The notes under the pieces are model-generated. The model worked only from the letters and a program-made list of their open reading frames with translations. It was not told where the DNA came from and ran no database searches. Positions 1-64,000 of a stretch of DNA of 64,000 bases are shown here, one piece after another (within the stretch, counting starts at the first letter, position 1; each line of letters opens with the position of its first letter). The position numbers and the translations under genes are program-made. This DNA is from Hoeflea sp. IMCC20628 (GTDB lineage: Bacteria > Pseudomonadota > Alphaproteobacteria > Rhizobiales > Rhizobiaceae): positions 4,227,662-4,291,661 of the forward strand of contig NZ_CP011479.1 of assembly GCF_001011155.1 (NCBI RefSeq), in the 5' to 3' direction.

Positions 1-76
1 TAAAAAGTACTAATTTCAACATTATTCAAAAATGTCAATTTGCAATAAACTATATTTTGAAGTATAATGGGTATAT

Positions 77-90
77 CTACAGTATTGTAG
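77..90. promoter_or_regulatory. Inverted repeat upstream of the first gene, possible operator
   Basis: A CTACA-N4-TGTAG dyad lies 24 bases before the ATG at 115, just after an AT-rich stretch with a TATAAT-like sequence near 63-68. The position fits a repressor site overlapping or just downstream of a promoter. Operator function is inference. Confidence 0.35.
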
Positions 91-114
91 TGTCAACTGT
101 AACCGGAGTAAAAA

Positions 115-1275
115 ATGACATCTTTAAACAGAAAAGTACAACGCGCAGCCACTGCTAAGCAGACGAAGAAATCACGTGCGGAAACCAACGCCGTCGCGAA
201 AAAGAAAGTGCGCGCAGCACGGGCACCGCAGGAAAATGACGAGCCGCTTTCGCCAGAAGCCGAAGCGCGCCTGTCTGAGCTCGCAAAGCAAATCGCGACA
301 TTGCATCGCAAGTCGACCTCACAGGTGTTTGAACTTGGTCAGTGCCTGGCTGAAGCAAAATCGGTTCAGCCTCAAAAACGCTTCGGTCGCTGGCTGAAAG
401 AAAATAGCGGCTATAGCGTCCGTTCGGCCTGGAGTTTCATCTCCGTCCACGATCGGCTTGCTGATCACCGCGAACGACTTGAACAGCATGCCGTTGCAAC
501 GACAGCGCTCTTCGAACTGGCGAAAGGCGAGCCAGATCAGATTGAGGACGTCATCAAGCAATTTGACGAAGGCAAGAGCCTCAAGTCTATGGAAATCAAG
601 ACGCTCATCGGCGGCAAAAAGGACGAGACTGAAGAGAATGCCGATCCAAGGCAGATGGGCGGAAAATCCGGACTTCAAAAAATGGCTGCTACCAAACTGA
701 AGATGAGTACGGCGGAGATGAACCGACTCATCGCTGCTGTCCTCGTCGGAGTGGAAGAAGCTATTGCGCGTCACGAGAGCGGAAAGCGAATCGTCATGGC
801 GGCGCTGGCAGCTGATGTCGAAATCAATGCACGACATGCATCCGATCTATTCAAAGACATCGTGGCTCCTTTAGTGCCAGTTCAGCACATGCCGAAAGCG
901 AATCTTGAACATGAAAGTATTGGCCTTGAGACAGGCTGGGGCGCAGTTCAGCACAGCCTCTATCGCCTCGGTGGTGTTGGATCATGGCCAGTCCGCGACG
1001 AGATGGAAAAATGGGTCATCGACGTCGCACACCCTGCACTTCGTTTTGCGGTGCATGGCGAACCCTATGTTGTCAGTGCAAAACCAGCTGGAGTTATTGT
1101 CGCCGAGGTCGCAAAAGCAGACAGCGACGTCACGAAAAATGATCATACTATGGTCGAGAAGGAAACCGACGTTGATGAGACAACACCAAACGTGTCTGAC
1201 GCCGAGTTGGATGCAACGCTCGACGGTCTTATGGCTGCCAGCAAAACAACCGCTGAAGCACGCATGTCACGATAA
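115..1275 (+). CDS. DUF3102-like hypothetical protein of an integrated element
   Basis: 386 residues. The first 45 are Lys/Arg/Ala-rich and probably disordered. Residues of about 50-165 resemble the DUF3102 type of plasmid and phage proteins: a helix with LSELAKQIATLHRKS, then a FGRWLKENSGYS segment and a KSMEIKTLIGG end. The C-terminal half (about 185-330) has no fold I recognise, and the tail is acidic. The start is supported by GGAG six bases before the ATG. A dyad at 77-90 may regulate it, and a strong hairpin follows at 1330-1360. It is convergent with the integrase gene, so it probably belongs to the same element and could act in DNA binding or element maintenance. Function is not established. 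Confidence 0.6.
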   Translation: MTSLNRKVQRAATAKQTKKSRAETNAVAKKKVRAARAPQENDEPLSPEAEARLSELAKQIATLHRKSTSQVFELGQCLAEAKSVQPQKRFGRWLKENSGYSVRSAWSFISVHDRLADHRERLEQHAVATTALFELAKGEPDQIEDVIKQFDEGKSLKSMEIKTLIGGKKDETEENADPRQMGGKSGLQKMAATKLKMSTAEMNRLIAAVLVGVEEAIARHESGKRIVMAALAADVEINARHASDLFKDIVAPLVPVQHMPKANLEHESIGLETGWGAVQHSLYRLGGVGSWPVRDEMEKWVIDVAHPALRFAVHGEPYVVSAKPAGVIVAEVAKADSDVTKNDHTMVEKETDVDETTPNVSDAELDATLDGLMAASKTTAEARMSR

Positions 1276-1329
1276 CGCGGGACAGCCGTTCAGCGTTTGC
1301 GTTACTCAATGCCTGACAATAACACCTAC

Positions 1330-1366
1330 CAAAGCCCCGTTGGTCCACAGCGGGGCTTTGGTCTTT
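1330..1366 (+). terminator. Rho-independent terminator, possibly bidirectional
   Basis: A perfect 10-bp stem (CAAAGCCCCG / CGGGGCTTTG, 1330-1339 with 1351-1360) with an 11-base loop, followed by GTCTTTCTG. It lies between the convergent ends of the DUF3102-like gene and the integrase gene. Confidence 0.75.
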
Positions 1367-1383
1367 CTGTTCACAGAGGCTTT

Positions 1384-3240
1384 TTATCTGTCTTTGGCCT
1401 GTCGCCGTGTTTTTGCAAGCTGATCAAAATCCAGGCCACGGAACATGGAGAAATCAATCTTTGGATTGAGCGGCATCTTGGCGAACATCTCGGCTTCGGA
1501 CTCAGTCAGCGTTTTCCAACCATATTTGTTGTGATCATCGCCGCCGAGCGCATGCCCGGCCTGCATCCGCCGTTCCCGTTCGCCGATCTCCTTGTCTTTA
1601 CGAGCTTCCGTAATGTAATCGCCGCGTAGGGATTGGAACCGTTCACCTCGCGAGTCCTTGATGCCCGCCTTGTCGTAAAGGCGTCGCATATAAGTCGACG
1701 CCGATTTTGCCGGATCAGCGAGTTTCATAAGCTGAGGAAACAGGAACTGGTCGCCTTGTCTCCGGGCCCATTCGACATAACCGATTTCGATCAGAAAATT
1801 ATGAAGTACAAAATACCGACCGCTTTCCGTCGTTTTGATCGGTCGTCGGACCCACTTCCCACCGACCATTACAATTCCCTCCACCTCTGCTACGCAGATT
1901 CCGTCGAACTTATCCGTGATGTCGTTCCCGATCAGATGAGTGAGCAAACCTAAACGACGGCTAGTCAGCAACCCCAGCAGAGGCAACATGACATCATCGA
2001 TGTAAGGCGATTGAACACATGTCTGGAAGAGCCTTGTCAGCTTCTTGGTTGATATCGGCTCCGCGGAAATCGCATCCAGGGCATCTTTGGAATATTTGAG
2101 CGCTACGTTCTTGACTGGATTGTCGAAGGAATGTTGCGCGGCAGCATAGCTGAACACGGGCTTGATGACCCCCATATATCCATTCTGCAATGTATTCTTG
2201 GCAATCCGCCCCTTGCTAAAGCCTCGGTTGCTGTCGATAACCTCTCTTGCTGTAAGGTGTGAAGGCCGGTCCTTGTCTCTTGGGGGCCAGAATTTCATGA
2301 GATTGATGAACGCTTGAAGATCGGTTGGCGTGTACCTATCGATCGGATGATCGCCGATCAATTCCACAAATAGACTCAAACGCATCTCCGCCGTCTTGAT
2401 GTCTTTGCTGGCCTTTACCATGGCGTTGACCCGTTGCGCGAGATACTGACTTGCAGCAGTGCTGAACAATGGTTTGTCGGACAGATCGCGTTCCACATAT
2501 CGCCGATCCTTGTCGGCCTCCGTTTCAACATTGGCACTGACAAGCCCGACCCTCGCACTGATCTTGCCTTTCGAAGGCGAGCCGCTCTCAGGTGACAACG
2601 TCAAAAGAGATGCGGGATCATCGTTGGCTCTCTCGACCAATCGTCTGGCCAGCAGTTCGGCGTGATCTCCGAGCTCCTTGTTATACGCTTCGCCTGCATC
2701 CTTGCGCGCCTTCTCTTGCGCAATCCGCACAAGCCCCCGCATCATCGCGAAGTTGCTTTCCTCTTCAGCAGTTGGCGGAGGAGGAGGTTTGCTAATGTCA
2801 TAGAGAGCGGATTTGAGGCCCATCGTCACGGCCTGCCACGCCCGGGTGCCTTTGTCATCCTCATCGATTCCATCGAAGTCGCCACCAAGCATGTCTTCCA
2901 TCAGCGGCCAGAACCCGGTCTCGTCATCATTCGCTTTGGACATCGCAATCTCGATCCGTTCAAATTTCTCACGTGCGATCGCGGCCAGCTTGTCGGCAAT
3001 CCTGCGGGCTTCCGGTTTCGGTATAACGCCGAGGCCAATCCGGATGGGACGCTTCACGTCGCCAGCGATCGTTTTGGGCAGTCGCATCTGAAACATATAG
3101 GCCGAACCGGTTTTAATCAGGTAAAGGCCCGGCGACGAGCGTGGGCGACCTGTCCTGCCCTGCTTCGCGGAAATTATTTCCGCGTTTTCGGATGATACTC
3201 CCGACGATACATGGAACGATACATTTTGAGTGTCTGCCAT
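1384..3240 (-). CDS. Site-specific tyrosine recombinase (integrase)
   Basis: 618 residues, in the size range of large island integrases with a long N-terminal arm-binding and core-binding region. The catalytic domain occupies about the last 200 residues: a box I arginine in LLTSRRLGLLTHL, a box II reading FQSLRGDY (Gln where His is usual in HxLR), GHALGGDDHNKYGW carrying the second histidine, and the presumed nucleophile Tyr in NKYGW. The start codon lies 91 bp from the 3' end of a tRNA-Ser gene, the usual layout when int sits at the end of an element using a tRNA 3' end as attachment site. The element would therefore extend leftward past position 1. The partner attachment site is outside the window. 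Confidence 0.9.
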   Translation of the reverse strand: MADTQNVSFHVSSGVSSENAEIISAKQGRTGRPRSSPGLYLIKTGSAYMFQMRLPKTIAGDVKRPIRIGLGVIPKPEARRIADKLAAIAREKFERIEIAMSKANDDETGFWPLMEDMLGGDFDGIDEDDKGTRAWQAVTMGLKSALYDISKPPPPPTAEEESNFAMMRGLVRIAQEKARKDAGEAYNKELGDHAELLARRLVERANDDPASLLTLSPESGSPSKGKISARVGLVSANVETEADKDRRYVERDLSDKPLFSTAASQYLAQRVNAMVKASKDIKTAEMRLSLFVELIGDHPIDRYTPTDLQAFINLMKFWPPRDKDRPSHLTAREVIDSNRGFSKGRIAKNTLQNGYMGVIKPVFSYAAAQHSFDNPVKNVALKYSKDALDAISAEPISTKKLTRLFQTCVQSPYIDDVMLPLLGLLTSRRLGLLTHLIGNDITDKFDGICVAEVEGIVMVGGKWVRRPIKTTESGRYFVLHNFLIEIGYVEWARRQGDQFLFPQLMKLADPAKSASTYMRRLYDKAGIKDSRGERFQSLRGDYITEARKDKEIGERERRMQAGHALGGDDHNKYGWKTLTESEAEMFAKMPLNPKIDFSMFRGLDFDQLAKTRRQAKDR

Positions 3241-3331
3241 TGGAAACGGCCCTTGATTTGGGCGGCCCGTTTCAATTAAAGCTTATCTATCAAAAAGTTA
3301 GGAGATTCCGCATTTGGTGCCCCGAAAGGCG

Positions 3332-3360
3332 TGGCGGAGAGGGTGGGATTCGAACCCACG
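3332..3360. other. Putative attachment site (attL/attR) at the tRNA-Ser 3' end
   Basis: Inferred from the integrase gene starting 91 bp away. Elements of this kind integrate into the T-arm/acceptor 3' part of a tRNA and restore it. The matching direct repeat should lie to the left of this window and cannot be seen here. Confidence 0.4.
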
Positions 3361-3421
3361 AGACGGTTCCCCGCCTACACACTTTCCAGGCGTGCGCCTT
3401 CGACCACTCGGCCACCTCTCC
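3332..3421 (-). tRNA. tRNA-Ser(GGA)
   Basis: 90-nt class II tRNA with a long variable arm. The acceptor stem is GGAGAGG pairing with CCTCTCC, the anticodon loop reads CTGGAAA (anticodon GGA), the T-arm has GGTTCGAATCC, and CCA is encoded. Its 3' end faces the integrase gene. Confidence 0.97.
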
Positions 3422-3838
3422 GCATATCCGTCTGACGGGCAAGTACCCGGCCATGCCGCCCGCTGTCAAGGCGGTCGCCCTGCCGGAAAATTGACTGGCA
3501 AAATGCGCCAAAAATTCCCGGTCCGGATCGGGCGGCACTATAGCCAAGACGCTTTGCTTGGCAACCGCTATTTGGCTTGGGTCTCCACATTGTCGGACTT
3601 GCGGTGCCGCTCAGCGCAAAATCGCCCTAGGCCAGCCGCAAAAACCGGCCCCGGGTGGTGATTTCCGACGTCCACCGGCTGCCTTGCATGCAATTATACA
3701 CCCATCCGATGAAGGTGGAGAACTTGCCATTGCGTCAGAGTTGTCCGGGCTTTATGTCACGTAGGCCGCATATTCGCCGCGCATCTCCGCTGTGGCGGCA
3801 ATCGTGCAGTCGGGGCTCATGTCTTTCCGGAGGGTTGC
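3422..3838. other. Intergenic region upstream of tRNA-Ser
   Basis: 417 bp without a credible gene. It must hold the minus-strand promoter of the tRNA-Ser gene and the leader of the small membrane protein on the plus strand. No repeat or RNA recognised. Confidence 0.5.
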
Positions 3839-4156
3839 ATGCGATTTATCGCACGGGTGTTCAGCCTGATTTTCCTAGTGTTCGCCGTCATCGCCGGGAT
3901 GGTCGACGCCATCCAGTCGGTGGCTGCCGGCCAGCCGGTTCTGACGCCAATGATCGAGTCCTGGACGGCCAACAGCCCCGACACACTGGCGCTGGTTGCG
4001 GGCATGTTCGACACCTACCTGCCTGGGTGGGTCTGGGATCCGGGTGCAGTCTGGTTGTTGTCGCAACCGGCATTCGCGGTTTTCCTGCTGTTCTCGCTGA
4101 TCTTCTATCTGATCGGGTATCGCCGCACCAAGCCCGCCGGCCGCTTCGCGGCCTGA
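3839..4156 (+). CDS. Small conserved membrane protein
   Basis: 105 residues, with two hydrophobic segments: residues 1-25 (FIARVFSLIFLVFAVIAGMV) and about 73-95 (WLLSQPAFAVFLLFSLIFYLIGY), ending in a basic tail. The intervening loop contains LPGWVWDPG. The start is supported by GGAGG seven bases upstream. It resembles uncharacterised inner-membrane proteins found widely in rhizobia; I do not know a function. It stands alone between the tRNA and the BMP-type gene. Confidence 0.7.
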   Translation: MRFIARVFSLIFLVFAVIAGMVDAIQSVAAGQPVLTPMIESWTANSPDTLALVAGMFDTYLPGWVWDPGAVWLLSQPAFAVFLLFSLIFYLIGYRRTKPAGRFAA

Positions 4157-4357
4157 CCGGCAAATCAGCTCACCCGGACTGAGTGCCCGGCTTTTGCGGC
4201 ACCGGCTCAGACGAGCCCGGTTTGCAGGCAAGTCAGGTGACGTAACGGCAATCGGTTTCCACTGCGGGCAAGGCAAATCGGCGTTGGATTTTTGCACAAA
4301 GCCATGCAAGGATGCGCTCTTCCGGCCCCGCAAAGCCGGCAAAATTCCGCAGGTCTG

Positions 4358-4375
4358 CCCGCAAGGGCATGCGGG
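4358..4375 (+). other. Leader hairpin before the BMP-type gene
   Basis: CCCGCA-N6-TGCGGG, 43 bases before the start codon at 4419. It has no T-run, so it is not a typical terminator; it could be an mRNA leader structure. Confidence 0.25.
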
Positions 4376-4418
4376 AGGACCCTTAAAGATCAACAAGTAA
4401 CCTATAGGGCTGCACACA

Positions 4419-5411
4419 ATGAAACGCACGCTTTTGAGCATCCTCGCTATGGCCGCCATGTCCGCGACCGCCATGGCCGCCGACATCAAGCCGGCAATCA
4501 TCTACGACCTCGGCGGCAAGTTCGACAAATCCTTCAACGAGGCTGCCTATGGTGGCGCCGAGAAATTCAAGACCGAAACCGGCATTGAATATCGCGATTT
4601 CGAAATTGCCAATGACGCCCAGCGCGAACAGGCGCTGCGCCGCTTTGCCAAGGACGGCAACAACCCGATCGTCATGGCCGGTTTCTCCTGGGGCTCTGCG
4701 CTCGAAAAGATCGCCCCGGAATATCCGGATATCAATTTTGCCATCATCGACATGGTGGTGGACGCGCCAAATGTGCGCTCCGTGGTCTACAAGGAACAGG
4801 AAGGCTCCTACCTGGTCGGCGTGATGGCCGCCAAGGCATCCGAGACCGGCACTGTCAGCTTCATCGGCGGCATGGACATTCCGCTGATCCGCAAGTTCGC
4901 TTGCGGCTACAAGGGCGGCGTGATGGCCACCAATGCCGACGCCAAGGTTCTTGAAGCCATGACCGGCCCGACACCGGACGCCTGGAATGATCCGGTCAAG
5001 GGTGGCGAGATCACCAAGTCGCAGATCGATCAGGGCTCCGACGTGGTCTATGCAGCAGCCGGCGGCACCGGTATCGGTGTGCTTCAGGCTGCGGCTGATG
5101 CCGGCAAGCTCGGCATCGGTGTCGATTCCAACCAGAACGGCCTGCAGCCCGGCAAGGTTCTGACCTCCATGGTCAAGCGCGTCGATGTGGCTGTCTACAA
5201 TGCCTTCATGGATGCCAAGAATGACTCGTTCTCCTATGGCTTCAGCTCGCTGGGTCTCGCCGAAGGCGGCGTTGATTATGCCATGGACGACAACAATGCT
5301 CCCTTGGTCTCCGATGAGATGAAGGCCGCAGTGGAAACCGCCAAGGCCGACATCATTTCGGGCAAGGTCACGGTTCACGACTATATGTCCGACAACGCCT
5401 GCCCTTACTGA
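4419..5411 (+). CDS. BMP/PnrA-family periplasmic substrate-binding protein
   Basis: 330 residues with a signal peptide (cleavage near AMA-AD, residue 21). The mature protein shows the BMP/Med family pattern: KPAIIYDLGGKFDKSFNEAAY at the N-terminus, then NPIVMAGFSWG, GSYLVGVMAA, FIGGMDIPLIRKF, DVVYAAAGGTGIGV and GVDSNQNG. In characterised relatives these segments contact nucleosides or other ligands for an ABC importer. There is no lipobox cysteine, so it is probably a soluble periplasmic protein and not a lipoprotein. No permease or ATPase gene is adjacent, so its transport partners must be elsewhere. A strong terminator follows at 5450-5480. Ligand unknown. Confidence 0.9.
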   Translation: MKRTLLSILAMAAMSATAMAADIKPAIIYDLGGKFDKSFNEAAYGGAEKFKTETGIEYRDFEIANDAQREQALRRFAKDGNNPIVMAGFSWGSALEKIAPEYPDINFAIIDMVVDAPNVRSVVYKEQEGSYLVGVMAAKASETGTVSFIGGMDIPLIRKFACGYKGGVMATNADAKVLEAMTGPTPDAWNDPVKGGEITKSQIDQGSDVVYAAAGGTGIGVLQAAADAGKLGIGVDSNQNGLQPGKVLTSMVKRVDVAVYNAFMDAKNDSFSYGFSSLGLAEGGVDYAMDDNNAPLVSDEMKAAVETAKADIISGKVTVHDYMSDNACPY

Positions 5412-5449
5412 GGCATCTGACGGTCTTCGGGCCGGTTCAACAATTCAAG

Positions 5450-5480
5450 CGGCCGGGCAACACTTGCCCGGCCGTTTTCT
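5450..5480 (+). terminator. Rho-independent terminator after the BMP-type gene
   Basis: An 11-bp perfect stem (CGGCCGGGCAA / TTGCCCGGCCG) with a 3-base loop, followed by TTTTCTT. Confidence 0.92.
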
Positions 5481-5539
5481 TGCGCAGTCCGGTTTTCTTG
5501 CGGTATAGCCCGTTTCACACTCACAGGGATGAATCGAAC

Positions 5540-6163
5540 ATGGCTGATATCCGTACCCACAAGGGCGATATTTCCGACGCGGCGATGGCGCTTTACAGCG
5601 GCGACATCGCGGTTGACACCGAGACCCTTGGGCTGGTGCCGCGCCGCGACCGGCTTTGCGTCGTGCAGCTGTCGCCCGGTGACGGTTCTGCCGATGTGAT
5701 CCAGATCGCTGCGGGTCAAACCCGCGCCCCCAATCTGGTGGCCCTGCTTTCCGATCGCACCAAGCGCAAGCTGTTCCACTATGGCCGTTTTGACATTGCC
5801 GTGCTGTTCAACGCGCTGGACGTGACATCAACGCCGGTGTTCTGCACCAAGATCGCCTCGCGGCTGACCCGCACCTATACCGACCGTCACGGCCTCAAGG
5901 ACATCACCAGAGAGCTTCTGGGCGTCGAGCTGTCCAAGCACCAGCAATCGTCTGACTGGGCCGCAGAGACGCTGACAGCGGCACAGCTGGACTATGCGGC
6001 TTCCGATGTGCTGCATCTGCATGCACTGACCGAGAAGCTGACCGCCCGGCTGGTCCGCGACGGGCGCGAAGCCCATGCCGAGGCCTGCTTCAAATTCCTG
6101 CCCACCCGCGCCAAGCTGGACCTGCTGGGTTGGGGTGAAACCGACATTTTCGCCCATAGCTAA
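5540..6163 (+). CDS. rnd: RNase D-like 3'-5' exonuclease (single domain)
   Basis: 207 residues from the ATG at 5540. A longer frame opens at 5480, but it runs through the terminator-proximal spacer and MADIRTHKGD is a family-like start. The DEDDy exonuclease motifs are present: DTETLGL (Exo I Asp/Glu) near residue 26, HYGRFDIAVL (Exo II) and YAASD (Exo III Tyr/Asp) near 155. The protein is about half the length of E. coli RNase D and lacks the HRDC domains, as is usual for the short form in alphaproteobacteria. It is expected to trim 3' ends of structured RNAs in the cytoplasm. Confidence 0.9.
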   Translation: MADIRTHKGDISDAAMALYSGDIAVDTETLGLVPRRDRLCVVQLSPGDGSADVIQIAAGQTRAPNLVALLSDRTKRKLFHYGRFDIAVLFNALDVTSTPVFCTKIASRLTRTYTDRHGLKDITRELLGVELSKHQQSSDWAAETLTAAQLDYAASDVLHLHALTEKLTARLVRDGREAHAEACFKFLPTRAKLDLLGWGETDIFAHS

Positions 6164-7004
6164 GCGGGTTGAACGGCTCAGCCTGTGTCCGGCAATGCGT
6201 GGACATGCAAAAGCAGTCCCGCGCGAAAATTTTCGCCGGGGTGGAGCAGGTAATCAGTCCGGAGGGCCGCACGCGGGCTTTGCCTTACGGAAATGAGTAT
6301 ATGGGTGGCGCAGCGCGCGCGCGGCCCGAATTTCGCCGGATGATGTCCGCATCCGACAGGCGGCACCTCGCATTCCCGGGAGTGGCTTATCCACCAGGCC
6401 CCCGCCCGGATTGCTCCGGCCACGATCAGGACAGATCGCGGGAGATGGTTTTCGTGGTCCGGCACGTCTTTCGGGTCAAAAGACCAAAAATCCGCCACAG
6501 GCCCGTTCCGGTGTCTCATCCGCAATCCCGCCTGCCCTGGGGCAAGGCATGGATGCTCGACCGGCCCGGTGGCTGGCTTGGCCCGTATGGTGAACCGGCT
6601 GCCAGCGGAGCCACGATGGTCACCGCCTCCTTGCGGATGCTGCCGCACGTTACGGCAAAGCCCGAAAGGTATCCCTCCCACCTGAACCGAAGCGTTCGCG
6701 ATCCATCCGGCAGCGGGAGTACGGTGATGATGTCACGGGTTAGGAGGGTGTGGAAAAGATGGCGGATATCATTGACGGAGTTGGCGCGGCGCTTTTACCG
6801 ATTGTCGTCATGCCGGACCCCGATCCGGCATCCAGCGGGCGAGCGTCCGCGAGCCGGTAAACTCTTGCGCTCTCACGGTTTTTGGCGGGAACCCCTCCCG
6901 CGTCCGCAGAAGCGGACGCAGCGGGATCCCGGATCAAGTCCGGGATGACGGTGGGGAGGGAGTGGCGTTCGATCATAGCTCTTTATCCCCGACAATTCGC
7001 GAAC
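6164..7004. other. Long intergenic region without a credible gene
   Basis: About 840 bp after the exonuclease gene. Open frames here have no family-like sequence and unnatural composition. Apart from the repeat at 6805-6950 I see no recognisable RNA gene; RNase P, tmRNA and SRP hallmarks are absent. An unannotated small RNA cannot be excluded. Confidence 0.5.
6805..6950. repeat. Alphaproteobacterial palindromic intergenic repeat
   Basis: Two inverted arms, TCGTCATGCCGGACCCCGAT near 6805-6833 and CGGATCAAGTCCGGGATGAC near 6922-6949. They are imperfect reverse complements around a spacer containing its own hairpin (CGTCCGC AGAA GCGGACG). The GTCAT-CCGGA-GATCCGG motif is the type dispersed in many rhizobial genomes. 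No second copy was noticed in this window. Confidence 0.65.
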
Positions 7005-7007
7005 CCG

Positions 7008-7188
7008 ATCTCCCCCCTTGGTGGGGGAGAAAGCAAAATCATGACCTTGGCTTTGGCTAAGTCATAGATTTTGCAAGAGAGGGGGCTGGTTTTGGTGTGC
7101 GGAATTTCCCCCTCACCTGAAAAATCTATGACTTGGCGCTGCGCACCAAGATCATGATTTTTCTTCCTCTCCCACCAGGGGAGAGGGG
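7008..7188. repeat. Large imperfect inverted repeat (MITE/RIME-like element)
   Basis: Left arm about 7010-7085 and right arm about 7108-7187 are imperfect reverse complements over roughly 75 bases. Both contain CTCCCC..GGTGGG, AAAATCATGA and AAGTCATAGATTTT in the same order. The outer ends are CTCCCC-type, as in intergenic mosaic elements of rhizobia. It lies directly downstream of the rpsA terminator. It encodes no protein. Confidence 0.7.
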
Positions 7189-7203
7189 AAACGTTGCAAA
7201 CAA

Positions 7204-7231
7204 AAAACCCGCCGGATTGCTCCGGCGGGTT
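7204..7231 (-). terminator. Terminator of rpsA
   Basis: On the minus strand: AACCCGCCGGA-GCAA-TCCGGCGGGTT followed by TTTTG. This is an 11-bp stem with a tetraloop and T-run starting 31 bases past the rpsA stop codon. Confidence 0.93.
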
Positions 7232-7261
7232 CGTGTCTTTCGAAATCAGATCCGAGAAGGA

Positions 7262-8968
7262 TCAGTCTTCGCTGTTCTGCTTCTTCAGGGCTGCGCCCAG
7301 AATGTCGCCGAGCGAAGCGCCCGAGTCGGACGAGCCGAACTGTGCGACTGCCTGCTTCTCTTCGGCGATTTCCAGCGCCTTGATCGACAGACCGACCTTG
7401 CGGTCCTTCTTGGAGAAGTTGGTCACGCGGGCGTCGACTGTCTGGCCGACCGAGAAACGCTCAGGGCGCTGCTCGTCACGGTCACGCGACAGGTCCGAGC
7501 GGCGGATGAACGAAGACAGGTCTTCGTGATCAACCAGAACCACTTCGAGACCGCCGTCGGTGATCGCTGTCACCTTGGCAGAGACGATAGCGTTCTTGCG
7601 CAAATCGCCCGAAGCGGCGGCGTCGCCGATCGAGTCCTTGCCAAGCTGCTTGATGCCCAGCGAGATGCGTTCCTTGTCGACATCGACGTCGAGCACGACG
7701 GCCTTGACCATGTCGCCCTTGTTGAACTCCTCGATGACCTGTTCGCCTGGACGGTTCCAATCGAGGTCGGAGAGGTGAACCATGCCGTCGACGTCGCCGT
7801 CGAGGCCGATGAACAGGCCGAATTCGGTCTTGTTCTTGACTTCGCCTTCGACTTCGGTGCCGGCAGGATGGGTCTGAGCGAACACTTCCCAAGGATTCTC
7901 AAGCGTCTGCTTGAGGCCGAGCGAGATGCGGCGCTTGTTCGGGTCGACTTCGAGAACGACCACGTCAACTTCCTGCGTTGTCGACAGGATTTTGCCGGGA
8001 TGCACGTTCTTCTTGGTCCAGGACATTTCCGAAACGTGGATTAGGCCTTCGATGCCTGGCTCCAGTTCGACGAATGCGCCGTAGTCGGTGATGTTGGTGA
8101 CAGTACCGGTGATGCGCTTGCCGGCAGGGTACTTGACGCCGATACCATCCCACGGATCGCTTTCCAGCTGCTTCATGCCCAGCGAGATGCGGTGTGTGTC
8201 CTGGTTGATCCGGATGATCTGGACCTTGACGGTCTGACCGATCGACAGGATCTCGGACGGATGGTTGACGCGGCGCCATGCCATGTCGGTGACGTGCAGC
8301 AGGCCGTCGATGCCGCCAAGATCAACGAACGCACCATAATCGGTGATGTTCTTGACCATGCCTTCAACGGTCTGGCCTTCTTCGAGGTTCTGCACGATTT
8401 CCGAACGCTGTTCGGCACGGCTCTCTTCGAGAACGGTACGGCGCGAGACAACGATGTTGCCGCGGCGCTTGTCCATCTTGAGGATTTCGAAAGGCTGCGT
8501 GATGTGCATCAGCGGCGAGACGTCGCGGATCGGGCGGATGTCCACCTGGCTGCGCGGCAGGAAGGCCACGGCGCCGTCCAGATCGACGGTGAAGCCGCCC
8601 TTGACCTGGTTGAAGATGACACCTTCAACACGCTCCTGCGCATTGAATTTTTCTTCGAGACGGATCCAGCTTTCCTCGCGGCGAGCTTTTTCGCGCGACA
8701 GCATGGCTTCGCCCAGCGCATTTTCGATGCGTTCGACATAGACTTCGACTTCGTCGCCGACCTTGAGCGAGCCGTCCTTCGACTTGGCGCCGAATTCCTT
8801 CAGCGGCACGCGGCCTTCGACCTTGAGACCGACGTCGATGATGGCGACGTCCTTCTCGATGGCGATGACGATACCCTTGGCGACATAGCCTTCGGCGAGG
8901 TCCTGCGTGGCAAGCGATTCGGCAAACAGCGATGCGAATTCGTCTGTCATGGATTCAGTGTTAGGCAT
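7262..8968 (-). CDS. rpsA: 30S ribosomal protein S1
   Basis: 568 residues from the ATG at 8968, which has GGAG five bases upstream; the frame stays open to 8995 without a ribosome site. It contains six S1/OB-fold RNA-binding repeats, visible from recurring units such as ITDYGAFVDLGGIDGLLHVTD, ITDYGAFVELEPGIEGLIHV and KTEFGLFIGLDGDVDGMVHL, each ending near RISLGLKQ. Length and sequence match rhizobial S1. The protein binds mRNA on the 30S subunit and aids initiation. It is the last gene of the minus-strand run with cmk and aroA and ends at a strong terminator. Confidence 0.98.
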   Translation of the reverse strand: MPNTESMTDEFASLFAESLATQDLAEGYVAKGIVIAIEKDVAIIDVGLKVEGRVPLKEFGAKSKDGSLKVGDEVEVYVERIENALGEAMLSREKARREESWIRLEEKFNAQERVEGVIFNQVKGGFTVDLDGAVAFLPRSQVDIRPIRDVSPLMHITQPFEILKMDKRRGNIVVSRRTVLEESRAEQRSEIVQNLEEGQTVEGMVKNITDYGAFVDLGGIDGLLHVTDMAWRRVNHPSEILSIGQTVKVQIIRINQDTHRISLGMKQLESDPWDGIGVKYPAGKRITGTVTNITDYGAFVELEPGIEGLIHVSEMSWTKKNVHPGKILSTTQEVDVVVLEVDPNKRRISLGLKQTLENPWEVFAQTHPAGTEVEGEVKNKTEFGLFIGLDGDVDGMVHLSDLDWNRPGEQVIEEFNKGDMVKAVVLDVDVDKERISLGIKQLGKDSIGDAAASGDLRKNAIVSAKVTAITDGGLEVVLVDHEDLSSFIRRSDLSRDRDEQRPERFSVGQTVDARVTNFSKKDRKVGLSIKALEIAEEKQAVAQFGSSDSGASLGDILGAALKKQNSED

Positions 8969-9106
8969 GAATTCTCCTGGCGACCGCGTAATCATGGTGC
9001 GGTCGGATGCGCCTGGTTGGTGTTGGTCGGACCGGCGATGCCTGTCTGCCCCTGACCTTTACAAGGCGGGACAAATACGGCGCGGGACAAGCTCGCTGGT
9101 GTTAGT

Positions 9107-9754
9107 TCAATGTTCGAGCGCAGCATCCACAAGGATACGGGCGGCTTCGAACGCGGTTTCTATACTCATTTTGGTTGTATCTAGCAAGTGCGCATCCGAA
9201 GCCGGGCGAAGCGGCGAATCAGCGCGCTCCGCATCGCGCGCATCCCGCTTGATGATGTCGGCAAGAATCCCGTCCAGATCGGCGCTGCCGCCATTTGCGG
9301 TGATTTCGTCGTGGCGGCGGCGAGCGCGGACTTCCGGGCTGGCCGTGACGTAGAATTTGATCAGCGCATTGGGGCACACCACCGTGCCGATATCGCGGCC
9401 ATCGAGCACCGAACCTGGCGGTGTCGCGGCAAAGACCCGCTGGGCTTCGACCAAGGCGCGGCGCACTTTCGGCATCACCGCCACTTTTGATGCTGCCTCG
9501 CCGATCTCATGGGCTGACAGCACCGAACGGTCGAGACGCCCGAGATCGAGCGTGCGGGCGATCTCGGCAGCCATGTCCTCGTCATCGAGCGGCAGGCCGC
9601 GATCCAGCAGCGCCTTGGCGGTGGCGCGATAGGTCAGGCCGGTATCAAGGTGACTGAGGCGGTAATGGCTTGCCAGCAGACGCGACAGCGTGCCTTTTCC
9701 GGCAGCCGCCGGTCCATCGACCGCAATGACAATCTGCGAAACCTGTTCAGTCAT
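9107..9754 (-). CDS. cmk: Cytidylate kinase
   Basis: 215 residues. The P-loop GPAAAGKGT is at residues 14-22, with [13 protein letters not shown] and the [13 protein letters not shown] segment typical of Cmk, and RRHDEI in the lid region. It phosphorylates CMP/dCMP. It lies 138 bp upstream of rpsA, the conserved bacterial order, and 10 bp downstream of the PaiB-like gene, so it is probably co-transcribed from aroA. Confidence 0.97.
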
Positions 9755-9764
9755 TCCGGATGCC

Positions 9765-10400
9765 TCATGTCTGTGAAAGTTTGCCGTAGAGGGCGACCAG
9801 ATCGGCCATCTGATCCTCGTCGTTCTCCATCAGTCCGGCATGAACGCCGCGCCGGTCGGCTTCCGGACGGTTCTGGCTGACTTTCCACTTGCCGGTCAAC
9901 TGCGCGGGGCTGATCTCGATGCCGACAATGCCGCGCAACTGCGCTGCCACGAATGTCTCCGGTGCGTCACTGACCTTCCAGGGGTCTGGGCGCTCTGCCT
10001 CGTGACGCGCGGTCAGTTTGGACACCTGCTGGCCGAGCCAGTCCGGTCCCTCTTGCACTGTGGCCGTGCCGCGTCCTTGAACCATGGCATAGTTCCAGGT
10101 CGGCACCACCTTGCCATGCTCGGCCTTGGCCGCATACCAGGACGGCGTCACATAGGTATCGACACCTTGGAACACCACCAGCACATCGGCGCCGTCCCTG
10201 ATGTGCCGCCATTGCTCATTGGCCTTGGAGACATGGGCGCGAAGCGTGGTGACGCCGTCTTTTTCAGAGACCAGGAACGGCACCGGGTTTGCCAGCATGC
10301 CGGACGGCGAGGTCGAGATCAGCAGGCCGAGCGGATGCGCGGTGATCAGCGCCCGCATGACGGCCTCTTCGGTTTCGGCAAAATGTGGCGGCAGATACAT
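9765..10400 (-). CDS. FMN-binding PaiB-family protein
   Basis: 211 residues from the ATG at 10400 ([10 protein letters not shown]), a typical PaiB start; GGAG lies about 10 bases upstream. Family patterns: [44 protein letters not shown] and [12 protein letters not shown]. PaiB-type proteins are split-barrel flavoproteins annotated as negative regulators (of sporulation and protease genes in Bacillus); the role in proteobacteria is uncertain. It sits between a DsbA-like gene and cmk, interrupting the usual aroA-cmk pair. Confidence 0.85.
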
Positions 10401-10470
10401 TGGGCCTACTCCTCGGTTGAAAACGGCGCGCACCGGGCAGCCTGTACATCAGGGCCGGATCTGCGGCGGC

Positions 10471-12641
<2,171 letters not shown>

Positions 12642-12689
12642 TCAGGCACTCGAGCCTTGTCCTTCCTACCATTTCAAGAGGCTTCGACT

Positions 12690-13121
12690 GTGGCAAAACC
12701 GGAACTTGGAACAAAACGCGTTTGCCCCGAAACCGGACGCAAATTCTACGATCTCAAAAAAGATCCAATCGTTTCGCCCTATACGGGCAAGACATATCCG
12801 ATTTCATTCTTCGAGGAGACGGCAAAAGTAGCCGTCATGGCGAAGGCGAAAGCGGAAAAGAAAACCGACGACGACGATGATGATGATGTACCGGAGGTCG
12901 AGGCAGAATCGGCTGACGTGGAAATCGTTTCGCTTGAGGAAGCCGACGAGGCGACCAAGAAGACCGGCAAGTCTGATGATACTGCCGACATCGACGACGA
13001 CGATGATGTTGAAATCGACGATGACGACGATGACGACACATTTCTTCCCGATGACGATGATGACGATGACGACGACGTCAAGGATATCATCGGCGTCAGT
13101 GACGATGACGACGATCAGTAA
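12690..13121 (+). CDS. TIGR02300-family acidic protein with FYDLN motif
   Basis: 143 residues starting at GTG 12690, with AGAGG eight bases upstream and the family-typical (V/M)AKPELGTKRVCPETGRKFYDL start. Residues 1-45 form the conserved domain with CPETGRKFYDLKKDPIVSPYTG. The rest is a low-complexity tail with long Asp runs encoded by GAC/GAT repeats. The family is widespread in alphaproteobacteria next to aroA and of unknown function. Here it is divergent from aroA and followed by hairpins and tRNA-Ala, the conserved neighbourhood. Confidence 0.92.
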   Translation: MAKPELGTKRVCPETGRKFYDLKKDPIVSPYTGKTYPISFFEETAKVAVMAKAKAEKKTDDDDDDDVPEVEAESADVEIVSLEEADEATKKTGKSDDTADIDDDDDVEIDDDDDDDTFLPDDDDDDDDDVKDIIGVSDDDDDQ

Positions 13122-13225
13122 GTGAAGTTCAGTCGCGGCCTGGAAAACTCTTTTTTCCGAAACTGCAAAATGGATTGAAATTTCATCTTGATCTTGTGCG
13201 GCTGCAGACGTATGAAGCCGCACTT

Positions 13226-13283
13226 GCCAACCACTGATAAGTGGTTGGCCACTCGCAAGGATTGAAGCCTACCCTCAATCCTT
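13226..13283 (+). other. Two tandem hairpins before tRNA-Ala
   Basis: Stem 1: GCCAACCACT / AGTGGTTGGC (13226-13249, loop GATA). Stem 2: AAGGATTGA / TCAATCCTT (13257-13283, 9-base loop). Neither has a T-run. They may terminate the acidic-protein transcript or act as processing structures upstream of the tRNA. Confidence 0.45.
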
Positions 13284-13291
13284 CGCGTCCC

Positions 13292-13367
13292 GGGGCCATA
13301 GCTCAGCTGGGAGAGCGCCTGCATGGCATGCAGGAGGTCAGCGGTTCGATCCCGCTTGGCTCCACCA
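13292..13367 (+). tRNA. tRNA-Ala(GGC)
   Basis: 76 nt including an encoded CCA. Acceptor GGGGCCA pairs with TGGCTCC, D-arm AGCTCAGCTGGGAGAGC, anticodon loop ATGGCAT (anticodon GGC), T-arm GGTTCGATCCC. Confidence 0.97.
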
Positions 13368-13565
13368 TTTCTTCCCAAGACCCTTGAAAACCCAAGGCGC
13401 TGCTGCGAAAGCGGGCGGTTGGCAGCTTCGATGCAATCAGTACGGCGCTCGGCGAAATCGTCAGCCTCTTGTGTCGCATCGACTGTCGAATTTTCTTCAA
13501 AGCAGCAGGCTGTGGCGCACAAGAGATGCGACACGCCTTGATGTCTGCAAGGCTTGATCCCGGCA

Positions 13566-13766
13566 TCAGTGAAAAGTCGAGACCTTTCCGCATTCGAACA
13601 TGCACTGAAACTTGGAGCCCTCGCGCCAGCACCCCGCCCAGCCGCGCCAGGCATTTGTGTCTCGCAGATCGGCCTTGCAGAGCCTGGTCATGCAGGACCA
13701 GTCATTGACGCCACAGCCTCTGGTGCTGCCGTTGCCGATGACGCGCAGTGTCGTATAGTTATAGCG
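13566..13766 (-). other. Six-cysteine C-terminal module, copy 1 (in M28 peptidase)
   Basis: 67 codons ending at the stop codon. Cys occur at module positions 19, 26, 31, 47, 56 and 60, identical in spacing to copies 2 and 3. Confidence 0.85.
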
Positions 13767-15023
13767 ATTGGCCGTGGGGGGCGTTGGCGCATTGGCGTTC
13801 TTGGCCATTTCAATGGCAAATTCCACGCCGAGTTTTGCGAAGCGCTCCTGATGCCGCCCGCTCGAATCCTGATTGGTGATCAGATCATCCGGCGAGTGAA
13901 TGGTACGGTTGTAATCGGCAAAGGCCGATTCAAACGGGAATGCCGATGGAAAGCCCTTGCGGGTCCACGACGCGTGGTCCGAACAGGCATAGCCGCACTG
14001 GGTTTCGCCCCAGGTGATGGCGTGGGCACCACTGCTATTGTATTCGGCGATCAGCCGCTTGAGAAACGCGGTCGCATTCGGGTTCACAAAGTCGGTGACG
14101 AAATACATGTTCTTCGACGACCCCGCAAATCCGGTCATGTCGAACTGAAGAACGCCATTGACGGTCGAGTTGTTGGCCTCGAATGCCGTGGCGATATCGC
14201 CCGATCCGCGCAAGCCGACTTCCTCGGCGGCATAGGCCATGAATTTGATGGTGCGTTTTGGCCGGAAATTGATGTCGGTCAGCACCTTCAGGACTTCCGA
14301 CACCACGGCGATGCCCGATGCATTGTCGTCGGCGCCCGGCGCGTCGTTGGTGTCGCCGCCGTTGATGGAATCAAGATGCCCGCCAATGACCACGATTTCG
14401 TCGGGATGGACCGCACCACGGATTGTGGCGATGACCGAATCCTGTGCCCAGGCGTGATTGATCCGCTCGATGGAAAAATCGCTCCGCCCCGCACCATAGC
14501 CTGTCCAGAGATTGGCAACCGTTGTTGCCGCCTGCGCGCCCTGTGCTGCCTGATAATAGCGCGTGCCCAGGTTCTGCAAGGTTTGCACTGTCGAGGTGAT
14601 CCGGGTGCGGTTGACCTGCGCAAGTGCCTGATTGACGCTTTGCGCTTCGGTCAATTGAGCTGGAAACACGCCCTCGGGCCAGACATAGCCGGGCTGATAG
14701 ATCGGGTTGTCCCGCTCGGCCAGTGCGGCGTCGAGGCTGGGGTGAACCGTGTAACCGCCACATCGGCGGAAATTCTCGTGCATCATCGTATGCAGATCGC
14801 CGATCAGGCTTGAATTGATCCGGGCCACGGTGAGACCGTTTCTCTGTCCAAGCGACGTGAACCCTGGCTCTTCAGGCCCTGAAAGTTGCGCGGCGAGCGA
14901 ACCCTGCAGGACACCTGCGGCATCGCTGCCCAGAACGATCCATTGATCGCCTTGCTGAGCAGCAGCCGAAGAAATGCCAGCGGCGATAAAGCCTGCGGTC
15001 ATGAGCGACAGGAGCTGTTTCAT
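13566..15023 (-). CDS. Secreted M28-family zinc peptidase with C-terminal six-cysteine module
   Basis: 485 residues from the ATG at 15023 (GGAG upstream). It has a Sec signal peptide MKQLLSLMTAGFIAAGISSAAA. The catalytic domain shows the M28 metal set: VVIGGHLDSI (His), GADDNASG (bridging Asp), AEEVGLRGS (Glu pair), FDMTGF (Asp) and CSDHASW (His). Relatives are co-catalytic di-zinc aminopeptidases. Residues 419-485 are a module with six Cys (starting NRYNYTTLRV, ending ECGKVSTFH) also found on the M4 protease and on the 140-residue protein upstream. A hairpin at 15110-15139 separates it from the M4 gene, so its expression may be partly independent. The long in-frame extension upstream of 15023 overlaps the M4 gene region and was rejected. 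Confidence 0.93.
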   Translation of the reverse strand: MKQLLSLMTAGFIAAGISSAAAQQGDQWIVLGSDAAGVLQGSLAAQLSGPEEPGFTSLGQRNGLTVARINSSLIGDLHTMMHENFRRCGGYTVHPSLDAALAERDNPIYQPGYVWPEGVFPAQLTEAQSVNQALAQVNRTRITSTVQTLQNLGTRYYQAAQGAQAATTVANLWTGYGAGRSDFSIERINHAWAQDSVIATIRGAVHPDEIVVIGGHLDSINGGDTNDAPGADDNASGIAVVSEVLKVLTDINFRPKRTIKFMAYAAEEVGLRGSGDIATAFEANNSTVNGVLQFDMTGFAGSSKNMYFVTDFVNPNATAFLKRLIAEYNSSGAHAITWGETQCGYACSDHASWTRKGFPSAFPFESAFADYNRTIHSPDDLITNQDSSGRHQERFAKLGVEFAIEMAKNANAPTPPTANRYNYTTLRVIGNGSTRGCGVNDWSCMTRLCKADLRDTNAWRGWAGCWREGSKFQCMFECGKVSTFH

Positions 15024-15109
15024 GGAAATTCTCCTCAAACAAATGTGACGTTCAGCGTCTGTTGTCGGGACGCAGGCACGGTCACTGGAAACGGGGTTGG
15101 TTCTGGAAC

Positions 15110-15139
15110 AACGGGCCCGGTGGAGGATCCGGGCCCGTT
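15110..15139 (-). terminator. Strong hairpin between the M4 and M28 genes
   Basis: An 11-bp stem (AACGGGCCCGG / CCGGGCCCGTT) with an 8-base loop, 16 bases after the M4 stop codon. The following bases are GTTCC and not a T-run, so it may terminate partially or protect the upstream message. Confidence 0.55.
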
Positions 15140-15154
15140 CACGGCTAACAGGGT

Positions 15155-15358
15155 TCAGAACATGTTCCTGATCTGGCCGCATTCGAAGTTGCAGGTGTAG
15201 CTGCTGCCTTCTTTCCAGCAACCGGCCCAACCACGCCAGGCGCTCTGACTTCTCAGATCAGCCTTGCAGAGATTGGTCATGCAGTTCCAATCATAGGCTC
15301 CACAACCGCGCGAAGCGCTGCTCGAGATGATCCTCAACGTGGTGTAGAGGTAGCGTTT
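15155..15358 (-). other. Six-cysteine C-terminal module, copy 2 (in M4 protease)
   Basis: 67 codons ending at the stop codon. About 50 of 67 residues match copy 3 by eye, with no gaps. Confidence 0.85.
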
Positions 15359-16987
15359 GGCAGTGGGCGTCGGTGCAAGCGAGATCCCGACCTGATCGAA
15401 AGCATAGATCACGTCCGCTTCCGCATAGTTGAGGCGCTTGGCCGCATTGAGAACCTTCTGGGCACCTCCGGCGAAGGTTTCATTGGGAACCCAATAGTTC
15501 TGGTTGGCATAGACCATGATGTCGAATGCCTTCTTCACATTCCAGCCCGGCCGCTTTGACAGCAGGCAGAACGCCTTGTTGTAGACGCCGCTGGAATAGT
15601 GAACGTCCATGCCGGCCACATAATCACGCACATGCCCGATCGAGCGGCCGTCCTGCGGCGGGTTGCACATGTAGCGCAGAGCCTGACCGGCAGCCTTGAA
15701 GATATCGGCACCGGTTTCAAGATCCGGCATGGTCCGGTTCGGGAACAGCTGTCCCCGGGTTTGGGCGAAGTAGTATTCTGACGCCTCACCCGCCATGTCC
15801 GAGAATGCCTCGTTCATGCCACCCGACTGACCACTGTAGATAAGGCCCGAATTCTGCTCGGTGAAGCCGTGCGAGACTTCGTGCGCCATGACATCCAGGC
15901 TGACCAGCGGGTGGAAGCGCGTTGCGCCGTCGCCGAAGGTCATCTGCTGACCATTCCAGAACGCGTTCTCGTAGTTGTTCGAATAATGAACGCGGATATG
16001 GAGCTTGTTGGTCAGCGGGCTGGTGCCGTACCAGGCCTGGTACATGTTGAACACAACCTTGCCCATGCCCTGCGCATCATTAAGCGGAGAATGAGCGCCA
16101 TTGATCGACTTGACCGTGTTGTCGTGGCACGTCAAGCCAAACGGGGTTCCTGGCCCGCTGGTCCCATGGTTGAGGTTTTCGGTTTTCAGAGCGGTGGCGT
16201 CCATGGTGCAGTTCGTGCCGCTCTCGGTGACCTCATATTTGGGTGGCACGCCGGTTCCCCAGCGATACTGACCCACTTTGGTGTTGCCGCCAGGACCGGT
16301 TCCTTTCTCGACATACTGGATGTTGTCGTAGGACTGAATCGTGTCGCCGGTCTGCGCATCGATGACCAGCACCGGCCGGGTGGGACGCACCCCTCCGCCT
16401 TCATCCACCACCGTGGTGAAGAAGCTGGTCAGGTAGGACAGCCGGAGCTTGTTTTCGCCATCGACGACGTAAACCAGATCCGCCTGTTCATTTTCGAACG
16501 GGGCGAGTTCACCGCTGCTTTCTTCCGCCGAAACGGCGGCCCGAGGCGTAAGCCGAACCACGGCTTCCTTGGCTTTTTCAAGCGCCTCTTCGGGCGTCAG
16601 TGCCGGCGCCGCCGTCGAGCTTTCCTCCGGTGAAATGTCAAACACCGCGGTCCCCTCCAGCATGATCGCCGCGCCGGAACCGTCCTGTTCGACGATGACA
16701 TGCTGGTCCTTGACCGGAATGCCGTTCACCGTTTGCTGGAACCGCACCACCCTTCCCAGATCGTTGGGAAGTTCGTTGACGGTCTTGACCTGCAGATCGC
16801 TGGCTTCATCAAGCCCAAGCGCACGCGCGGTTTCAAAGCCCAGCGCATCGGTTGTCGCACCGGATTCCTGAAGTGAACCCATCACGCCGAGCATTGCGCC
16901 TACATCTCGCACATCAGCCGCCATGGCTTGAGTTGCTATCAGGGCCAGCGTTGCAGCCAGGCATGTAATTTTCAGTGTCGTTCTCAT
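15155..16987 (-). CDS. Secreted M4 (thermolysin-family) metalloprotease with C-terminal six-cysteine module
   Basis: 610 residues. Signal peptide cleaved near AMA-AD (residue 24). An FTP/PepSY-type propeptide occupies about 25-220. The catalytic domain follows: zinc motif HEVSH at 369-373, third ligand Glu393 in GGMNEAFSD, and active-site His463 in DVHYSSGVYNKAF. Residues 544-610 are the six-cysteine module (KRYLYTTLRI to CGQIRNMF), joined right after the M4 C-terminal helices (PTPTA linker). An extracellular neutral protease exported by Sec and presumably type II secretion. It follows the 140-residue module protein by 24 bp and is probably co-transcribed with it. Confidence 0.95.
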   Translation of the reverse strand: MRTTLKITCLAATLALIATQAMAADVRDVGAMLGVMGSLQESGATTDALGFETARALGLDEASDLQVKTVNELPNDLGRVVRFQQTVNGIPVKDQHVIVEQDGSGAAIMLEGTAVFDISPEESSTAAPALTPEEALEKAKEAVVRLTPRAAVSAEESSGELAPFENEQADLVYVVDGENKLRLSYLTSFFTTVVDEGGGVRPTRPVLVIDAQTGDTIQSYDNIQYVEKGTGPGGNTKVGQYRWGTGVPPKYEVTESGTNCTMDATALKTENLNHGTSGPGTPFGLTCHDNTVKSINGAHSPLNDAQGMGKVVFNMYQAWYGTSPLTNKLHIRVHYSNNYENAFWNGQQMTFGDGATRFHPLVSLDVMAHEVSHGFTEQNSGLIYSGQSGGMNEAFSDMAGEASEYYFAQTRGQLFPNRTMPDLETGADIFKAAGQALRYMCNPPQDGRSIGHVRDYVAGMDVHYSSGVYNKAFCLLSKRPGWNVKKAFDIMVYANQNYWVPNETFAGGAQKVLNAAKRLNYAEADVIYAFDQVGISLAPTPTAKRYLYTTLRIISSSASRGCGAYDWNCMTNLCKADLRSQSAWRGWAGCWKEGSSYTCNFECGQIRNMF

Positions 16988-17011
16988 GTCGACCTCCTAG
17001 ATATGCCGGGG

Positions 17012-17215
17012 TTAAAACGCGTTGCGGGTCTGGCCGCATTCGAAGTAGCAAATGTAGTTGTTGCCTTTCTTCCAGCAGCCGGCCCATCCGCGCCAGGCGC
17101 TTTGGCTCCGCAAATCTGCCTTGCAAAGATTGGTCATGCAGCTCCAGTTGCCGGAGGCGCAACCACGGCTGGCGCCACTCGTGACCACTCTCAACGTGGT
17201 GTAGAGATAGCGAGG
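17012..17215 (-). other. Six-cysteine module, copy 3 (stand-alone)
   Basis: 67 codons. Cys positions as in copies 1 and 2; conserved blocks YTTLR, SRGC, LCKADLRS and WRGWAGCW. Confidence 0.85.
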
Positions 17216-17434
17216 CGCAGCGGTGGCGTCGGCGTCCATAGCGCCCGCCGGCATCTCCTCGGATGGCGCGATCTCAACCGTGCCGCCCTCCGCTTCAGCA
17301 TCGGCGAAGAGATCCGATATCTCGGACGGCATGCCATCCGGCATTGACGAATCCTGCGCAAAAGCTGGCGATGCCAGACCAATGCCTAGCGCAATGATCA
17401 AACGCGAAATTGATGTCGTGAGTGTGGTTTTCAT
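17012..17434 (-). CDS. Small secreted protein with stand-alone six-cysteine module
   Basis: 140 residues: signal peptide to about residue 26 (ASPAFAQ), an acidic linker (27-73), then the 67-residue module (74-140, PRYLYTTLRVV to CGQTRNAF) found at the C-terminus of the next two proteases. It has no other domain. It could be a binding or sorting partner, an inhibitor or competitor of module-dependent localisation, or an effector in its own right. A CGGGAA-N8-TTCCCG dyad lies 28-47 bases upstream, and an AT-rich stretch upstream of that is a plausible promoter. It opens the run small protein-M4-M28. No family assignment. Confidence 0.8.
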   Translation of the reverse strand: MKTTLTTSISRLIIALGIGLASPAFAQDSSMPDGMPSEISDLFADAEAEGGTVEIAPSEEMPAGAMDADATAAPRYLYTTLRVVTSGASRGCASGNWSCMTNLCKADLRSQSAWRGWAGCWKKGNNYICYFECGQTRNAF

Positions 17435-17461
17435 GACTGTCTCCCTGTCTGAGTTTGAGCT

Positions 17462-17481
17462 CGGGAAACCAATTGTTCCCG
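17462..17481 (-). promoter_or_regulatory. Dyad in the leader of the module-protein gene
   Basis: CGGGAA-N8-TTCCCG, 27 bases before the start codon at 17434, next to a very A/T-rich stretch (17500-17580) that contrasts with the surrounding GC-rich DNA. Possible operator or leader hairpin. Confidence 0.35.
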
Positions 17482-17615
17482 GAACCTATCAAAACAGATT
17501 GGGAAAATCGCAAATCACCAGAATTGGGGAAAATTCAAAATTGATTTTTAAAACAAACAATTGACAAAGTCATATACAGAGACTCACCTTTATTGAAGGT
17601 GTAGCCGTCTATAGA

Positions 17616-19604
17616 TCACAATGTCTTCAGGTACTCGACAAGCTCCCACTTTTCTGCTTCCGACAACGCGTCCGTTCCATATTCATGCCCGGAATTGTAG
17701 TTCCCGGGCACCGGCGCTCCATCGGTATCGTACACGCGATACTCGAACGGCGCGGTGATCCGGCCGTCAGCCGCCTGATGAACGGGTTCCGGCCCGGTTT
17801 TGAAGCCGATCCTGACCGGATCAAATTCACGGCTGCCGACGTGAAAGACAGAGGGTCTGTCGCCAGGTCCCGGCGTGCTCATCTCCTCTTCACTGTCAAG
17901 CACAAGGCGAAGTGGAGATGGCAGCAAGAGATCATAAAGCGTCGGCACCGACCCATTGTGCAGATAGGGCGCGGTCGCCCATATGCCGTTGAGCGGGCGC
18001 GCCTTGTAGACAAGCACGCTTTCATCAGGCTCCCTGGTCGCCTCCGGAGAGGTCAGACAGGCGCGCGCAAGCTCCTTCTTGCGCTGGTCTTTCACGCCCG
18101 GCAGATAGGTTTTCCCATCCACCGCCTCCTCAGCCGCACGGCGCCAGAAAAACGCCTGATCAAAGACATCGTCAAAGAACTTGCCGGCCAGTTCATCAAC
18201 CTTGCCGATGACAGCGCCCACGGCGGCGTTGGTGAGCATATTCCGGGTGAAGTCGGGGCTGTCGATGGGTTCGCCCTGGATCATGAACGGGCGGCGCCCT
18301 TCGTAATTGCCGGCATTGGCCTGATGCATGAACGTATTGCAGGCAAGCGACATGTCCGTGCCGCTGCTCAGAAGACTGCTCATCTTGGCCTTGATCGGCG
18401 TTCTGGTGTCATCCCAGGCAAGTTTTTCATGGCATTGAGCACACTCGGCTTCAAAATGAACCTGGCCGCGCTCCGCTTTGGTCCAGTCGATCTTCGGCAG
18501 GATGTCCTCCGGCCACCGGGGAGATTTCAACCGCGCCAGCTGCCGTTCGAGATCGATCATTTCCGCGGCCCGCAGGCTTGACCGGTAGCCCAGCAGACCG
18601 GATTTCCATTTCGGGCTGATCTCGACATGGGCAAACACACCGATGACTTCCGAGGTGTTGCGCACCAGCGCACCGATGTCGGTTTGCTTGCCGAGGATCG
18701 ACAGATTGAGGATGTTGCGGGCGATGCCGTTCCACTGCACCTTGTCCTGTTGCGAGGTATTCCAGATGAAAGGATAGCTTGAGGGCGCATCGGATTTGAG
18801 CGCATCCTCAAGTTCAGGCCCGCCACCGATAATGGCGACCTTGTTGAGAATGTGCCCTTGCGCATCAAGGCGCCCGAAGCCCGAGCGGAATTCACGGCCA
18901 TTGCGTTGCTGCAACAGTGTCTGCCAGGCAATCTGTTCGGCGAGTTGCAGCCGGAGACTGCGCCGGGACTCCACACTGAGGTCGGCCTGCAGAACCGCGC
19001 GTGCAAAGCGGTCGAACTTGGCGTCGTCGTCATGGGTCATGACCAGAGCGTCGAGCAAACCCTCCAGAAGTCCCTGGAAATCGGCGAGGGTTGGCGCGCC
19101 TTCCACCCTGATCGTCTTGCCTTCAAACACAATGTCGTTGGTGTGGCAGGCAGAACAGGTCATCCCCACCCAGGGCTTGCGCATGACAAATGCATTGCAG
19201 GTCTCCGGAAACCGCTCACACATGAGATCGGCTTTGCTGCTGTCGTCCTGGTCGACAGCAAAACCGACAGGCAGCCCGTGCGGGTTGCCATCACCGGGCG
19301 GCGACGGCAGGTATCCATACCTGGAAAAATTGTCTTCGGAGAAAAAGCCGGCTGTGTTTGCCGATTGCTCGAGCGCCAGCGCCCAACTGAGCGGCAGCAG
19401 ACGCGACCCCTGCGAAGTCGAGTACCACCAGGACCTTTCCTTCTCGTTCCAGCCCTGCTCCAGACAGGTGATTGCACCTGTGGAGCAAACGCCGCTGTCT
19501 CGCGCCTCGACACTCGCCGGTGCCAAGGAAACCAGCACGAAGCCGAGCACCACCAGAAACGGCCGGCAACACCGCACCATTGCTTCAGTTGGACCCTGTG
19601 CCAT
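17616..19604 (-). CDS. Di-haem cytochrome c peroxidase-like (RoxA-like) secreted protein
   Basis: 662 residues from the ATG at 19604, which has a G-rich ribosome site. The frame is open to 19622, and an ATG at 19580 just after the upstream stop is also possible. A hydrophobic signal segment (FLVVLGFVLVSLAPASVEA) precedes two haem c motifs, CSACH near residue 150 and CAQCH near 395. The N-terminal RSWWYSTSQGSRLLPLSW and the PHGLPVGF region resemble RoxA-like di-haem proteins more than classical MauG/CcpA; that placement is from memory and tentative. It overlaps the serine protease gene and is the last gene of the luxR-subtilisin-trypsin run. It may be an extracellular or periplasmic oxidase; the substrate is unknown. 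Confidence 0.75.
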   Translation of the reverse strand: MAQGPTEAMVRCCRPFLVVLGFVLVSLAPASVEARDSGVCSTGAITCLEQGWNEKERSWWYSTSQGSRLLPLSWALALEQSANTAGFFSEDNFSRYGYLPSPPGDGNPHGLPVGFAVDQDDSSKADLMCERFPETCNAFVMRKPWVGMTCSACHTNDIVFEGKTIRVEGAPTLADFQGLLEGLLDALVMTHDDDAKFDRFARAVLQADLSVESRRSLRLQLAEQIAWQTLLQQRNGREFRSGFGRLDAQGHILNKVAIIGGGPELEDALKSDAPSSYPFIWNTSQQDKVQWNGIARNILNLSILGKQTDIGALVRNTSEVIGVFAHVEISPKWKSGLLGYRSSLRAAEMIDLERQLARLKSPRWPEDILPKIDWTKAERGQVHFEAECAQCHEKLAWDDTRTPIKAKMSSLLSSGTDMSLACNTFMHQANAGNYEGRRPFMIQGEPIDSPDFTRNMLTNAAVGAVIGKVDELAGKFFDDVFDQAFFWRRAAEEAVDGKTYLPGVKDQRKKELARACLTSPEATREPDESVLVYKARPLNGIWATAPYLHNGSVPTLYDLLLPSPLRLVLDSEEEMSTPGPGDRPSVFHVGSREFDPVRIGFKTGPEPVHQAADGRITAPFEYRVYDTDGAPVPGNYNSGHEYGTDALSEAEKWELVEYLKTL

Positions 19605-20832
19605 CAACACTACCCCCCGCATCAGGACTGCTTCCCGCGTCCACGCCTATATTGATTTGAGTGTCAGGCCCGGCGTCAGCCGGCGGTTCCGGCACAGGTT
19701 GCACCGGCGAAAGCAGCGTCCTGACCAGTTCCATCCGAACCGCCCGGTTGGACCGGCTGTAGCGGCCGGAAATATCCCGTCCCCAATGGTGCAATCCGAC
19801 CACTTCACCCGAAACATTGAAGACAGGCGAGCCTGATGAACCACCAAGCGTGTCGCACATATGGGCAAAGTCAGACCGGGATTGACGGCCGGGCGATATG
19901 CTTTCGAAGACAGTGCAGTCGCTATCGGAAATCTGCTTTGGCTCACCTGCCGGGTGCTGGATGATGAAAAGCCGCTCGCCGTCCTGGGCCGGCTGGTCTG
20001 CCAGAGGCAGGCTGTTCCACCGTTTGCCGGGTTCACCGGCCAGTTCCAGCACCGCGGTGTCGAGCTCGACATTGACCGTCCGCACATTGAGGCAATCATA
20101 TTGCTCCATGCCCGGAATTTGGCCGATGCGGTTATATTCATAGCCGAAAATTACCTTGGTGTTGGCGCAGGCCTCCTGATCGGCCACACAATGTTCGTTG
20201 GTCACCAAGGTGCTGTCGTCGACAAGAAATCCGGTACAGACATAGCGCTTCGGCCCATTGGGGGTGTTCTTGATCATGGAGAGCTTGGCGACGGCGCCGC
20301 TCACCCGCGATACAGTGTCGAGCAGGTCACCACCATATTCGTAAAGATGCTGGCGCTGGTCTTGTCCGATGATGGATTCGAGCACCATTCCCCTGCGGTC
20401 GAAACTTATCGATTTCAGCTCGAAGCTGAGAGAGCCATTGCGGTTGCCGTAGACAGACACACCCAGAGACTGGCCACGACCGATATTGGTCCAAAGTGCT
20501 GTTCTTCCGGCAAGCATCTCCGGGGTCAGTGTCTGAACATTGGCGCCGTTGGCGTCGACAATTTCAATCTCGAAATACTCATCCGCATCAAAGCTGATGT
20601 TCTCGAACCGGAGCTGAACGCCGGACGCGCCGGCTCTGAGGAAAGACTGCGCCCATTGCGCCGCTCCGCGGACTTGCTCGGTCCCCGATTCCTCGGGCGA
20701 CGGCGGAAACCGGACCTCCAAAGTCTCGACGACGCCTTCGAGATGAGCCACCGACACCGGCGGTGGAGCATTCTGCGCGACCACTGGCACTGTCGAAAAC
20801 AAGGTTGCGATGAGCAGTATCCGAAATCTCAT
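19585..20832 (-). CDS. Secreted trypsin-like serine protease (S1 family)
   Basis: 415 residues with a signal peptide (cleavage near VVAQ-NA). Residues about 25-160 form a beta-rich N-terminal region with no clear family. The protease domain follows with triad His214 (TNEHC), Asp258 (ELDTAVLEL) and Ser333 (GGSSGSPVF), the glutamyl-endopeptidase-like GxSGSP form. The C-terminal 45 residues are Pro/Ala/Asp/Gly-rich and probably disordered. Its 3' end overlaps the cytochrome gene, and it lies 30 bp after the subtilisin gene, so the three are translated from one message. Confidence 0.9.
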   Translation of the reverse strand: MRFRILLIATLFSTVPVVAQNAPPPVSVAHLEGVVETLEVRFPPSPEESGTEQVRGAAQWAQSFLRAGASGVQLRFENISFDADEYFEIEIVDANGANVQTLTPEMLAGRTALWTNIGRGQSLGVSVYGNRNGSLSFELKSISFDRRGMVLESIIGQDQRQHLYEYGGDLLDTVSRVSGAVAKLSMIKNTPNGPKRYVCTGFLVDDSTLVTNEHCVADQEACANTKVIFGYEYNRIGQIPGMEQYDCLNVRTVNVELDTAVLELAGEPGKRWNSLPLADQPAQDGERLFIIQHPAGEPKQISDSDCTVFESISPGRQSRSDFAHMCDTLGGSSGSPVFNVSGEVVGLHHWGRDISGRYSRSNRAVRMELVRTLLSPVQPVPEPPADAGPDTQINIGVDAGSSPDAGGSVDGTGSN

Positions 20833-20862
20833 AACTTGCCCTCCTATGGTTGTCTCATCCGC

Positions 20863-23208
20863 CTAACGGGTGGTTACAATCAGGTCCGCGATCTCGCTCA
20901 TCGGAAATTTCTGCAGAAACTCCGGCTTGCGCTCACCACACTCTTCCGAAACCGTGGCTGGCAGGAACCGGGCAATGCGATCAAGATGTTCCGGGACCAC
21001 CTGAAAAGTTCCGCGATGAAGCCGGTTGTTTTTCTCGTACATGATGAGGTGCCAATCCAGCCGGGCATTGTAGTGAAAGCGCCGGAGAGCGTCCTTGTCG
21101 ATGAAAACCAGGCCGCCTTCGCCCACTGTCCAGTTGGCCTGCAACTGGCTGGCATTGGTCAGGTCGGTGAACGTGCCGTCCATGCGGCAGCCATCAGACA
21201 GTTCCACGTGATCGACACCGAATTGCATCACCCGGTCCATGTCGATCATGGTGGCATTGGCATAATCGAGAAGCGTATCATCCAGTTTGGCGGTCGTGAT
21301 CAACTGGGTGTAGATATCATCCACATCGCGCATGCCGCGCCGGATCAAATGGCCCACCACCGCGGCAACGATGGGGGCTGCCTGGGACGTGCCCGACAAC
21401 GGGCCGACCATTCCGTCACCAACGGTCGAAATCAGATTCGATCCAATGGCACCGATGTCATGATAGCGGTACCCGGCATTGCTCTGGTCAAGAAGCTTGA
21501 GACGGCCGTCCGCATCCACATCCAGTCCGACGACGGAAATGACATTCCTGCTCTCGATGCAGGCCGGGCTGATGCTGCAACCGGCGCGCTCGTTGTAGTT
21601 GCCGGCCGCGACGATAAACGGAATGGATTTTGCGTCCTGAATAATTGCCTTCTCGAGCAATCCTGCCTCGGCCTTGTTCCAGGCAACGCTCATATTGACG
21701 GCATCCACGTCCCACCACGAAAACAGATTGACCGCTTCCAGCAGGGCCTTCATGGCCGGCTCGTTGGGGCTCATCGCCCCGTCCGGATTGGGCACATGAA
21801 TGATGGTGACGGGCGGCAGGCCTCCCGGGGGAGCCTGTGTCTGACCGCCAAGGCTGAGCAGTTCGACCAGCATGCCGAGCGTATGGGTGCCGTGACTTTT
21901 CTCCGCAAGCGGGTGCTCGTTGAGCAGTCCGCAGTCCGCACCGGCCGTATCATCGGGCGCTTCGCCTTCTGCCACTGTCTCAGTGCCGGTTGTCAGCGAG
22001 GCATTGACAGCTTCAGCGCCATTGTCCGGATCGAGAGTGCCGGCAGTTTCGGGCGCCGGCTCCAGCGGCTTGATTTCCTCGAGGATCCTCTTCTCCAGGT
22101 TCCAGCGCATCAGGTGCACCTTGCCCTTGAAGGCGCAATGATTGAGGTCCGCTTCCCCGTCGATATGGGCGATCGTGACGGGCTTGAGATTTTCGCCGTC
22201 CTTCCAGGGCGTTCGCATTTGCCCCGCCTTGTTGACAATCTCCATCCACCGAAGCTTGGCCTGGTTGTTCTGTTTGAAGGACGCAGATTGCAGCCGCAGC
22301 TTCTGTTCCACGATCACGTTTTCCGACAGGGAATCGAATGCCCTGCCGTAAGCGCCCGAATCAAACGACTCGATGGTGAAATTGGCTTCGATGATCGGGA
22401 TCGCAACCATCTTGACTTCGGAACCCGCCGCGCCGAATTTTCGAAGCGCATTGGGAGAAGCCAGCTTCGAGAACATCTCAGGATCAACCTTGCCGTCATC
22501 GACATACTGGATGATCTCGGGCGGGCGGTTTGCCCATCCTTGCTGGACATCGCTGCCAGCACAGGATTCATGGATGGCGAACGCCTTGCGGCACCAGAGC
22601 TGCGCGAGGTCCGAAGTCTTGACGATGGCAATGTCATTGACCTGGCTCGCGAGCTCGGAGGCTTGTCGCGTGCCGACTTCATAGGACAATCGCATATCGA
22701 TATCGGGAAGATAGATGGTCGCGCCAGGCCAGGCTTTTGACCAATCCACCCCATCCTGTTTGGAGGCCTTGCCGCGCACAGAACAGATGTCGGGATTGAG
22801 CGTGCACAGCAGCACCTCGACATTGTACGGGGTGCGTCCCTCAAGCCAGGATGGCCAGATGCCGCTTCTGATCATGACATCGGTGGGATTTTCGCCAGCA
22901 AGAATGATGGCCCGTTTGGTCTTCAGCGCTGTGTTCTCAGAGAGGGTCAGATAGAGTTTGGCAAGCGCGGCCTGGACCGCATCCTTGCTGACAACCTCGG
23001 TGCGCCAGAAAGCCTGCCTGGATGCGTCTGCGAAATCCGGGGCTATCATCCTGCCGCCGGTCTCCTGCGCCACAGCCCCTGCGGATGCTGACGCCGATGC
23101 GGCGCAAATCAAACCGGCAAGGACTGTCATCCGGCTGAAAACCGCCGTCCTGCGACGGTCGGGGGCAATTCGGTATTGCCTGTCAAACGGTGAAACCATT
23201 CCGGGCAT
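20863..23208 (-). CDS. Secreted subtilisin-like serine protease (S8 family)
   Basis: 781 residues from the ATG at 23208, which has GGAGG five bases upstream. A 26-residue basic N-terminus precedes a hydrophobic signal segment (MTVLAGLICAASASASAGAVA). Residues about 50-340 are an N-terminal region of unknown fold. The S8 domain carries Asp350 (IAHIDGEAD), His439 (KSHGTH), Asn537 (AAGNYN) and Ser608 (SGTSQAAP). An acidic insert rich in Glu/Asp/Thr (about 385-425) separates the Asp and His motifs. It has no six-cysteine module. It lies 21 bp downstream of the LuxR-type gene. Confidence 0.93.
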   Translation of the reverse strand: MPGMVSPFDRQYRIAPDRRRTAVFSRMTVLAGLICAASASASAGAVAQETGGRMIAPDFADASRQAFWRTEVVSKDAVQAALAKLYLTLSENTALKTKRAIILAGENPTDVMIRSGIWPSWLEGRTPYNVEVLLCTLNPDICSVRGKASKQDGVDWSKAWPGATIYLPDIDMRLSYEVGTRQASELASQVNDIAIVKTSDLAQLWCRKAFAIHESCAGSDVQQGWANRPPEIIQYVDDGKVDPEMFSKLASPNALRKFGAAGSEVKMVAIPIIEANFTIESFDSGAYGRAFDSLSENVIVEQKLRLQSASFKQNNQAKLRWMEIVNKAGQMRTPWKDGENLKPVTIAHIDGEADLNHCAFKGKVHLMRWNLEKRILEEIKPLEPAPETAGTLDPDNGAEAVNASLTTGTETVAEGEAPDDTAGADCGLLNEHPLAEKSHGTHTLGMLVELLSLGGQTQAPPGGLPPVTIIHVPNPDGAMSPNEPAMKALLEAVNLFSWWDVDAVNMSVAWNKAEAGLLEKAIIQDAKSIPFIVAAGNYNERAGCSISPACIESRNVISVVGLDVDADGRLKLLDQSNAGYRYHDIGAIGSNLISTVGDGMVGPLSGTSQAAPIVAAVVGHLIRRGMRDVDDIYTQLITTAKLDDTLLDYANATMIDMDRVMQFGVDHVELSDGCRMDGTFTDLTNASQLQANWTVGEGGLVFIDKDALRRFHYNARLDWHLIMYEKNNRLHRGTFQVVPEHLDRIARFLPATVSEECGERKPEFLQKFPMSEIADLIVTTR

Positions 23209-23229
23209 GACAACCTCCATGCGAAGAGC

Positions 23230-24438
23230 CTAAATGCGAGTCTCCACCACTTCATCCCCAGAAATGGTGATGGCAGACTCCACAAAAACCTGTGGACTGA
23301 AACCCGTCGCCATGCGGATGAGCTGCGCCCGATTTTGTGTCATGGTTTTCGAAAGCAGCGTTTTGACCTGGGTGTAGATTGTTTCGGGCGAACGATTGCG
23401 CTGCTCCGATATCTGCGCGTTGGTCATGCCGTCGGCGATCATCGCAAGCACGGCTTCTTCCGAGGGCGTGAGAGAAAACACCTGCGCCAGATACCGGGTA
23501 TCCACGCTGTACTTCTGACTTGTATCCAGACTGAAAAGCACGAATCCGTTCAGATTGGTCTCGCCGATAATGTTGCCCGAAAAAAGCGGACAGACTTCAA
23601 TGCAAAGTGCGGCTTCATCTTGCCTGAGCGGATGAAGCACCGCCTCCTTGCGTGGGCGCCCGCCAAACTTGCCGTGCTGCTCGACGCCTGAAAACAGTGT
23701 ATCGAGCTCGGCCCTGACTTTCGGATCGTTGGCAACAAGCCGTCCATGTGCGTTGAGCGCAAAAGCAGTGTGCACTTCAAGCTGCCGGTCAAATTCGACA
23801 TTCTTGAAGACAATTCCGCCATTCGTCGAAAGGATGCAAATGCCGATGCGAAAGTGGTTGAAAGTCTCAAGCAGGGCTTTCTCCGCGCCGATCACGCGGG
23901 TGGTCTGACGGCCCATATCAAGCGCCTTTGCGATATGCGGCATGATCGTGTTGATGGCCTGCAGACGTTCGCCCGTTGGCAATCCGGCTCGTCGCGAGAA
24001 CTGCATGGCAAAGCGGTCTGAATAAAGATGATCCTTGTTGAGCAGAGCACCAGCCCGGAAGGAAATGCCGTAATTCGCCATCATCTTGGCATTCGGCCGG
24101 CTATCGATCACCGCACGCGTGGGGCCCAGAACAGTATCGGGTATCAGTTCAATGCCATCTGTGAGCTGGGAATATTCGGCAAATATCCTCTGATCCCTGA
24201 GTTCCTGCTTGTTGAACAGACGGAGATACTCGTCGACAAGAACACGCTCGTAGTTGGATGTATTGTATGTCGCGCAAACGGAGGGAGTATGGACTGAAGT
24301 GGAGATGTCAAACACGAATGCGCCGCGCGCATCCACAAGCTCTGCGACCTTGTCGAGGATGTCCGGCCAGCGTTCCGGCTCCATTGCTGCATCGTAAATC
24401 GACAGAATGAGGCTTTGCGTATCCGGTAAATTTTGCAC
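23230..24438 (-). CDS. LuxR-type HTH transcriptional regulator
   Basis: 402 residues from GTG 24438 with GGAGG five bases upstream; a TTG at 24450 overlaps that ribosome site. The C-terminal GerE-type HTH is at about 330-390 (LTPSEEAVLAMIADGMTNAQISEQ, then SPETIYTQVKTLLSK). The N-terminal 320 residues do not look like an autoinducer-binding or receiver domain and may be a PAS-like sensor. It is first in the run with the S8 and S1 proteases and the cytochrome, so it probably controls them. Its own signal is unknown. Confidence 0.88.
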   Translation of the reverse strand: MQNLPDTQSLILSIYDAAMEPERWPDILDKVAELVDARGAFVFDISTSVHTPSVCATYNTSNYERVLVDEYLRLFNKQELRDQRIFAEYSQLTDGIELIPDTVLGPTRAVIDSRPNAKMMANYGISFRAGALLNKDHLYSDRFAMQFSRRAGLPTGERLQAINTIMPHIAKALDMGRQTTRVIGAEKALLETFNHFRIGICILSTNGGIVFKNVEFDRQLEVHTAFALNAHGRLVANDPKVRAELDTLFSGVEQHGKFGGRPRKEAVLHPLRQDEAALCIEVCPLFSGNIIGETNLNGFVLFSLDTSQKYSVDTRYLAQVFSLTPSEEAVLAMIADGMTNAQISEQRNRSPETIYTQVKTLLSKTMTQNRAQLIRMATGFSPQVFVESAITISGDEVVETRI

Positions 24439-25034
24439 CTGGTCCTCCAATGACTTGGATTGCAGGGTTCTATCCCTGTCTTTAGCTTAACTGCCCCCAC
24501 TTTGTTGATTATGTTTTATAACACCTGACCCATGTGGCTGCAAAGTTCCTGAATTCTCGGTTAGCAATTTGCTCCACCGACCGGTGCTATGCGGAGAAGA
24601 GAACGTCCCCCGTGGCAGGGAATGTAGCGGAGTTGCGTGTCAGGTTCATGCTGTTCACGGTCATTCCAAGAGCACGATATATTCCCCGCCCGGCTCACCA
24701 TATGCACGAAACTCAAGCACCCAAAGCCAAAGCGCTCCGCGTGACACAGCGCGATATCATCTTTGTGCCAGCGCAAGCACATAGAGATAATCTGGGCTAG
24801 AGGATGAGCTGCTACCCCACTCTGCCTCTTTGCTACCATCGCATCTGATCGGAGTTTAGTGTGAACTACACAACCACAGCATGCACGGCGATCCAGATCT
24901 GAGCAAGGTTTTGATAACCACACTGGCAAAAACCGACGTTCCAGGCGGCTGGAATCTTTGAAACACGATGCCTTTTACCGGAAATGAAGTGTTTGTGTCC
25001 TATGCCGGATCGGACTGAAGCAGGGAGCCCGATC
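24439..25034. other. Divergent intergenic region
   Basis: About 600 bp between the luxR-type gene and the HAD-UbiA gene. Base composition is lower in GC near 24490-24530, a plausible promoter for the protease operon. Open frames here do not resemble known proteins; no repeat or RNA recognised. Confidence 0.45.
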
Positions 25035-26474
25035 ATGGATGCTGTGAGCGACAACCGGCACGTGCCGCTTTGTATTGATCTTGATGGAACGTTGATCACC
25101 ACCGACACCCTTTGGGAAGGGCTGGTCTCGGTGCTGATACGCCGCCCATGGCTGATCTTTGCGGTTGTTGCCTGGGCTATGTCCGGCAAGGCGGTGCTCA
25201 AGCGCGAAGTCGCGGCCCGCTACCAGAACACGGGTGGCGACTGGCCCTACCGCGCCGAGGTGATTGAACGGATCCAGTTTGCCCGCAATGCCGGTCAGCC
25301 GGTCTGGCTGGTGACTGGTGCGGCCGAATCCACAGCCAAGGCCATTGCCGCCCATCTTGGCTTGTTTGACCGTGTCCTGCACTCCTCCGACTCAGAGAAC
25401 CTGACATCCCGCCGCAAACGTGAGCGCCTTGTCGCTCTGTGTGGCGATGGCGGTTTCGATTACGCCGGCAACAGCCATGATGATGTCACGGTTTTCGATG
25501 CGGCACGGCGCGCCATCATCGTGGCGCCAGACAAAGCCGCCAGACGCTGGGGCCGAAAGCACGACGCCGAAGTGTTGCCGCTGGCCCGGGTCTCGCCGCT
25601 GACGATTTTCAAGTCCATCCGTGTGCACCAGTGGCTCAAGAACGTCCTGATCGCGGTTCCGCTGGTGCTCAATCACGAATATGCGGTTGCAGGCCTGGTC
25701 TTTGCGGTCTTTGCTGCCTTCTTCTCGTTCAGTTTCCTGGCGTCCGCGGTCTATATCATCAATGACATTGCCGATCTCGCCAACGACCGCAAGCATCCGC
25801 GCAAGCGGCTGCGTCCGCTGGCCAGCGGCGCGGTGTCGATTCCGGTGATCAGTGCCGTAGCAGTCGTGCTGGTCGTGGCTTCGGTCGGGCTGGCCAGCCT
25901 GTTGCCGCCACAGTTCTGGGGCGTTTTGTGCCTCTATGCGGTGATCACCACTGCCTATACCTTTGTGCTCAAGCGCAAGCTGCTGGTGGATGTCTTCACT
26001 CTGGCCGGGCTGTACACCGTGCGCATCATCGCAGGTGCGGCGGCCACCGGCGTTGATCTTTCGTTCTGGTTGCTGGCGTTCTCGATCTTCTTTTTCCTCA
26101 GCCTTGCGCTGGTCAAGCGATTTGTCGAACTCGATGAACTGGCCGACGATGATGCGATGCAATTAACCGGTCGCAGCTATATGGGCTGTGACAAGGACAT
26201 GATTGGACAGGCCGGGGTCGCCTCGGCGTTCTCGGCGGCGATGGTTCTGGCGCTCTATGTCGACAGCAAGGAAGTTGCCTCGATGTATCCGCAGCCGGCG
26301 CTGCTGTGGCCGCTGTGCCCGCTGATTCTCTACATGCTGCTCAGGATCTGGGTTCTCGCACGGCGGTCGCAGATGCATGAGGATCCGGTGGTGTTCATCA
26401 TGCGTGACTGGCGCAGCCAGATGACCACGGTCGCTGGTGCCTGCCTTGTCTTCCTGGCGACATGGAAGATGTGA
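25035..26474 (+). CDS. HAD phosphatase-UbiA prenyltransferase fusion (DPPR synthase-like)
   Basis: 479 residues from the ATG at 25035 with GGGAG seven bases upstream; the frame is open to 24984 without a good site. Residues 1-185 are a HAD domain with the DxDGT motif at 15-19 (CIDLDGTL) and GNSHDD later. Residues 190-479 are a UbiA-type membrane domain with about eight to nine helices and the Asp-rich motif NDIADLANDRKHPRKRLRP at about 243-261. That motif closely resembles the mycobacterial decaprenyl-phosphate phosphoribosyltransferase. By analogy the UbiA part transfers 5-phosphoribose from PRPP to polyprenyl phosphate and the HAD part would remove the 5-phosphate. The DprE1-like gene overlaps its end, which supports this pathway. 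Confidence 0.87.
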   Translation: MDAVSDNRHVPLCIDLDGTLITTDTLWEGLVSVLIRRPWLIFAVVAWAMSGKAVLKREVAARYQNTGGDWPYRAEVIERIQFARNAGQPVWLVTGAAESTAKAIAAHLGLFDRVLHSSDSENLTSRRKRERLVALCGDGGFDYAGNSHDDVTVFDAARRAIIVAPDKAARRWGRKHDAEVLPLARVSPLTIFKSIRVHQWLKNVLIAVPLVLNHEYAVAGLVFAVFAAFFSFSFLASAVYIINDIADLANDRKHPRKRLRPLASGAVSIPVISAVAVVLVVASVGLASLLPPQFWGVLCLYAVITTAYTFVLKRKLLVDVFTLAGLYTVRIIAGAAATGVDLSFWLLAFSIFFFLSLALVKRFVELDELADDDAMQLTGRSYMGCDKDMIGQAGVASAFSAAMVLALYVDSKEVASMYPQPALLWPLCPLILYMLLRIWVLARRSQMHEDPVVFIMRDWRSQMTTVAGACLVFLATWKM

Positions 26475-27826
26475 CCCCGATGGGCACCGCGTTTGAAAGC
26501 TGGGGCAGGGTGGTTCGCCATCCGCGCGGCAAAGCCCAAGTCACCGATTTTACCGGCGGCGCCGAACAGGGGTTCCTGGCTTTCGGCAATGGCCGGTCCT
26601 ATGGCGACACCTGCCACAATGACCGCGGCCGGCTGATCGCCATGCAGCCGGGTGCCGCGATCAGCGCGTTTGATCCCGATACCGGCATCCTGAGCGCTGA
26701 CGCGGGCGTTTTGCTTTCGGATATTCTGGCTCTGGTCATGCCGCACGGCTTTTTCCTCGAGGTGACACCCGGCACGGCGCAAGTGACGCTCGGTGGCGCC
26801 ATTGCCAATGATGTTCATGGCAAGAACCACCATCGTCGCGGCACATTTGGCGGATCGGTGGTTTGCTTCGTGCTGCTTGGCAGTGACGGGGTGCGCAAGA
26901 CCTGCTCGGCAGATAGCCACACAGCACTGTTTGAAGCCTCCATCGGCGGCATGGGGCTCACCGGAATTATCGAATCGGCCACCATCCGGTTGATGAAGGT
27001 CGCCTCCGCCAATGTGCGCCAGACAGCCTTTCGCTTTAACTCGATTGACGGCTATTTCGACGCGATTGACGATATTGATGCGGCCCATGAATATTCGGTG
27101 GCCTGGATAGACCAGCTGGCACGCGGCAGTGGGCTCGGGCGTGGCGTGCTGATGGCAGGAGACCATGCCGAAGATGGTGGTCCGGCAAAGCCGCCATCGC
27201 CGCCAAAACTGTCGGTTCCGTTCTCGCCGCCGGTCAACCTGCTCAACCGGCTGACGCTCAAGGCTTTCAATGAATTGTATTACGGCCGCGCGCCAAAACA
27301 GCCGACCACCAGAATTGTGCCGTGGGCCTCCTATTTCCATCCGCTTGATGCGATCACCGGATGGAACCGGCTCTATGGCCCGCGCGGGCTGTTTCAACAT
27401 CAGAGCGTCTATCCTGCGGTCAATGCCCGCGAGACCACGATTGCGCTGATCGAATGCGCCCAAAATCATGGCGCGGCGTCGTTCCTGACGGTGCTCAAGC
27501 GCTTTGGCGATTTTTCCTCTCCGGGCCTGATGTCGTTTCCGCGGCCGGGTTTCACCCTGACGCTGGATTTTGCCAATTCCGGCGAGCGGACACTGAAGAT
27601 GCTCGATGCGCTCGACGACATCGTGCTCAACGCCGGCGGGGCGCTCAATCCCTACAAGGACCACCGCATGTCGCCAAAGATGTTTGCGGCCTCGTTTCCG
27701 CAATGGCGGCAGATGGAAGCGATGCGAGATCCGGCGGTAATGTCTGATTTCTGGCGCCGCACAGCAATGGTTCTTTCCGAAGGCGAGGTTTTTGCGAGCA
27801 GCCTCGATCAGGCCGCCCGCGCCTGA
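26462..27826 (+). CDS. DprE1-like FAD-dependent polyprenyl-phosphoryl-ribose oxidase
   Basis: 454 residues; it overlaps the previous gene by 13 bp, and the ATG at 26480 is an equally possible start. It has the VAO-type FAD-binding fold: FGNGRSYGD near residue 42, GTAQVTLGGAIANDVHGKN near 105, then HHRRGTFGGSV. This strongly recalls mycobacterial DprE1. The C-terminal part has SFPRPGFTLTLDF and NPYKDHR, whose Lys matches a catalytic lysine of DprE1. The Cys targeted by benzothiazinones in DprE1 appears to be Thr here (alignment from memory). It would oxidise C2' of polyprenyl-phosphoryl-ribose to the keto form, the first half of epimerisation to arabinose. No DprE2-type reductase is adjacent. 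Confidence 0.82.
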   Translation: MEDVTPMGTAFESWGRVVRHPRGKAQVTDFTGGAEQGFLAFGNGRSYGDTCHNDRGRLIAMQPGAAISAFDPDTGILSADAGVLLSDILALVMPHGFFLEVTPGTAQVTLGGAIANDVHGKNHHRRGTFGGSVVCFVLLGSDGVRKTCSADSHTALFEASIGGMGLTGIIESATIRLMKVASANVRQTAFRFNSIDGYFDAIDDIDAAHEYSVAWIDQLARGSGLGRGVLMAGDHAEDGGPAKPPSPPKLSVPFSPPVNLLNRLTLKAFNELYYGRAPKQPTTRIVPWASYFHPLDAITGWNRLYGPRGLFQHQSVYPAVNARETTIALIECAQNHGAASFLTVLKRFGDFSSPGLMSFPRPGFTLTLDFANSGERTLKMLDALDDIVLNAGGALNPYKDHRMSPKMFAASFPQWRQMEAMRDPAVMSDFWRRTAMVLSEGEVFASSLDQAARA

Positions 27827-27930
27827 TCGGTTGTGATGCTGCTTGCCAGGATCAGCCCGGGCAAGTAACTCAGGACATTCAGAGCGACTGAGGCCGGCCC
27901 CGCTCCGGCCCAACCCCGAAGGCAACAGCC

Positions 27931-28932
27931 ATGTCCCGCATCTGCATTCTCGGCGCTGGCGCCTGGGGAACAGCGCTGGCCACAGCCTTTGTCCGGCAGG
28001 GTCACGATGTGCGGATCTGGGGTCGCAATCCTGCGGCCTGTGACGAGATCAACCGGCTGCACACCAACACTCCCTATCTTGGCGATGCGGTTCTGCCCGA
28101 TGCGCTGCAGGCGACGCCCAACATGGCGGAAGCTGTTACCGGCGCCGAGATCGTGCTGTTTGTCGCGCCGGCCCAGTCAACCGGCGATGTCGCCAGCCAG
28201 GCTGCTCCGCACCTTTCTGCCAGTGCTGTTCTGATTGCTTGCGCCAAGGGTATCGACAATCGCAGCGGGCAGATGCAGAGCGAAGTCATCGCCGCGCAAT
28301 TGCCCGATCATGTCGTCGGGGTTCTCTCAGGTCCGAGTTTTGCCGCCGATGTGGTGCGCGGATTGCCGACTGCCGTGACGCTGGCGATGCCCGAACAAGA
28401 CGCAGCCCAAGCCCTGGCGCAGAGCCTGTCCGGCGGCGGTGTCCGGCTTTACGCCTCCGACGATATCGCCGGGGTGCAGATCGGCGGATCGCTGAAGAAC
28501 GTCATGGCGATTGCTGTCGGGATCTGCCGCGGCGGCGGCATGGGGGCCAGCGCCGAAGCCGCGCTGATTACCCGTGGCTATGCCGAACTGGTGCGGCTTG
28601 GCGTGGCGATGGGCGCGCGGGCCGAAACCCTGCTGGGTTTGTCCGGTCTTGGCGATCTGGTGTTGACCTGTTCGTCTGAATTGTCGCGCAATTTTGCCTA
28701 TGGCATAGCCGTGGGCAGCGGCCGGGACGTGTCGGGCCTCAAGCTGGCCGAGGGCGTCTATACGGTTTCCATCGCCAATAAAATTGCCGCCAAGCACAAA
28801 ATCTCCTGCCCGGTCATGGAGACCGCCGGCATGGTGTTGTCGGGAGCAATGTCGGCAGAACAGGCGCGCGTTGCGCTGATGTCGCGCCCGGTCAAGGCGG
28901 AAAACCCTGAAACACCAAAGAGCCCGGATTGA
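27931..28932 (+). CDS. gpsA: NAD(P)H-dependent glycerol-3-phosphate dehydrogenase
   Basis: 333 residues. The N-terminal Rossmann motif is GAGAWGTALA; GPSFAADVVRGLPTAV, GGSLKNVMAIAVGI (catalytic Lys) and GLSGLGDLVLTCSSELSRN are standard GpsA signatures. It reduces dihydroxyacetone phosphate for phospholipid synthesis. It lies about 100 bp after the DprE1-like gene on the same strand. Whether it is the housekeeping copy or serves the sugar-lipid cluster cannot be told from this window. Confidence 0.93.
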   Translation: MSRICILGAGAWGTALATAFVRQGHDVRIWGRNPAACDEINRLHTNTPYLGDAVLPDALQATPNMAEAVTGAEIVLFVAPAQSTGDVASQAAPHLSASAVLIACAKGIDNRSGQMQSEVIAAQLPDHVVGVLSGPSFAADVVRGLPTAVTLAMPEQDAAQALAQSLSGGGVRLYASDDIAGVQIGGSLKNVMAIAVGICRGGGMGASAEAALITRGYAELVRLGVAMGARAETLLGLSGLGDLVLTCSSELSRNFAYGIAVGSGRDVSGLKLAEGVYTVSIANKIAAKHKISCPVMETAGMVLSGAMSAEQARVALMSRPVKAENPETPKSPD

Positions 28933-28990
28933 GCTCAATCCATCCGGTACGATATCGCGGTAAAACCTGATTTTCGACTATTGCGCATGT

Positions 28991-29015
28991 TTTCCCTGAA
29001 GCATGAGGGAATTTT
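28991..29015 (+). terminator. Probable terminator after gpsA
   Basis: TTCCCT-N8-AGGGAA followed by TTTTC, about 60 bases past the gpsA stop codon; short stem, so moderate strength. Confidence 0.5.
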
Positions 29016-29083
29016 CACCTTTTCCCGGTTTAATCAATGCAATCAGATCAAACGCCGAAAGGCCGCGTCAAGCGGAGCATCCC

Positions 29084-31330
29084 ATGGGCTCAAGCCACAC
29101 CATAACGCCCGTCATTCTGTGCGGCGGCGCCGGATCCCGGCTTTGGCCGATGTCCCGGGATTCAAAACCGAAACAATTTCACCGGCTGGTCAATGACAAG
29201 ACCCTGCTGACCAACACGCTTGAACGTGTCGATCACAAGGGCGAAGGCCTGCGCTATCTTCCCACCCGCATCGTCGGCGGGGTCGGGTTTGAATCGCTGC
29301 TGGTCGAACAGGGCGAAACCGGCAGTGTCGAGGTTGAGCGCTATTTGCTTGAGCCGCTGATTCGCGACACCGCTGCCGCGATCGCGGCATCGATCGTCGA
29401 TCTGGCCGAATCCGATCCGGACCGAATGGTTCTGGTGCTGCCGTCCGATCACCAGATCTCCGACGTGGCGGCATTTTTCGACGTGATCCGCACCGGTGCG
29501 GAAGCGCTGGCGACACGCGGCGGCATCATGACCATCGGCATCGCGCCGACGCGGCCCGAGACCCAGTATGGCTATATCGAGCGCGGCGACGGCGACGGTC
29601 CGGTCTATGACGTCTCGCGGTTCCGGGAAAAACCCGATCTCGAAACCGCCGAGAGTTTTCTTCGCTCCGGCCGGTTTTTCTGGAACGGCGGCATCTTCAT
29701 GTTCCGCGCCGGCGATATGGGCGCCGAACTGGCCCGCCAGCAACCGGAAGTCTGGGCGCAGGCGAAGCTGGCCGTCGAGCGCGCCGATGTGAAAGGCAAG
29801 TGCTACCGGCTCGATGCGGAGGCCTTTGCCGCCAGCCCGAAGATCTCGATCGATTATGCGGTGATGGAAAACGCCCCGCGGATCGGCGTTGTGGCGGCCA
29901 GTTTCGACTGGAATGATCTGGGATCGTGGAACCAGTTGCATGACGGCTCGCCGCTCGACGAGAACGGCAACGCCCGATTTGGCGATGTGCTGACCATCGA
30001 TGTGTCCAACAGCTATCTCCGCTCCGAAGACCGGCTGCTGGCAGTTGCCGGGCTCGACAACATCATTGTGGTCTCCCAGCCCGATGCGCTGCTGATCGTG
30101 CATCGCGACAAATCGCACCTGGTCAAGGACATCGCCGGGCGGGTCAAGAAAACCGGTGAGTGGCCACCGCTGGCTGTGGCCCGTTCAGGCAGGCCGGTCC
30201 CTTCGACACGGCTTATCCGCAAGTGGCTGTTTGACACCGCCCTGCCGCTCTGGGCCGGTGCCGGCGTCGACCGGGTGCATGGCGGCGTGTTTGAGGCGCT
30301 CAATCATGATGGCAGTCCGGCGGACCTGGATTACAAGCGGCTCAGAGTTCTGGCCCGGCAGGTCTACTGTTTTGCCAATGCCGAACTGCTCGGATGGGAG
30401 GAAGATGCCCGAGAAGCGCTCGCCCATTGCTTCAGCACCCTGACCACCACCGGATGGCACCCAGATGGCGGCTGGATTCATCTGTGGAACCCCGATGGAA
30501 CGGTCAAGGATCCGCAACGCGACACCTATGATCAGTGCTTTGTGCTGCTGGCGCTGGCCTGGCTGTGGAAGGCAACAAAATGGCCCGAAGCCCGGGTCTG
30601 GGCCGAACGCACCATTGCCTATATGGACGATCACCTGGTCGATCGCGTCAATGGCGGATTTTACGAATCGAGCCTGCGTCTGGATTACCGTCGCGCCAAC
30701 CCGCACATGCATTACCTCGAGGCGATGCAGGCCTGGTACGAAGTCACCGGCGAGCGCGCCTTCCTCGATCGCGCCCAGACCGCGGTCGATCTGTTCACCA
30801 CGGTGTTCTTCAATCCCGAAAGCTGGAGCGTCACCGAGCATTTCGAGCGCGACTGGTCGGTGCGCCAGGACAAGCCGGCCCGCGTCGAGCCGGGGCATCA
30901 TTATGAATGGGTCTGGCTGCTGCTGCGTCAGGCGCGCTTCGCCGACCAGCCGCAACTGAAGGAATACGCCCGCAAGCTCTACGCCACCAGCCACGCTTTC
31001 GGCCATGCCCGCGGCACCGACGCGGTGTGTGATTCGATGGCGCCGGACGGCTCGGCCATGGTGGGCACCGCCCGGCTGTGGTGCCAGACCGAGGCATTGA
31101 AAGCCGGACTGCTGGCCCGCGCCGAAGGTCTGCCGGGCGATGAGACGCTGTTCATCCGCATGCTTGACGTGATCTTCAACCGCTATCTGACCACACCAGC
31201 GCCGGGTGGCTGGTATGATCAGATTGATCCCAACGGCAGAGTGATATCCAAGGACATGCCGACCAGTACCTTCTACCATGTATTTTGTGCACTGGTGGAG
31301 TATCTCAGGCACGAGGACATGCTGGCCTGA
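29084..31330 (+). CDS. Mannose-1-phosphate guanylyltransferase fused to an AGE-type epimerase/isomerase domain
   Basis: 748 residues from the ATG at 29084 (GGAG upstream; MGSSHTITPVILCGGAG). Residues 1-350 are a GDP-mannose pyrophosphorylase with VILCGGAGSRLWPMSR and KPKQF. Where ManC/AlgA proteins carry a cupin phosphomannose isomerase, residues about 365-748 instead show an (alpha/alpha)6 barrel of the N-acylglucosamine 2-epimerase family (DYKRLRVLARQVYCFANA, HPDGGW, RDTYDQCFVLLALAW, ARLWCQTEALKA). This part probably supplies mannose-6-phosphate or a related sugar phosphate. It forms a GDP-mannose pair with the next gene. Confidence 0.88.
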   Translation: MGSSHTITPVILCGGAGSRLWPMSRDSKPKQFHRLVNDKTLLTNTLERVDHKGEGLRYLPTRIVGGVGFESLLVEQGETGSVEVERYLLEPLIRDTAAAIAASIVDLAESDPDRMVLVLPSDHQISDVAAFFDVIRTGAEALATRGGIMTIGIAPTRPETQYGYIERGDGDGPVYDVSRFREKPDLETAESFLRSGRFFWNGGIFMFRAGDMGAELARQQPEVWAQAKLAVERADVKGKCYRLDAEAFAASPKISIDYAVMENAPRIGVVAASFDWNDLGSWNQLHDGSPLDENGNARFGDVLTIDVSNSYLRSEDRLLAVAGLDNIIVVSQPDALLIVHRDKSHLVKDIAGRVKKTGEWPPLAVARSGRPVPSTRLIRKWLFDTALPLWAGAGVDRVHGGVFEALNHDGSPADLDYKRLRVLARQVYCFANAELLGWEEDAREALAHCFSTLTTTGWHPDGGWIHLWNPDGTVKDPQRDTYDQCFVLLALAWLWKATKWPEARVWAERTIAYMDDHLVDRVNGGFYESSLRLDYRRANPHMHYLEAMQAWYEVTGERAFLDRAQTAVDLFTTVFFNPESWSVTEHFERDWSVRQDKPARVEPGHHYEWVWLLLRQARFADQPQLKEYARKLYATSHAFGHARGTDAVCDSMAPDGSAMVGTARLWCQTEALKAGLLARAEGLPGDETLFIRMLDVIFNRYLTTPAPGGWYDQIDPNGRVISKDMPTSTFYHVFCALVEYLRHEDMLA

Positions 31331-31407
31331 TCTGACGAGCGGCAATGCCGGCGCGGTGGTGCGCCCAAACGCCGTCGCAGGATGCGCAATCAACGGGAGA
31401 GACGATC

Positions 31408-32835
31408 ATGGCGGCGAAATTCGGCACCAGCGGGCTTCGCGGTCTTGTCGGGGAATTGACCGACGGCACTGCCGCAGCTCACGCACGGGCCTTTGCCAGG
31501 CACCTCAGGCTCTCTGCAATGGCAGCCGAGGGCGCGCCGGTATTCCTGGGCCGGGACCTGCGCGCCTCCAGCCCGGAGATTGCCGGGCAGTGCGCTGCGG
31601 CTTTGCTTGCCGAAGGGTTTGAGCCGGTCGATTGCGGCGTGCTGCCGACACCGGCGCTGGCGCTGCACGCCATGGCCAAGGGTGCTGCCGCGCTGATGAT
31701 CACCGGATCGCATATCCCGGACGACCGCAATGGCGTCAAATTTTACCGTCCCGATGGCGAGATCGACAAGCAGGACGAAGCCGCAATCTCCCGGCTTGCG
31801 CCGGAATTCCTTTTGGGCCCCTTATCTGCGCCCTCCGGCTTGCGCGACGAAACAGCCGCCGCCACCGCCGCTTTCATTGACCGCTATCGCGGCTTTACCA
31901 CCGGCGACATGCTGCGCGGATTGCGCATCGGCCTCTATGAGCACAGTTCTGCGGCAAGCGGCGTTCTGGCCGAGATTTTGCAGGAGGCCGGCGTTGAGGT
32001 GGTGCGGCTTGGCAGGTCGGACGTGTTTGTTCCGGTCGACACCGAAGCCGTGTCGGACGAAACCAGGGCGCTGGTGGCCGGCTGGGTCTGCAGCCATGGG
32101 CTCGACGGTCTGGTCTCGGCTGATGGCGACGGCGACCGGCCGCTGGTGGCGGATGAGACCGGCCAGGTGCTCAGAGGCGATGCGCTGGGTCTGATTGTGG
32201 CGCGCTATCTTGGCGCCGATGCCATCGTCACCCCGGTGACTTCCAATTCGGGCATTGAAAGCCGCTGTCAGGCACGGGTTCATCGCACCAGGGTCGGTTC
32301 GCCCTTTGTCATTTCCGGCATGGCGCAAGCCCTGGCCGGGGGCGCCAGCCGCGTCATCGGATTTGAGGCCAATGGCGGCGTGCTGACCGGCAATGACATC
32401 GAGGTTGGCACGGCCCGGCTCGCCGCACTGCCGACGCGCGACAGCGTTCTGCCGGTTCTTAGTGCCTTTGCAGCGGCCCGTGCGGCAGGGCAAAGCCTCT
32501 CGGCCCATGTCGCAGCTCTCGGACTGCCGGTTGCCGCCAGCGACCGAATCGAAAACTTCCCCACGGCAACAAGCAAGGCGCTGCTGGCGGAGCTGTCAGA
32601 AGATGCGGCGGTTCGCGACAGCTTCTTTGAACCGATCGGGCCGGTCTCGACGGTCGATCTGACCGATGGGTTCAGAGTGACGCTGCAAAACGGCGCCATC
32701 GTCCACCTGCGCCCGTCAGGCAACGCTCCCGAAATGCGGATCTACAGCGAGGCTGCGACTGAAGCCGAGGCACGCAAATTGATCGTCAGCACTGTCGGGA
32801 GAGTTCATGAGCATTGCCGCCCACATAGCTCCTGA
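31408..32835 (+). CDS. manB: Phosphomannomutase/phosphoglucomutase
   Basis: 475 residues from the ATG at 31408 (GGGAG upstream; MAAKFGTSGLRG, a family-typical start). The phosphoserine loop reads ITGSHIPDDRNGVKF (TGSHIP in place of TASHNP), the metal loop SADGDGDRPL, the sugar loop FEANGGVLTG and the phosphate loop RPSGNAPEMR. It interconverts mannose-6- and mannose-1-phosphate for the upstream guanylyltransferase, 77 bp away. The IS66-type element is inserted 72 bp downstream. Confidence 0.92.
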   Translation: MAAKFGTSGLRGLVGELTDGTAAAHARAFARHLRLSAMAAEGAPVFLGRDLRASSPEIAGQCAAALLAEGFEPVDCGVLPTPALALHAMAKGAAALMITGSHIPDDRNGVKFYRPDGEIDKQDEAAISRLAPEFLLGPLSAPSGLRDETAAATAAFIDRYRGFTTGDMLRGLRIGLYEHSSAASGVLAEILQEAGVEVVRLGRSDVFVPVDTEAVSDETRALVAGWVCSHGLDGLVSADGDGDRPLVADETGQVLRGDALGLIVARYLGADAIVTPVTSNSGIESRCQARVHRTRVGSPFVISGMAQALAGGASRVIGFEANGGVLTGNDIEVGTARLAALPTRDSVLPVLSAFAAARAAGQSLSAHVAALGLPVAASDRIENFPTATSKALLAELSEDAAVRDSFFEPIGPVSTVDLTDGFRVTLQNGAIVHLRPSGNAPEMRIYSEAATEAEARKLIVSTVGRVHEHCRPHSS

Positions 32836-32899
32836 GCTACCCCGAAATTCGCGCACTGACATAAGCTGCGATTTGTTGCCGGCAGGTCTTGATTCAGCA

Positions 32900-32907
32900 G
32901 GTGCAAT
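32900..32907. repeat. Left target-site duplication of the IS66-type element
   Basis: GGTGCAAT, identical to 34283-34290; 8 bp is the duplication length of the IS66 family. Confidence 0.93.
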
Positions 32908-34282
32908 GTAATTACCCACCCCCTTGCCATGCACCACAATGTCTGAATCCATGATGATATGGATCGGACTGATTTGCAGCAGCTGAGCAAGGACGAATTG
33001 ATCGAGATGGTGCTTCGGCTCCAACGGCCTGCCAAGGATTCTCGGACGTCTTCCAAGCCGCCCTCTACGGACAAGAAAGAGAAACGCGTCAACTCACGAC
33101 CGGGTGGAGCCAAGCCCGGGCATGAACCCCACAATAGGGTGCTGGCGGATTTTGCCGACATGTTTCGCGATCATGAACCGACCGCCTGCAAGAGATGCGG
33201 CCATGCGTTTTCCGGTGATGATACGATGGTGCTGGCCGGGGCCTATGACGAGATCGATATTCCTGCGATCCGTCCTCATGTCACCCGGCATCGGCGTTTT
33301 TCCTGTCATTGCCCGCAATGCGGCACGACGACAAAAGCCACCGCACCTGCCGTGGCAACCGCAACGCCGTTCGGGCCAGGCATTCACGCGCTGGCGATCT
33401 ACCTCAAGAGTTTCCATGCATTGTCTTACGAACGCCTGAGCGGTGTGTTCATGGATATCTTCGGCCTCCATGCGAGCGAGGGCGCGATCATGAACATGTT
33501 TGCCCGCTCCCGTCCGAGCTTCCAGGCCACAGCACAGGCCGCCAAGGCCAGCCTTCGAGCCGCCCGCGTTGTCGCCAGCGACGAAACCGGTGTGCGTATT
33601 GAGGGCACAAATGCCCAACACTGGGTTTTTCATTGCAAGGATGCCGTTGTCCACCAGCCCGATTACTCCCGTGCAGCACGGGTCGTTCACGAGACCATGG
33701 GCGGCCATGTCCCCGAGGTATGGATATCTGATCGGTATTCAGCCCAGCAATCTCACGGCCATCGACATCAAACCTGCCTTGCACATTTGGCGCGTGATAC
33801 AGCCTTTGCGCTGGAACATGGCGAGGATGATCTCCCTCTTCGCTTCCAGCTTTGGTTTGGCCGTGTGTTTGATTTCGCCAGAGCCATAAGCACATTCGCT
33901 GCGTCTACCGTCGCAAGCAAGAAGCGCAAATTCGATAAACAGCTTGCCGGGCTTCTATGCGCCCCGACTTCATGCGACCTGGCCCAAAAGCTCCAGGCCA
34001 AGATCGGGCGGGCCCGCGATCAGCTGCTGACGTTTTGCGACTATCCCGGAGAAGTCGATGTCACCAACAACACATCTGAGCGAAAGCTCCGTCCATGGGT
34101 CATTCAGAGAAAGGTGACAAACGGATATCGCGCCATGTGGGCCGCCCAAGCCGAGGCGGATGTACGCACAACCGTCGATACCGCCCGCCTCAAAGGCGCA
34201 AATCCCTTCCAGGTTATCGCATCCGTCTTGGCGTAGGCCGACATCAAGGCCCGAAATCATAAATTCAGGGGTGGGTAATTAC
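32908..34282. mobile_element. Complete IS66-family insertion sequence, single-ORF type
   Basis: 1375 bp bounded by 15-bp perfect terminal inverted repeats (GTAATTACCCACCCC at 32908-32922 and its reverse complement at 34268-34282), flanked by identical 8-bp duplications, and containing one intact transposase gene. The accessory tnpA/tnpB genes of classical IS66 are absent, as in the ISBst12-like subgroup. Intact ends and perfect duplications suggest recent insertion between the GDP-mannose and type I secretion genes. Confidence 0.93.
32959..34236 (+). CDS. IS66-family transposase
   Basis: 425 residues. N-terminal KPPSTDKKEK basic motif, a zinc-binding block (CKRCGH ... CPQCG, about residues 75-120), and a DDE catalytic domain with Asp in ASDETGVRI, Asp in WISDRYSAQQ and Glu in NNTSERKLRP. 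It fills the element and is intact, so the element could be active. Confidence 0.95.
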   Translation: MDRTDLQQLSKDELIEMVLRLQRPAKDSRTSSKPPSTDKKEKRVNSRPGGAKPGHEPHNRVLADFADMFRDHEPTACKRCGHAFSGDDTMVLAGAYDEIDIPAIRPHVTRHRRFSCHCPQCGTTTKATAPAVATATPFGPGIHALAIYLKSFHALSYERLSGVFMDIFGLHASEGAIMNMFARSRPSFQATAQAAKASLRAARVVASDETGVRIEGTNAQHWVFHCKDAVVHQPDYSRAARVVHETMGGHVPEVWISDRYSAQQSHGHRHQTCLAHLARDTAFALEHGEDDLPLRFQLWFGRVFDFARAISTFAASTVASKKRKFDKQLAGLLCAPTSCDLAQKLQAKIGRARDQLLTFCDYPGEVDVTNNTSERKLRPWVIQRKVTNGYRAMWAAQAEADVRTTVDTARLKGANPFQVIASVLA

Positions 34283-34290
34283 GGTGCAAT
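34283..34290. repeat. Right target-site duplication of the IS66-type element
   Basis: GGTGCAAT, identical to the left copy at 32900-32907. Confidence 0.93.
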
Positions 34291-34317
34291 GAGCGGCTGA
34301 TCTGAAACCCGGTTGAA

Positions 34318-35643
34318 TCAATTCTCGCGGAAAGCTTTCGCGAAGCTGTCACGGATCGGGCGAACCAGATAGTCAAGGAAGGTCCGCTCTTCCGTGGTGA
34401 CAAAAGTCTCGACCTGCATTCCCGGATAAAGGTCCAGAATGCTGATCCCCACGTCCTCTATATCGGCGAGTTTGAGGCGCGTAAGATAATAGGGCTGTCG
34501 GGTGGACTCATCGACCAGGATGTCGGCAGAGACAAAGTCCACGGTTGCCTTGGCGACGGGCGTGGTGCGCTGGTTGAGAGCACTGAACATGATTGTGGCT
34601 TCCTGGCCGACCGAAACTACATCGATATCTTCCGGACTGACCCTTGCCTCTATGAGGAGTTCCGCGCCCTCCGGCAGAATTTCCACAAGCTGCTGACCGG
34701 ACTGAACCACTTCACCGATTGTGTGCACTCCAAGCTTGATCACGGTCCCTGCAATTGGCGAGCGCACGACGGTCCGTTCCAGAATGTCGCGGGCTGCCTT
34801 GATCTGATTTTGAATGTCCTGCAATGCTGAACGGACCTGAGCGAGCTGTTTGGACGCTTCCTCCTGACGCGAGGTCCGGGTGTGCTGAATTTGCTGTTCT
34901 GTCTGAGCAATATCCTGCCGAACTGTGGCAATGGAGGCAATATTCTCGCCTTTGTCACCCAGAAGCGACGCGCGGGCGCGTTTGAGAGCCAACAGTCTCT
35001 CTTGCGTGGTCAGGCCATCTTTCATCAGTCCTGCCAGCCCGTGAAGCTCATCCGCCATCAATGACATCTGCTCCTCAACAGCTTCATTTTGCGCTTTGAT
35101 GCCGACTATCTGTTCTTCGAATGCGCGGATTTTCTTTTCAAGTATGCCGATTTCATCCTTGTGCCTGGACAGGCGGGCGCTGAAATCGGTGCGTTCATCT
35201 TCCAACAGCAGAACGATCGATGGGCTGGCGGTCTTCTCGGTCAACTGTGCCGGAAAGCGGATTTCGTCAAGATTGTCACGCTCAGCCAGCAATTTTGCCT
35301 CGAGCGCCATCAGGGTATCCCGTCGCTCGGTCAGCCGGTCGAGATTGGACGCTGCAGCGGTTTTGTCGAGTACCAGAACCGGCGCACCGAGCGTGATCCG
35401 GCTTCCCTCCTCAATCAGGATTTCCTTGATGATCCCACCTTCGAGATGCTGGACGACCTTGTTCTGGCCGCTGACCACAAGAGTGCCAGAGGCAACGGCA
35501 GCTCCGGCAATTGGCGCAGTCGACGCCCAGACACCAAAACCGCCGAAAAACAGGACCAGACCCATCACCCCCACGAGCACAGGCATGCGAACCGAGAAAA
35601 GTTTCGATGTGGCGGAAGTCTTTTTGGCGTCATTTGGGGTCAT
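34318..35643 (-). CDS. Type I secretion membrane-fusion protein (HlyD/PrtE family)
   Basis: 441 residues. One N-terminal membrane helix at about 21-43 (MPVLVGVMGLVLFFGGFGVW), then ASGTLVVSGQNKVVQHLEGG, a lipoyl-like half-motif, two long coiled-coil helices (about 95-285) and the second half-motif GTVIKLGVHTIGEVVQSG with a beta-barrel end. It bridges the inner-membrane ABC exporter and a TolC-type channel. Its start overlaps the ATPase gene end by 14 bp. The IS66-type element lies 28 bp past its stop codon. Confidence 0.94.
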   Translation of the reverse strand: MTPNDAKKTSATSKLFSVRMPVLVGVMGLVLFFGGFGVWASTAPIAGAAVASGTLVVSGQNKVVQHLEGGIIKEILIEEGSRITLGAPVLVLDKTAAASNLDRLTERRDTLMALEAKLLAERDNLDEIRFPAQLTEKTASPSIVLLLEDERTDFSARLSRHKDEIGILEKKIRAFEEQIVGIKAQNEAVEEQMSLMADELHGLAGLMKDGLTTQERLLALKRARASLLGDKGENIASIATVRQDIAQTEQQIQHTRTSRQEEASKQLAQVRSALQDIQNQIKAARDILERTVVRSPIAGTVIKLGVHTIGEVVQSGQQLVEILPEGAELLIEARVSPEDIDVVSVGQEATIMFSALNQRTTPVAKATVDFVSADILVDESTRQPYYLTRLKLADIEDVGISILDLYPGMQVETFVTTEERTFLDYLVRPIRDSFAKAFREN

Positions 35644-37450
35644 TGGAAATCCTGGTTATCGACGTCAACCGCCCGGTCGCACTTCCGGTGGCTGAGGAGG
35701 GATGTCCGCCCGAGTTCCTGGCCGCCCGGGCCCCTGATCCGGGGATGAGGCGCGCCATCATCTCGTCACGCGGGCCCCAGGCCTCGATCTCGCCCTGGCT
35801 GAGGATCATGACCTTGTCAGCCACCTGCATGACACCGGTTCGCTGGGTTATGATGACAACTGTCGTTCCCGCCGCCTTTGCGGCCGAAATCGTCTCCGAG
35901 AGTTGTCTTTCTCCATCAATATCCAGGTGAGCGTTAGGTTCATCAAGCACGATGAATGCGGGCGAACCGTAGAAAGCCCGCGCCAGTGCAACACGCTGGG
36001 TTTGCCCGCCCGACAGGCCTCGCCCCCCCGGCCCCACAAGCGTTTCATATCCCTCCGGCAATTGCATGATCAGTTCATGGACACCTGCGCGCCCGGCCGC
36101 CTCGACTACAGCGGAATCAACCCGGTTCGGGTCGAGCCGTGATATGTTCTCGGCGATGGTTCCAGGCATCAACTCGATTGACTGGGGCAAATAGCCAACG
36201 TGGGCGAAGCGTGCCGCGTCAGGCCAGTTCATGATATCGGCCCCGTCCAGCCGGACACATCCTCTGGACGGGCTGGCAGCGCCGACGAGAAGCCGTGCCA
36301 GCGTGGATTTCCCCGCGCCGCTAGCGCCCAATATGACCAGAACCCCGCCAGCCTCCACCTTGAAATTCAAGCCTTTGAGGACTGGGTCCTGCTCCGCAGT
36401 TCCCGGAGCAGCATAGACAAGCGTTTCGACATCGATCCGCCCGGTAGGCCGGGGGAGTGATGTTCTTTCACCAACCGAGGCCGACTTATCAAACAGGTTC
36501 GTCAGGCGGCGATGGGCAAGCCGGGCCTGAGACAGCGACCGCCATGCTCCCACGGCCTGTTCAATGGGCCCGAGCGCACGCGATGAGATGATGGAAGACG
36601 CAAATATCATACCGGCTGTCATCTCGTTGATGAGCACGAGGTAACCACCCACCCCCAGCAGCGCTATCTGCAGCAGAAGCCTGAAAAAACGCGTCAGCCC
36701 GAAAAATGTCGAATTGCGAATGCCGACACGGTCCTGGCCCAAAAGCGATTTGTTGTTGCTTTTCGCCCATTTCGTCATGCCCGCATCGAACATGCCCATT
36801 GCACGGACGGTTTCCGAATTGCGGATTATGGACTGGGCCACGCCCATGCTGGTCTGGGTGTCGACGCCGGCCTGCTGCTGAACCGCGAAAGTGGCTCTGT
36901 CATTGGCGGCAGCCAGTCCCATCAGCAAAAGCGCGCCGACCAGTGTGATGTAACCCAGCGTCGGATGGATGAAAAAGACCAGCACAACAAACAGGGGTGC
37001 AAAAGGCAGATCAAGCAGGCTCAGCGCCACACGGTTGGATATGAACCCTTTCAGGAGCGAAATATCGCGCAGGGGTTCCGTCCCGTTCATGCCGGAGCGC
37101 TCATTTTGCAGGATGCGTTCAAAAACCGGTCGCGAAATGCCCAATTCGAACTGCGCGGCAGCCCGGTTCGCCATGATCCCGCGCACGCCTTCAAGCAGGC
37201 CGAACACCAGTACCGCCAAAAATGCCACGATGCTGATCATGACAAGGGTATCGAAACTCCGACTGACAAGCACCCGGTCATAGATCTGCAGCATGTATAG
37301 CGGTGTGGCCAGAACAAGCATATTCAGGAACACCGAGAAACCGGCAATCATCCAAATAATGCGCCTGACCGGCGCCATGAACGTAGACATGGAAACAACC
37401 GTTTCACCCCCGGAGACAGGGACGTGACTGGACGATCGACCTTTAACCAT
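35630..37450 (-). CDS. Type I secretion ABC exporter ATPase/permease (PrtD family)
   Basis: 606 residues. The membrane domain of about six helices is in 25-310; the nucleotide-binding domain has Walker A GASGAGKST at 375-383, signature LSGGQTQRVALARA and Walker B FIVLDEPNAHLD. There is no N-terminal C39 peptidase domain, so the substrate should carry an uncleaved C-terminal signal, as with RTX proteins. No such protein gene is adjacent. The next gene downstream is the adaptor; no TolC homologue is in the window. Confidence 0.95.
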   Translation of the reverse strand: MVKGRSSSHVPVSGGETVVSMSTFMAPVRRIIWMIAGFSVFLNMLVLATPLYMLQIYDRVLVSRSFDTLVMISIVAFLAVLVFGLLEGVRGIMANRAAAQFELGISRPVFERILQNERSGMNGTEPLRDISLLKGFISNRVALSLLDLPFAPLFVVLVFFIHPTLGYITLVGALLLMGLAAANDRATFAVQQQAGVDTQTSMGVAQSIIRNSETVRAMGMFDAGMTKWAKSNNKSLLGQDRVGIRNSTFFGLTRFFRLLLQIALLGVGGYLVLINEMTAGMIFASSIISSRALGPIEQAVGAWRSLSQARLAHRRLTNLFDKSASVGERTSLPRPTGRIDVETLVYAAPGTAEQDPVLKGLNFKVEAGGVLVILGASGAGKSTLARLLVGAASPSRGCVRLDGADIMNWPDAARFAHVGYLPQSIELMPGTIAENISRLDPNRVDSAVVEAAGRAGVHELIMQLPEGYETLVGPGGRGLSGGQTQRVALARAFYGSPAFIVLDEPNAHLDIDGERQLSETISAAKAAGTTVVIITQRTGVMQVADKVMILSQGEIEAWGPRDEMMARLIPGSGARAARNSGGHPSSATGSATGRLTSITRISNDPK

Positions 37451-37740
37451 TTGCTACCCAAATGCTTGTTTTGACATCTAAACGATACATCATCCAAAAA
37501 ATCGGAAGAGCACTCAATCTTAACCAATTTTATACCATGTTCATCCGGCAATGTAATAGCGCATGTGGGGCTATCGTTAATTTCGGAAATTCAGGCAGTT
37601 CTGATGAGGCGGCCTGCAGAGCGATGGGCCAGCAGCAAAGACTGCAAATCCGCCGTCTCGTAAACTTGAATTCTTCAATAACGAACGTGATCGCGCCCCG
37701 AGCAAGCATCCACCGACACCACATTACCTGCCAAATAAAT
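37451..37740. other. AT-richer intergenic region upstream of the type I secretion genes
   Basis: 290 bp, lower in GC than its surroundings, especially 37455-37560, consistent with a promoter for the exporter pair. It also receives the 3' end of the GntR gene. No gene or repeat recognised. Confidence 0.45.
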
Positions 37741-38475
37741 CTACATCCCCGCACTGCGAAGGATCAGCCGCTTGCGTACCGACTCGAGATGCGCGCGCAT
37801 CGCATTCGCAGCGTCTTCCGGCTTTTTGTTCAGGATCGCCTGGCAAATGTCCTTGTGCTCGTCGAGGGTCGGGTAACTGCGGGAGGGGCCGGACTCAGTA
37901 CGTTGCGTCTGCCAGACATTTGAGCGTCGCACGGCGTTCAGTGTTTCAAAAACCGTCATCAGCAACTTGTTTCTGGTGGCGGTCGCAATGGCATTGTGGA
38001 ACCGGTTATCCCACGCCTCGAAAACGCGCCAATCCGTCGCCTCGGCACATCGCCGGTAGCAGCGCCGGAGTTCCCTGTGATCGCTTGAAACGCCGTTTTG
38101 TGCCGCCAGTCGAGCGAGTTCGGGTTCGATAATCAAACGGGCGTCGGCTATCTCTTCCGGAGTGGTTATGCCGCTGAGGTAGCGCACCTCTGTAAGATTC
38201 AAGACCGAGCGAGCCCCGATATAGGTTCCGCGCCCCACCTGTCGCCAAACCCGGCCTTCGTCCTCCAGCACGCTCATCGCCGTGCGCAGCGCGGCCCGGG
38301 TCAGTCCCAGCTCGACACATAGCAATCGCTCAGGCGGAATCCGGTCGTTCAGGGCGAAGTCATGCCCCTCGATATAGGTTCGCAGTCTCTCGACGGCTTC
38401 GGCTGCACGCTGCTTGTTCATATACTGACCAATGCCGTAATTGGTCACGGTTTGCACCTGTTTTTTTGGCGCCAT
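37741..38475 (-). CDS. GntR-family (FCD/FadR-type) regulator
   Basis: 244 residues. N-terminal winged helix at about 20-90 (RLRTYIEGHDFALNDRIPPERLL, GLTRAALRTAMSVLEDEGRVWRQVGRGTYIG), then a helical FCD ligand-binding domain (EEIADARLIIEPELARLAAQ, RFHNAIATATRNKLL, DEHKDICQAI). It is divergent from the decarboxylase-like/kelch genes with a 96-bp gap, so it probably represses them in the absence of a carboxylic-acid-like ligand. Confidence 0.9.
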   Translation of the reverse strand: MAPKKQVQTVTNYGIGQYMNKQRAAEAVERLRTYIEGHDFALNDRIPPERLLCVELGLTRAALRTAMSVLEDEGRVWRQVGRGTYIGARSVLNLTEVRYLSGITTPEEIADARLIIEPELARLAAQNGVSSDHRELRRCYRRCAEATDWRVFEAWDNRFHNAIATATRNKLLMTVFETLNAVRRSNVWQTQRTESGPSRSYPTLDEHKDICQAILNKKPEDAANAMRAHLESVRKRLILRSAGM

Positions 38476-38571
38476 AACAATCAGAATTGTGCTGACTTAA
38501 AGGATCATACGTTCTTCGTTGACCGCTGGCATTGCATGCTCGCACACGCAGATCATTATCAGGGAATTCAT

Positions 38572-39567
38572 ATGACCAAGCTTGCTCTCTCGCTGGCATG
38601 CACGCAGACCGACCGGGCCGCTCCCATACTTGACGGGCGCATTGCCATCAGCGGATGTGACGTGATCCCGCTGCCAGGGGTGACACAGACCATTTTTCGT
38701 CAAGTGCTCGATGACAAGGCATTCGACATCGCCGAAATGTCGATGTCGAGTCACCTGATCCAGGTTGACCGGGGTGTTCGCGACTACGTCGCACTGCCAA
38801 TCTTCCTGTCTCGCAGCTTTCGGCATTCAGCCATCTATATCAACGCCAACAGCGGAATCAAGAAACCGGAGGACCTGCGTGGCTGCAAGTTTGGTGTTCA
38901 GCAGTTCCAGCAAACAGTCGGCCTTTGGGTGCGGGGCATGCTGGCTGACGAATACGGGATTCGCAGTCAGGACGTAACCTGGATGAATGGCGGGCTGGAA
39001 GCGCCTGGCGGTGGCGAAAGGCTGAAGCTCGACCTGCCCGAGGAAATCAGCCTTACCCCGATTCCCGCGACCGAGACACTCAATGGCATGCTCGCCGACG
39101 GCCGGCTGGATGCTCTGATTGCAACAAAGCCGCCCTCATCCTTTACCAGCGGAGACAGCCGGGTAGCGCGGCTTTTCCCGGACTACCAGAGCGCGGAGAA
39201 GGACTATTTTCGCAAAACCCGGGCGTTCCCGATAATGCATTGTGTCGTTGTCCGGCAAAGTCTGGTCGACCAGCATCCATGGCTCCCCGCTGAAGTGTTC
39301 AAGGCCTTTGTCAGAGCCAAGGCGCTTGCCCTTGATGAGATGAAGCAGGTTAACATTCTTCGGCTGACTCTGCCCTGGATTGCCGAAACCTTTGCGGACG
39401 TCCAAAACCTGATGGGTGGCGATATCTGGAATTATGGCCTCAAGGAGAGCAGGCATGAAATCGAGCACATGCTGAGATATGCTCATGGAGATGGCCTGAC
39501 CGGCCGTCACCTGACTCCTGAAGAGGTCTTTCATCCCAGTACATTCTCCCTGTCCGACAAGATATAA
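38572..39567 (+). CDS. 4,5-dihydroxyphthalate decarboxylase-like protein, copy A
   Basis: 331 residues from the ATG at 38572 (AGGGA upstream). It belongs to the periplasmic-binding-protein-like fold family that includes Pht5-type decarboxylases: LACTQTDRAAPILDGRI, FDIAEMSMSSHL, YVALPIFLSRSFRHSAIYI, KPEDLRGCKFGV and HCVVVRQSLVDQHPW. It has no signal peptide, so a cytoplasmic enzyme is more likely than a transport protein. It is first in a plus-strand run with a kelch protein and a second family member. Actual substrate unknown. Confidence 0.75.
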   Translation: MTKLALSLACTQTDRAAPILDGRIAISGCDVIPLPGVTQTIFRQVLDDKAFDIAEMSMSSHLIQVDRGVRDYVALPIFLSRSFRHSAIYINANSGIKKPEDLRGCKFGVQQFQQTVGLWVRGMLADEYGIRSQDVTWMNGGLEAPGGGERLKLDLPEEISLTPIPATETLNGMLADGRLDALIATKPPSSFTSGDSRVARLFPDYQSAEKDYFRKTRAFPIMHCVVVRQSLVDQHPWLPAEVFKAFVRAKALALDEMKQVNILRLTLPWIAETFADVQNLMGGDIWNYGLKESRHEIEHMLRYAHGDGLTGRHLTPEEVFHPSTFSLSDKI

Positions 39568-39581
39568 CGAAGGAGACCTCG

Positions 39582-40613
39582 ATGGCTGATAGCAAAAACG
39601 GTTCACAGGAAGACCCGCTGTTTTCCGGATTGTTTGATCCGACGATTACAAGCATCCCGCAAGGTGTTTCCCAGCCCAATCCCGACATCGTTCCGAATGC
39701 CGAGAATATGGGAGTCTGGAAAGAAGAGACCCGGATGCCGATCGCGACGGCTGAAATGGGTGTCATCGCATGCAATGGGAAGGTCCATGTCATCGGCGGC
39801 TATGCGCGCGGTCAGGTCAACAGCGATTACCATCAGGTATTCGATCCTGCGACCGGCGAGTGGACACTGAAGGCGCCCATACCCTATGCCTGCAATCACC
39901 TCAGCATGGCGGCGATCGGCAGCAAGATCTACAGTTTCGGTGGCTTTATCGAGCAGAACCGCTGCCCGCACTCCAACTGTTTTGTCTATGACGACGACAC
40001 GGATGAGTGGGAACGGATTCCGAACCTTCTCAGACCGCGCGGTGCGATTTCAGCAGTGGAACTCAACGGACAGATTCATCTGCTTGGCGGCCGCAACGTC
40101 AGGTCGGTCGATTGGCACGAGATATATGATCCGGAAACGCAGCAGTACCAGCTTCTCAACGATATGCGCGGATCGACACCGACGCAGCCATTCGCGGGCC
40201 AGCGATGCCACATGGGAGCTGTGGTCGTGGATGGAAAAATCCACTGCATCGGCGGGCGCAAGGATTCCTACGACTTCAACACCGGTCTGCATTCGGTCTT
40301 TGATCCCGAAAGTCTGACCTGGTCGTTCCGGAAGGAAATGCCGACCATTCGCAGTGGACACTCTGTGGCCTATGTGAACGGCAAGATACTGGCGTTCGGT
40401 GGCGAGGCGCGCGGTTTGGTCTTTGAAGCCAACGAGTCGTATGATACCAAGACCGAAAAATGGGAAATTGTCGCACCAATGCCGGTACCGCGGCATGGCT
40501 TGCATGGCGCGACCGCAGCAGTCATAGGCAATACTGTCTACGTGCCCGGCGGTGCCCCGATTACCGGCGGGAGCGTCCAGGGTGCCTATCACGACTCCTT
40601 CACCTTCGGTTAG
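39582..40613 (+). CDS. Kelch-repeat beta-propeller protein
   Basis: 343 residues with about six kelch repeats, each with a GG pair and spaced Tyr/Trp: GKVHVIGGYARG, SKIYSFGGFIEQ, GQIHLLGGRNV, GKIHCIGGRKDS, GKILAFGGEARG and NTVYVPGGAPITGG. It has no signal peptide. Cytoplasmic bacterial kelch proteins include sugar mutarotases or epimerases (NanM-like) and lactonase-like propellers. It lies 14 bp after copy A and 126 bp before copy B of the decarboxylase-like genes, so it presumably serves the same pathway. Confidence 0.85.
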   Translation: MADSKNGSQEDPLFSGLFDPTITSIPQGVSQPNPDIVPNAENMGVWKEETRMPIATAEMGVIACNGKVHVIGGYARGQVNSDYHQVFDPATGEWTLKAPIPYACNHLSMAAIGSKIYSFGGFIEQNRCPHSNCFVYDDDTDEWERIPNLLRPRGAISAVELNGQIHLLGGRNVRSVDWHEIYDPETQQYQLLNDMRGSTPTQPFAGQRCHMGAVVVDGKIHCIGGRKDSYDFNTGLHSVFDPESLTWSFRKEMPTIRSGHSVAYVNGKILAFGGEARGLVFEANESYDTKTEKWEIVAPMPVPRHGLHGATAAVIGNTVYVPGGAPITGGSVQGAYHDSFTFG

Positions 40614-40739
40614 CACGCGGACCATCAACCAGACCCTGATGTGCTTCATGAAAGCGCAATCGGGGCATTCTGGCACTTTCACCTGAATTGAAAGCCTCAT
40701 TCCCGTCTGGTGACGAAGGAAACAGGAAAGGCACGGCCA

Positions 40740-41699
40740 ATGGAAAACCCGAACCTCAACATTGTGCTGCGCATGCAAGGCAATGTAGCCCCAATTTGCG
40801 ATGGCAGGGTGAAAGTCGATGGATTTGACCTCACAATCCACGATGAAGGGGCAATGCAGGGCGCCTTTAGAAGCATGGTGCGGGAGCACAAATTCGAGAT
40901 CAGCGAACTTGCACTGACAACCTATGTCGTCGCACGGGAACACGGTGCGGAATTCACGGCACTGCCAATCTTCCTTGTCCGGGAATTTCACCACGGTGCG
41001 ATCCTGTTCAACCGGAACGCCGGCATTACTGATCCCAAGCAGCTAGAAGGCCGCGACGTCGGAGTTGACCGCGGATATACCGTCACAACAGGCGTGTGGG
41101 CGCGCGAAATCCTCGCCAAGGAACACGGGGTGGACCCCAGGCGCGTCAACTGGATCCTGTCCAGCGACGAACATGTTGCCGATTTCCGGCCGCCCGAAAA
41201 TGTTCGACTCATAGAGGACGGACGCAGCCTGAGAGAGGACCTTCAGGCAGGTGTGCTGCCCGCCACCGTCGGGTTCTTTCCCGAGGATATTCCAGAACAG
41301 TATGACAACATCGTTGCCTTGCACCCTGATGGGCTGGAGGCTGGTCTGCGTGCATTCGACCAGCGCGGACACTACCCGATCAACCACCTGATCGTGGTGC
41401 GCAACGACGTGTTGGCGCGTAACCCGGATTTGCCTGTGGCGCTGTTCGACGCATTTGCGCAATCCAAGCAGATCTATGTTGATCAACTCAAGGCTGGCGC
41501 GATCGAATCTCCGACAGCCATCGATCAAATGCATGCCCGGATACTCGAGCGTGGTGCCGATCCACTGCCCTACGGCATAGAACCCAACCGGGCGCTTCTG
41601 GAGGGGTATCTGGAGCAATGCCAGGCGCAGGGCGTGCTGAACCGTCCAGTGAGCCTTGAGGCGCTGTTCGAGCCAACGACGCTTGAATTGATCGGCTAG
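40740..41699 (+). CDS. 4,5-dihydroxyphthalate decarboxylase-like protein, copy B
   Basis: 319 residues from the ATG at 40740, with AGGAAAGG upstream; a GTG at 40710 opens the frame but has a poor site. Same family as copy A: ICDGRVKVDGFDL, FEISELALTTYV, FTALPIFLVREFHHGAILF, DPKQLEGRDVGVDRG and NHLIVVRNDVLARNPDLP. It has no signal peptide. Copies A and B are clearly related but well diverged, so they may take different substrates or form a heteromer. A strong terminator follows. Confidence 0.75.
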   Translation: MENPNLNIVLRMQGNVAPICDGRVKVDGFDLTIHDEGAMQGAFRSMVREHKFEISELALTTYVVAREHGAEFTALPIFLVREFHHGAILFNRNAGITDPKQLEGRDVGVDRGYTVTTGVWAREILAKEHGVDPRRVNWILSSDEHVADFRPPENVRLIEDGRSLREDLQAGVLPATVGFFPEDIPEQYDNIVALHPDGLEAGLRAFDQRGHYPINHLIVVRNDVLARNPDLPVALFDAFAQSKQIYVDQLKAGAIESPTAIDQMHARILERGADPLPYGIEPNRALLEGYLEQCQAQGVLNRPVSLEALFEPTTLELIG

Positions 41700-41744
41700 A
41701 CAATAGCTAGCCAACGCCGCGACGGGACCGCCATGACCCTAATA

Positions 41745-41785
41745 ACAACGCCGCGCATCCGACTGGATGCGCGGCGTTGTTTGTT
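41745..41785 (+). terminator. Strong terminator after the decarboxylase-like/kelch run
   Basis: A 16-bp perfect stem (ACAACGCCGCGCATCC / GGATGCGCGGCGTTGT) with a GACT loop, then TTGTTACTTC. Confidence 0.9.
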
Positions 41786-41845
41786 ACTTCATGATTGCGC
41801 TGGCTCGTCTCTGGCTATTTCGCCCGATTGGAGCGGGCTATCGGT

Positions 41846-42277
41846 TCAACCGCCGTCGGCTGTCAGTCCCGCAGCCTCAATCCCGGCAATAGCGCAGACT
41901 TCATCATTATCGCCGGTATCCCCGGAAATCCCGACAGCACCGATAATGTGCCCGTCCGAATTCTTGATCAGCACACCACCCGGCGCGGGCACGCATCGCC
42001 CGTCGGAAGCATCTGAAGCAGCACTCATGAAGCCCGGCACTTTCTGTGAGCGCTTGGCAAGTTCGCGTGACCCCAACCCGAACCCCAGCGCGCCGTAGGA
42101 CTTTCCCTTGGCCAGTTCGAGGCGCAGAATTCCGCTGCCATCCTCCCGCTTGGCGGCGACCAGATGACCACCTGCGTCGAGAACGACAACCGTCAGCGGC
42201 TCTAGAGAATTCTCCCGCCCCTTGGCGAGTGCGGCGTCAACGACGACAGAAGCATGCTTGAGCGAGATACTTGTCAT
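41846..42277 (-). CDS. GlcG/HbpS-type (DUF336) protein
   Basis: 143 residues with the family pattern: LKHASVVVDAALAKG, VVLDAGGHLVAAKREDGSG, KSYGALGFGLGSRELA, PAPGGVLIKNSDGHIIGAVG and GDTGDNDEVCAIAGIEAAGL. Members are small alpha/beta proteins, some haem-binding, often found beside sugar-acid or diol catabolic genes. It overlaps the end of the isomerase gene by 4 bp (ATGA) and is translated with it. Confidence 0.88.
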   Translation of the reverse strand: MTSISLKHASVVVDAALAKGRENSLEPLTVVVLDAGGHLVAAKREDGSGILRLELAKGKSYGALGFGLGSRELAKRSQKVPGFMSAASDASDGRCVPAPGGVLIKNSDGHIIGAVGISGDTGDNDEVCAIAGIEAAGLTADGG

Positions 42278-43143
42278 GTTCTTGTTCCTTTTTCCGATTC
42301 ATTGTTTTCAGCACAGGCCGCAGCAAGCAGCAGTGCACGGGTGATCTCGACCGCTTCGGCGCAAACCTCGTAGGGCGAGCGTTCCCAAAGGGCGGGATTG
42401 GGGGCCTCGTAGCTGAGGTAACCGTCGTAACCGATTTCGCTCAAACGGCCGAAAAGATTGTTCCAGTCGATCACACCCTTCCCGGGCACGAGCCGATCAA
42501 TCGGGCGGCGAATTCCGGGTGTCGGGTGCAGGGGCGCATCGCTGTATTGAAATGCAAACAACTCGTCTGCACGTACGCCATCCAGACCGGCTGAAACACC
42601 TTGGCTTCTGTGCAAGTGATAGGCGTCGAGAAGCATGCCGCAACTGGGGTGGCCGGCGCCCTCGATGATCTCACGCAGGACCGCGGTCCGGTTGACTACC
42701 GGGTGCTGGGAGTTGAACTCAAGTGCAAGTTTGAGATCATATTCGGCAACGATCGCACCGGCAATCCGGGTTGCCGCGATAGCATCCTTGACGGTGCCTG
42801 TCACCTGGCCCGGCGCGCTCATGATCATGTCGCAGCCAACTGCCTTTGCAATCTCACAGGTTTCATGCAGGACGCCAAATAGTCTTTTCTGTTCCTCAGG
42901 CGGCGTAAAAAACCAGCCATATTCTGTGCCCAGAACGCCAATGGACACATCGCTGTCGCGCATCATGGCAATCACATCGTCTTTCGTCATGCCACGGTCA
43001 AAGCAATCGACAACGTCGCTGCGACGGATCTCGATTGCGTCAAAACCTGCCTTCGCAGTTGCATCCAGACAGATATCAAGCGGCGTGGTATGGATCGTCC
43101 AGGTGTGAAGAGCCGTCCTGAACGGCTTTTGCGTGTGTTTCAT
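42274..43143 (-). CDS. Sugar phosphate isomerase/epimerase-like TIM barrel
   Basis: 289 residues from the ATG at 43143; an upstream in-frame extension to 43251 lacks family resemblance. AP-endonuclease-2/xylose-isomerase-like barrel: LHTWTIH, AGFDAIEIRRSD, LALEFNSQHPVVN (metal Glu), MLLDAYHLHRSQG (Asp/His ligands), FQYSDAP and YLSYEAPNP (second Glu). Members include hydroxypyruvate isomerases, inosose dehydratases and 3-dehydroshikimate dehydratases; the sequence alone does not decide among them. Confidence 0.85.
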   Translation of the reverse strand: MKHTQKPFRTALHTWTIHTTPLDICLDATAKAGFDAIEIRRSDVVDCFDRGMTKDDVIAMMRDSDVSIGVLGTEYGWFFTPPEEQKRLFGVLHETCEIAKAVGCDMIMSAPGQVTGTVKDAIAATRIAGAIVAEYDLKLALEFNSQHPVVNRTAVLREIIEGAGHPSCGMLLDAYHLHRSQGVSAGLDGVRADELFAFQYSDAPLHPTPGIRRPIDRLVPGKGVIDWNNLFGRLSEIGYDGYLSYEAPNPALWERSPYEVCAEAVEITRALLLAAACAENNESEKGTRT

Positions 43144-43577
43144 GATGCAAACTCGCTGTTGGACAGCCGCAGGCATCCGGAACGTCGCGCACAATTCATG
43201 CTCCCCGTCCCGGGATGATGTCGGTTCAGCGACTGCCGAACAGACTTGCATATGCGCACGCTCAAATGATCAGCTTCCATTTACCCATGCCGACGTCCGT
43301 CCTTGCTGGTGCCTCGCACAATGCGAACCGAGTTGTTTTTGCTGTGCCATTGTTCACGCGCTGCACCGCGCAGCACTGAAATGGCAAAGTCTCAATCGTC
43401 GTCCTAGGATAGGTCGATAATTGGCTGGGCGAAATTTCAAAGCAAAACCATTTCATCGATTGGGTCACCTGCAATATCTTCCGTTGGCGTGGCCGCACAC
43501 CTATGCTGCAGCGCATAAGTGCGTGGTGAAAGTTTGCCATGCGGAACAGGCGCGGATGCGCTGCAAGGGAGAAGTCG
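43144..43577. other. Divergent promoter region
   Basis: 434 bp between the isomerase and SDR genes. Parts are lower in GC (43390-43460). It must contain promoters for both directions. No clear dyad or RNA recognised. Confidence 0.4.
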
Positions 43578-44324
43578 ATGGAGAAACGTGTTGCGGTGGT
43601 CACTGGAGCTGGCAGTGGCGTAGGTCGTGCGGCTGCGCTTGCACTTTTGAATGCCGGCTGGTCGGTTGGACTTGCAGGCCGCCGGGCCGACGTTCTCGAA
43701 GAGACCGTCACGATGGCCAAGGCAGGAACGGCATTTGCGGTGCCGACTGACGTGACAAAGCCGGATGATGTTGAGGCGCTGTTCACCGCTGTCACAACGA
43801 AATTCGGACGGCTGGACACGCTTTTCAACAACGCCGGCGGCGGTGCGCCAAGCACGAATTTTGGCGACGTCACTTACGAGACCTGGCTTCGCGTTGTGAA
43901 TGTCAATCTCAACGGAATGTTTCTCTGTGCGAACGCGGCCTACCGGGCGATGCGAGATCAGTCGCCACAAGGCGGACGGATCATCAACAATGGCTCCTTG
44001 TCGGCACACACCCCGAGACCGGGGTCTGCGCCTTACACAACGACCAAACACGCGATATCCGGGCTGACGAAATGCATCTCGCTTGATGGGCGCGCGCACA
44101 ATATTGTTGCGTCACAAATTGACATTGGAAACGCTGCAACACCGATGACTGCACGAATGGCCGGGGGCGTGTTGCAACCCAACGGTACGATGATGGCCGA
44201 GCCCACCATGGATGCCGCGAATGTAGGGGACACAATCCTCATGATGGCCAATATGGACCTGTCCGCCAACATACAATCGGTTATGGTCATGTCTTCGCAG
44301 ATGCCGTTTGTCGGGCGCGGTTAG
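43578..44324 (+). CDS. Short-chain dehydrogenase/reductase
   Basis: 248 residues from the ATG at 43578 (GGGAG upstream). Cofactor motif [10 protein letters not shown] at residues 9-18, NNAGG near 90, Ser in NNGSLSAH and the catalytic YTTTK pair. A classical SDR; GRR after the second strand suggests NADP(H) is possible. It is followed 57 bp later by a PanE-like reductase on the same strand. Substrate unknown, but the context is catabolic. Confidence 0.9.
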
Positions 44325-44381
44325 ACACAGTTTGCAGAGTGCCCGTTCAAGGGAGAATAGTACGATGATAGGGCCTCAACG

Positions 44382-45368
44382 ATGAAGATCTGTATTTTTG
44401 GGGCCGGCGCGGTCGGAAGCCACATCGCTGCGCGGTGCGATTTCGGCGGCGCCGTCACATCGGTCGTGGCCCGCGGCACGCAGCTGGAAGCGATCCGTTC
44501 GTCAGGGATCGTCTTGCAGTCACCGGACGGAGAACGCGCGGCTTCGGTCACCGTTTCGGATGATCCCGGTGAGCTGGGCCCCCAGGACGTGGTGATTGTT
44601 GCCGTAAAGGCCCCTGCCTTGACATCCGTCGCACGATCCATCGGCCCGTTGCTCAAGCCGGATACAGCAGTCGTTTTTGCAATGAACGGAATCCCCTGGT
44701 GGTATTTTTACGGCCATGGTGGAGCAATGGATGGCACCCGCCTTCCCACCATCGACCCTGAAGGCGCCGTGTGGAATGGCGTTGGACCCGAGCGCGCCAT
44801 CGGATGCGTTGTCTATTCGGCAAGCGAGGTGGTCGCGCCGGGGATTGTTCGACTTGCTCAAGCCAGCAGCCGCCTGGTGATCGGTGAACCAGACGGGACA
44901 ATGTCGCCCCGCTCGATTGCGATTGCCGATATCCTGTCCGGCGGCGGCCTCCCGACCACGACAACCGATGCAATTCGCGACGTCATCTGGTCAAAGCTGC
45001 AAAACAATGTCGCTTCGGGGCTGATGGCGATCCTGACGCAGTGTACGGTCGACAAGATCGCGGCAAAGCCGGCCTGTGCGACAGCCATGCGCGCGCTCCT
45101 GACCGAAACCATCAAAGTTGCAGAAGCACTCGGAAGATCGCCGTCGCGTGATATCGACAAGGTGATGGCACAAATGCACGCGCTCGCACACAAACCGAGC
45201 ATCCTGCAGGATCTGGAGCAGGGCCGGATGATGGAGATCGAGTCGCTTTACACGATCATTCTGCGATTGGCCAAGATGGTCGAGGTCGAGACACCGAACC
45301 TGGATTTCATGATAGCGCTCGCCAGTCTCCGCGCCGAAGCAGCCGGTCTGGCCCCCGATGTGACCTAG
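44382..45368 (+). CDS. Ketopantoate reductase-like (ApbA/PanE family) dehydrogenase
   Basis: 328 residues. N-terminal GAGAVGSHIA Rossmann motif, VKAPALTSVARSIGPLL, a C-terminal helical domain with VIWSKLQNNVASGLMAIL (catalytic Lys region) and KPSILQDLEQGRMMEIESL (the family's substrate-binding Ser/Glu segment). It is probably a 2-ketoacid or keto-sugar-acid reductase in this catabolic region and not the pantothenate enzyme, given the neighbours. Confidence 0.82.
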   Translation: MKICIFGAGAVGSHIAARCDFGGAVTSVVARGTQLEAIRSSGIVLQSPDGERAASVTVSDDPGELGPQDVVIVAVKAPALTSVARSIGPLLKPDTAVVFAMNGIPWWYFYGHGGAMDGTRLPTIDPEGAVWNGVGPERAIGCVVYSASEVVAPGIVRLAQASSRLVIGEPDGTMSPRSIAIADILSGGGLPTTTTDAIRDVIWSKLQNNVASGLMAILTQCTVDKIAAKPACATAMRALLTETIKVAEALGRSPSRDIDKVMAQMHALAHKPSILQDLEQGRMMEIESLYTIILRLAKMVEVETPNLDFMIALASLRAEAAGLAPDVT

Positions 45369-45505
45369 CCCGGACGGTAAATACGCCGCTTCCCTCATCG
45401 AACCAACAGAACCTGATCAGGGTAGAATGCGTGCTGCGTCCGGCAAAGACCGCCCGCGGAGAAGCCTTCTAGTACTTTCGCTTTTCCGCACATCTTCAGG
45501 CCCGA

Positions 45506-45530
45506 CAAGGGGTGAGATTTTGACCCCTTG
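45506..45530. other. Hairpin between convergent genes
   Basis: CAAGGGGT-N9-ACCCCTTG between the PanE-like and tctA stop codons. No T-run; may be a weak bidirectional terminator. Confidence 0.35.
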
Positions 45531-45602
45531 CCGGTGGCTTCACGATGAGCTGCGGGCGGGCCTGAAACTTGTCTAATCAGCCGCCGCCCGGCTTTGTGCT
45601 CT

Positions 45603-47132
45603 CTATTCTTTCGTCTCGTTCTGACTGGCAAGGCTGCTTCGCATGCTGCTTATGGCACTGTACACGAAGGTCGCCAGCGCCAGTCCGAGAATTGTCAGTG
45701 TAATTGGCCGAGTCAGCACCACACTGAGATCGCCCGCGTGGATCGTCATTGCACGGGCAAGGTTGGATTCGACGATCGGCCCCATTACGAAAGCCAGAAC
45801 CACCGGAACAACGGGAATGTCGATTTTCACCATCCAGTAGGCCACCAGGCTGAGCACGATGACCATCATCACATGAGCCGTGTAGTTGGCATAGGCATAG
45901 GTCCCCAGCAGGATCATGATGAAAACACAGGGGCCGAGAATACGGCGCGAGATCTTTGAGATATAGGCGAAACCGCGCGTGTAGATCAGGCCAAGCGCCA
46001 ATAGCCAGAGATTGATGAAAATAAGTCCGATAAAGATCGAAGTGATCAGTTTCGGCTCAGCTGCGAAAAGCAGCGGACCGGGAACAACCCCTTTGCTGAT
46101 CAGCACGCTGAGCAGGATGGCGGCTGAGCCTGAACCGGGAATGCCCAGCGTCAAGGACGGAACAAGGGTGCCTGCGACGACCGCGTTATTGGCTGTCTCG
46201 GGAGCTGCGATGCCTTCGGCGATACCTGTACCAAACTCATTTTTGGGTCGCCGCGACCAACGCTTTTCCTCTCCATAGGCGATCAGGGAACCAATCGAAG
46301 CGCCGGCGCCGGGCAGCGCACCGATGGCTGTGCCGATCATGCTGCCCCGGATCCATGTCGGGATCAGCCTGCGAAAATCCGACTTCAGGAAACGATCATC
46401 GGTCTTTTGCGTGTTGATCTGCAGAACAGTTTTTGGCGTCTCGATGGTCTTGCGGTGGCTGATGAGCAGGCGAAGCGCCTCGGGACCAGCGAGGAACGCG
46501 ATGATCACCACAACAAGCGGAATGCCATCCGTCAGGAACCCCTTGTCGAAGGTAAACCTCATGCCGCCAAAATCGGAACTTCCAACGGTGGAAAGAAACA
46601 GGCCGAGACCTGCCGCCAGAAACCCGCGAGTAGGGTCCCGCCCGAAGAAGCTGCCGATGATCGAAAGCCCGAATATGCCAAGCGCAAACATTTCACCGGG
46701 TCCAAATTCAAGCGCAATGCTGGCAATCCATCCCCCCACAAGGATGAAGATGATCGTGCTGGTAAGGCCGCCGATGACACCGGAAAGAAGCGATATCTTG
46801 AGCGCCCGGTTGGGAAAGCCTTTCTGCGCCATTGAGTAGCCGTCCAGGACGGTTACGGCCTGCGCTGGCGTTCCCGGCGTCCGTATCAGAATTGCCGGGA
46901 TCGAGCCGCCGTATTCCGCTGCGGAATAGACCGCGAGGAAAAAGATGATCGCCACATCGGCGGGCATTGTGAATGTAAGTGGAAAGAGAAGGGCAAGAGA
47001 CTGGGAGCTGCCAAAACCGGGAAGCGCGCCGAGAACGATCCCCAGGGTCACACCGGCAACAATTGCGAGGATCACTGGCAGGCTGCCCATGTCCATGAGG
47101 ACCGGTCCGATATTAGCGATTATGTTTTCCAT
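45603..47132 (-). CDS. tctA: Tripartite tricarboxylate transporter, large membrane subunit
   Basis: 509 residues, normal for TctA, with 10-12 hydrophobic segments. Signature GALPGFGSSQSLALLFPLTF near the N-terminus and its internal repeat GALPGAGASIGSLIAYG near residue 285. It is the channel subunit of a Na+ or H+ coupled, binding-protein-dependent importer. It is 6 bp downstream of tctB. The substrate is a carboxylate, not identifiable from sequence. Confidence 0.95.
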   Translation of the reverse strand: MENIIANIGPVLMDMGSLPVILAIVAGVTLGIVLGALPGFGSSQSLALLFPLTFTMPADVAIIFFLAVYSAAEYGGSIPAILIRTPGTPAQAVTVLDGYSMAQKGFPNRALKISLLSGVIGGLTSTIIFILVGGWIASIALEFGPGEMFALGIFGLSIIGSFFGRDPTRGFLAAGLGLFLSTVGSSDFGGMRFTFDKGFLTDGIPLVVVIIAFLAGPEALRLLISHRKTIETPKTVLQINTQKTDDRFLKSDFRRLIPTWIRGSMIGTAIGALPGAGASIGSLIAYGEEKRWSRRPKNEFGTGIAEGIAAPETANNAVVAGTLVPSLTLGIPGSGSAAILLSVLISKGVVPGPLLFAAEPKLITSIFIGLIFINLWLLALGLIYTRGFAYISKISRRILGPCVFIMILLGTYAYANYTAHVMMVIVLSLVAYWMVKIDIPVVPVVLAFVMGPIVESNLARAMTIHAGDLSVVLTRPITLTILGLALATFVYSAISSMRSSLASQNETKE

Positions 47133-47138
47133 GTTCGT

Positions 47139-47693
47139 TCAGTACCCACCTAGATACAGGGGAAGGAATTTCAGCGGCAGCGGCACATTCAGGCCAAGGA
47201 CGAATGCGCAATAAACCACCAGCGTGGTGCAGATCGCACCCAGCGCCGCAATCACAACAGCCTTTGGCCAGGGCATCGGAAGCCGCGGCAACAGCAAGGC
47301 GAACATGAAGAGCGACGTTGCAATTTCCAGACCAAGGGGCTTGAGCAGAACCATGTAGAGCAGCGAAAGAGCGACGATCAGAGAGACTTCAACCAAGTCC
47401 AGGGTGATCGGTCCGTCCTTGTCGTCGTCGGCGTCGTCAATGTCGTCGGGAGGCGGCTGCGTCTCAGGCTGCTTTGTGATGAGTTCCCGGATCAGCGTGG
47501 CAACACCGCAGACCAGGATCATGGCAAGGGCGATGCGCGGGAAAAAGCCATCACCGGGATAGCCTCGCAGAATGGAGGGAGGCAGTTGGGTGGCTTCCCA
47601 ATAGAGATAGGCGGCCCCCACCAGCGTTACGAACACCGAAATCATGAAGCTGCGCCGCCGCGGCAGTACAAGTGTTCTTAGTCGTGTAAGCAT
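47139..47693 (-). CDS. tctB: Tripartite tricarboxylate transporter, small membrane subunit
   Basis: 184 residues with four predicted helices: FVTLVGAAYLYWEA, RIALAMILVCGVATLI, VSLIVALSLLYMVLL and KAVVIAALGAICTTLVVYCAF. An acidic loop (about 82-100) is rich in Asp. PGDGFFPRIA is typical of TctB. It lies between tctC and tctA. Confidence 0.92.
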   Translation of the reverse strand: MLTRLRTLVLPRRRSFMISVFVTLVGAAYLYWEATQLPPSILRGYPGDGFFPRIALAMILVCGVATLIRELITKQPETQPPPDDIDDADDDKDGPITLDLVEVSLIVALSLLYMVLLKPLGLEIATSLFMFALLLPRLPMPWPKAVVIAALGAICTTLVVYCAFVLGLNVPLPLKFLPLYLGGY

Positions 47694-47766
47694 TGGTGCG
47701 GTTCCAAATCTCAGGGTTTTCGTAATGCACGTCAGGCTCGGCTGTTTTCGAAAGACGATCCCGTCT

Positions 47767-47810
47767 CATGCGGACCGCATGAACGGGGGGCGGAGCATGG
47801 CCGCCCCCCG
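47767..47810 (-). other. Intercistronic stem-loops between tctC and tctB
   Basis: Two dyads: CGGGGGGCGG / CCGCCCCCCG (10-bp stem, 47784-47810) and CATGC / GCATG (47767-47781). On the minus strand the strong stem starts 15 bases after the tctC stop. Such structures commonly stabilise the binding-protein mRNA or partially terminate before the membrane genes. Confidence 0.6.
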
Positions 47811-47824
47811 GTAAGCGAGGTTGA

Positions 47825-48853
47825 TTAGCCGTCGATCATTCCGACCTTGATCAGGAACAGACGGGTTTCAGCAACATCATCCTTGAAATCGGACATCAGC
47901 TTGTCGCGATCTGCAGCATCAAACGCAGGCACGACGTGTGGATTTTGCACCATGTAGGTATCCCGGTAGTGGTCGGACTCGGACACCTTTTTCAGTGCAG
48001 CGGCGAGTGTGTCCATGACCTCTGGCGGTGTGCCCGCCTTGACCATGAACCCCTGCCACTGGTGCGGAACGTTATAGGACATACCCACGTCGCGGATCGA
48101 CGGAACATCGGCCCACAGCGGATCTTCCAACCGCTCCTCGTTGAGGGTCAGAATGGGGCAGATTGTCCCCGCTTCGATATGGGTATTCCACACACCGGCC
48201 GGTCCAAAGCCTACGCGCAAATGGCCCCCGATCACATCCTTGACGACACCGCCGGAGCCTTTGTACGGCACGAATCCGAGGTCGGCGCCAGCCGGATCGC
48301 GGCCGATCATGGTGTGCTGAAGGTGCTGCGTGGAACCAACCTTGTTCGAACCCATGGTCAGTTTGCCGGGATTCGCCTCATTGTAGGCGACCAGATCCTC
48401 CCAGCTTTTAATCTCGGGGTCGTCGCACCGCACGGCGACACCGTAAACCGTCTGCTCAAACTTCGCCAGCAAATGAAAATCATCCGGCGTCTTTGTGAAG
48501 TGCGGCAGATTGAAATAGCTGGTGAAGCTGCGGCTCATGTGCATGAATGTGTAGCCGTCGGCCGGCTGTTCGCTCAAATAGACCGTGGGCTCGTGGTTTG
48601 AACCACCGTTCTTGTAGGTGACATTGATCGGAACGCCGAGATACTCATCTTTTTTCAGCTCACCGGCAACCATTTCGCACCAGATCGATGTTCCCGAGCC
48701 CGGGGACGTCGTACAGACAAGTTCGATCGGCTTTGATGGATAATTGCTGTCTTGCGCTGTCGCTACTGTCGCGAACGCCATCACGGCTGTTGCGGACGTG
48801 AAGAGTGCTGCGGCAGTACCAATTCTTTGCGATATTCTGGGCAGGATGTTCAT
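47825..48853 (-). CDS. tctC: Tripartite tricarboxylate transporter, periplasmic binding protein
   Basis: 342 residues from the ATG at 48853 (GGAGG upstream; the ATG at 48871 overlaps that ribosome site). Signal peptide ends near ATAQ-DS. The BUG/TctC pattern is YPSKPIELVCTTSPGSGTSIWCEM, then LGFVPYKGSGGVVKDVIGG and HWQGFMVKAGTPPEVMD. It is longer than the common 320 residues and has extra Cys residues. First gene of the tctCBA operon. Confidence 0.93.
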   Translation of the reverse strand: MNILPRISQRIGTAAALFTSATAVMAFATVATAQDSNYPSKPIELVCTTSPGSGTSIWCEMVAGELKKDEYLGVPINVTYKNGGSNHEPTVYLSEQPADGYTFMHMSRSFTSYFNLPHFTKTPDDFHLLAKFEQTVYGVAVRCDDPEIKSWEDLVAYNEANPGKLTMGSNKVGSTQHLQHTMIGRDPAGADLGFVPYKGSGGVVKDVIGGHLRVGFGPAGVWNTHIEAGTICPILTLNEERLEDPLWADVPSIRDVGMSYNVPHQWQGFMVKAGTPPEVMDTLAAALKKVSESDHYRDTYMVQNPHVVPAFDAADRDKLMSDFKDDVAETRLFLIKVGMIDG

Positions 48854-49365
48854 CTTGGTATTCTCCTCCATTTATTGATCTAGCTTGTCTCCCCGATCAT
48901 CGGTCAAAACGATCGCTAATTCTTCGGATCGGTTTGCGGGGGTGATTCAAAGTCCTTGTGCCCGGCTTGCCGAGCACAAAGCGATCAAAGCCTCCCCTTC
49001 GATCTCTTGGTCGTGGGGAAAAGCATATCGGCATACCTGCTTCGATGGATAGGCAGATTGCGTACCAATTGCGGCATTGGTTGCGGCGCGAACCGAGGCT
49101 CGCTTTCGCTGCCAGCAAATATCTGAAGGCCGAAGATATCCGACCCCTCGTGACAACTACGCACACTATCGAGCTGTTTGCAGTCCGGGTGTTCAGTCCC
49201 GGCATCTCGTGCCACACGCCGAGGATGGAGCTATTCTGTCCGGAAATCCGTGGGATCGATACCTGACGCGCGCCGTGTCAATACGGGCCCGGATGACGCG
49301 CATTCGCTCTTTGTCTTTTGCATGTCGTTAGCGCAAAGCCGCTGCACACTTTTGCGCGACAGGCA
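48854..49365. other. Intergenic region between tctC and a GntR-type gene
   Basis: 512 bp without a credible gene. It must contain the tctC promoter. Open frames present lack family resemblance. No repeat or RNA recognised. Confidence 0.45.
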
Positions 49366-51130
<1,765 letters not shown>

Positions 51131-51182
51131 TCCCCCGCCCTGTTCAATAAACAACAGCCTACCCAATGCCGGGCGGCGATGT

Positions 51183-51206
51183 GAACCGGCGGGCTTGAGC
51201 CGGTTC
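51183..51206. other. Hairpin between convergent kdgD and SMR genes
   Basis: GAACCGGC-N8-GCCGGTTC, touching the SMR stop codon; no T-run, possible weak bidirectional terminator. Confidence 0.4.
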
Positions 51207-51534
51207 AGTGGGTTGCGGTTTTCGAGAGCAGGTTGAGGACGCCGACGCCTGCGACAATCAGGCCGATCCCCAGATAGCCATAGAGATCCAGTTTCTGGCC
51301 AAACAGGAAAATCCCTATGAACGTCACCATCGCCACACCGGCGCCGGCCCAGATCGCGTAAGCTACGCCTACCGACATGGTCTTGAGCACGATCGACAGA
51401 AAATAGAAGGCGACGGCATAGCCGACGACCGAGATGCTGCCATAGTTCCACTTGGTAAAACCGTCGGACGCCTTGAGGGCGGTTGTCGCAACCACCTCGC
51501 CGGTGATGGCAATCGCCAGAAAAATCCAGGGCAT
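51205..51534 (-). CDS. Small multidrug resistance (SMR/EmrE-type) efflux protein
   Basis: 109 residues, four helices. The essential membrane glutamate is in AITGEVVATTALKAS (residue 13), followed by YAVAFYFLSIVLKTMSVGVAYAIW and GAGVAMV. Proton-coupled export of cationic compounds as a dimer. It starts 1 bp after the TetR gene stop. Confidence 0.94.
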   Translation of the reverse strand: MPWIFLAIAITGEVVATTALKASDGFTKWNYGSISVVGYAVAFYFLSIVLKTMSVGVAYAIWAGAGVAMVTFIGIFLFGQKLDLYGYLGIGLIVAGVGVLNLLSKTATH

Positions 51535-51535
51535 G

Positions 51536-52150
51536 TCATCGCTCTCCGCTGTGAGGTTCGGTTTGTGAACCGCTGACGCTCAATGCCGGAGCGGCATCAA
51601 GGTCTTCCAGAAACTTCAGGATTTCGCGCCGCGTTGCGGGGTTCGAATCCGGTCCGCCACCGAGATCGGAAAGCCAGAGCCCGTCAGCCGCCAACCGCAA
51701 CGTGCGTGCCAGCGGCGTGCTGTCGGTCTGGCGATGTTCATCCAGCCGGGCTTCGACCCAATTGTTCCACAGACCACAATAGCGCGGATCGGAGCTGAGC
51801 ATCAGGATCAGCACGGCGAGACGTTTTTCCTCGGGCAGACTCATGTCGATGCCGGCAATGACCTGCAAATAGGCGCGCGAGAACCGCCCATGACTGGTTT
51901 CATCGGGATCAAGAGTGGCCTCGACCAGACCGCCAAACCAATTGACAACCTGCTCGAACAAACCATCAACCAGTGCGTCCTTGCCCGGATAGTGATGCAA
52001 CAGGCCGCCTTTGCTGACGCCGGCCTGACGCGCCACGCTTTCCAATGTCAACGCAGGCAGCCCATGTTCGATGATCACACCGGCCGCGGCGTCGAGCAGT
52101 TTTGCGCGCAACGCTTCAGGATTGTTCTTGCGATGAGGCAAATTTATCAT
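51536..52150 (-). CDS. TetR-family repressor of the SMR pump
   Basis: 204 residues. N-terminal HTH: KLLDAAAGVIIEHGLPALTLESVARQAGVSKGGLLHHYPGKDALVDGL (in pieces, residues 17-64). The ligand domain is typical in length. It forms a two-gene operon with the SMR gene, and a palindrome lies 12 bases upstream of its start, so autorepression is likely. Confidence 0.93.
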   Translation of the reverse strand: MINLPHRKNNPEALRAKLLDAAAGVIIEHGLPALTLESVARQAGVSKGGLLHHYPGKDALVDGLFEQVVNWFGGLVEATLDPDETSHGRFSRAYLQVIAGIDMSLPEEKRLAVLILMLSSDPRYCGLWNNWVEARLDEHRQTDSTPLARTLRLAADGLWLSDLGGGPDSNPATRREILKFLEDLDAAPALSVSGSQTEPHSGER

Positions 52151-52161
52151 TCTGTAAACAT

Positions 52162-52175
52162 ACCGTCTGGCCGGT
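52162..52175. promoter_or_regulatory. Candidate TetR-family operator
   Basis: ACCG-N6-CGGT dyad, 12 bases upstream of the tetR start codon, flanked by A/T-rich halves. Confidence 0.45.
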
Positions 52176-52382
52176 TTTTAAACAAGCCATTGCCGTTTGC
52201 CTTGATGGTGTTTTTGCACCGTCCTTGTCCGCTCGCAGGCTTGCCGTTGAGGGCTCGTTTGGTGTCTATGACAAGACACGAAACCATCGCCTCGGAAGCT
52301 GGCAACTGGTGGCACGCAGACATAACGACCACTGCAGTGCTCTTCCCATTGCCAGCGCCGACCTGCCAACCCGGAGATTTTC

Positions 52383-53381
52383 ATGAAAGCCATATTTTGC
52401 ACAGACCGCGGGCCTGCCGCGGAGACCCTTTCGCTGCTTGAGGCCTCAAAGCCATCACCGGGACCGGGCGAGGTCCTGGTTGCGATGAAAACTTCAGGCG
52501 TCAATCCGTCTGATGTGAAAACCCGCAGCGGCGCCCAGGGCCCGATGGTCGCCGACCGGGTGATGATCCACAATGACGGCGCCGGCATCATCGAAGCCGT
52601 TGGCGACGGCGTCGATAGCGGACGTGTCGGTGAGCGTATCTGGCTTTACAATGTCAATCGGTCGACCGACGGGGTCAAGCAGGGCACCAACGGCACCGCC
52701 GCAGACTATATCTGTGTGCCAGCAGCACTTGCTGCGCCGCTGCCCGATCAGGCCAGCTTCGAAGCCGGCGCCTGCCTTGGCGTACCCGCGATGACTGCGC
52801 ACCGGGCCGTGCTCTGGGCCGGACCGGTGGCCGGCAAGACCGTGCTGGTGACCGGTGGTGCCGGCGCCGTAGGGCATTCGGCAATCCAGATCGCCAAGGC
52901 CATGGGCGCACGGGTTATCGCCACGGTAAGTTCTGATCAAAAAGCCGCTGTCGCGCGCGAAGCCGGGGCGGACGCGATCATCAATTACAAAACCGAAAAC
53001 CTGGAAGCCCGGATTATCGAACTGGCCGGCCCCGACGGCGTCGATCATGTCGCCGAGGTGGATCTGGCGGCGCATATGAGCCTTTATCCAAGAACTCTCG
53101 GATTCAACGCCACAGTTGGCGCCTATGCTTCAGCGACCGACGTCAACCCGGTGCTGCCGTTCTTTCCGCTGGCGTTCCGCAATATCTGTCTTCAGCCGGT
53201 TTTCGTTTACTCGATGTCGGATGCGGCCAAATCCGACGCCATCAGGGACATCAACGCACTTCTCACCTCAGGTGCACTGACGCCGATGGTGGCCAAGGTC
53301 TTTGCGCTGGGAGAGGTGGCTGCGGCGCATCAGGCCGTCGAAAGCGGCACACTGATCGGCAACGCCATCCTGAAGATCTGA
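52383..53381 (+). CDS. Zinc-independent NADPH:quinone oxidoreductase (MDR family)
   Basis: 332 residues. N-terminal GroES-like domain (GPGEVLVAMKTSGVNPSDVKTRSG), cofactor motif VLVTGGAGAVGHSAIQIAKAMG at about 156-177, HVAEVDLAAHM and a C-terminal EVAAAHQAVESGTLIGNAILKI. It lacks structural zinc cysteines. It is divergent from the tetR-SMR pair with a 232-bp gap. Confidence 0.9.
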   Translation: MKAIFCTDRGPAAETLSLLEASKPSPGPGEVLVAMKTSGVNPSDVKTRSGAQGPMVADRVMIHNDGAGIIEAVGDGVDSGRVGERIWLYNVNRSTDGVKQGTNGTAADYICVPAALAAPLPDQASFEAGACLGVPAMTAHRAVLWAGPVAGKTVLVTGGAGAVGHSAIQIAKAMGARVIATVSSDQKAAVAREAGADAIINYKTENLEARIIELAGPDGVDHVAEVDLAAHMSLYPRTLGFNATVGAYASATDVNPVLPFFPLAFRNICLQPVFVYSMSDAAKSDAIRDINALLTSGALTPMVAKVFALGEVAAAHQAVESGTLIGNAILKI

Positions 53382-53403
53382 ACCATCAGGCAGAATGATG
53401 AAA

Positions 53404-53434
53404 ACGGCCCGCGCCTGTGTCAGGCGCGGGCCGT
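53404..53434 (-). terminator. Terminator of the aldehyde dehydrogenase gene
   Basis: A 14-bp stem (ACGGCCCGCGCCTG / CAGGCGCGGGCCGT) with a 3-base loop. The T-run (TTTTC) is on the minus strand after the aldehyde dehydrogenase stop; the stem may also stop the convergent oxidoreductase message. Confidence 0.88.
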
Positions 53435-53447
53435 AATCTGTTCGGGA

Positions 53448-54893
53448 TCAGTCGGCGTCGCTGTCCCAGCCGGAGATTGCCTTGGCTTCAAGGAACTCTT
53501 CGATTCCCCAGACACCGCCTTCGCGGGCCCGGCCGGACGCCTTGACGCCGCCAAAGGGCGAGCCGGCGCCGCGTGATTTGCCATTCATCTGAACCATGCC
53601 CGAGCGCAGTCGCCGCGCCATGCGATTGCGCTTGGCGCCATCCTGGCTCTGCACATAATTGGTCAGACCGTAGATCGTGTCATTGGCGATCTCGACCGCA
53701 TTTTCCTCGCCGTCAAAAGGAATGATCGACAGCACCGGCCCGAAGATTTCCTCGCGTGCGATGGTCATGTCATTGTTCACATCGGCAAAAATCGTCGGGC
53801 GGACGAAATAGCCCCGGTTGAAGCCTTCGGGCCGGCCAAGTCCGCCGGCGACTAGACGGGCACCTTCATCGATGCCCTTCTGAATCAGGCCCTGGATCTT
53901 GTCGAACTGCTGGGCCGAAACCACCGGACCGATATGATCGCCGGCCTGGTTGGCAGGACCGACCTTGACAGTGGCGGCAACCTCGATGGCCTTGTCCACG
54001 GACTGATCATAGACCGAACGTTCGACCAGCATGCGCGTCGGAGCGTTGCAGCTCTGACCGGTGTTGTTGAAGCATGACCGGACGCCACGCTCGACGGCCT
54101 TTTCATCGGCGTCGGCAAAGATCACATTGGCGCCCTTGCCGCCGAGTTCGAGGCAGACGCGCTTCAGCGTGTCGGCAGCGGACTTGGAAATGAGAATGCC
54201 GGCGCGCGCTGAACCGGTGAAGCTGATCATCTCCACATCAGTGTGGGTCGACAGATCGGTGCCGACGCCGACGCCGTCGCCATTGACCATGTTGAACACA
54301 CCGGTAGGCAGGCCCGCGGCATGGACGATTTCGGCGAAGACGATCGACGACAGCGGCGCGATTTCCGATGGCTTGTGGACCATGGTGCAGCCGGCCAGCA
54401 GCGCCGGAATCACCTTGAGCGTGACCTGGTTCATCGGCCAGTTCCAGGGCGTGATCAGGCCGACAACGCCGATCGGCTCCATGGCGATGCGATCATTGGG
54501 CGCATGCGGTCCGAGCGGACGGATGAATTCGATGTCCTCGAAGGCCTTGATGAAATTGTCGATATGCCAGGTTCCGGAGGTGACCTGATCGTCGCGTGAC
54601 ATGTCGATCGGCGCGCCCATTTCAAGACTGATCGCCTGGGCCATATCCTCGGCGCGCTCGACATAGATGTCGCGGATTTTCTTGACATAGCCAAGCCGGG
54701 TCTGGGGATCGGTGCGCGACCAGCTGTCAAAGGCTGCCTTGGCCGCAGCAACTGCCGCATTGGTGTCTTCGGTGCCACCAAGCGAGATCACCGCACAGGC
54801 CTCTTCGCTCGACGGGTTGATGACTTCGCAATCGCGGCCGGCAATCGGCGAAACCCAGGCACCGTTGATGTAAAACTCGCGCTTCTCAATCAT
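53448..54893 (-). CDS. NAD(P)-dependent aldehyde dehydrogenase
   Basis: 481 residues from the ATG at 54893 (GGAG upstream; an ATG at 54905 overlaps that site). Signatures: TPWNWPMNQ (Asn oxyanion), SFTGSARAGI (cofactor loop), catalytic Glu in LELGGKGANVIF, catalytic Cys in NNTGQSCNAPTRM, EEIFGPVLS. Substrate not evident; it could oxidise the semialdehyde made by KdgD, but the genes are 2.3 kb apart in different units. Confidence 0.93.
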   Translation of the reverse strand: MIEKREFYINGAWVSPIAGRDCEVINPSSEEACAVISLGGTEDTNAAVAAAKAAFDSWSRTDPQTRLGYVKKIRDIYVERAEDMAQAISLEMGAPIDMSRDDQVTSGTWHIDNFIKAFEDIEFIRPLGPHAPNDRIAMEPIGVVGLITPWNWPMNQVTLKVIPALLAGCTMVHKPSEIAPLSSIVFAEIVHAAGLPTGVFNMVNGDGVGVGTDLSTHTDVEMISFTGSARAGILISKSAADTLKRVCLELGGKGANVIFADADEKAVERGVRSCFNNTGQSCNAPTRMLVERSVYDQSVDKAIEVAATVKVGPANQAGDHIGPVVSAQQFDKIQGLIQKGIDEGARLVAGGLGRPEGFNRGYFVRPTIFADVNNDMTIAREEIFGPVLSIIPFDGEENAVEIANDTIYGLTNYVQSQDGAKRNRMARRLRSGMVQMNGKSRGAGSPFGGVKASGRAREGGVWGIEEFLEAKAISGWDSDAD

Positions 54894-55165
54894 ATTGTTC
54901 TCCATGCTCTCTGGCCGGCAAAGCGGCCGGGAATCGCCTTTAGTCTGATTTGGGGGGAAGCGGCGATGATTGCAACCTCGATTCCGCAGAACGATCGCCG
55001 AGCTTCAGCCTCAATCGGGATTTCACGTCACCTGCGTGGCGTCAACCGATCGGGCGACCGGCAGCGCTCAATGAAGCAAATTCCGGCCAATGCCTTTCCA
55101 GACCCGGTTTTGTCGCGTATTGGACCGTCAAGACGAGCCCCAAGCTCTCCACCGGACCCGAATTC

Positions 55166-56086
55166 ATGAACTACAGCATCCTGTCATTCTTCCTGCCGTT
55201 CACACGGTATCCCTATGAAGGCCAAGATGTGCCCTGTCCGGGCTGCGGACATGGAGCCAAGACCAGGCTTGCAGGGATTGACCGCAGACTGAAACGCCTG
55301 ACGACGGTTGCCTGCGACCATTGCGGCCTGCTCTATACCAGCCCGATGCCTTCAGATGTCGAACTGGAAGCCTATTACGCCGATTTCTACCGCTTCGATT
55401 ATCAGGCCGCTTCAACGGTGCCGAAGGAAAAGCATCTGGCAAAACGGCGCGTCGAAGCCGCCAACCGTGTGAAGCAGCTTGAAGGGCTTTTGCCGGAAAA
55501 TGCCCGGACCCTCGATTTCGGCTGCGGGTCAGGTGAATTCGTCACCGCCATGCTGGCGCTCGGCCATGACGCGCACGGATTTGAACCCGGTGAAACCTAT
55601 GGCAACCATGCGCAGTCGCTGCATGGAGACCGGATCACCATCAAGGGATGGCAGCAGGTCAGCTATCCGGAGCGGTTTGACCTGGTGAGTTGTTTCCATG
55701 TGGTGGAACATTTGAGCAATCCGGTGGATGCACTCCGCCAGATGGCCGCTTGGTCGGCGCCCGATGGCCTTGTCTATGTCGAGGTGCCCGATCTCGGGAC
55801 GACCTTGAACAAGGGGTTCGGCGCCCTGCATTTTGCCCATCTGCTCGGCTTCAATCATCACAATCTGATTGTCGCCGCCGCGCGCGCCGGGCTGGTTCCC
55901 GAGAAGGTCGTCACACCGACAGGGATCATTTTCCGCCACCAAGCGATCGATGAGGCTGCCACGGAGGCCGAGGCCGCACGTGGGGCGGCGCTGACGCAGC
56001 GTCTCTATGGCAATGGCAAAATGATTTCAAACTACTTCAAGCACCAGTTCCGCAAGATTACCGGCGCCTACAAACGACAGGGCTGA
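55166..56086 (+). CDS. Class I SAM-dependent methyltransferase with N-terminal zinc-binding motif
   Basis: 306 residues from the ATG at 55166. N-terminal CPGCG and CDHCG pairs with LYTSPMPSDVELEAYYA resemble the zinc-binding segment of sugar C-methyltransferase-like proteins. SAM motif LDFGCGSGEFVTAM at about 112-125, motif with SCFHVVEHLSNPVDAL, then VEVPDL. Probably acts on a sugar, lipid or polysaccharide precursor; substrate unknown. The frame is open upstream to 54950 without family-like sequence. Confidence 0.85.
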   Translation: MNYSILSFFLPFTRYPYEGQDVPCPGCGHGAKTRLAGIDRRLKRLTTVACDHCGLLYTSPMPSDVELEAYYADFYRFDYQAASTVPKEKHLAKRRVEAANRVKQLEGLLPENARTLDFGCGSGEFVTAMLALGHDAHGFEPGETYGNHAQSLHGDRITIKGWQQVSYPERFDLVSCFHVVEHLSNPVDALRQMAAWSAPDGLVYVEVPDLGTTLNKGFGALHFAHLLGFNHHNLIVAAARAGLVPEKVVTPTGIIFRHQAIDEAATEAEAARGAALTQRLYGNGKMISNYFKHQFRKITGAYKRQG

Positions 56087-56133
56087 CACCAACCTGCTCT
56101 GCGCCGCGTGTCACCTCGGGGTGCAGTGTCAGA

Positions 56134-57384
56134 TTATCGCAGCGATTTCAGCAAGGCAGGCGTTGGAAAACAGGTTGGCGACTGGCTGTTTTTTGCCTGC
56201 CATTCGCCGATTGACCGCCGGGTCTTGTAGCCCGGCAGGCCGTCCGCTCCCCCGACATCATAGCCCTGCTTTTCCAGCGAAAATTGCAGCCTGGCGATGT
56301 CGGAGCGCAGCATCTTGCCGGTATTGCCCCAGGGTGTCACAAACGCACTTCCGCCATGGGCCATGCGGTCGGCGAGATTGCCGATGAACAGCGCGTAGAG
56401 GTCGGAATTGTTGTATTCCTTGATCACGTAGAAATTCGGTGTCACCACAAATTCCGGGCCGTAGATTCCGGCAGGCACCAGCACCATGCCGGGCGCACGG
56501 CGTTCATGATCGGGAAAGGGCCGGCCGGAAATGCGGATGATACCCATATCGGTCAAGCCGCTGATCGACCGGGCCCGGTCCGGGCCCTCAAGGGCGCAGG
56601 TGACGCCCCGCGGGATCACCGCCTCAAAGCCCCAGTCGCGACCGCGAACCCAACCCGACTGGGCCAGATAATTGGCGATAGAGGCCAGCGAATCGGCGGT
56701 CGAGTTCCAGATGTCGCGCTTGCCGTCGCCATCGAAATCAACCGCATGGTCAAGATAGCTCGACGGCAGGAATTGCGGCTGGCCCATGGCGCCGGCCCAG
56801 GAGCCTTTCATTGCCGAAGCGGAGACATCGCCGCGCTGGAGGATCTTCAGCGCTGCCAGTATTTCCTTGCGGAACAGCTCGGGCCGCGTCGACATGAAGG
56901 CCTTGGTGGCAATCACCCGCACTGCCGAATGGGGAATCTTGGCCCGTCCGAAGCCGGACTCGCGGCCCCATATCGCCACGATGATCGACGCCGGAACGCC
57001 ATAACGATCCTCGATCTTGCGCAGCGTGCCTGCGTGTTGCGCCATCAGGGACCGACCCGAGGCGGCGAGACCCTGAAGCCGTTTTTCATCGAAATAGGCG
57101 CCGGGGCTGCGAAATTCGGCCTGGCTCTGGGCCCGCTGCTTGGGTTTGGGAAAACCGGGGGGTTGAAGATCAGGAAGATCCCAATCGAGACTGATGCCTG
57201 AAAAAGCGCTGTCAAAAACCGGTTTGGAGACGCCGCCGCGTTTGGCTTCCGGCCACAGATCAGCCTCCAGCCATTGGCGGAACTGGGCTTCGACCCCGGA
57301 TTTGGTTGCGGCGTGTGATGGCATGGCCCCGAATGTGGCCACGGCGAACAGGAGGGTCATCGAAAGGATCAGGGTGCGAATCAT
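56134..57384 (-). CDS. Periplasmic lytic murein transglycosylase (MltB/SLT-2 type)
   Basis: 416 residues with a signal peptide (cleavage near SHAA). Catalytic Glu in AIWGRESGFGRAK near residue 141; GSWAGAMGQPQFLPSSYL and DFDGDGKRDIWNSTADSLASIANYL are family hallmarks. Residues about 350-416 are a PG_binding_1 domain (LQFSLEKQGYDVGGADGLPGYKTRRSI). It cuts peptidoglycan glycan strands forming anhydromuramic ends. It lies 58 bp downstream of ridA. Confidence 0.94.
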   Translation of the reverse strand: MIRTLILSMTLLFAVATFGAMPSHAATKSGVEAQFRQWLEADLWPEAKRGGVSKPVFDSAFSGISLDWDLPDLQPPGFPKPKQRAQSQAEFRSPGAYFDEKRLQGLAASGRSLMAQHAGTLRKIEDRYGVPASIIVAIWGRESGFGRAKIPHSAVRVIATKAFMSTRPELFRKEILAALKILQRGDVSASAMKGSWAGAMGQPQFLPSSYLDHAVDFDGDGKRDIWNSTADSLASIANYLAQSGWVRGRDWGFEAVIPRGVTCALEGPDRARSISGLTDMGIIRISGRPFPDHERRAPGMVLVPAGIYGPEFVVTPNFYVIKEYNNSDLYALFIGNLADRMAHGGSAFVTPWGNTGKMLRSDIARLQFSLEKQGYDVGGADGLPGYKTRRSIGEWQAKNSQSPTCFPTPALLKSLR

Positions 57385-57442
57385 CTGCTCAATCTAACCT
57401 GAGCAGCACGTCAGGAGAATGGCACGTCCGGTTTCACCGGCA

Positions 57443-57832
57443 TCAGCTCTGGCGAAAAGCCTCTATCTCGATCTCCGTCAGCAGATCGGGGTGCGCCAGA
57501 CCGGCAACAATCACGTAGGTCGAGGCCGGTGCGTGACCTTCGAGAAACTGATCCCGAATCTCCCGGTAGGCGCTGACATCGCCGGGCGCCACGTCGTAGA
57601 CACGTATCGAGACGATGTCGCTGATTTGCATTCCGGAAGCGATCACGCCGGCAAGTCCGTTGCGCCACGCCTGTTCGGCCTGGGCACGGTAGCCCTGCAA
57701 CATCTGCCCGTCCGGCGCAACCCCGATCTGGCCCGAGATGATCAGACGGCTTCCCGGCGAAACCATCTCAACGGCCTGGACATAATTGGAAGCCGGCTTC
57801 GGCATGGTTTCGGGGTTGAAAAATCGTGGCAT
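57443..57832 (-). CDS. RidA/YjgF-family protein
   Basis: 129 residues from the ATG at 57832 (GAGGGAG six bases upstream). ISGQIGVAPDG, ASGMQISDIVSIRVYDV with the conserved Arg, and the C-terminal APASTYVIVAGLAHPDLLTEIEIEA are typical. RidA proteins hydrolyse reactive enamine/imine intermediates, though this divergent member may have another role. 11 bp after recR. Confidence 0.9.
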   Translation of the reverse strand: MPRFFNPETMPKPASNYVQAVEMVSPGSRLIISGQIGVAPDGQMLQGYRAQAEQAWRNGLAGVIASGMQISDIVSIRVYDVAPGDVSAYREIRDQFLEGHAPASTYVIVAGLAHPDLLTEIEIEAFRQS

Positions 57833-57843
57833 GTGTCGCTCCC

Positions 57844-58449
57844 TCAAAAGGCAGTGCGCGCCCGGATGGCCGCAGCCAGCGTGCCTTCGTCGAGATAATC
57901 AAGTTCGCCGCCAACCGGTACACCATGGGCCAGCCGGGTGATCTTGATGTCGAAGCCGGACAATTGCTCGGTGATGTAATGCGCCGTGGTCTGGCCTTCG
58001 ACGGTTGCGTTGACGGCAATCAGGATCTCGCGGACTTCGCCCTTGGCGACCCGGTCGACGAGCCCGGCAATCGACAGATCGTCGGGGCCGATGCCATCGA
58101 GCGGCGACAAGGTGCCGCCGAGCACATGATAGCCGGCATTCATCGCCGCGGCCCGCTCCAGCGCCCACAGATCAGCCACGTCCTCGACAACGATGATGAC
58201 GGTCTGGTCGCGGGTCGGATCGGTGCAGACCGTGCAGGGGTCGGAGGTGTCGGCATTGCCGCAGGTCGAGCAGATGCGGACCTTGTCGAAGGCCTCGTTC
58301 ATCGCTAGTCCCAGCGGTCCCATCAGCTGGTCCTTTTTCTTGATCAAGTGCAAAGCGGCGCGGCGCGCCGATCGCGGCCCCAGACCGGGAACGCGCGCCA
58401 GCAGCTGGATCAGGCGCTCGATTTCCGGCCCGGTTACACGTTTTTGCAT
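57844..58449 (-). CDS. recR: Recombination mediator RecR
   Basis: 201 residues. Helix-hairpin-helix [19 protein letters not shown] near residue 20, zinc finger [16 protein letters not shown] at 60-75, and a Toprim domain ([11 protein letters not shown] ... [16 protein letters not shown]). It works with RecF/RecO in loading RecA at gaps. Conserved order dnaX-ybaB-recR. Confidence 0.97.
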
Positions 58450-58476
58450 CTCAATCTCCGGTGACGGTCACGCAGC

Positions 58477-58800
58477 TCAGAATGGCAATTTCATGCCGGG
58501 AGGGATCGGCAGGCCGGCGGTCAGTTCCTTGGTCCGCTCGGCAACCATGGTCTCGACCTTGCCCTTGGCGTCGTTATGGGCTGCGACAATGAGATCCTCG
58601 AGGATCTCGACATCATCTTCCTTGAACATGGAAGGATCGATTTTCAGGCCCAGCATCTGGCCCTTGCCGGACAGGCGCACGCTAACCATTCCGCCGCCAG
58701 CGACGCCTTCGCATTCGAGTGCCGCCATTTCGTCCTGCATGCTTTCCATCTTGGCCTGCATGTCCTTGATCTTGCCCATCATGCCCATGATGTCTTTCAT
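58477..58800 (-). CDS. Nucleoid-associated protein YbaB/EbfC
   Basis: 107 residues from the ATG at 58800 (AAGGAG upstream); the frame is open to 58884 through the dnaX-ybaB spacer. [34 protein letters not shown] is typical; dimeric DNA-binding tweezer-like protein. The 87-bp spacer to dnaX holds a CTGCAG-based hairpin (58853-58879). Confidence 0.95.
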
Positions 58801-58887
58801 CACAATCTCCTTTTGGTTGTTGAGTGCCGGTCCTGATCCGGTCCTGCGGCCCCATGCTGCAGCCATTTGCTGCAGTATGGGCACCGG

Positions 58888-60732
58888 CTAATCGGATTCG
58901 TCGTCGGGATCCATTTCATCTGGCAGGATGTCACCGTCCTCGGAAGGCGACAGCACCGTTTCGGCCAGGATTTCCTCGGTAACGGCGATGCGCACATCGG
59001 TGATCCGCGAGCCGGGGAACTTTGCCAGAATGGCTGCCACATCAGGATCCTGACGCGCATCGCTGACCAGTGCGTCCCGCTTGGCGGTCTCGCGCTCGGA
59101 AAGCGTCGGGGCGCCTTCTTCGCGGCTCAGCGTCACGATCCATTTTGCCCCGGTCCAGTCTGCCAGCTTCTTGATCAACTCACCCGGCAGGCTCGGACTT
59201 GCTTCCGGTGTCAGGCTGATCTCGAGGCGGCCGGGCTCGATCCGGACAAGACGCACACCGGTTCGGATCTGCACCTTCATGGCGATGTCGCGAAATTTTT
59301 CGGCCAGCGCCACCATGTCTTCAAGTGACGTTATGGCGATCTCTTGCACAGGCTCTGCGAGAGCCGGCGTGGCGACCGTGGGCTCGGCGGAATGAGCCAG
59401 CCGCATCGCCGGTTGTCCGCCACCGCCGCCTTGCGGCATGCGGCGTTCGCCGACCGCGCGGGCCGTCGCACCGCCGCCGCCAGAGGGTTGCCCGCCGCCA
59501 CTGGTCGAAGCCGCTCCGGACGTCGTGCCGCCGGAATTGTGAAACGCCTTCACCGCATCCTCCGGCGACGGCAAACTGGCCGCATGCCCGATCCGGATCA
59601 AGGCCATTTCCGCTGCCGCAGCAGGCCGGCTTGAGGTGTCGGTTTCGGTGATGCCCTTGAGCAGCATCTGCCAGACCCGCGAGAGTATGACGGTCGACAA
59701 GGTTCCGGCAAAATCAGCACCGTTGAGGCGCTCGGTTTCGGTCAATGAGGGATCTTCACCTGCCTGCGGCACGAATTTCAGCCGGGTAACCAGATGGGTG
59801 AAATCAGCCAGATCGGTCAGGATCACCGAGGGGCTGGCGCCCGAATTATACTGATCGCGATAATTTGCCAAAGCTGCCGCAACGTCGCCAGTCATCAGCG
59901 ACCCGAACAATCCGACAATGCGGGATCGGTCAGCGAGGCCAAGCATCGAACGCACGGCTTCAGCATCGACCCCGCCGCCACCATGGGCGATTGCCTGATC
60001 AAGCAGCGACAGCCCGTCACGCACCGAGCCTTCGGCGGCGCGGGCGATCATGGCCAGCGATTCGTCGTCGATCAAAATGCCTTCCTGATCGGAGACATTC
60101 CTGAAATGGGCAACAAGCAACCCCGAATCGATCCGCCGCAGGTCAAAGCGCTGGCAGCGCGACAGCACGGTGATCGGAACCTTGCGAATCTCGGTGGTGG
60201 CAAAGATGAACTTCACATGTGAAGGCGGCTCTTCCAAGGTCTTGAGCAGGCCGTTGAAGGCCTGATTGGAGAGCATGTGCACTTCGTCGATGATGTAGAC
60301 CTTGTAGCGCGCCGACACCGGGCGGTAGCGGATCTGCTCGATGATCTCGCGGATATCGTCAATGCCGGTATGCGAGGCGGCATCCATCTCGATGACATCG
60401 ACATGGCGACCTTCCATGATCGCCTGGCAATGTTCGCCCGGAACGGTCAGGTCTATGGTCGGCTGGTCGATCTCGGCAGTCTGGTAATTCAGCGCCCGCG
60501 CCAGAATCCGCGCCGTCGTGGTCTTGCCGACACCGCGCACACCAGTCAGCATCCAGGCCTGTGCAATGCGGCCGGTGGAAAAGGCATTGGTCAGCGTGCG
60601 GACCATCGGCTCCTGGCCGATGAGATCGGTGAAATCCTTGGGCCGGTATTTCCGCGCCAGAACCCGGTACGGTGACTTCGCCTCAGGCGCTGTCCCCGAG
60701 GGGGCTGTATTCGTGCCGGTTAAATCGTCCAT
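58888..60732 (-). CDS. dnaX: DNA polymerase III subunits gamma/tau
   Basis: 614 residues from the ATG at 60732; upstream frame to 61008 crosses the SRP RNA gene and was rejected. AAA+ clamp-loader domain: Walker A GVRGVGKTTTARIL, Walker B VYIIDEVHMLS, sensor 1 FIFATTEIRKVPITVLSRCQRF, sensor 2 SVRDGLSLLDQAI. The linker (about 425-480) is Gly/Ser/Thr/Ala-rich, then a tau-type C-terminal domain. I saw no obvious slippery A-run for a separate gamma form. It heads the run to the transglycosylase. Confidence 0.97.
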   Translation of the reverse strand: MDDLTGTNTAPSGTAPEAKSPYRVLARKYRPKDFTDLIGQEPMVRTLTNAFSTGRIAQAWMLTGVRGVGKTTTARILARALNYQTAEIDQPTIDLTVPGEHCQAIMEGRHVDVIEMDAASHTGIDDIREIIEQIRYRPVSARYKVYIIDEVHMLSNQAFNGLLKTLEEPPSHVKFIFATTEIRKVPITVLSRCQRFDLRRIDSGLLVAHFRNVSDQEGILIDDESLAMIARAAEGSVRDGLSLLDQAIAHGGGGVDAEAVRSMLGLADRSRIVGLFGSLMTGDVAAALANYRDQYNSGASPSVILTDLADFTHLVTRLKFVPQAGEDPSLTETERLNGADFAGTLSTVILSRVWQMLLKGITETDTSSRPAAAAEMALIRIGHAASLPSPEDAVKAFHNSGGTTSGAASTSGGGQPSGGGGATARAVGERRMPQGGGGGQPAMRLAHSAEPTVATPALAEPVQEIAITSLEDMVALAEKFRDIAMKVQIRTGVRLVRIEPGRLEISLTPEASPSLPGELIKKLADWTGAKWIVTLSREEGAPTLSERETAKRDALVSDARQDPDVAAILAKFPGSRITDVRIAVTEEILAETVLSPSEDGDILPDEMDPDDESD

Positions 60733-60841
60733 GATCCTCGTGCCGCCTTCGCGCTGGCCCGGTGGCCATTCAAATCGAATGTTTGCACCCCGGTCGAACC
60801 CGGTCAATGACCGGGCCTGCCATGAATGGCACGGGCAAAAG

Positions 60842-60943
60842 GGTGGGAGGCTGGCACGGTGACCCGTGCCTGGCTCGTTAGGGCTGCTTCCTTCCGGACC
60901 TGACCCGGTTGGCGAGTGGCTCGTCCACCACCAACCTCCCACC
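60842..60943 (-). ncRNA. ffs: Signal recognition particle RNA (4.5S, small bacterial type)
   Basis: The minus strand contains the invariant domain IV GTCAGGTCCGGAAGGAAGCA, and its ends pair (GGTGGGAGGTTGG with CCAGCCTCCCACC), forming the long hairpin of about 100 nt. A T-run (CCCTTTTG) follows the 3' end and serves as terminator. It lies upstream of dnaX in the same orientation, its usual place in rhizobia. Ends are approximate. Confidence 0.95.
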
Positions 60944-61033
60944 GCACATATCGTCAATCGAACAGGCAAAAGCAAGCCAGGGGCCAAAAAAACTGCTAGA
61001 GTTTGCACTCAACTCTGTCCGGCGGTATAGCCC

Positions 61034-61438
61034 ATGTCTGATTTTGTTCTCGATCCGCGCCTCGACCGCGATTCCAAGCTATTGATCAAGCTGGGTTTGT
61101 GCCAGCTCAGATTGATGATGGACAGCCGCTGGCCCTGGGTGCTGCTGGTGCCGCAACGCAGCGGTATTTCGGAGATATTCGACATGACGCCGCTCGACCA
61201 GACGATGCTGACCTTCGAGACCGCCCTTGCCGCCAAGGCCCTCAAGCAGGCGACCGGCTGCCTCAAGATCAATGTTGGTGCGCTTGGCAATCAGGTTCGC
61301 CAGTTCCATCTTCACATCATTGCCCGCAACGAAGGCGATCCCGCCTGGCCCGGTCCGGTCTGGGGGCATGGCGAAGCCAGCGCCTGGACTCCCGACGCCC
61401 GCACCGAATTTACCGAAAGACTGCTTGAGGTCCTCTGA
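61034..61438 (+). CDS. HIT-family nucleotide-binding protein
   Basis: 134 residues. The HIT motif QFHLHIIAR near residue 95 and LLVPQRSGISEIFDM in the N-terminal half. Members hydrolyse or transfer nucleotides from dinucleotide substrates; the physiological substrate here is unknown. It is 3 bp before nudC on the same strand, so probably one unit. Confidence 0.92.
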   Translation: MSDFVLDPRLDRDSKLLIKLGLCQLRLMMDSRWPWVLLVPQRSGISEIFDMTPLDQTMLTFETALAAKALKQATGCLKINVGALGNQVRQFHLHIIARNEGDPAWPGPVWGHGEASAWTPDARTEFTERLLEVL

Positions 61439-61441
61439 TTT

Positions 61442-62404
61442 ATGATATTTTCCCTGTTTGACCATGATGCTCCTCATGGCGAAGCCAGCCGTCTGACGGC
61501 TTTTTCAACCAATCGGCTTGATCGCCGCTCCGAACACCGCACCGAAACCGAGCTTGGTGACGCGCTCAAGGATCCGGCAACACGCTATTTCGCCATCACC
61601 AAAGGCCGGCTGGCGATGCGGGTCGATGGCGACGCACCCATTGGGTTGCTGACGGCTGATGACATTGCGGCAATGCAGCCGCAAGACGCCGACGCCATTC
61701 TGATCGGATGGACCGAATCCAATGCCGCCCGCATCGCCATGCCGGTCGGCATTGGCCCCGATGATCTGCCCGAAGCCTTCAAGGCCATCGACACACGGTC
61801 GGTCTATCGTCAGGCGCTTGTGGACGAGGAAACGCTGGGCGCCTTTGCGCAAGGCACCAGCCTTGTTTCCTGGGCACTGGCGCACCGGTTTTGCGGCGTC
61901 TGCGGAGGGCAGATGACGCCCGAAGCCGGCGGTTACCGCCGAAAATGCCACAGCTGTGGCCATACGGTGTTTCCGCGAACCGATCCGGTCGGCATCATGC
62001 TGGTTGTTGATGAGGCTGGCGATCGCTGCCTGCTTGGCCGCAGCCCGCATTTTCCGCCCGGCATGTTTTCATGCCTGGCAGGCTTCATCGAACCGGGTGA
62101 AACCATGGAAGACGCGGTGCGGCGAGAGACAATGGAGGAATCCGGCATCAAGGTTGGCCGGGTGCGCTATCATGCCAGCCAGCCATGGCCGATGCCGCAT
62201 ACATTGATGATCGGCGTCTATGCCGAGGCACAAAGCCTCGAGATTTCCCGCGACACTGCAGAGCTTGAGGATTGCCGCTGGTTTGACCGCACCGAGACCG
62301 AAGCCATGCTGGCGAATGTTCTCGGCGAGGCCAATGCCTCGGCGCCGCCGCCCGGCGCCATCGCCCATCGGCTGATGCGCGACTGGCTGGATTGGGGCAA
62401 GTAA
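61442..62404 (+). CDS. nudC: NADH pyrophosphatase (NAD-capped RNA hydrolase)
   Basis: 320 residues. N-terminal domain to about 135, then a zinc ribbon (CGVCGGQM ... CHSCGH), PRTDPVGIMLVVD, and the Nudix box GFIEPGETMEDAVRRETMEESG near 215-236 with the NudC-type SQPWPMPHTLMIG after it. It hydrolyses NADH and removes NAD caps from RNA. Confidence 0.96.
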   Translation: MIFSLFDHDAPHGEASRLTAFSTNRLDRRSEHRTETELGDALKDPATRYFAITKGRLAMRVDGDAPIGLLTADDIAAMQPQDADAILIGWTESNAARIAMPVGIGPDDLPEAFKAIDTRSVYRQALVDEETLGAFAQGTSLVSWALAHRFCGVCGGQMTPEAGGYRRKCHSCGHTVFPRTDPVGIMLVVDEAGDRCLLGRSPHFPPGMFSCLAGFIEPGETMEDAVRRETMEESGIKVGRVRYHASQPWPMPHTLMIGVYAEAQSLEISRDTAELEDCRWFDRTETEAMLANVLGEANASAPPPGAIAHRLMRDWLDWGK

Positions 62405-62414
62405 AGGGGGCTGT

Positions 62415-63299
62415 TCAGCCCTCGGCCTCTTGTGCGTGGGTTCCGTTTTGCACCAGGCGGAACGGATGGGCAGGGTAGACACCGAGAATCCGCAGTTCCT
62501 TGGAAAAGTAGCCAAGCTCCTCCAGGGCGCGGGCGACCGGCGCTTCGTCCGGATGTCCCTGGATGTCGGCATAGAACTGGGTTGCGAAAAACTTGCCGCC
62601 AATCTGGTAGCTTTCCAGCTTGGTCATGTTGACGCCATTGGTGGCGAAACCACCCATCGCCTTGTAGAGCGCTGCCGGAATGTTGCGGACCTTGAAGACG
62701 AAGGTGGTGACGACCACCTCGCCCGCCACCGGCCGCGGCGGAATCTGGGCCTCACGTGACAGCACCACGAAACGGGTGACATTGGTTTCGGTGTCCTCGA
62801 CATTCTGCTCGAGGATATCGAGGCCATAGAGTTCGGCTGCCAAATGCGGCGCAAGTGCCGCCATGGTCCGGTCGTTGCTCTCCGAGACCAGCCGGGCTGC
62901 GCCGGCGGTGTCGCCAGCCACAACAGCCTTCCAGCCATTGGCGCGGACAATTTTGCGGCACTGACCGACGGCATGGACATGGCTGTGCACGGTGCGGATT
63001 TCCGACCGGTCAACGCCCGGCAGCGCCATCAGCTGAAAATGGATCGGCATGAAATATTCGCCGACGATATGCAGTTGCGATTCGGGCAACAAATGGTGGA
63101 TGTCGGCAACCCGGCCGGCGATGGTGTTTTCGATCGGGATCATCGCCAAATCCGCCTCACCCTGTGCAAGCGCGTTGAAGGCATCCTCAAACGTGGCGCA
63201 GGGCAACGGATCCATGCCGGCAAACATGTCGCGGCAGGCCATGTCGGAATTTGCGCCAAACTCGCCCTGAAAGGCGATGCGGTTGGTGGATGCGGTCAT
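62415..63299 (-). CDS. pheA: Prephenate dehydratase
   Basis: 294 residues. Catalytic domain 1-180 (IAFQGEFGANSDMA, IPIENTIAGRVADIHHLL, the TRFVVLSRE motif near 185) and a C-terminal ACT domain (VFKVRNIPAALYKAMGGFATNGVNMTKLESYQIGG, in pieces) for phenylalanine feedback. No chorismate mutase domain, as usual in alphaproteobacteria. Converts prephenate to phenylpyruvate. Convergent with nudC and 29 bp after kdsB. Confidence 0.96.
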   Translation of the reverse strand: MTASTNRIAFQGEFGANSDMACRDMFAGMDPLPCATFEDAFNALAQGEADLAMIPIENTIAGRVADIHHLLPESQLHIVGEYFMPIHFQLMALPGVDRSEIRTVHSHVHAVGQCRKIVRANGWKAVVAGDTAGAARLVSESNDRTMAALAPHLAAELYGLDILEQNVEDTETNVTRFVVLSREAQIPPRPVAGEVVVTTFVFKVRNIPAALYKAMGGFATNGVNMTKLESYQIGGKFFATQFYADIQGHPDEAPVARALEELGYFSKELRILGVYPAHPFRLVQNGTHAQEAEG

Positions 63300-63328
63300 G
63301 ATAGGTGTCCGTTGTGAGAAATGCGTGT

Positions 63329-64000
63329 CTATTTCGGCGCCAGGATTTTGCGGGCGCGTTCAAGATCGGCGGGAGTATCGACACCGAGAGGAACGGAGTC
63401 AACGATGGCCACATCAATGCGCATGCCGTCCTCGAGCGCCCGCAACTGCTCAAGCGATTCGCGTCTTTCAAGCGTTGAGGGAGGCAGCGACACGAAGCGC
63501 TGCAACGCCGAGCGGCGCCAGGCGTAAAGTCCGATGTGGTGATAGAGCGGTCCGTCGCCATAGGGCGCGGTGGCACGGGTGAAATACAGTGCCCGCAAAA
63601 GCCCCTCGCCGATCGGCGTACCGATCACCTTGACGATGCTCGGGTTGATTTTCTCGGCTTCGTCGGAAATTTCGACGGCCAGCGTGGCGAGATCTGCCTT
63701 GGATGTCAAAAGCGGCAGGGCAGCCCTGCGGATGGCTTCAGGCTCGATGGCGGGAATGTCACCCTGAACATTGAGGATGACTCCGGCTCGCGCCTCGGGG
63801 TCCATTTTCATCGCCGCTTCGAACACGCGATCCGATCCGGACTGGTGATCATCGCGAGTCATCACCGCCTCGAAGCCTGCGGCTTCGACCACATCGGCGA
63901 TTTCGCGCGAATCAGTGGCAACGGCCACACGGCCAACAGCTGCAAGTGCCGCCTGCCGGGCCACCCAGACGACCATCGGTTCGCCACCAATGTCGGCAAG
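63329..64000 (-). CDS. kdsB: 3-deoxy-manno-octulosonate cytidylyltransferase, N-terminus beyond the window
   Basis: The frame is open to the window edge, where the last codons read [16 protein letters not shown], so the missing part is the first 20-30 residues with the nucleotide-binding start. Visible: [62 protein letters not shown] and [15 protein letters not shown]. It activates Kdo as CMP-Kdo for lipopolysaccharide. Upstream neighbour of pheA. Confidence 0.95.

Follow-up and report, generated by a model that had tools for sequence, protein, structure and literature searches.

The closest described systems are exoproteases of families M4 and M28 that end in PPC domains (Pfam PF04151). Excerpts of PMC3327674 report casein and phycocyanin binding by the PPC domains of an M4 protease, a higher efficiency on proteins for the form of the enzyme with one PPC and, citing another protease, PPC tails that are inhibitory and dispensable for secretion. 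According to an excerpt of PMC10709122, Lap, an M28 enzyme of V. cholerae, gains nearly four-fold in efficiency once its PPC tail is removed, and is processed by a partner protease, LapX. The genome of Pseudoalteromonas sp. CF6-2 (locus L047) encodes an adjacent M4-M28 pair with PPC twice in each protein; no bare PPC protein is annotated beside the pair.

In the 64,000-nucleotide stretch of the Hoeflea sp. IMCC20628 genome analysed here (the window), three consecutive genes on the minus strand share one C-terminal six-cysteine block. They encode an M28 aminopeptidase (13566-15023; 485 residues from the ATG of MKQLLSLM, with a longer TTG-started ORF that begins at 15230), an M4 endopeptidase (15155-16987; 610 residues) and a protein of 140 residues (17012-17434), here called the bare protein. 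The block, hereafter the module, is encoded at 13566-13766 in the M28 gene, 15155-15355 in the M4 gene and 17012-17212 in the bare gene, in each case 66 residues plus the stop codon, as delimited by alignment and by matches within the genome.

The rest of the M4 protein (15356-16987) comprises a signal peptide, an FTP/PepSY-like propeptide, a catalytic domain at about residues 229-536 and an 8-residue linker (PF01447, PF02868 and PF07504). The HEVSH...E (HExxH...E) motif and the M4 and M4_C domains identify it as an M4 peptidase. Phmmer aligned residues 11-541 with pro-elastase (pseudolysin; 9.8e-109) and alignments with mature M4 enzymes reach to about residue 536; the module starts at residue 545, 3-8 residues beyond the alignments to solved relatives. 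The rest of the M28 protein (13767-15023) comprises a signal peptide, a propeptide, a core that reaches to about residues 407-414 and a linker (PF04389, 1.6e-36). The M28 domain and the metal-binding motifs of the family are present, the motif residues being presumably zinc ligands. Residues 123-414 were aligned with the Vibrio-type leucyl aminopeptidase 1rtq (phmmer, 2e-82). Alignments to solved relatives stop at 407-414 of the 484-residue query, and the module follows from 419, 4-11 residues later. Cores and motifs are therefore those of pseudolysin/vibriolysin-type M4 and Vibrio leucyl-aminopeptidase-type M28 enzymes, but the alignments stop before the module; because PDB chains are often trimmed, these ends mark the end of the core and not tail-less precursors. 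The nearest NCBIfam models are Legionella ProA and LapA, with equivalog cut-offs that were missed (342 of 900 and 184.8 of 600 bits, respectively). Within the order, few genomes have a relative of the M4 core: at E <= 1e-20 there were 2 among 249, this one included, and the other match is partial, at 32% identity. In the bare protein, the part before the module (17213-17434) consists of a signal peptide and an acidic segment (no K or R, 12 D or E). All signal peptides were judged by eye.

In a gap-free alignment of the last 66 residues, the bare copy of the module is 76% identical to the M4 copy (50/66) and 59% identical to the M28 copy. With the bare copy as query, the other two were found in the genome at E 2.6e-33 (M4) and 3.6e-26 (M28), values that exclude chance likeness, and nothing else was found there below E 0.15. 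Across all eight copies aligned from three genomes, 30 of the 66 columns are invariant, including the six cysteines (positions 18, 25, 30, 46, 55 and 59) and four tryptophans. The module is net basic in every copy (8-11 K+R against 2-5 D+E). The initial annotation had described a gap-free C-terminal block of 67 residues at these positions in the three proteins, with cysteines at 19, 26, 31, 47, 56 and 60 and about 50 matches between the M4 and stand-alone copies. The block is confirmed at 66-67 residues, the cysteines are the same ones (the extra first residue is not conserved) and 50 matches were counted in 66; its view of a discrete module, carried by enzymes of two unrelated catalytic folds and found once on its own, is likewise supported, the linkers to the enzymes being short.

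The same annotation did not recognise a named domain here, and profile and sequence searches agree. The 66-residue module has no Pfam, NCBIfam or PHROG match at E <= 10, and a sequence search of the PDB returned only unrelated proteins (E 0.064, 0.33 and 2), none of them credible; identity with a known domain was rejected on these grounds. For the whole bare protein, Pfam and NCBIfam gave nothing, PHROGs two matches only (E 0.26 and 0.38) and the PADLOC models nothing at E <= 0.01. A literature search did not find a six-cysteine M4/M28 tail, and the strings WRGWAGCW and LCKADLR were absent from the papers searched. Judged from its sequence, the module is an undescribed cysteine-rich domain, which none of the family libraries searched contains. 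AlphaFold2, run twice from different first sequences, gave a strand-helix-strand-strand arrangement both times, at low confidence (mean pLDDT 59.7 and 68.4, from five rows only). Foldseek searches of the PDB with these two low-confidence models gave no match at E <= 0.001; the best matches, dodecin (E 0.10) and Salmonella SrfN (E 1.1), were discarded as fold relatives. Given the low confidence and the lack of such a match, both disulfides and fold are predictions: the strand-helix-strand-strand order is a hint only, and three disulfides most likely form among the six cysteines after Sec export, which would give a small, rigid, basic and aromatic domain.

PPC was not among the Pfam matches of the three window proteins at E <= 10, whereas the same library does detect it in the Pseudoalteromonas pair. 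Both tails are C-terminal on M4 and M28 exoproteases and occur on an adjacent pair; unlike PPC, the module lacks a PF04151 match, has six conserved cysteines and also occurs bare behind a signal peptide. The likeness, as far as alignment can tell, is to the PPC tail by position and not to the PPC domain by sequence. An M28 protein encoded on pSymA of Sinorhizobium meliloti (L046), which adjoins S8 and M12 protease genes, is 51% identical over query residues 26-407 but has an unrelated C-terminus without the six-cysteine block. This enzyme and the Pseudoalteromonas pair end in other tails, so the possibility that the module is an ordinary part of M4 and M28 enzymes was rejected for the relatives inspected, in keeping with the initial annotation. 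The S. meliloti stretch (L046, 3580-9491) is itself another protease row (S8, M12, M28).

The module was identified in 3 of 394 genomes of the family: this one, a genome of another genus (G901) and Mesorhizobium microcysteis (G953/L010/G101). Matches above chance occurred in 1 of 101 relatives, 1 of 397 genomes of the order and 1 of 385 of the class, each time the Hoeflea genome itself (the relative, order, class and family samples overlap), and a search of 60 relatives of M. microcysteis found it only in M. microcysteis. There are three copies in the Hoeflea genome, three in G901 and two (bare and M4) in M. microcysteis, where no M28 core was found in the stretch L044. A scan of genome contigs returned one locus, that of M. 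microcysteis; it used near-exact 8-residue patterns, matched in 229 stretches, which distant relatives would escape. The module was in none of 160 candidate stretches from viral contigs, and phage and plasmid records gave no match to the 140-residue protein at E <= 0.1. Weak matches were dropped before counting: those in three other genomes among the 101 relatives, in 12 of the 397 order and 12 of the 385 class genomes besides the Hoeflea genome (E <= 0.01), three in the Hoeflea genome (E 0.15-0.57) and four in M. microcysteis (E 0.058-0.25). They were set aside as chance likenesses: when 41 loci and the window were scanned for the six-cysteine spacing, loosened by 1-3 residues, only true copies turned up, plus one match in L017, on another strand and in another place than the weak module match of that locus; such a scan would overlook relatives with lost cysteines. 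Wide spread was thus rejected within the genome, viral, phage and plasmid sets searched, and the module is very rare and lineage-restricted, known so far from three related bacteria. The idea that it is transferable is only partly supported: it sits on two folds, but in all three genomes on the same genes of a single row, which gives no support to movement between contexts.

The order of this row is the same in the three genomes. In the window it runs, all on the minus strand, from a LuxR-type regulator (23230-24450; PF00196, 6.4e-11) through an S8 subtilase (20863-23220; PF00082, 1.2e-10), a trypsin-like serine protease (19585-20832; PF13365, 3.6e-20) and a RoxA-like di-haem cytochrome (17616-19622; PF21419, 4.6e-18) to the bare protein and the M4 enzyme with its module; the M28 enzyme with its module closes the row in two of the three genomes (window and G901). 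Strand and spacing suggest that the row is one operon. Promoter-like and terminator-like sites are near the numbers in shuffled sequence (4 vs 4.0 and 14 vs 11.1). Among the PADLOC models, RT-Protease_XI (6e-13) and LmuA (1.5e-6) matched the trypsin-like protein and CARF3 (3.6e-4) the LuxR protein, and the subtilase was matched as well (6.9e-6); the aligned parts appear to reflect protease and DNA-binding domains in common rather than defence systems.

Related regulator and cytochrome genes occur without the module trio in the stretches read from Rhizobium sp. WL3, Ruegeria pomeroyi, G874 and G1031, none of which gave a tblastn match to the M4, M28 or bare protein or to the module. S8 and trypsin-like genes lie beside this unit in WL3 and G1031, the S8 gene of WL3 being known from its annotation, without a tblastn match. 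Because the LuxR and RoxA-like genes are found elsewhere without M4, M28 or module, the trio looks like an addition to an older LuxR/RoxA-like unit. RoxA-like relatives at E <= 1e-100 are present in 5 of 297 family genomes, including this one. A LuxR-type regulator lies near a RoxA-like cytochrome in seven alphaproteobacterial loci (window, L044, L048, L049, L056, L090 and L091), and we take fatty-acid di-haem oxygenases of Pseudomonas with a signalling role to be possible relatives of these cytochromes. In G1031, a 378-residue protein with a signal peptide by eye (L091, 7526-8662) is encoded after the trypsin-like gene, where the trio would otherwise lie.

The module is conserved about as well as the catalytic domains, and better than the signal peptides with propeptides and the acidic segment. 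For M4, identity between window and G901 is 83% in the module, 78% in the catalytic domain and 55% in signal peptide plus propeptide; against M. microcysteis the values are 74%, 80% and 64%. Four of the five alignable linker residues are identical in the latter comparison, the linkers being too short to judge. For M28, window and G901 share 70% (module), 68% (catalytic) and 41% (signal peptide plus propeptide). The bare protein of the window shares 80% in the module and 47% in the acidic segment with that of G901, and 75-80% and 47-48% over both comparisons. In a tree of the modules, the M28 copies of the two genera group together (97/96 support, one of them on a long branch), which dates that duplication to before the genera split. 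The bare and M4 copies of M. microcysteis are 80% identical to each other, against 75% (bare) and 74% (M4) to their window orthologues; the tree forks there are unresolved, and we make no claim of gene conversion.

We tentatively favour the reading that the module is a new, lineage-specific accessory tail that takes the place of PPC and tethers and/or restrains the M4 and M28 enzymes, since it has the same position on the same enzyme types as PPC. By analogy with better-known protease tails, it is probably an appendage that guides the enzymes or holds them in check. A pseudolysin-type M4 and a Vibrio-type M28 enzyme would carry it where the marine M4-M28 pair carries PPC, and Sec export and the formation of three disulfides would leave it small, rigid, basic and aromatic. 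It could then tether both enzymes to one target, whether a protein substrate, the matrix or a polymer of the envelope, and may keep them restrained until its removal by cleavage; the bare copy, a basic module with an acidic arm, might occupy this target as well, or else associate with the modules on the two enzymes. Several results count against this reading. No sequence relation of the module to PPC was found, and the parallel is weakened further by the Pseudoalteromonas locus, where no bare PPC protein is annotated, whereas the module is also bare. In the M4 comparison with M. microcysteis, the module (74%) falls below the catalytic domain (80%). Action outside the cell is also in some doubt: the best GspD scores are 115.8 bits in the Hoeflea genome and 110.5 in G901, below the family cut-off of 351.35, which is exceeded in M. 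microcysteis (423.8), although that cut-off was reached in just 2 of 14 control genomes and a divergent secretin could score lower. The proteins had been called secreted, a description that the signal peptides support and the GspD scores of two genomes do not. With the module, an undescribed cysteine-rich domain joins the accessory tails of bacterial exoproteases, and the natural three-way comparison of endopeptidase, aminopeptidase and bare copy makes it easier to test what such tails do.

A rather doubtful alternative is that the module serves in docking or assembly, the basic module pairing with the acidic arm so that the bare protein gathers the M4 and M28 enzymes into one complex or, as a competitor, blocks their tails. 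In the window and in G901 the genes with the module directly follow one another, and all three genomes keep the bare copy, even M. microcysteis, whose only copies are the bare one and that of the M4 enzyme. The segment between its signal peptide and module is acidic in all three genomes (10-12 D+E, 0-1 K+R), opposite in charge to the basic modules. These features fit a partner role and prove nothing; acidic linkers are common, and the segment is far less conserved than the module. In a more specific and quite improbable version, the row encodes a self-docking exported protease system in which the acidic arm of the bare copy recognises the basic, disulfide-stapled modules on the endopeptidase and the aminopeptidase. 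If this were true, the cutting and trimming enzymes would be held as one assembly and released or blocked by the amount of bare protein.

That the module instead sorts or anchors the proteins, holding them at the cell surface or guiding them across the outer membrane, is unlikely. It occupies the same C-terminal position in three proteins, including two enzymes whose folds are unrelated, and known C-terminal sorting tails sit in this position too. However, the three copies in the genome leave none for the S8, trypsin-like and RoxA-like proteins of the row, the stretches read showed no other partner gene in common, and no lipobox, LPXTG-like motif or glycine-rich tail was seen by eye. Sorting by type II secretion in particular is disfavoured, as GspD passes its cut-off in one of the three genomes and the other row products have no module.

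A role as C-terminal propeptide or inhibitor, in which the module would keep the enzymes inactive until cut off at maturation and the bare copy would act as a free inhibitor, appears improbable. The PPC tail of Lap, in the excerpt of PMC10709122, is a precedent, and the row encodes two endoproteases besides M4, the S8 and trypsin-like proteins. Against this, the M4 enzyme already has an N-terminal FTP propeptide, and one purely inhibitory tail for the differently shaped active sites of M4 and M28 enzymes seems unlikely. Finally, restriction to one gene row would fit a tail that has no function of its own and was duplicated in tandem within that row, but this is very improbable because the M28 duplication predates the split of two genera and orthologous modules are 70-83% identical, compared with 41-64% for signal peptides plus propeptides and 47-48% for the acidic segments.

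The row lies in an accessory block that starts at tRNA-Ala(ggc) (13292-13367, plus strand); 11.6 kb of the window separate this tRNA gene from the UbiA gene at 24984. UbiA is present in 12 of 13 genomes of the genus, including this one, and ten of these loci were compared. Nine have EPSP synthase, the FYDLN-acid gene, tRNA-Ala and UbiA in this order; they lack the block, place UbiA roughly 0.1-1.6 kb from tRNA-Ala and show no match to the cassette proteins. In these nine, the left flank of the window is homologous up to a point between 13367 and 13377, which is 13371 in the nearest (G010). No sharp edge was seen on the right: with the cut-off used, the intergenic stretch before UbiA matched only one of the ten loci, over 49 bases; the figure for G010 is 21 bases. 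The tenth locus (G008) has UbiA without EPSP synthase, the FYDLN-acid gene or tRNA-Ala in the stretch read. Since sites in the same genus lack the block, the protease row as a whole is an accessory trait by which close relatives differ. Gain by transfer accounts for this pattern more simply than its alternative, repeated loss. As in tRNA-site islands, there is an extra block at the 3' end of a tRNA gene; an integrase was not found among the seven main products of the block, nor was an att repeat of the tRNA end, as 24401-25000 holds no exact repeat of at least 9 bases. The flanking proteins of the window have no match in L044 or L056. No tRNA lies within the 27.5 kb read in G901, and about 160 bp separate the end of the row from tRNA-Met (L010, 4360-4436) in M. 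microcysteis. The end of the row is thus less than about 200 bp from a tRNA gene in two of three genomes, the tRNAs being different (Met and Ala). In G010, the slot between tRNA-Ala and UbiA seems, by eye, to hold a small antitoxin/toxin-like gene pair. In G874, about 1.3 kb separate the RoxA-like gene from a partial match to the FYDLN-acid protein (L090, 439-588; 76% across 50 residues), and the FYDLN-acid gene also borders the block in the window.
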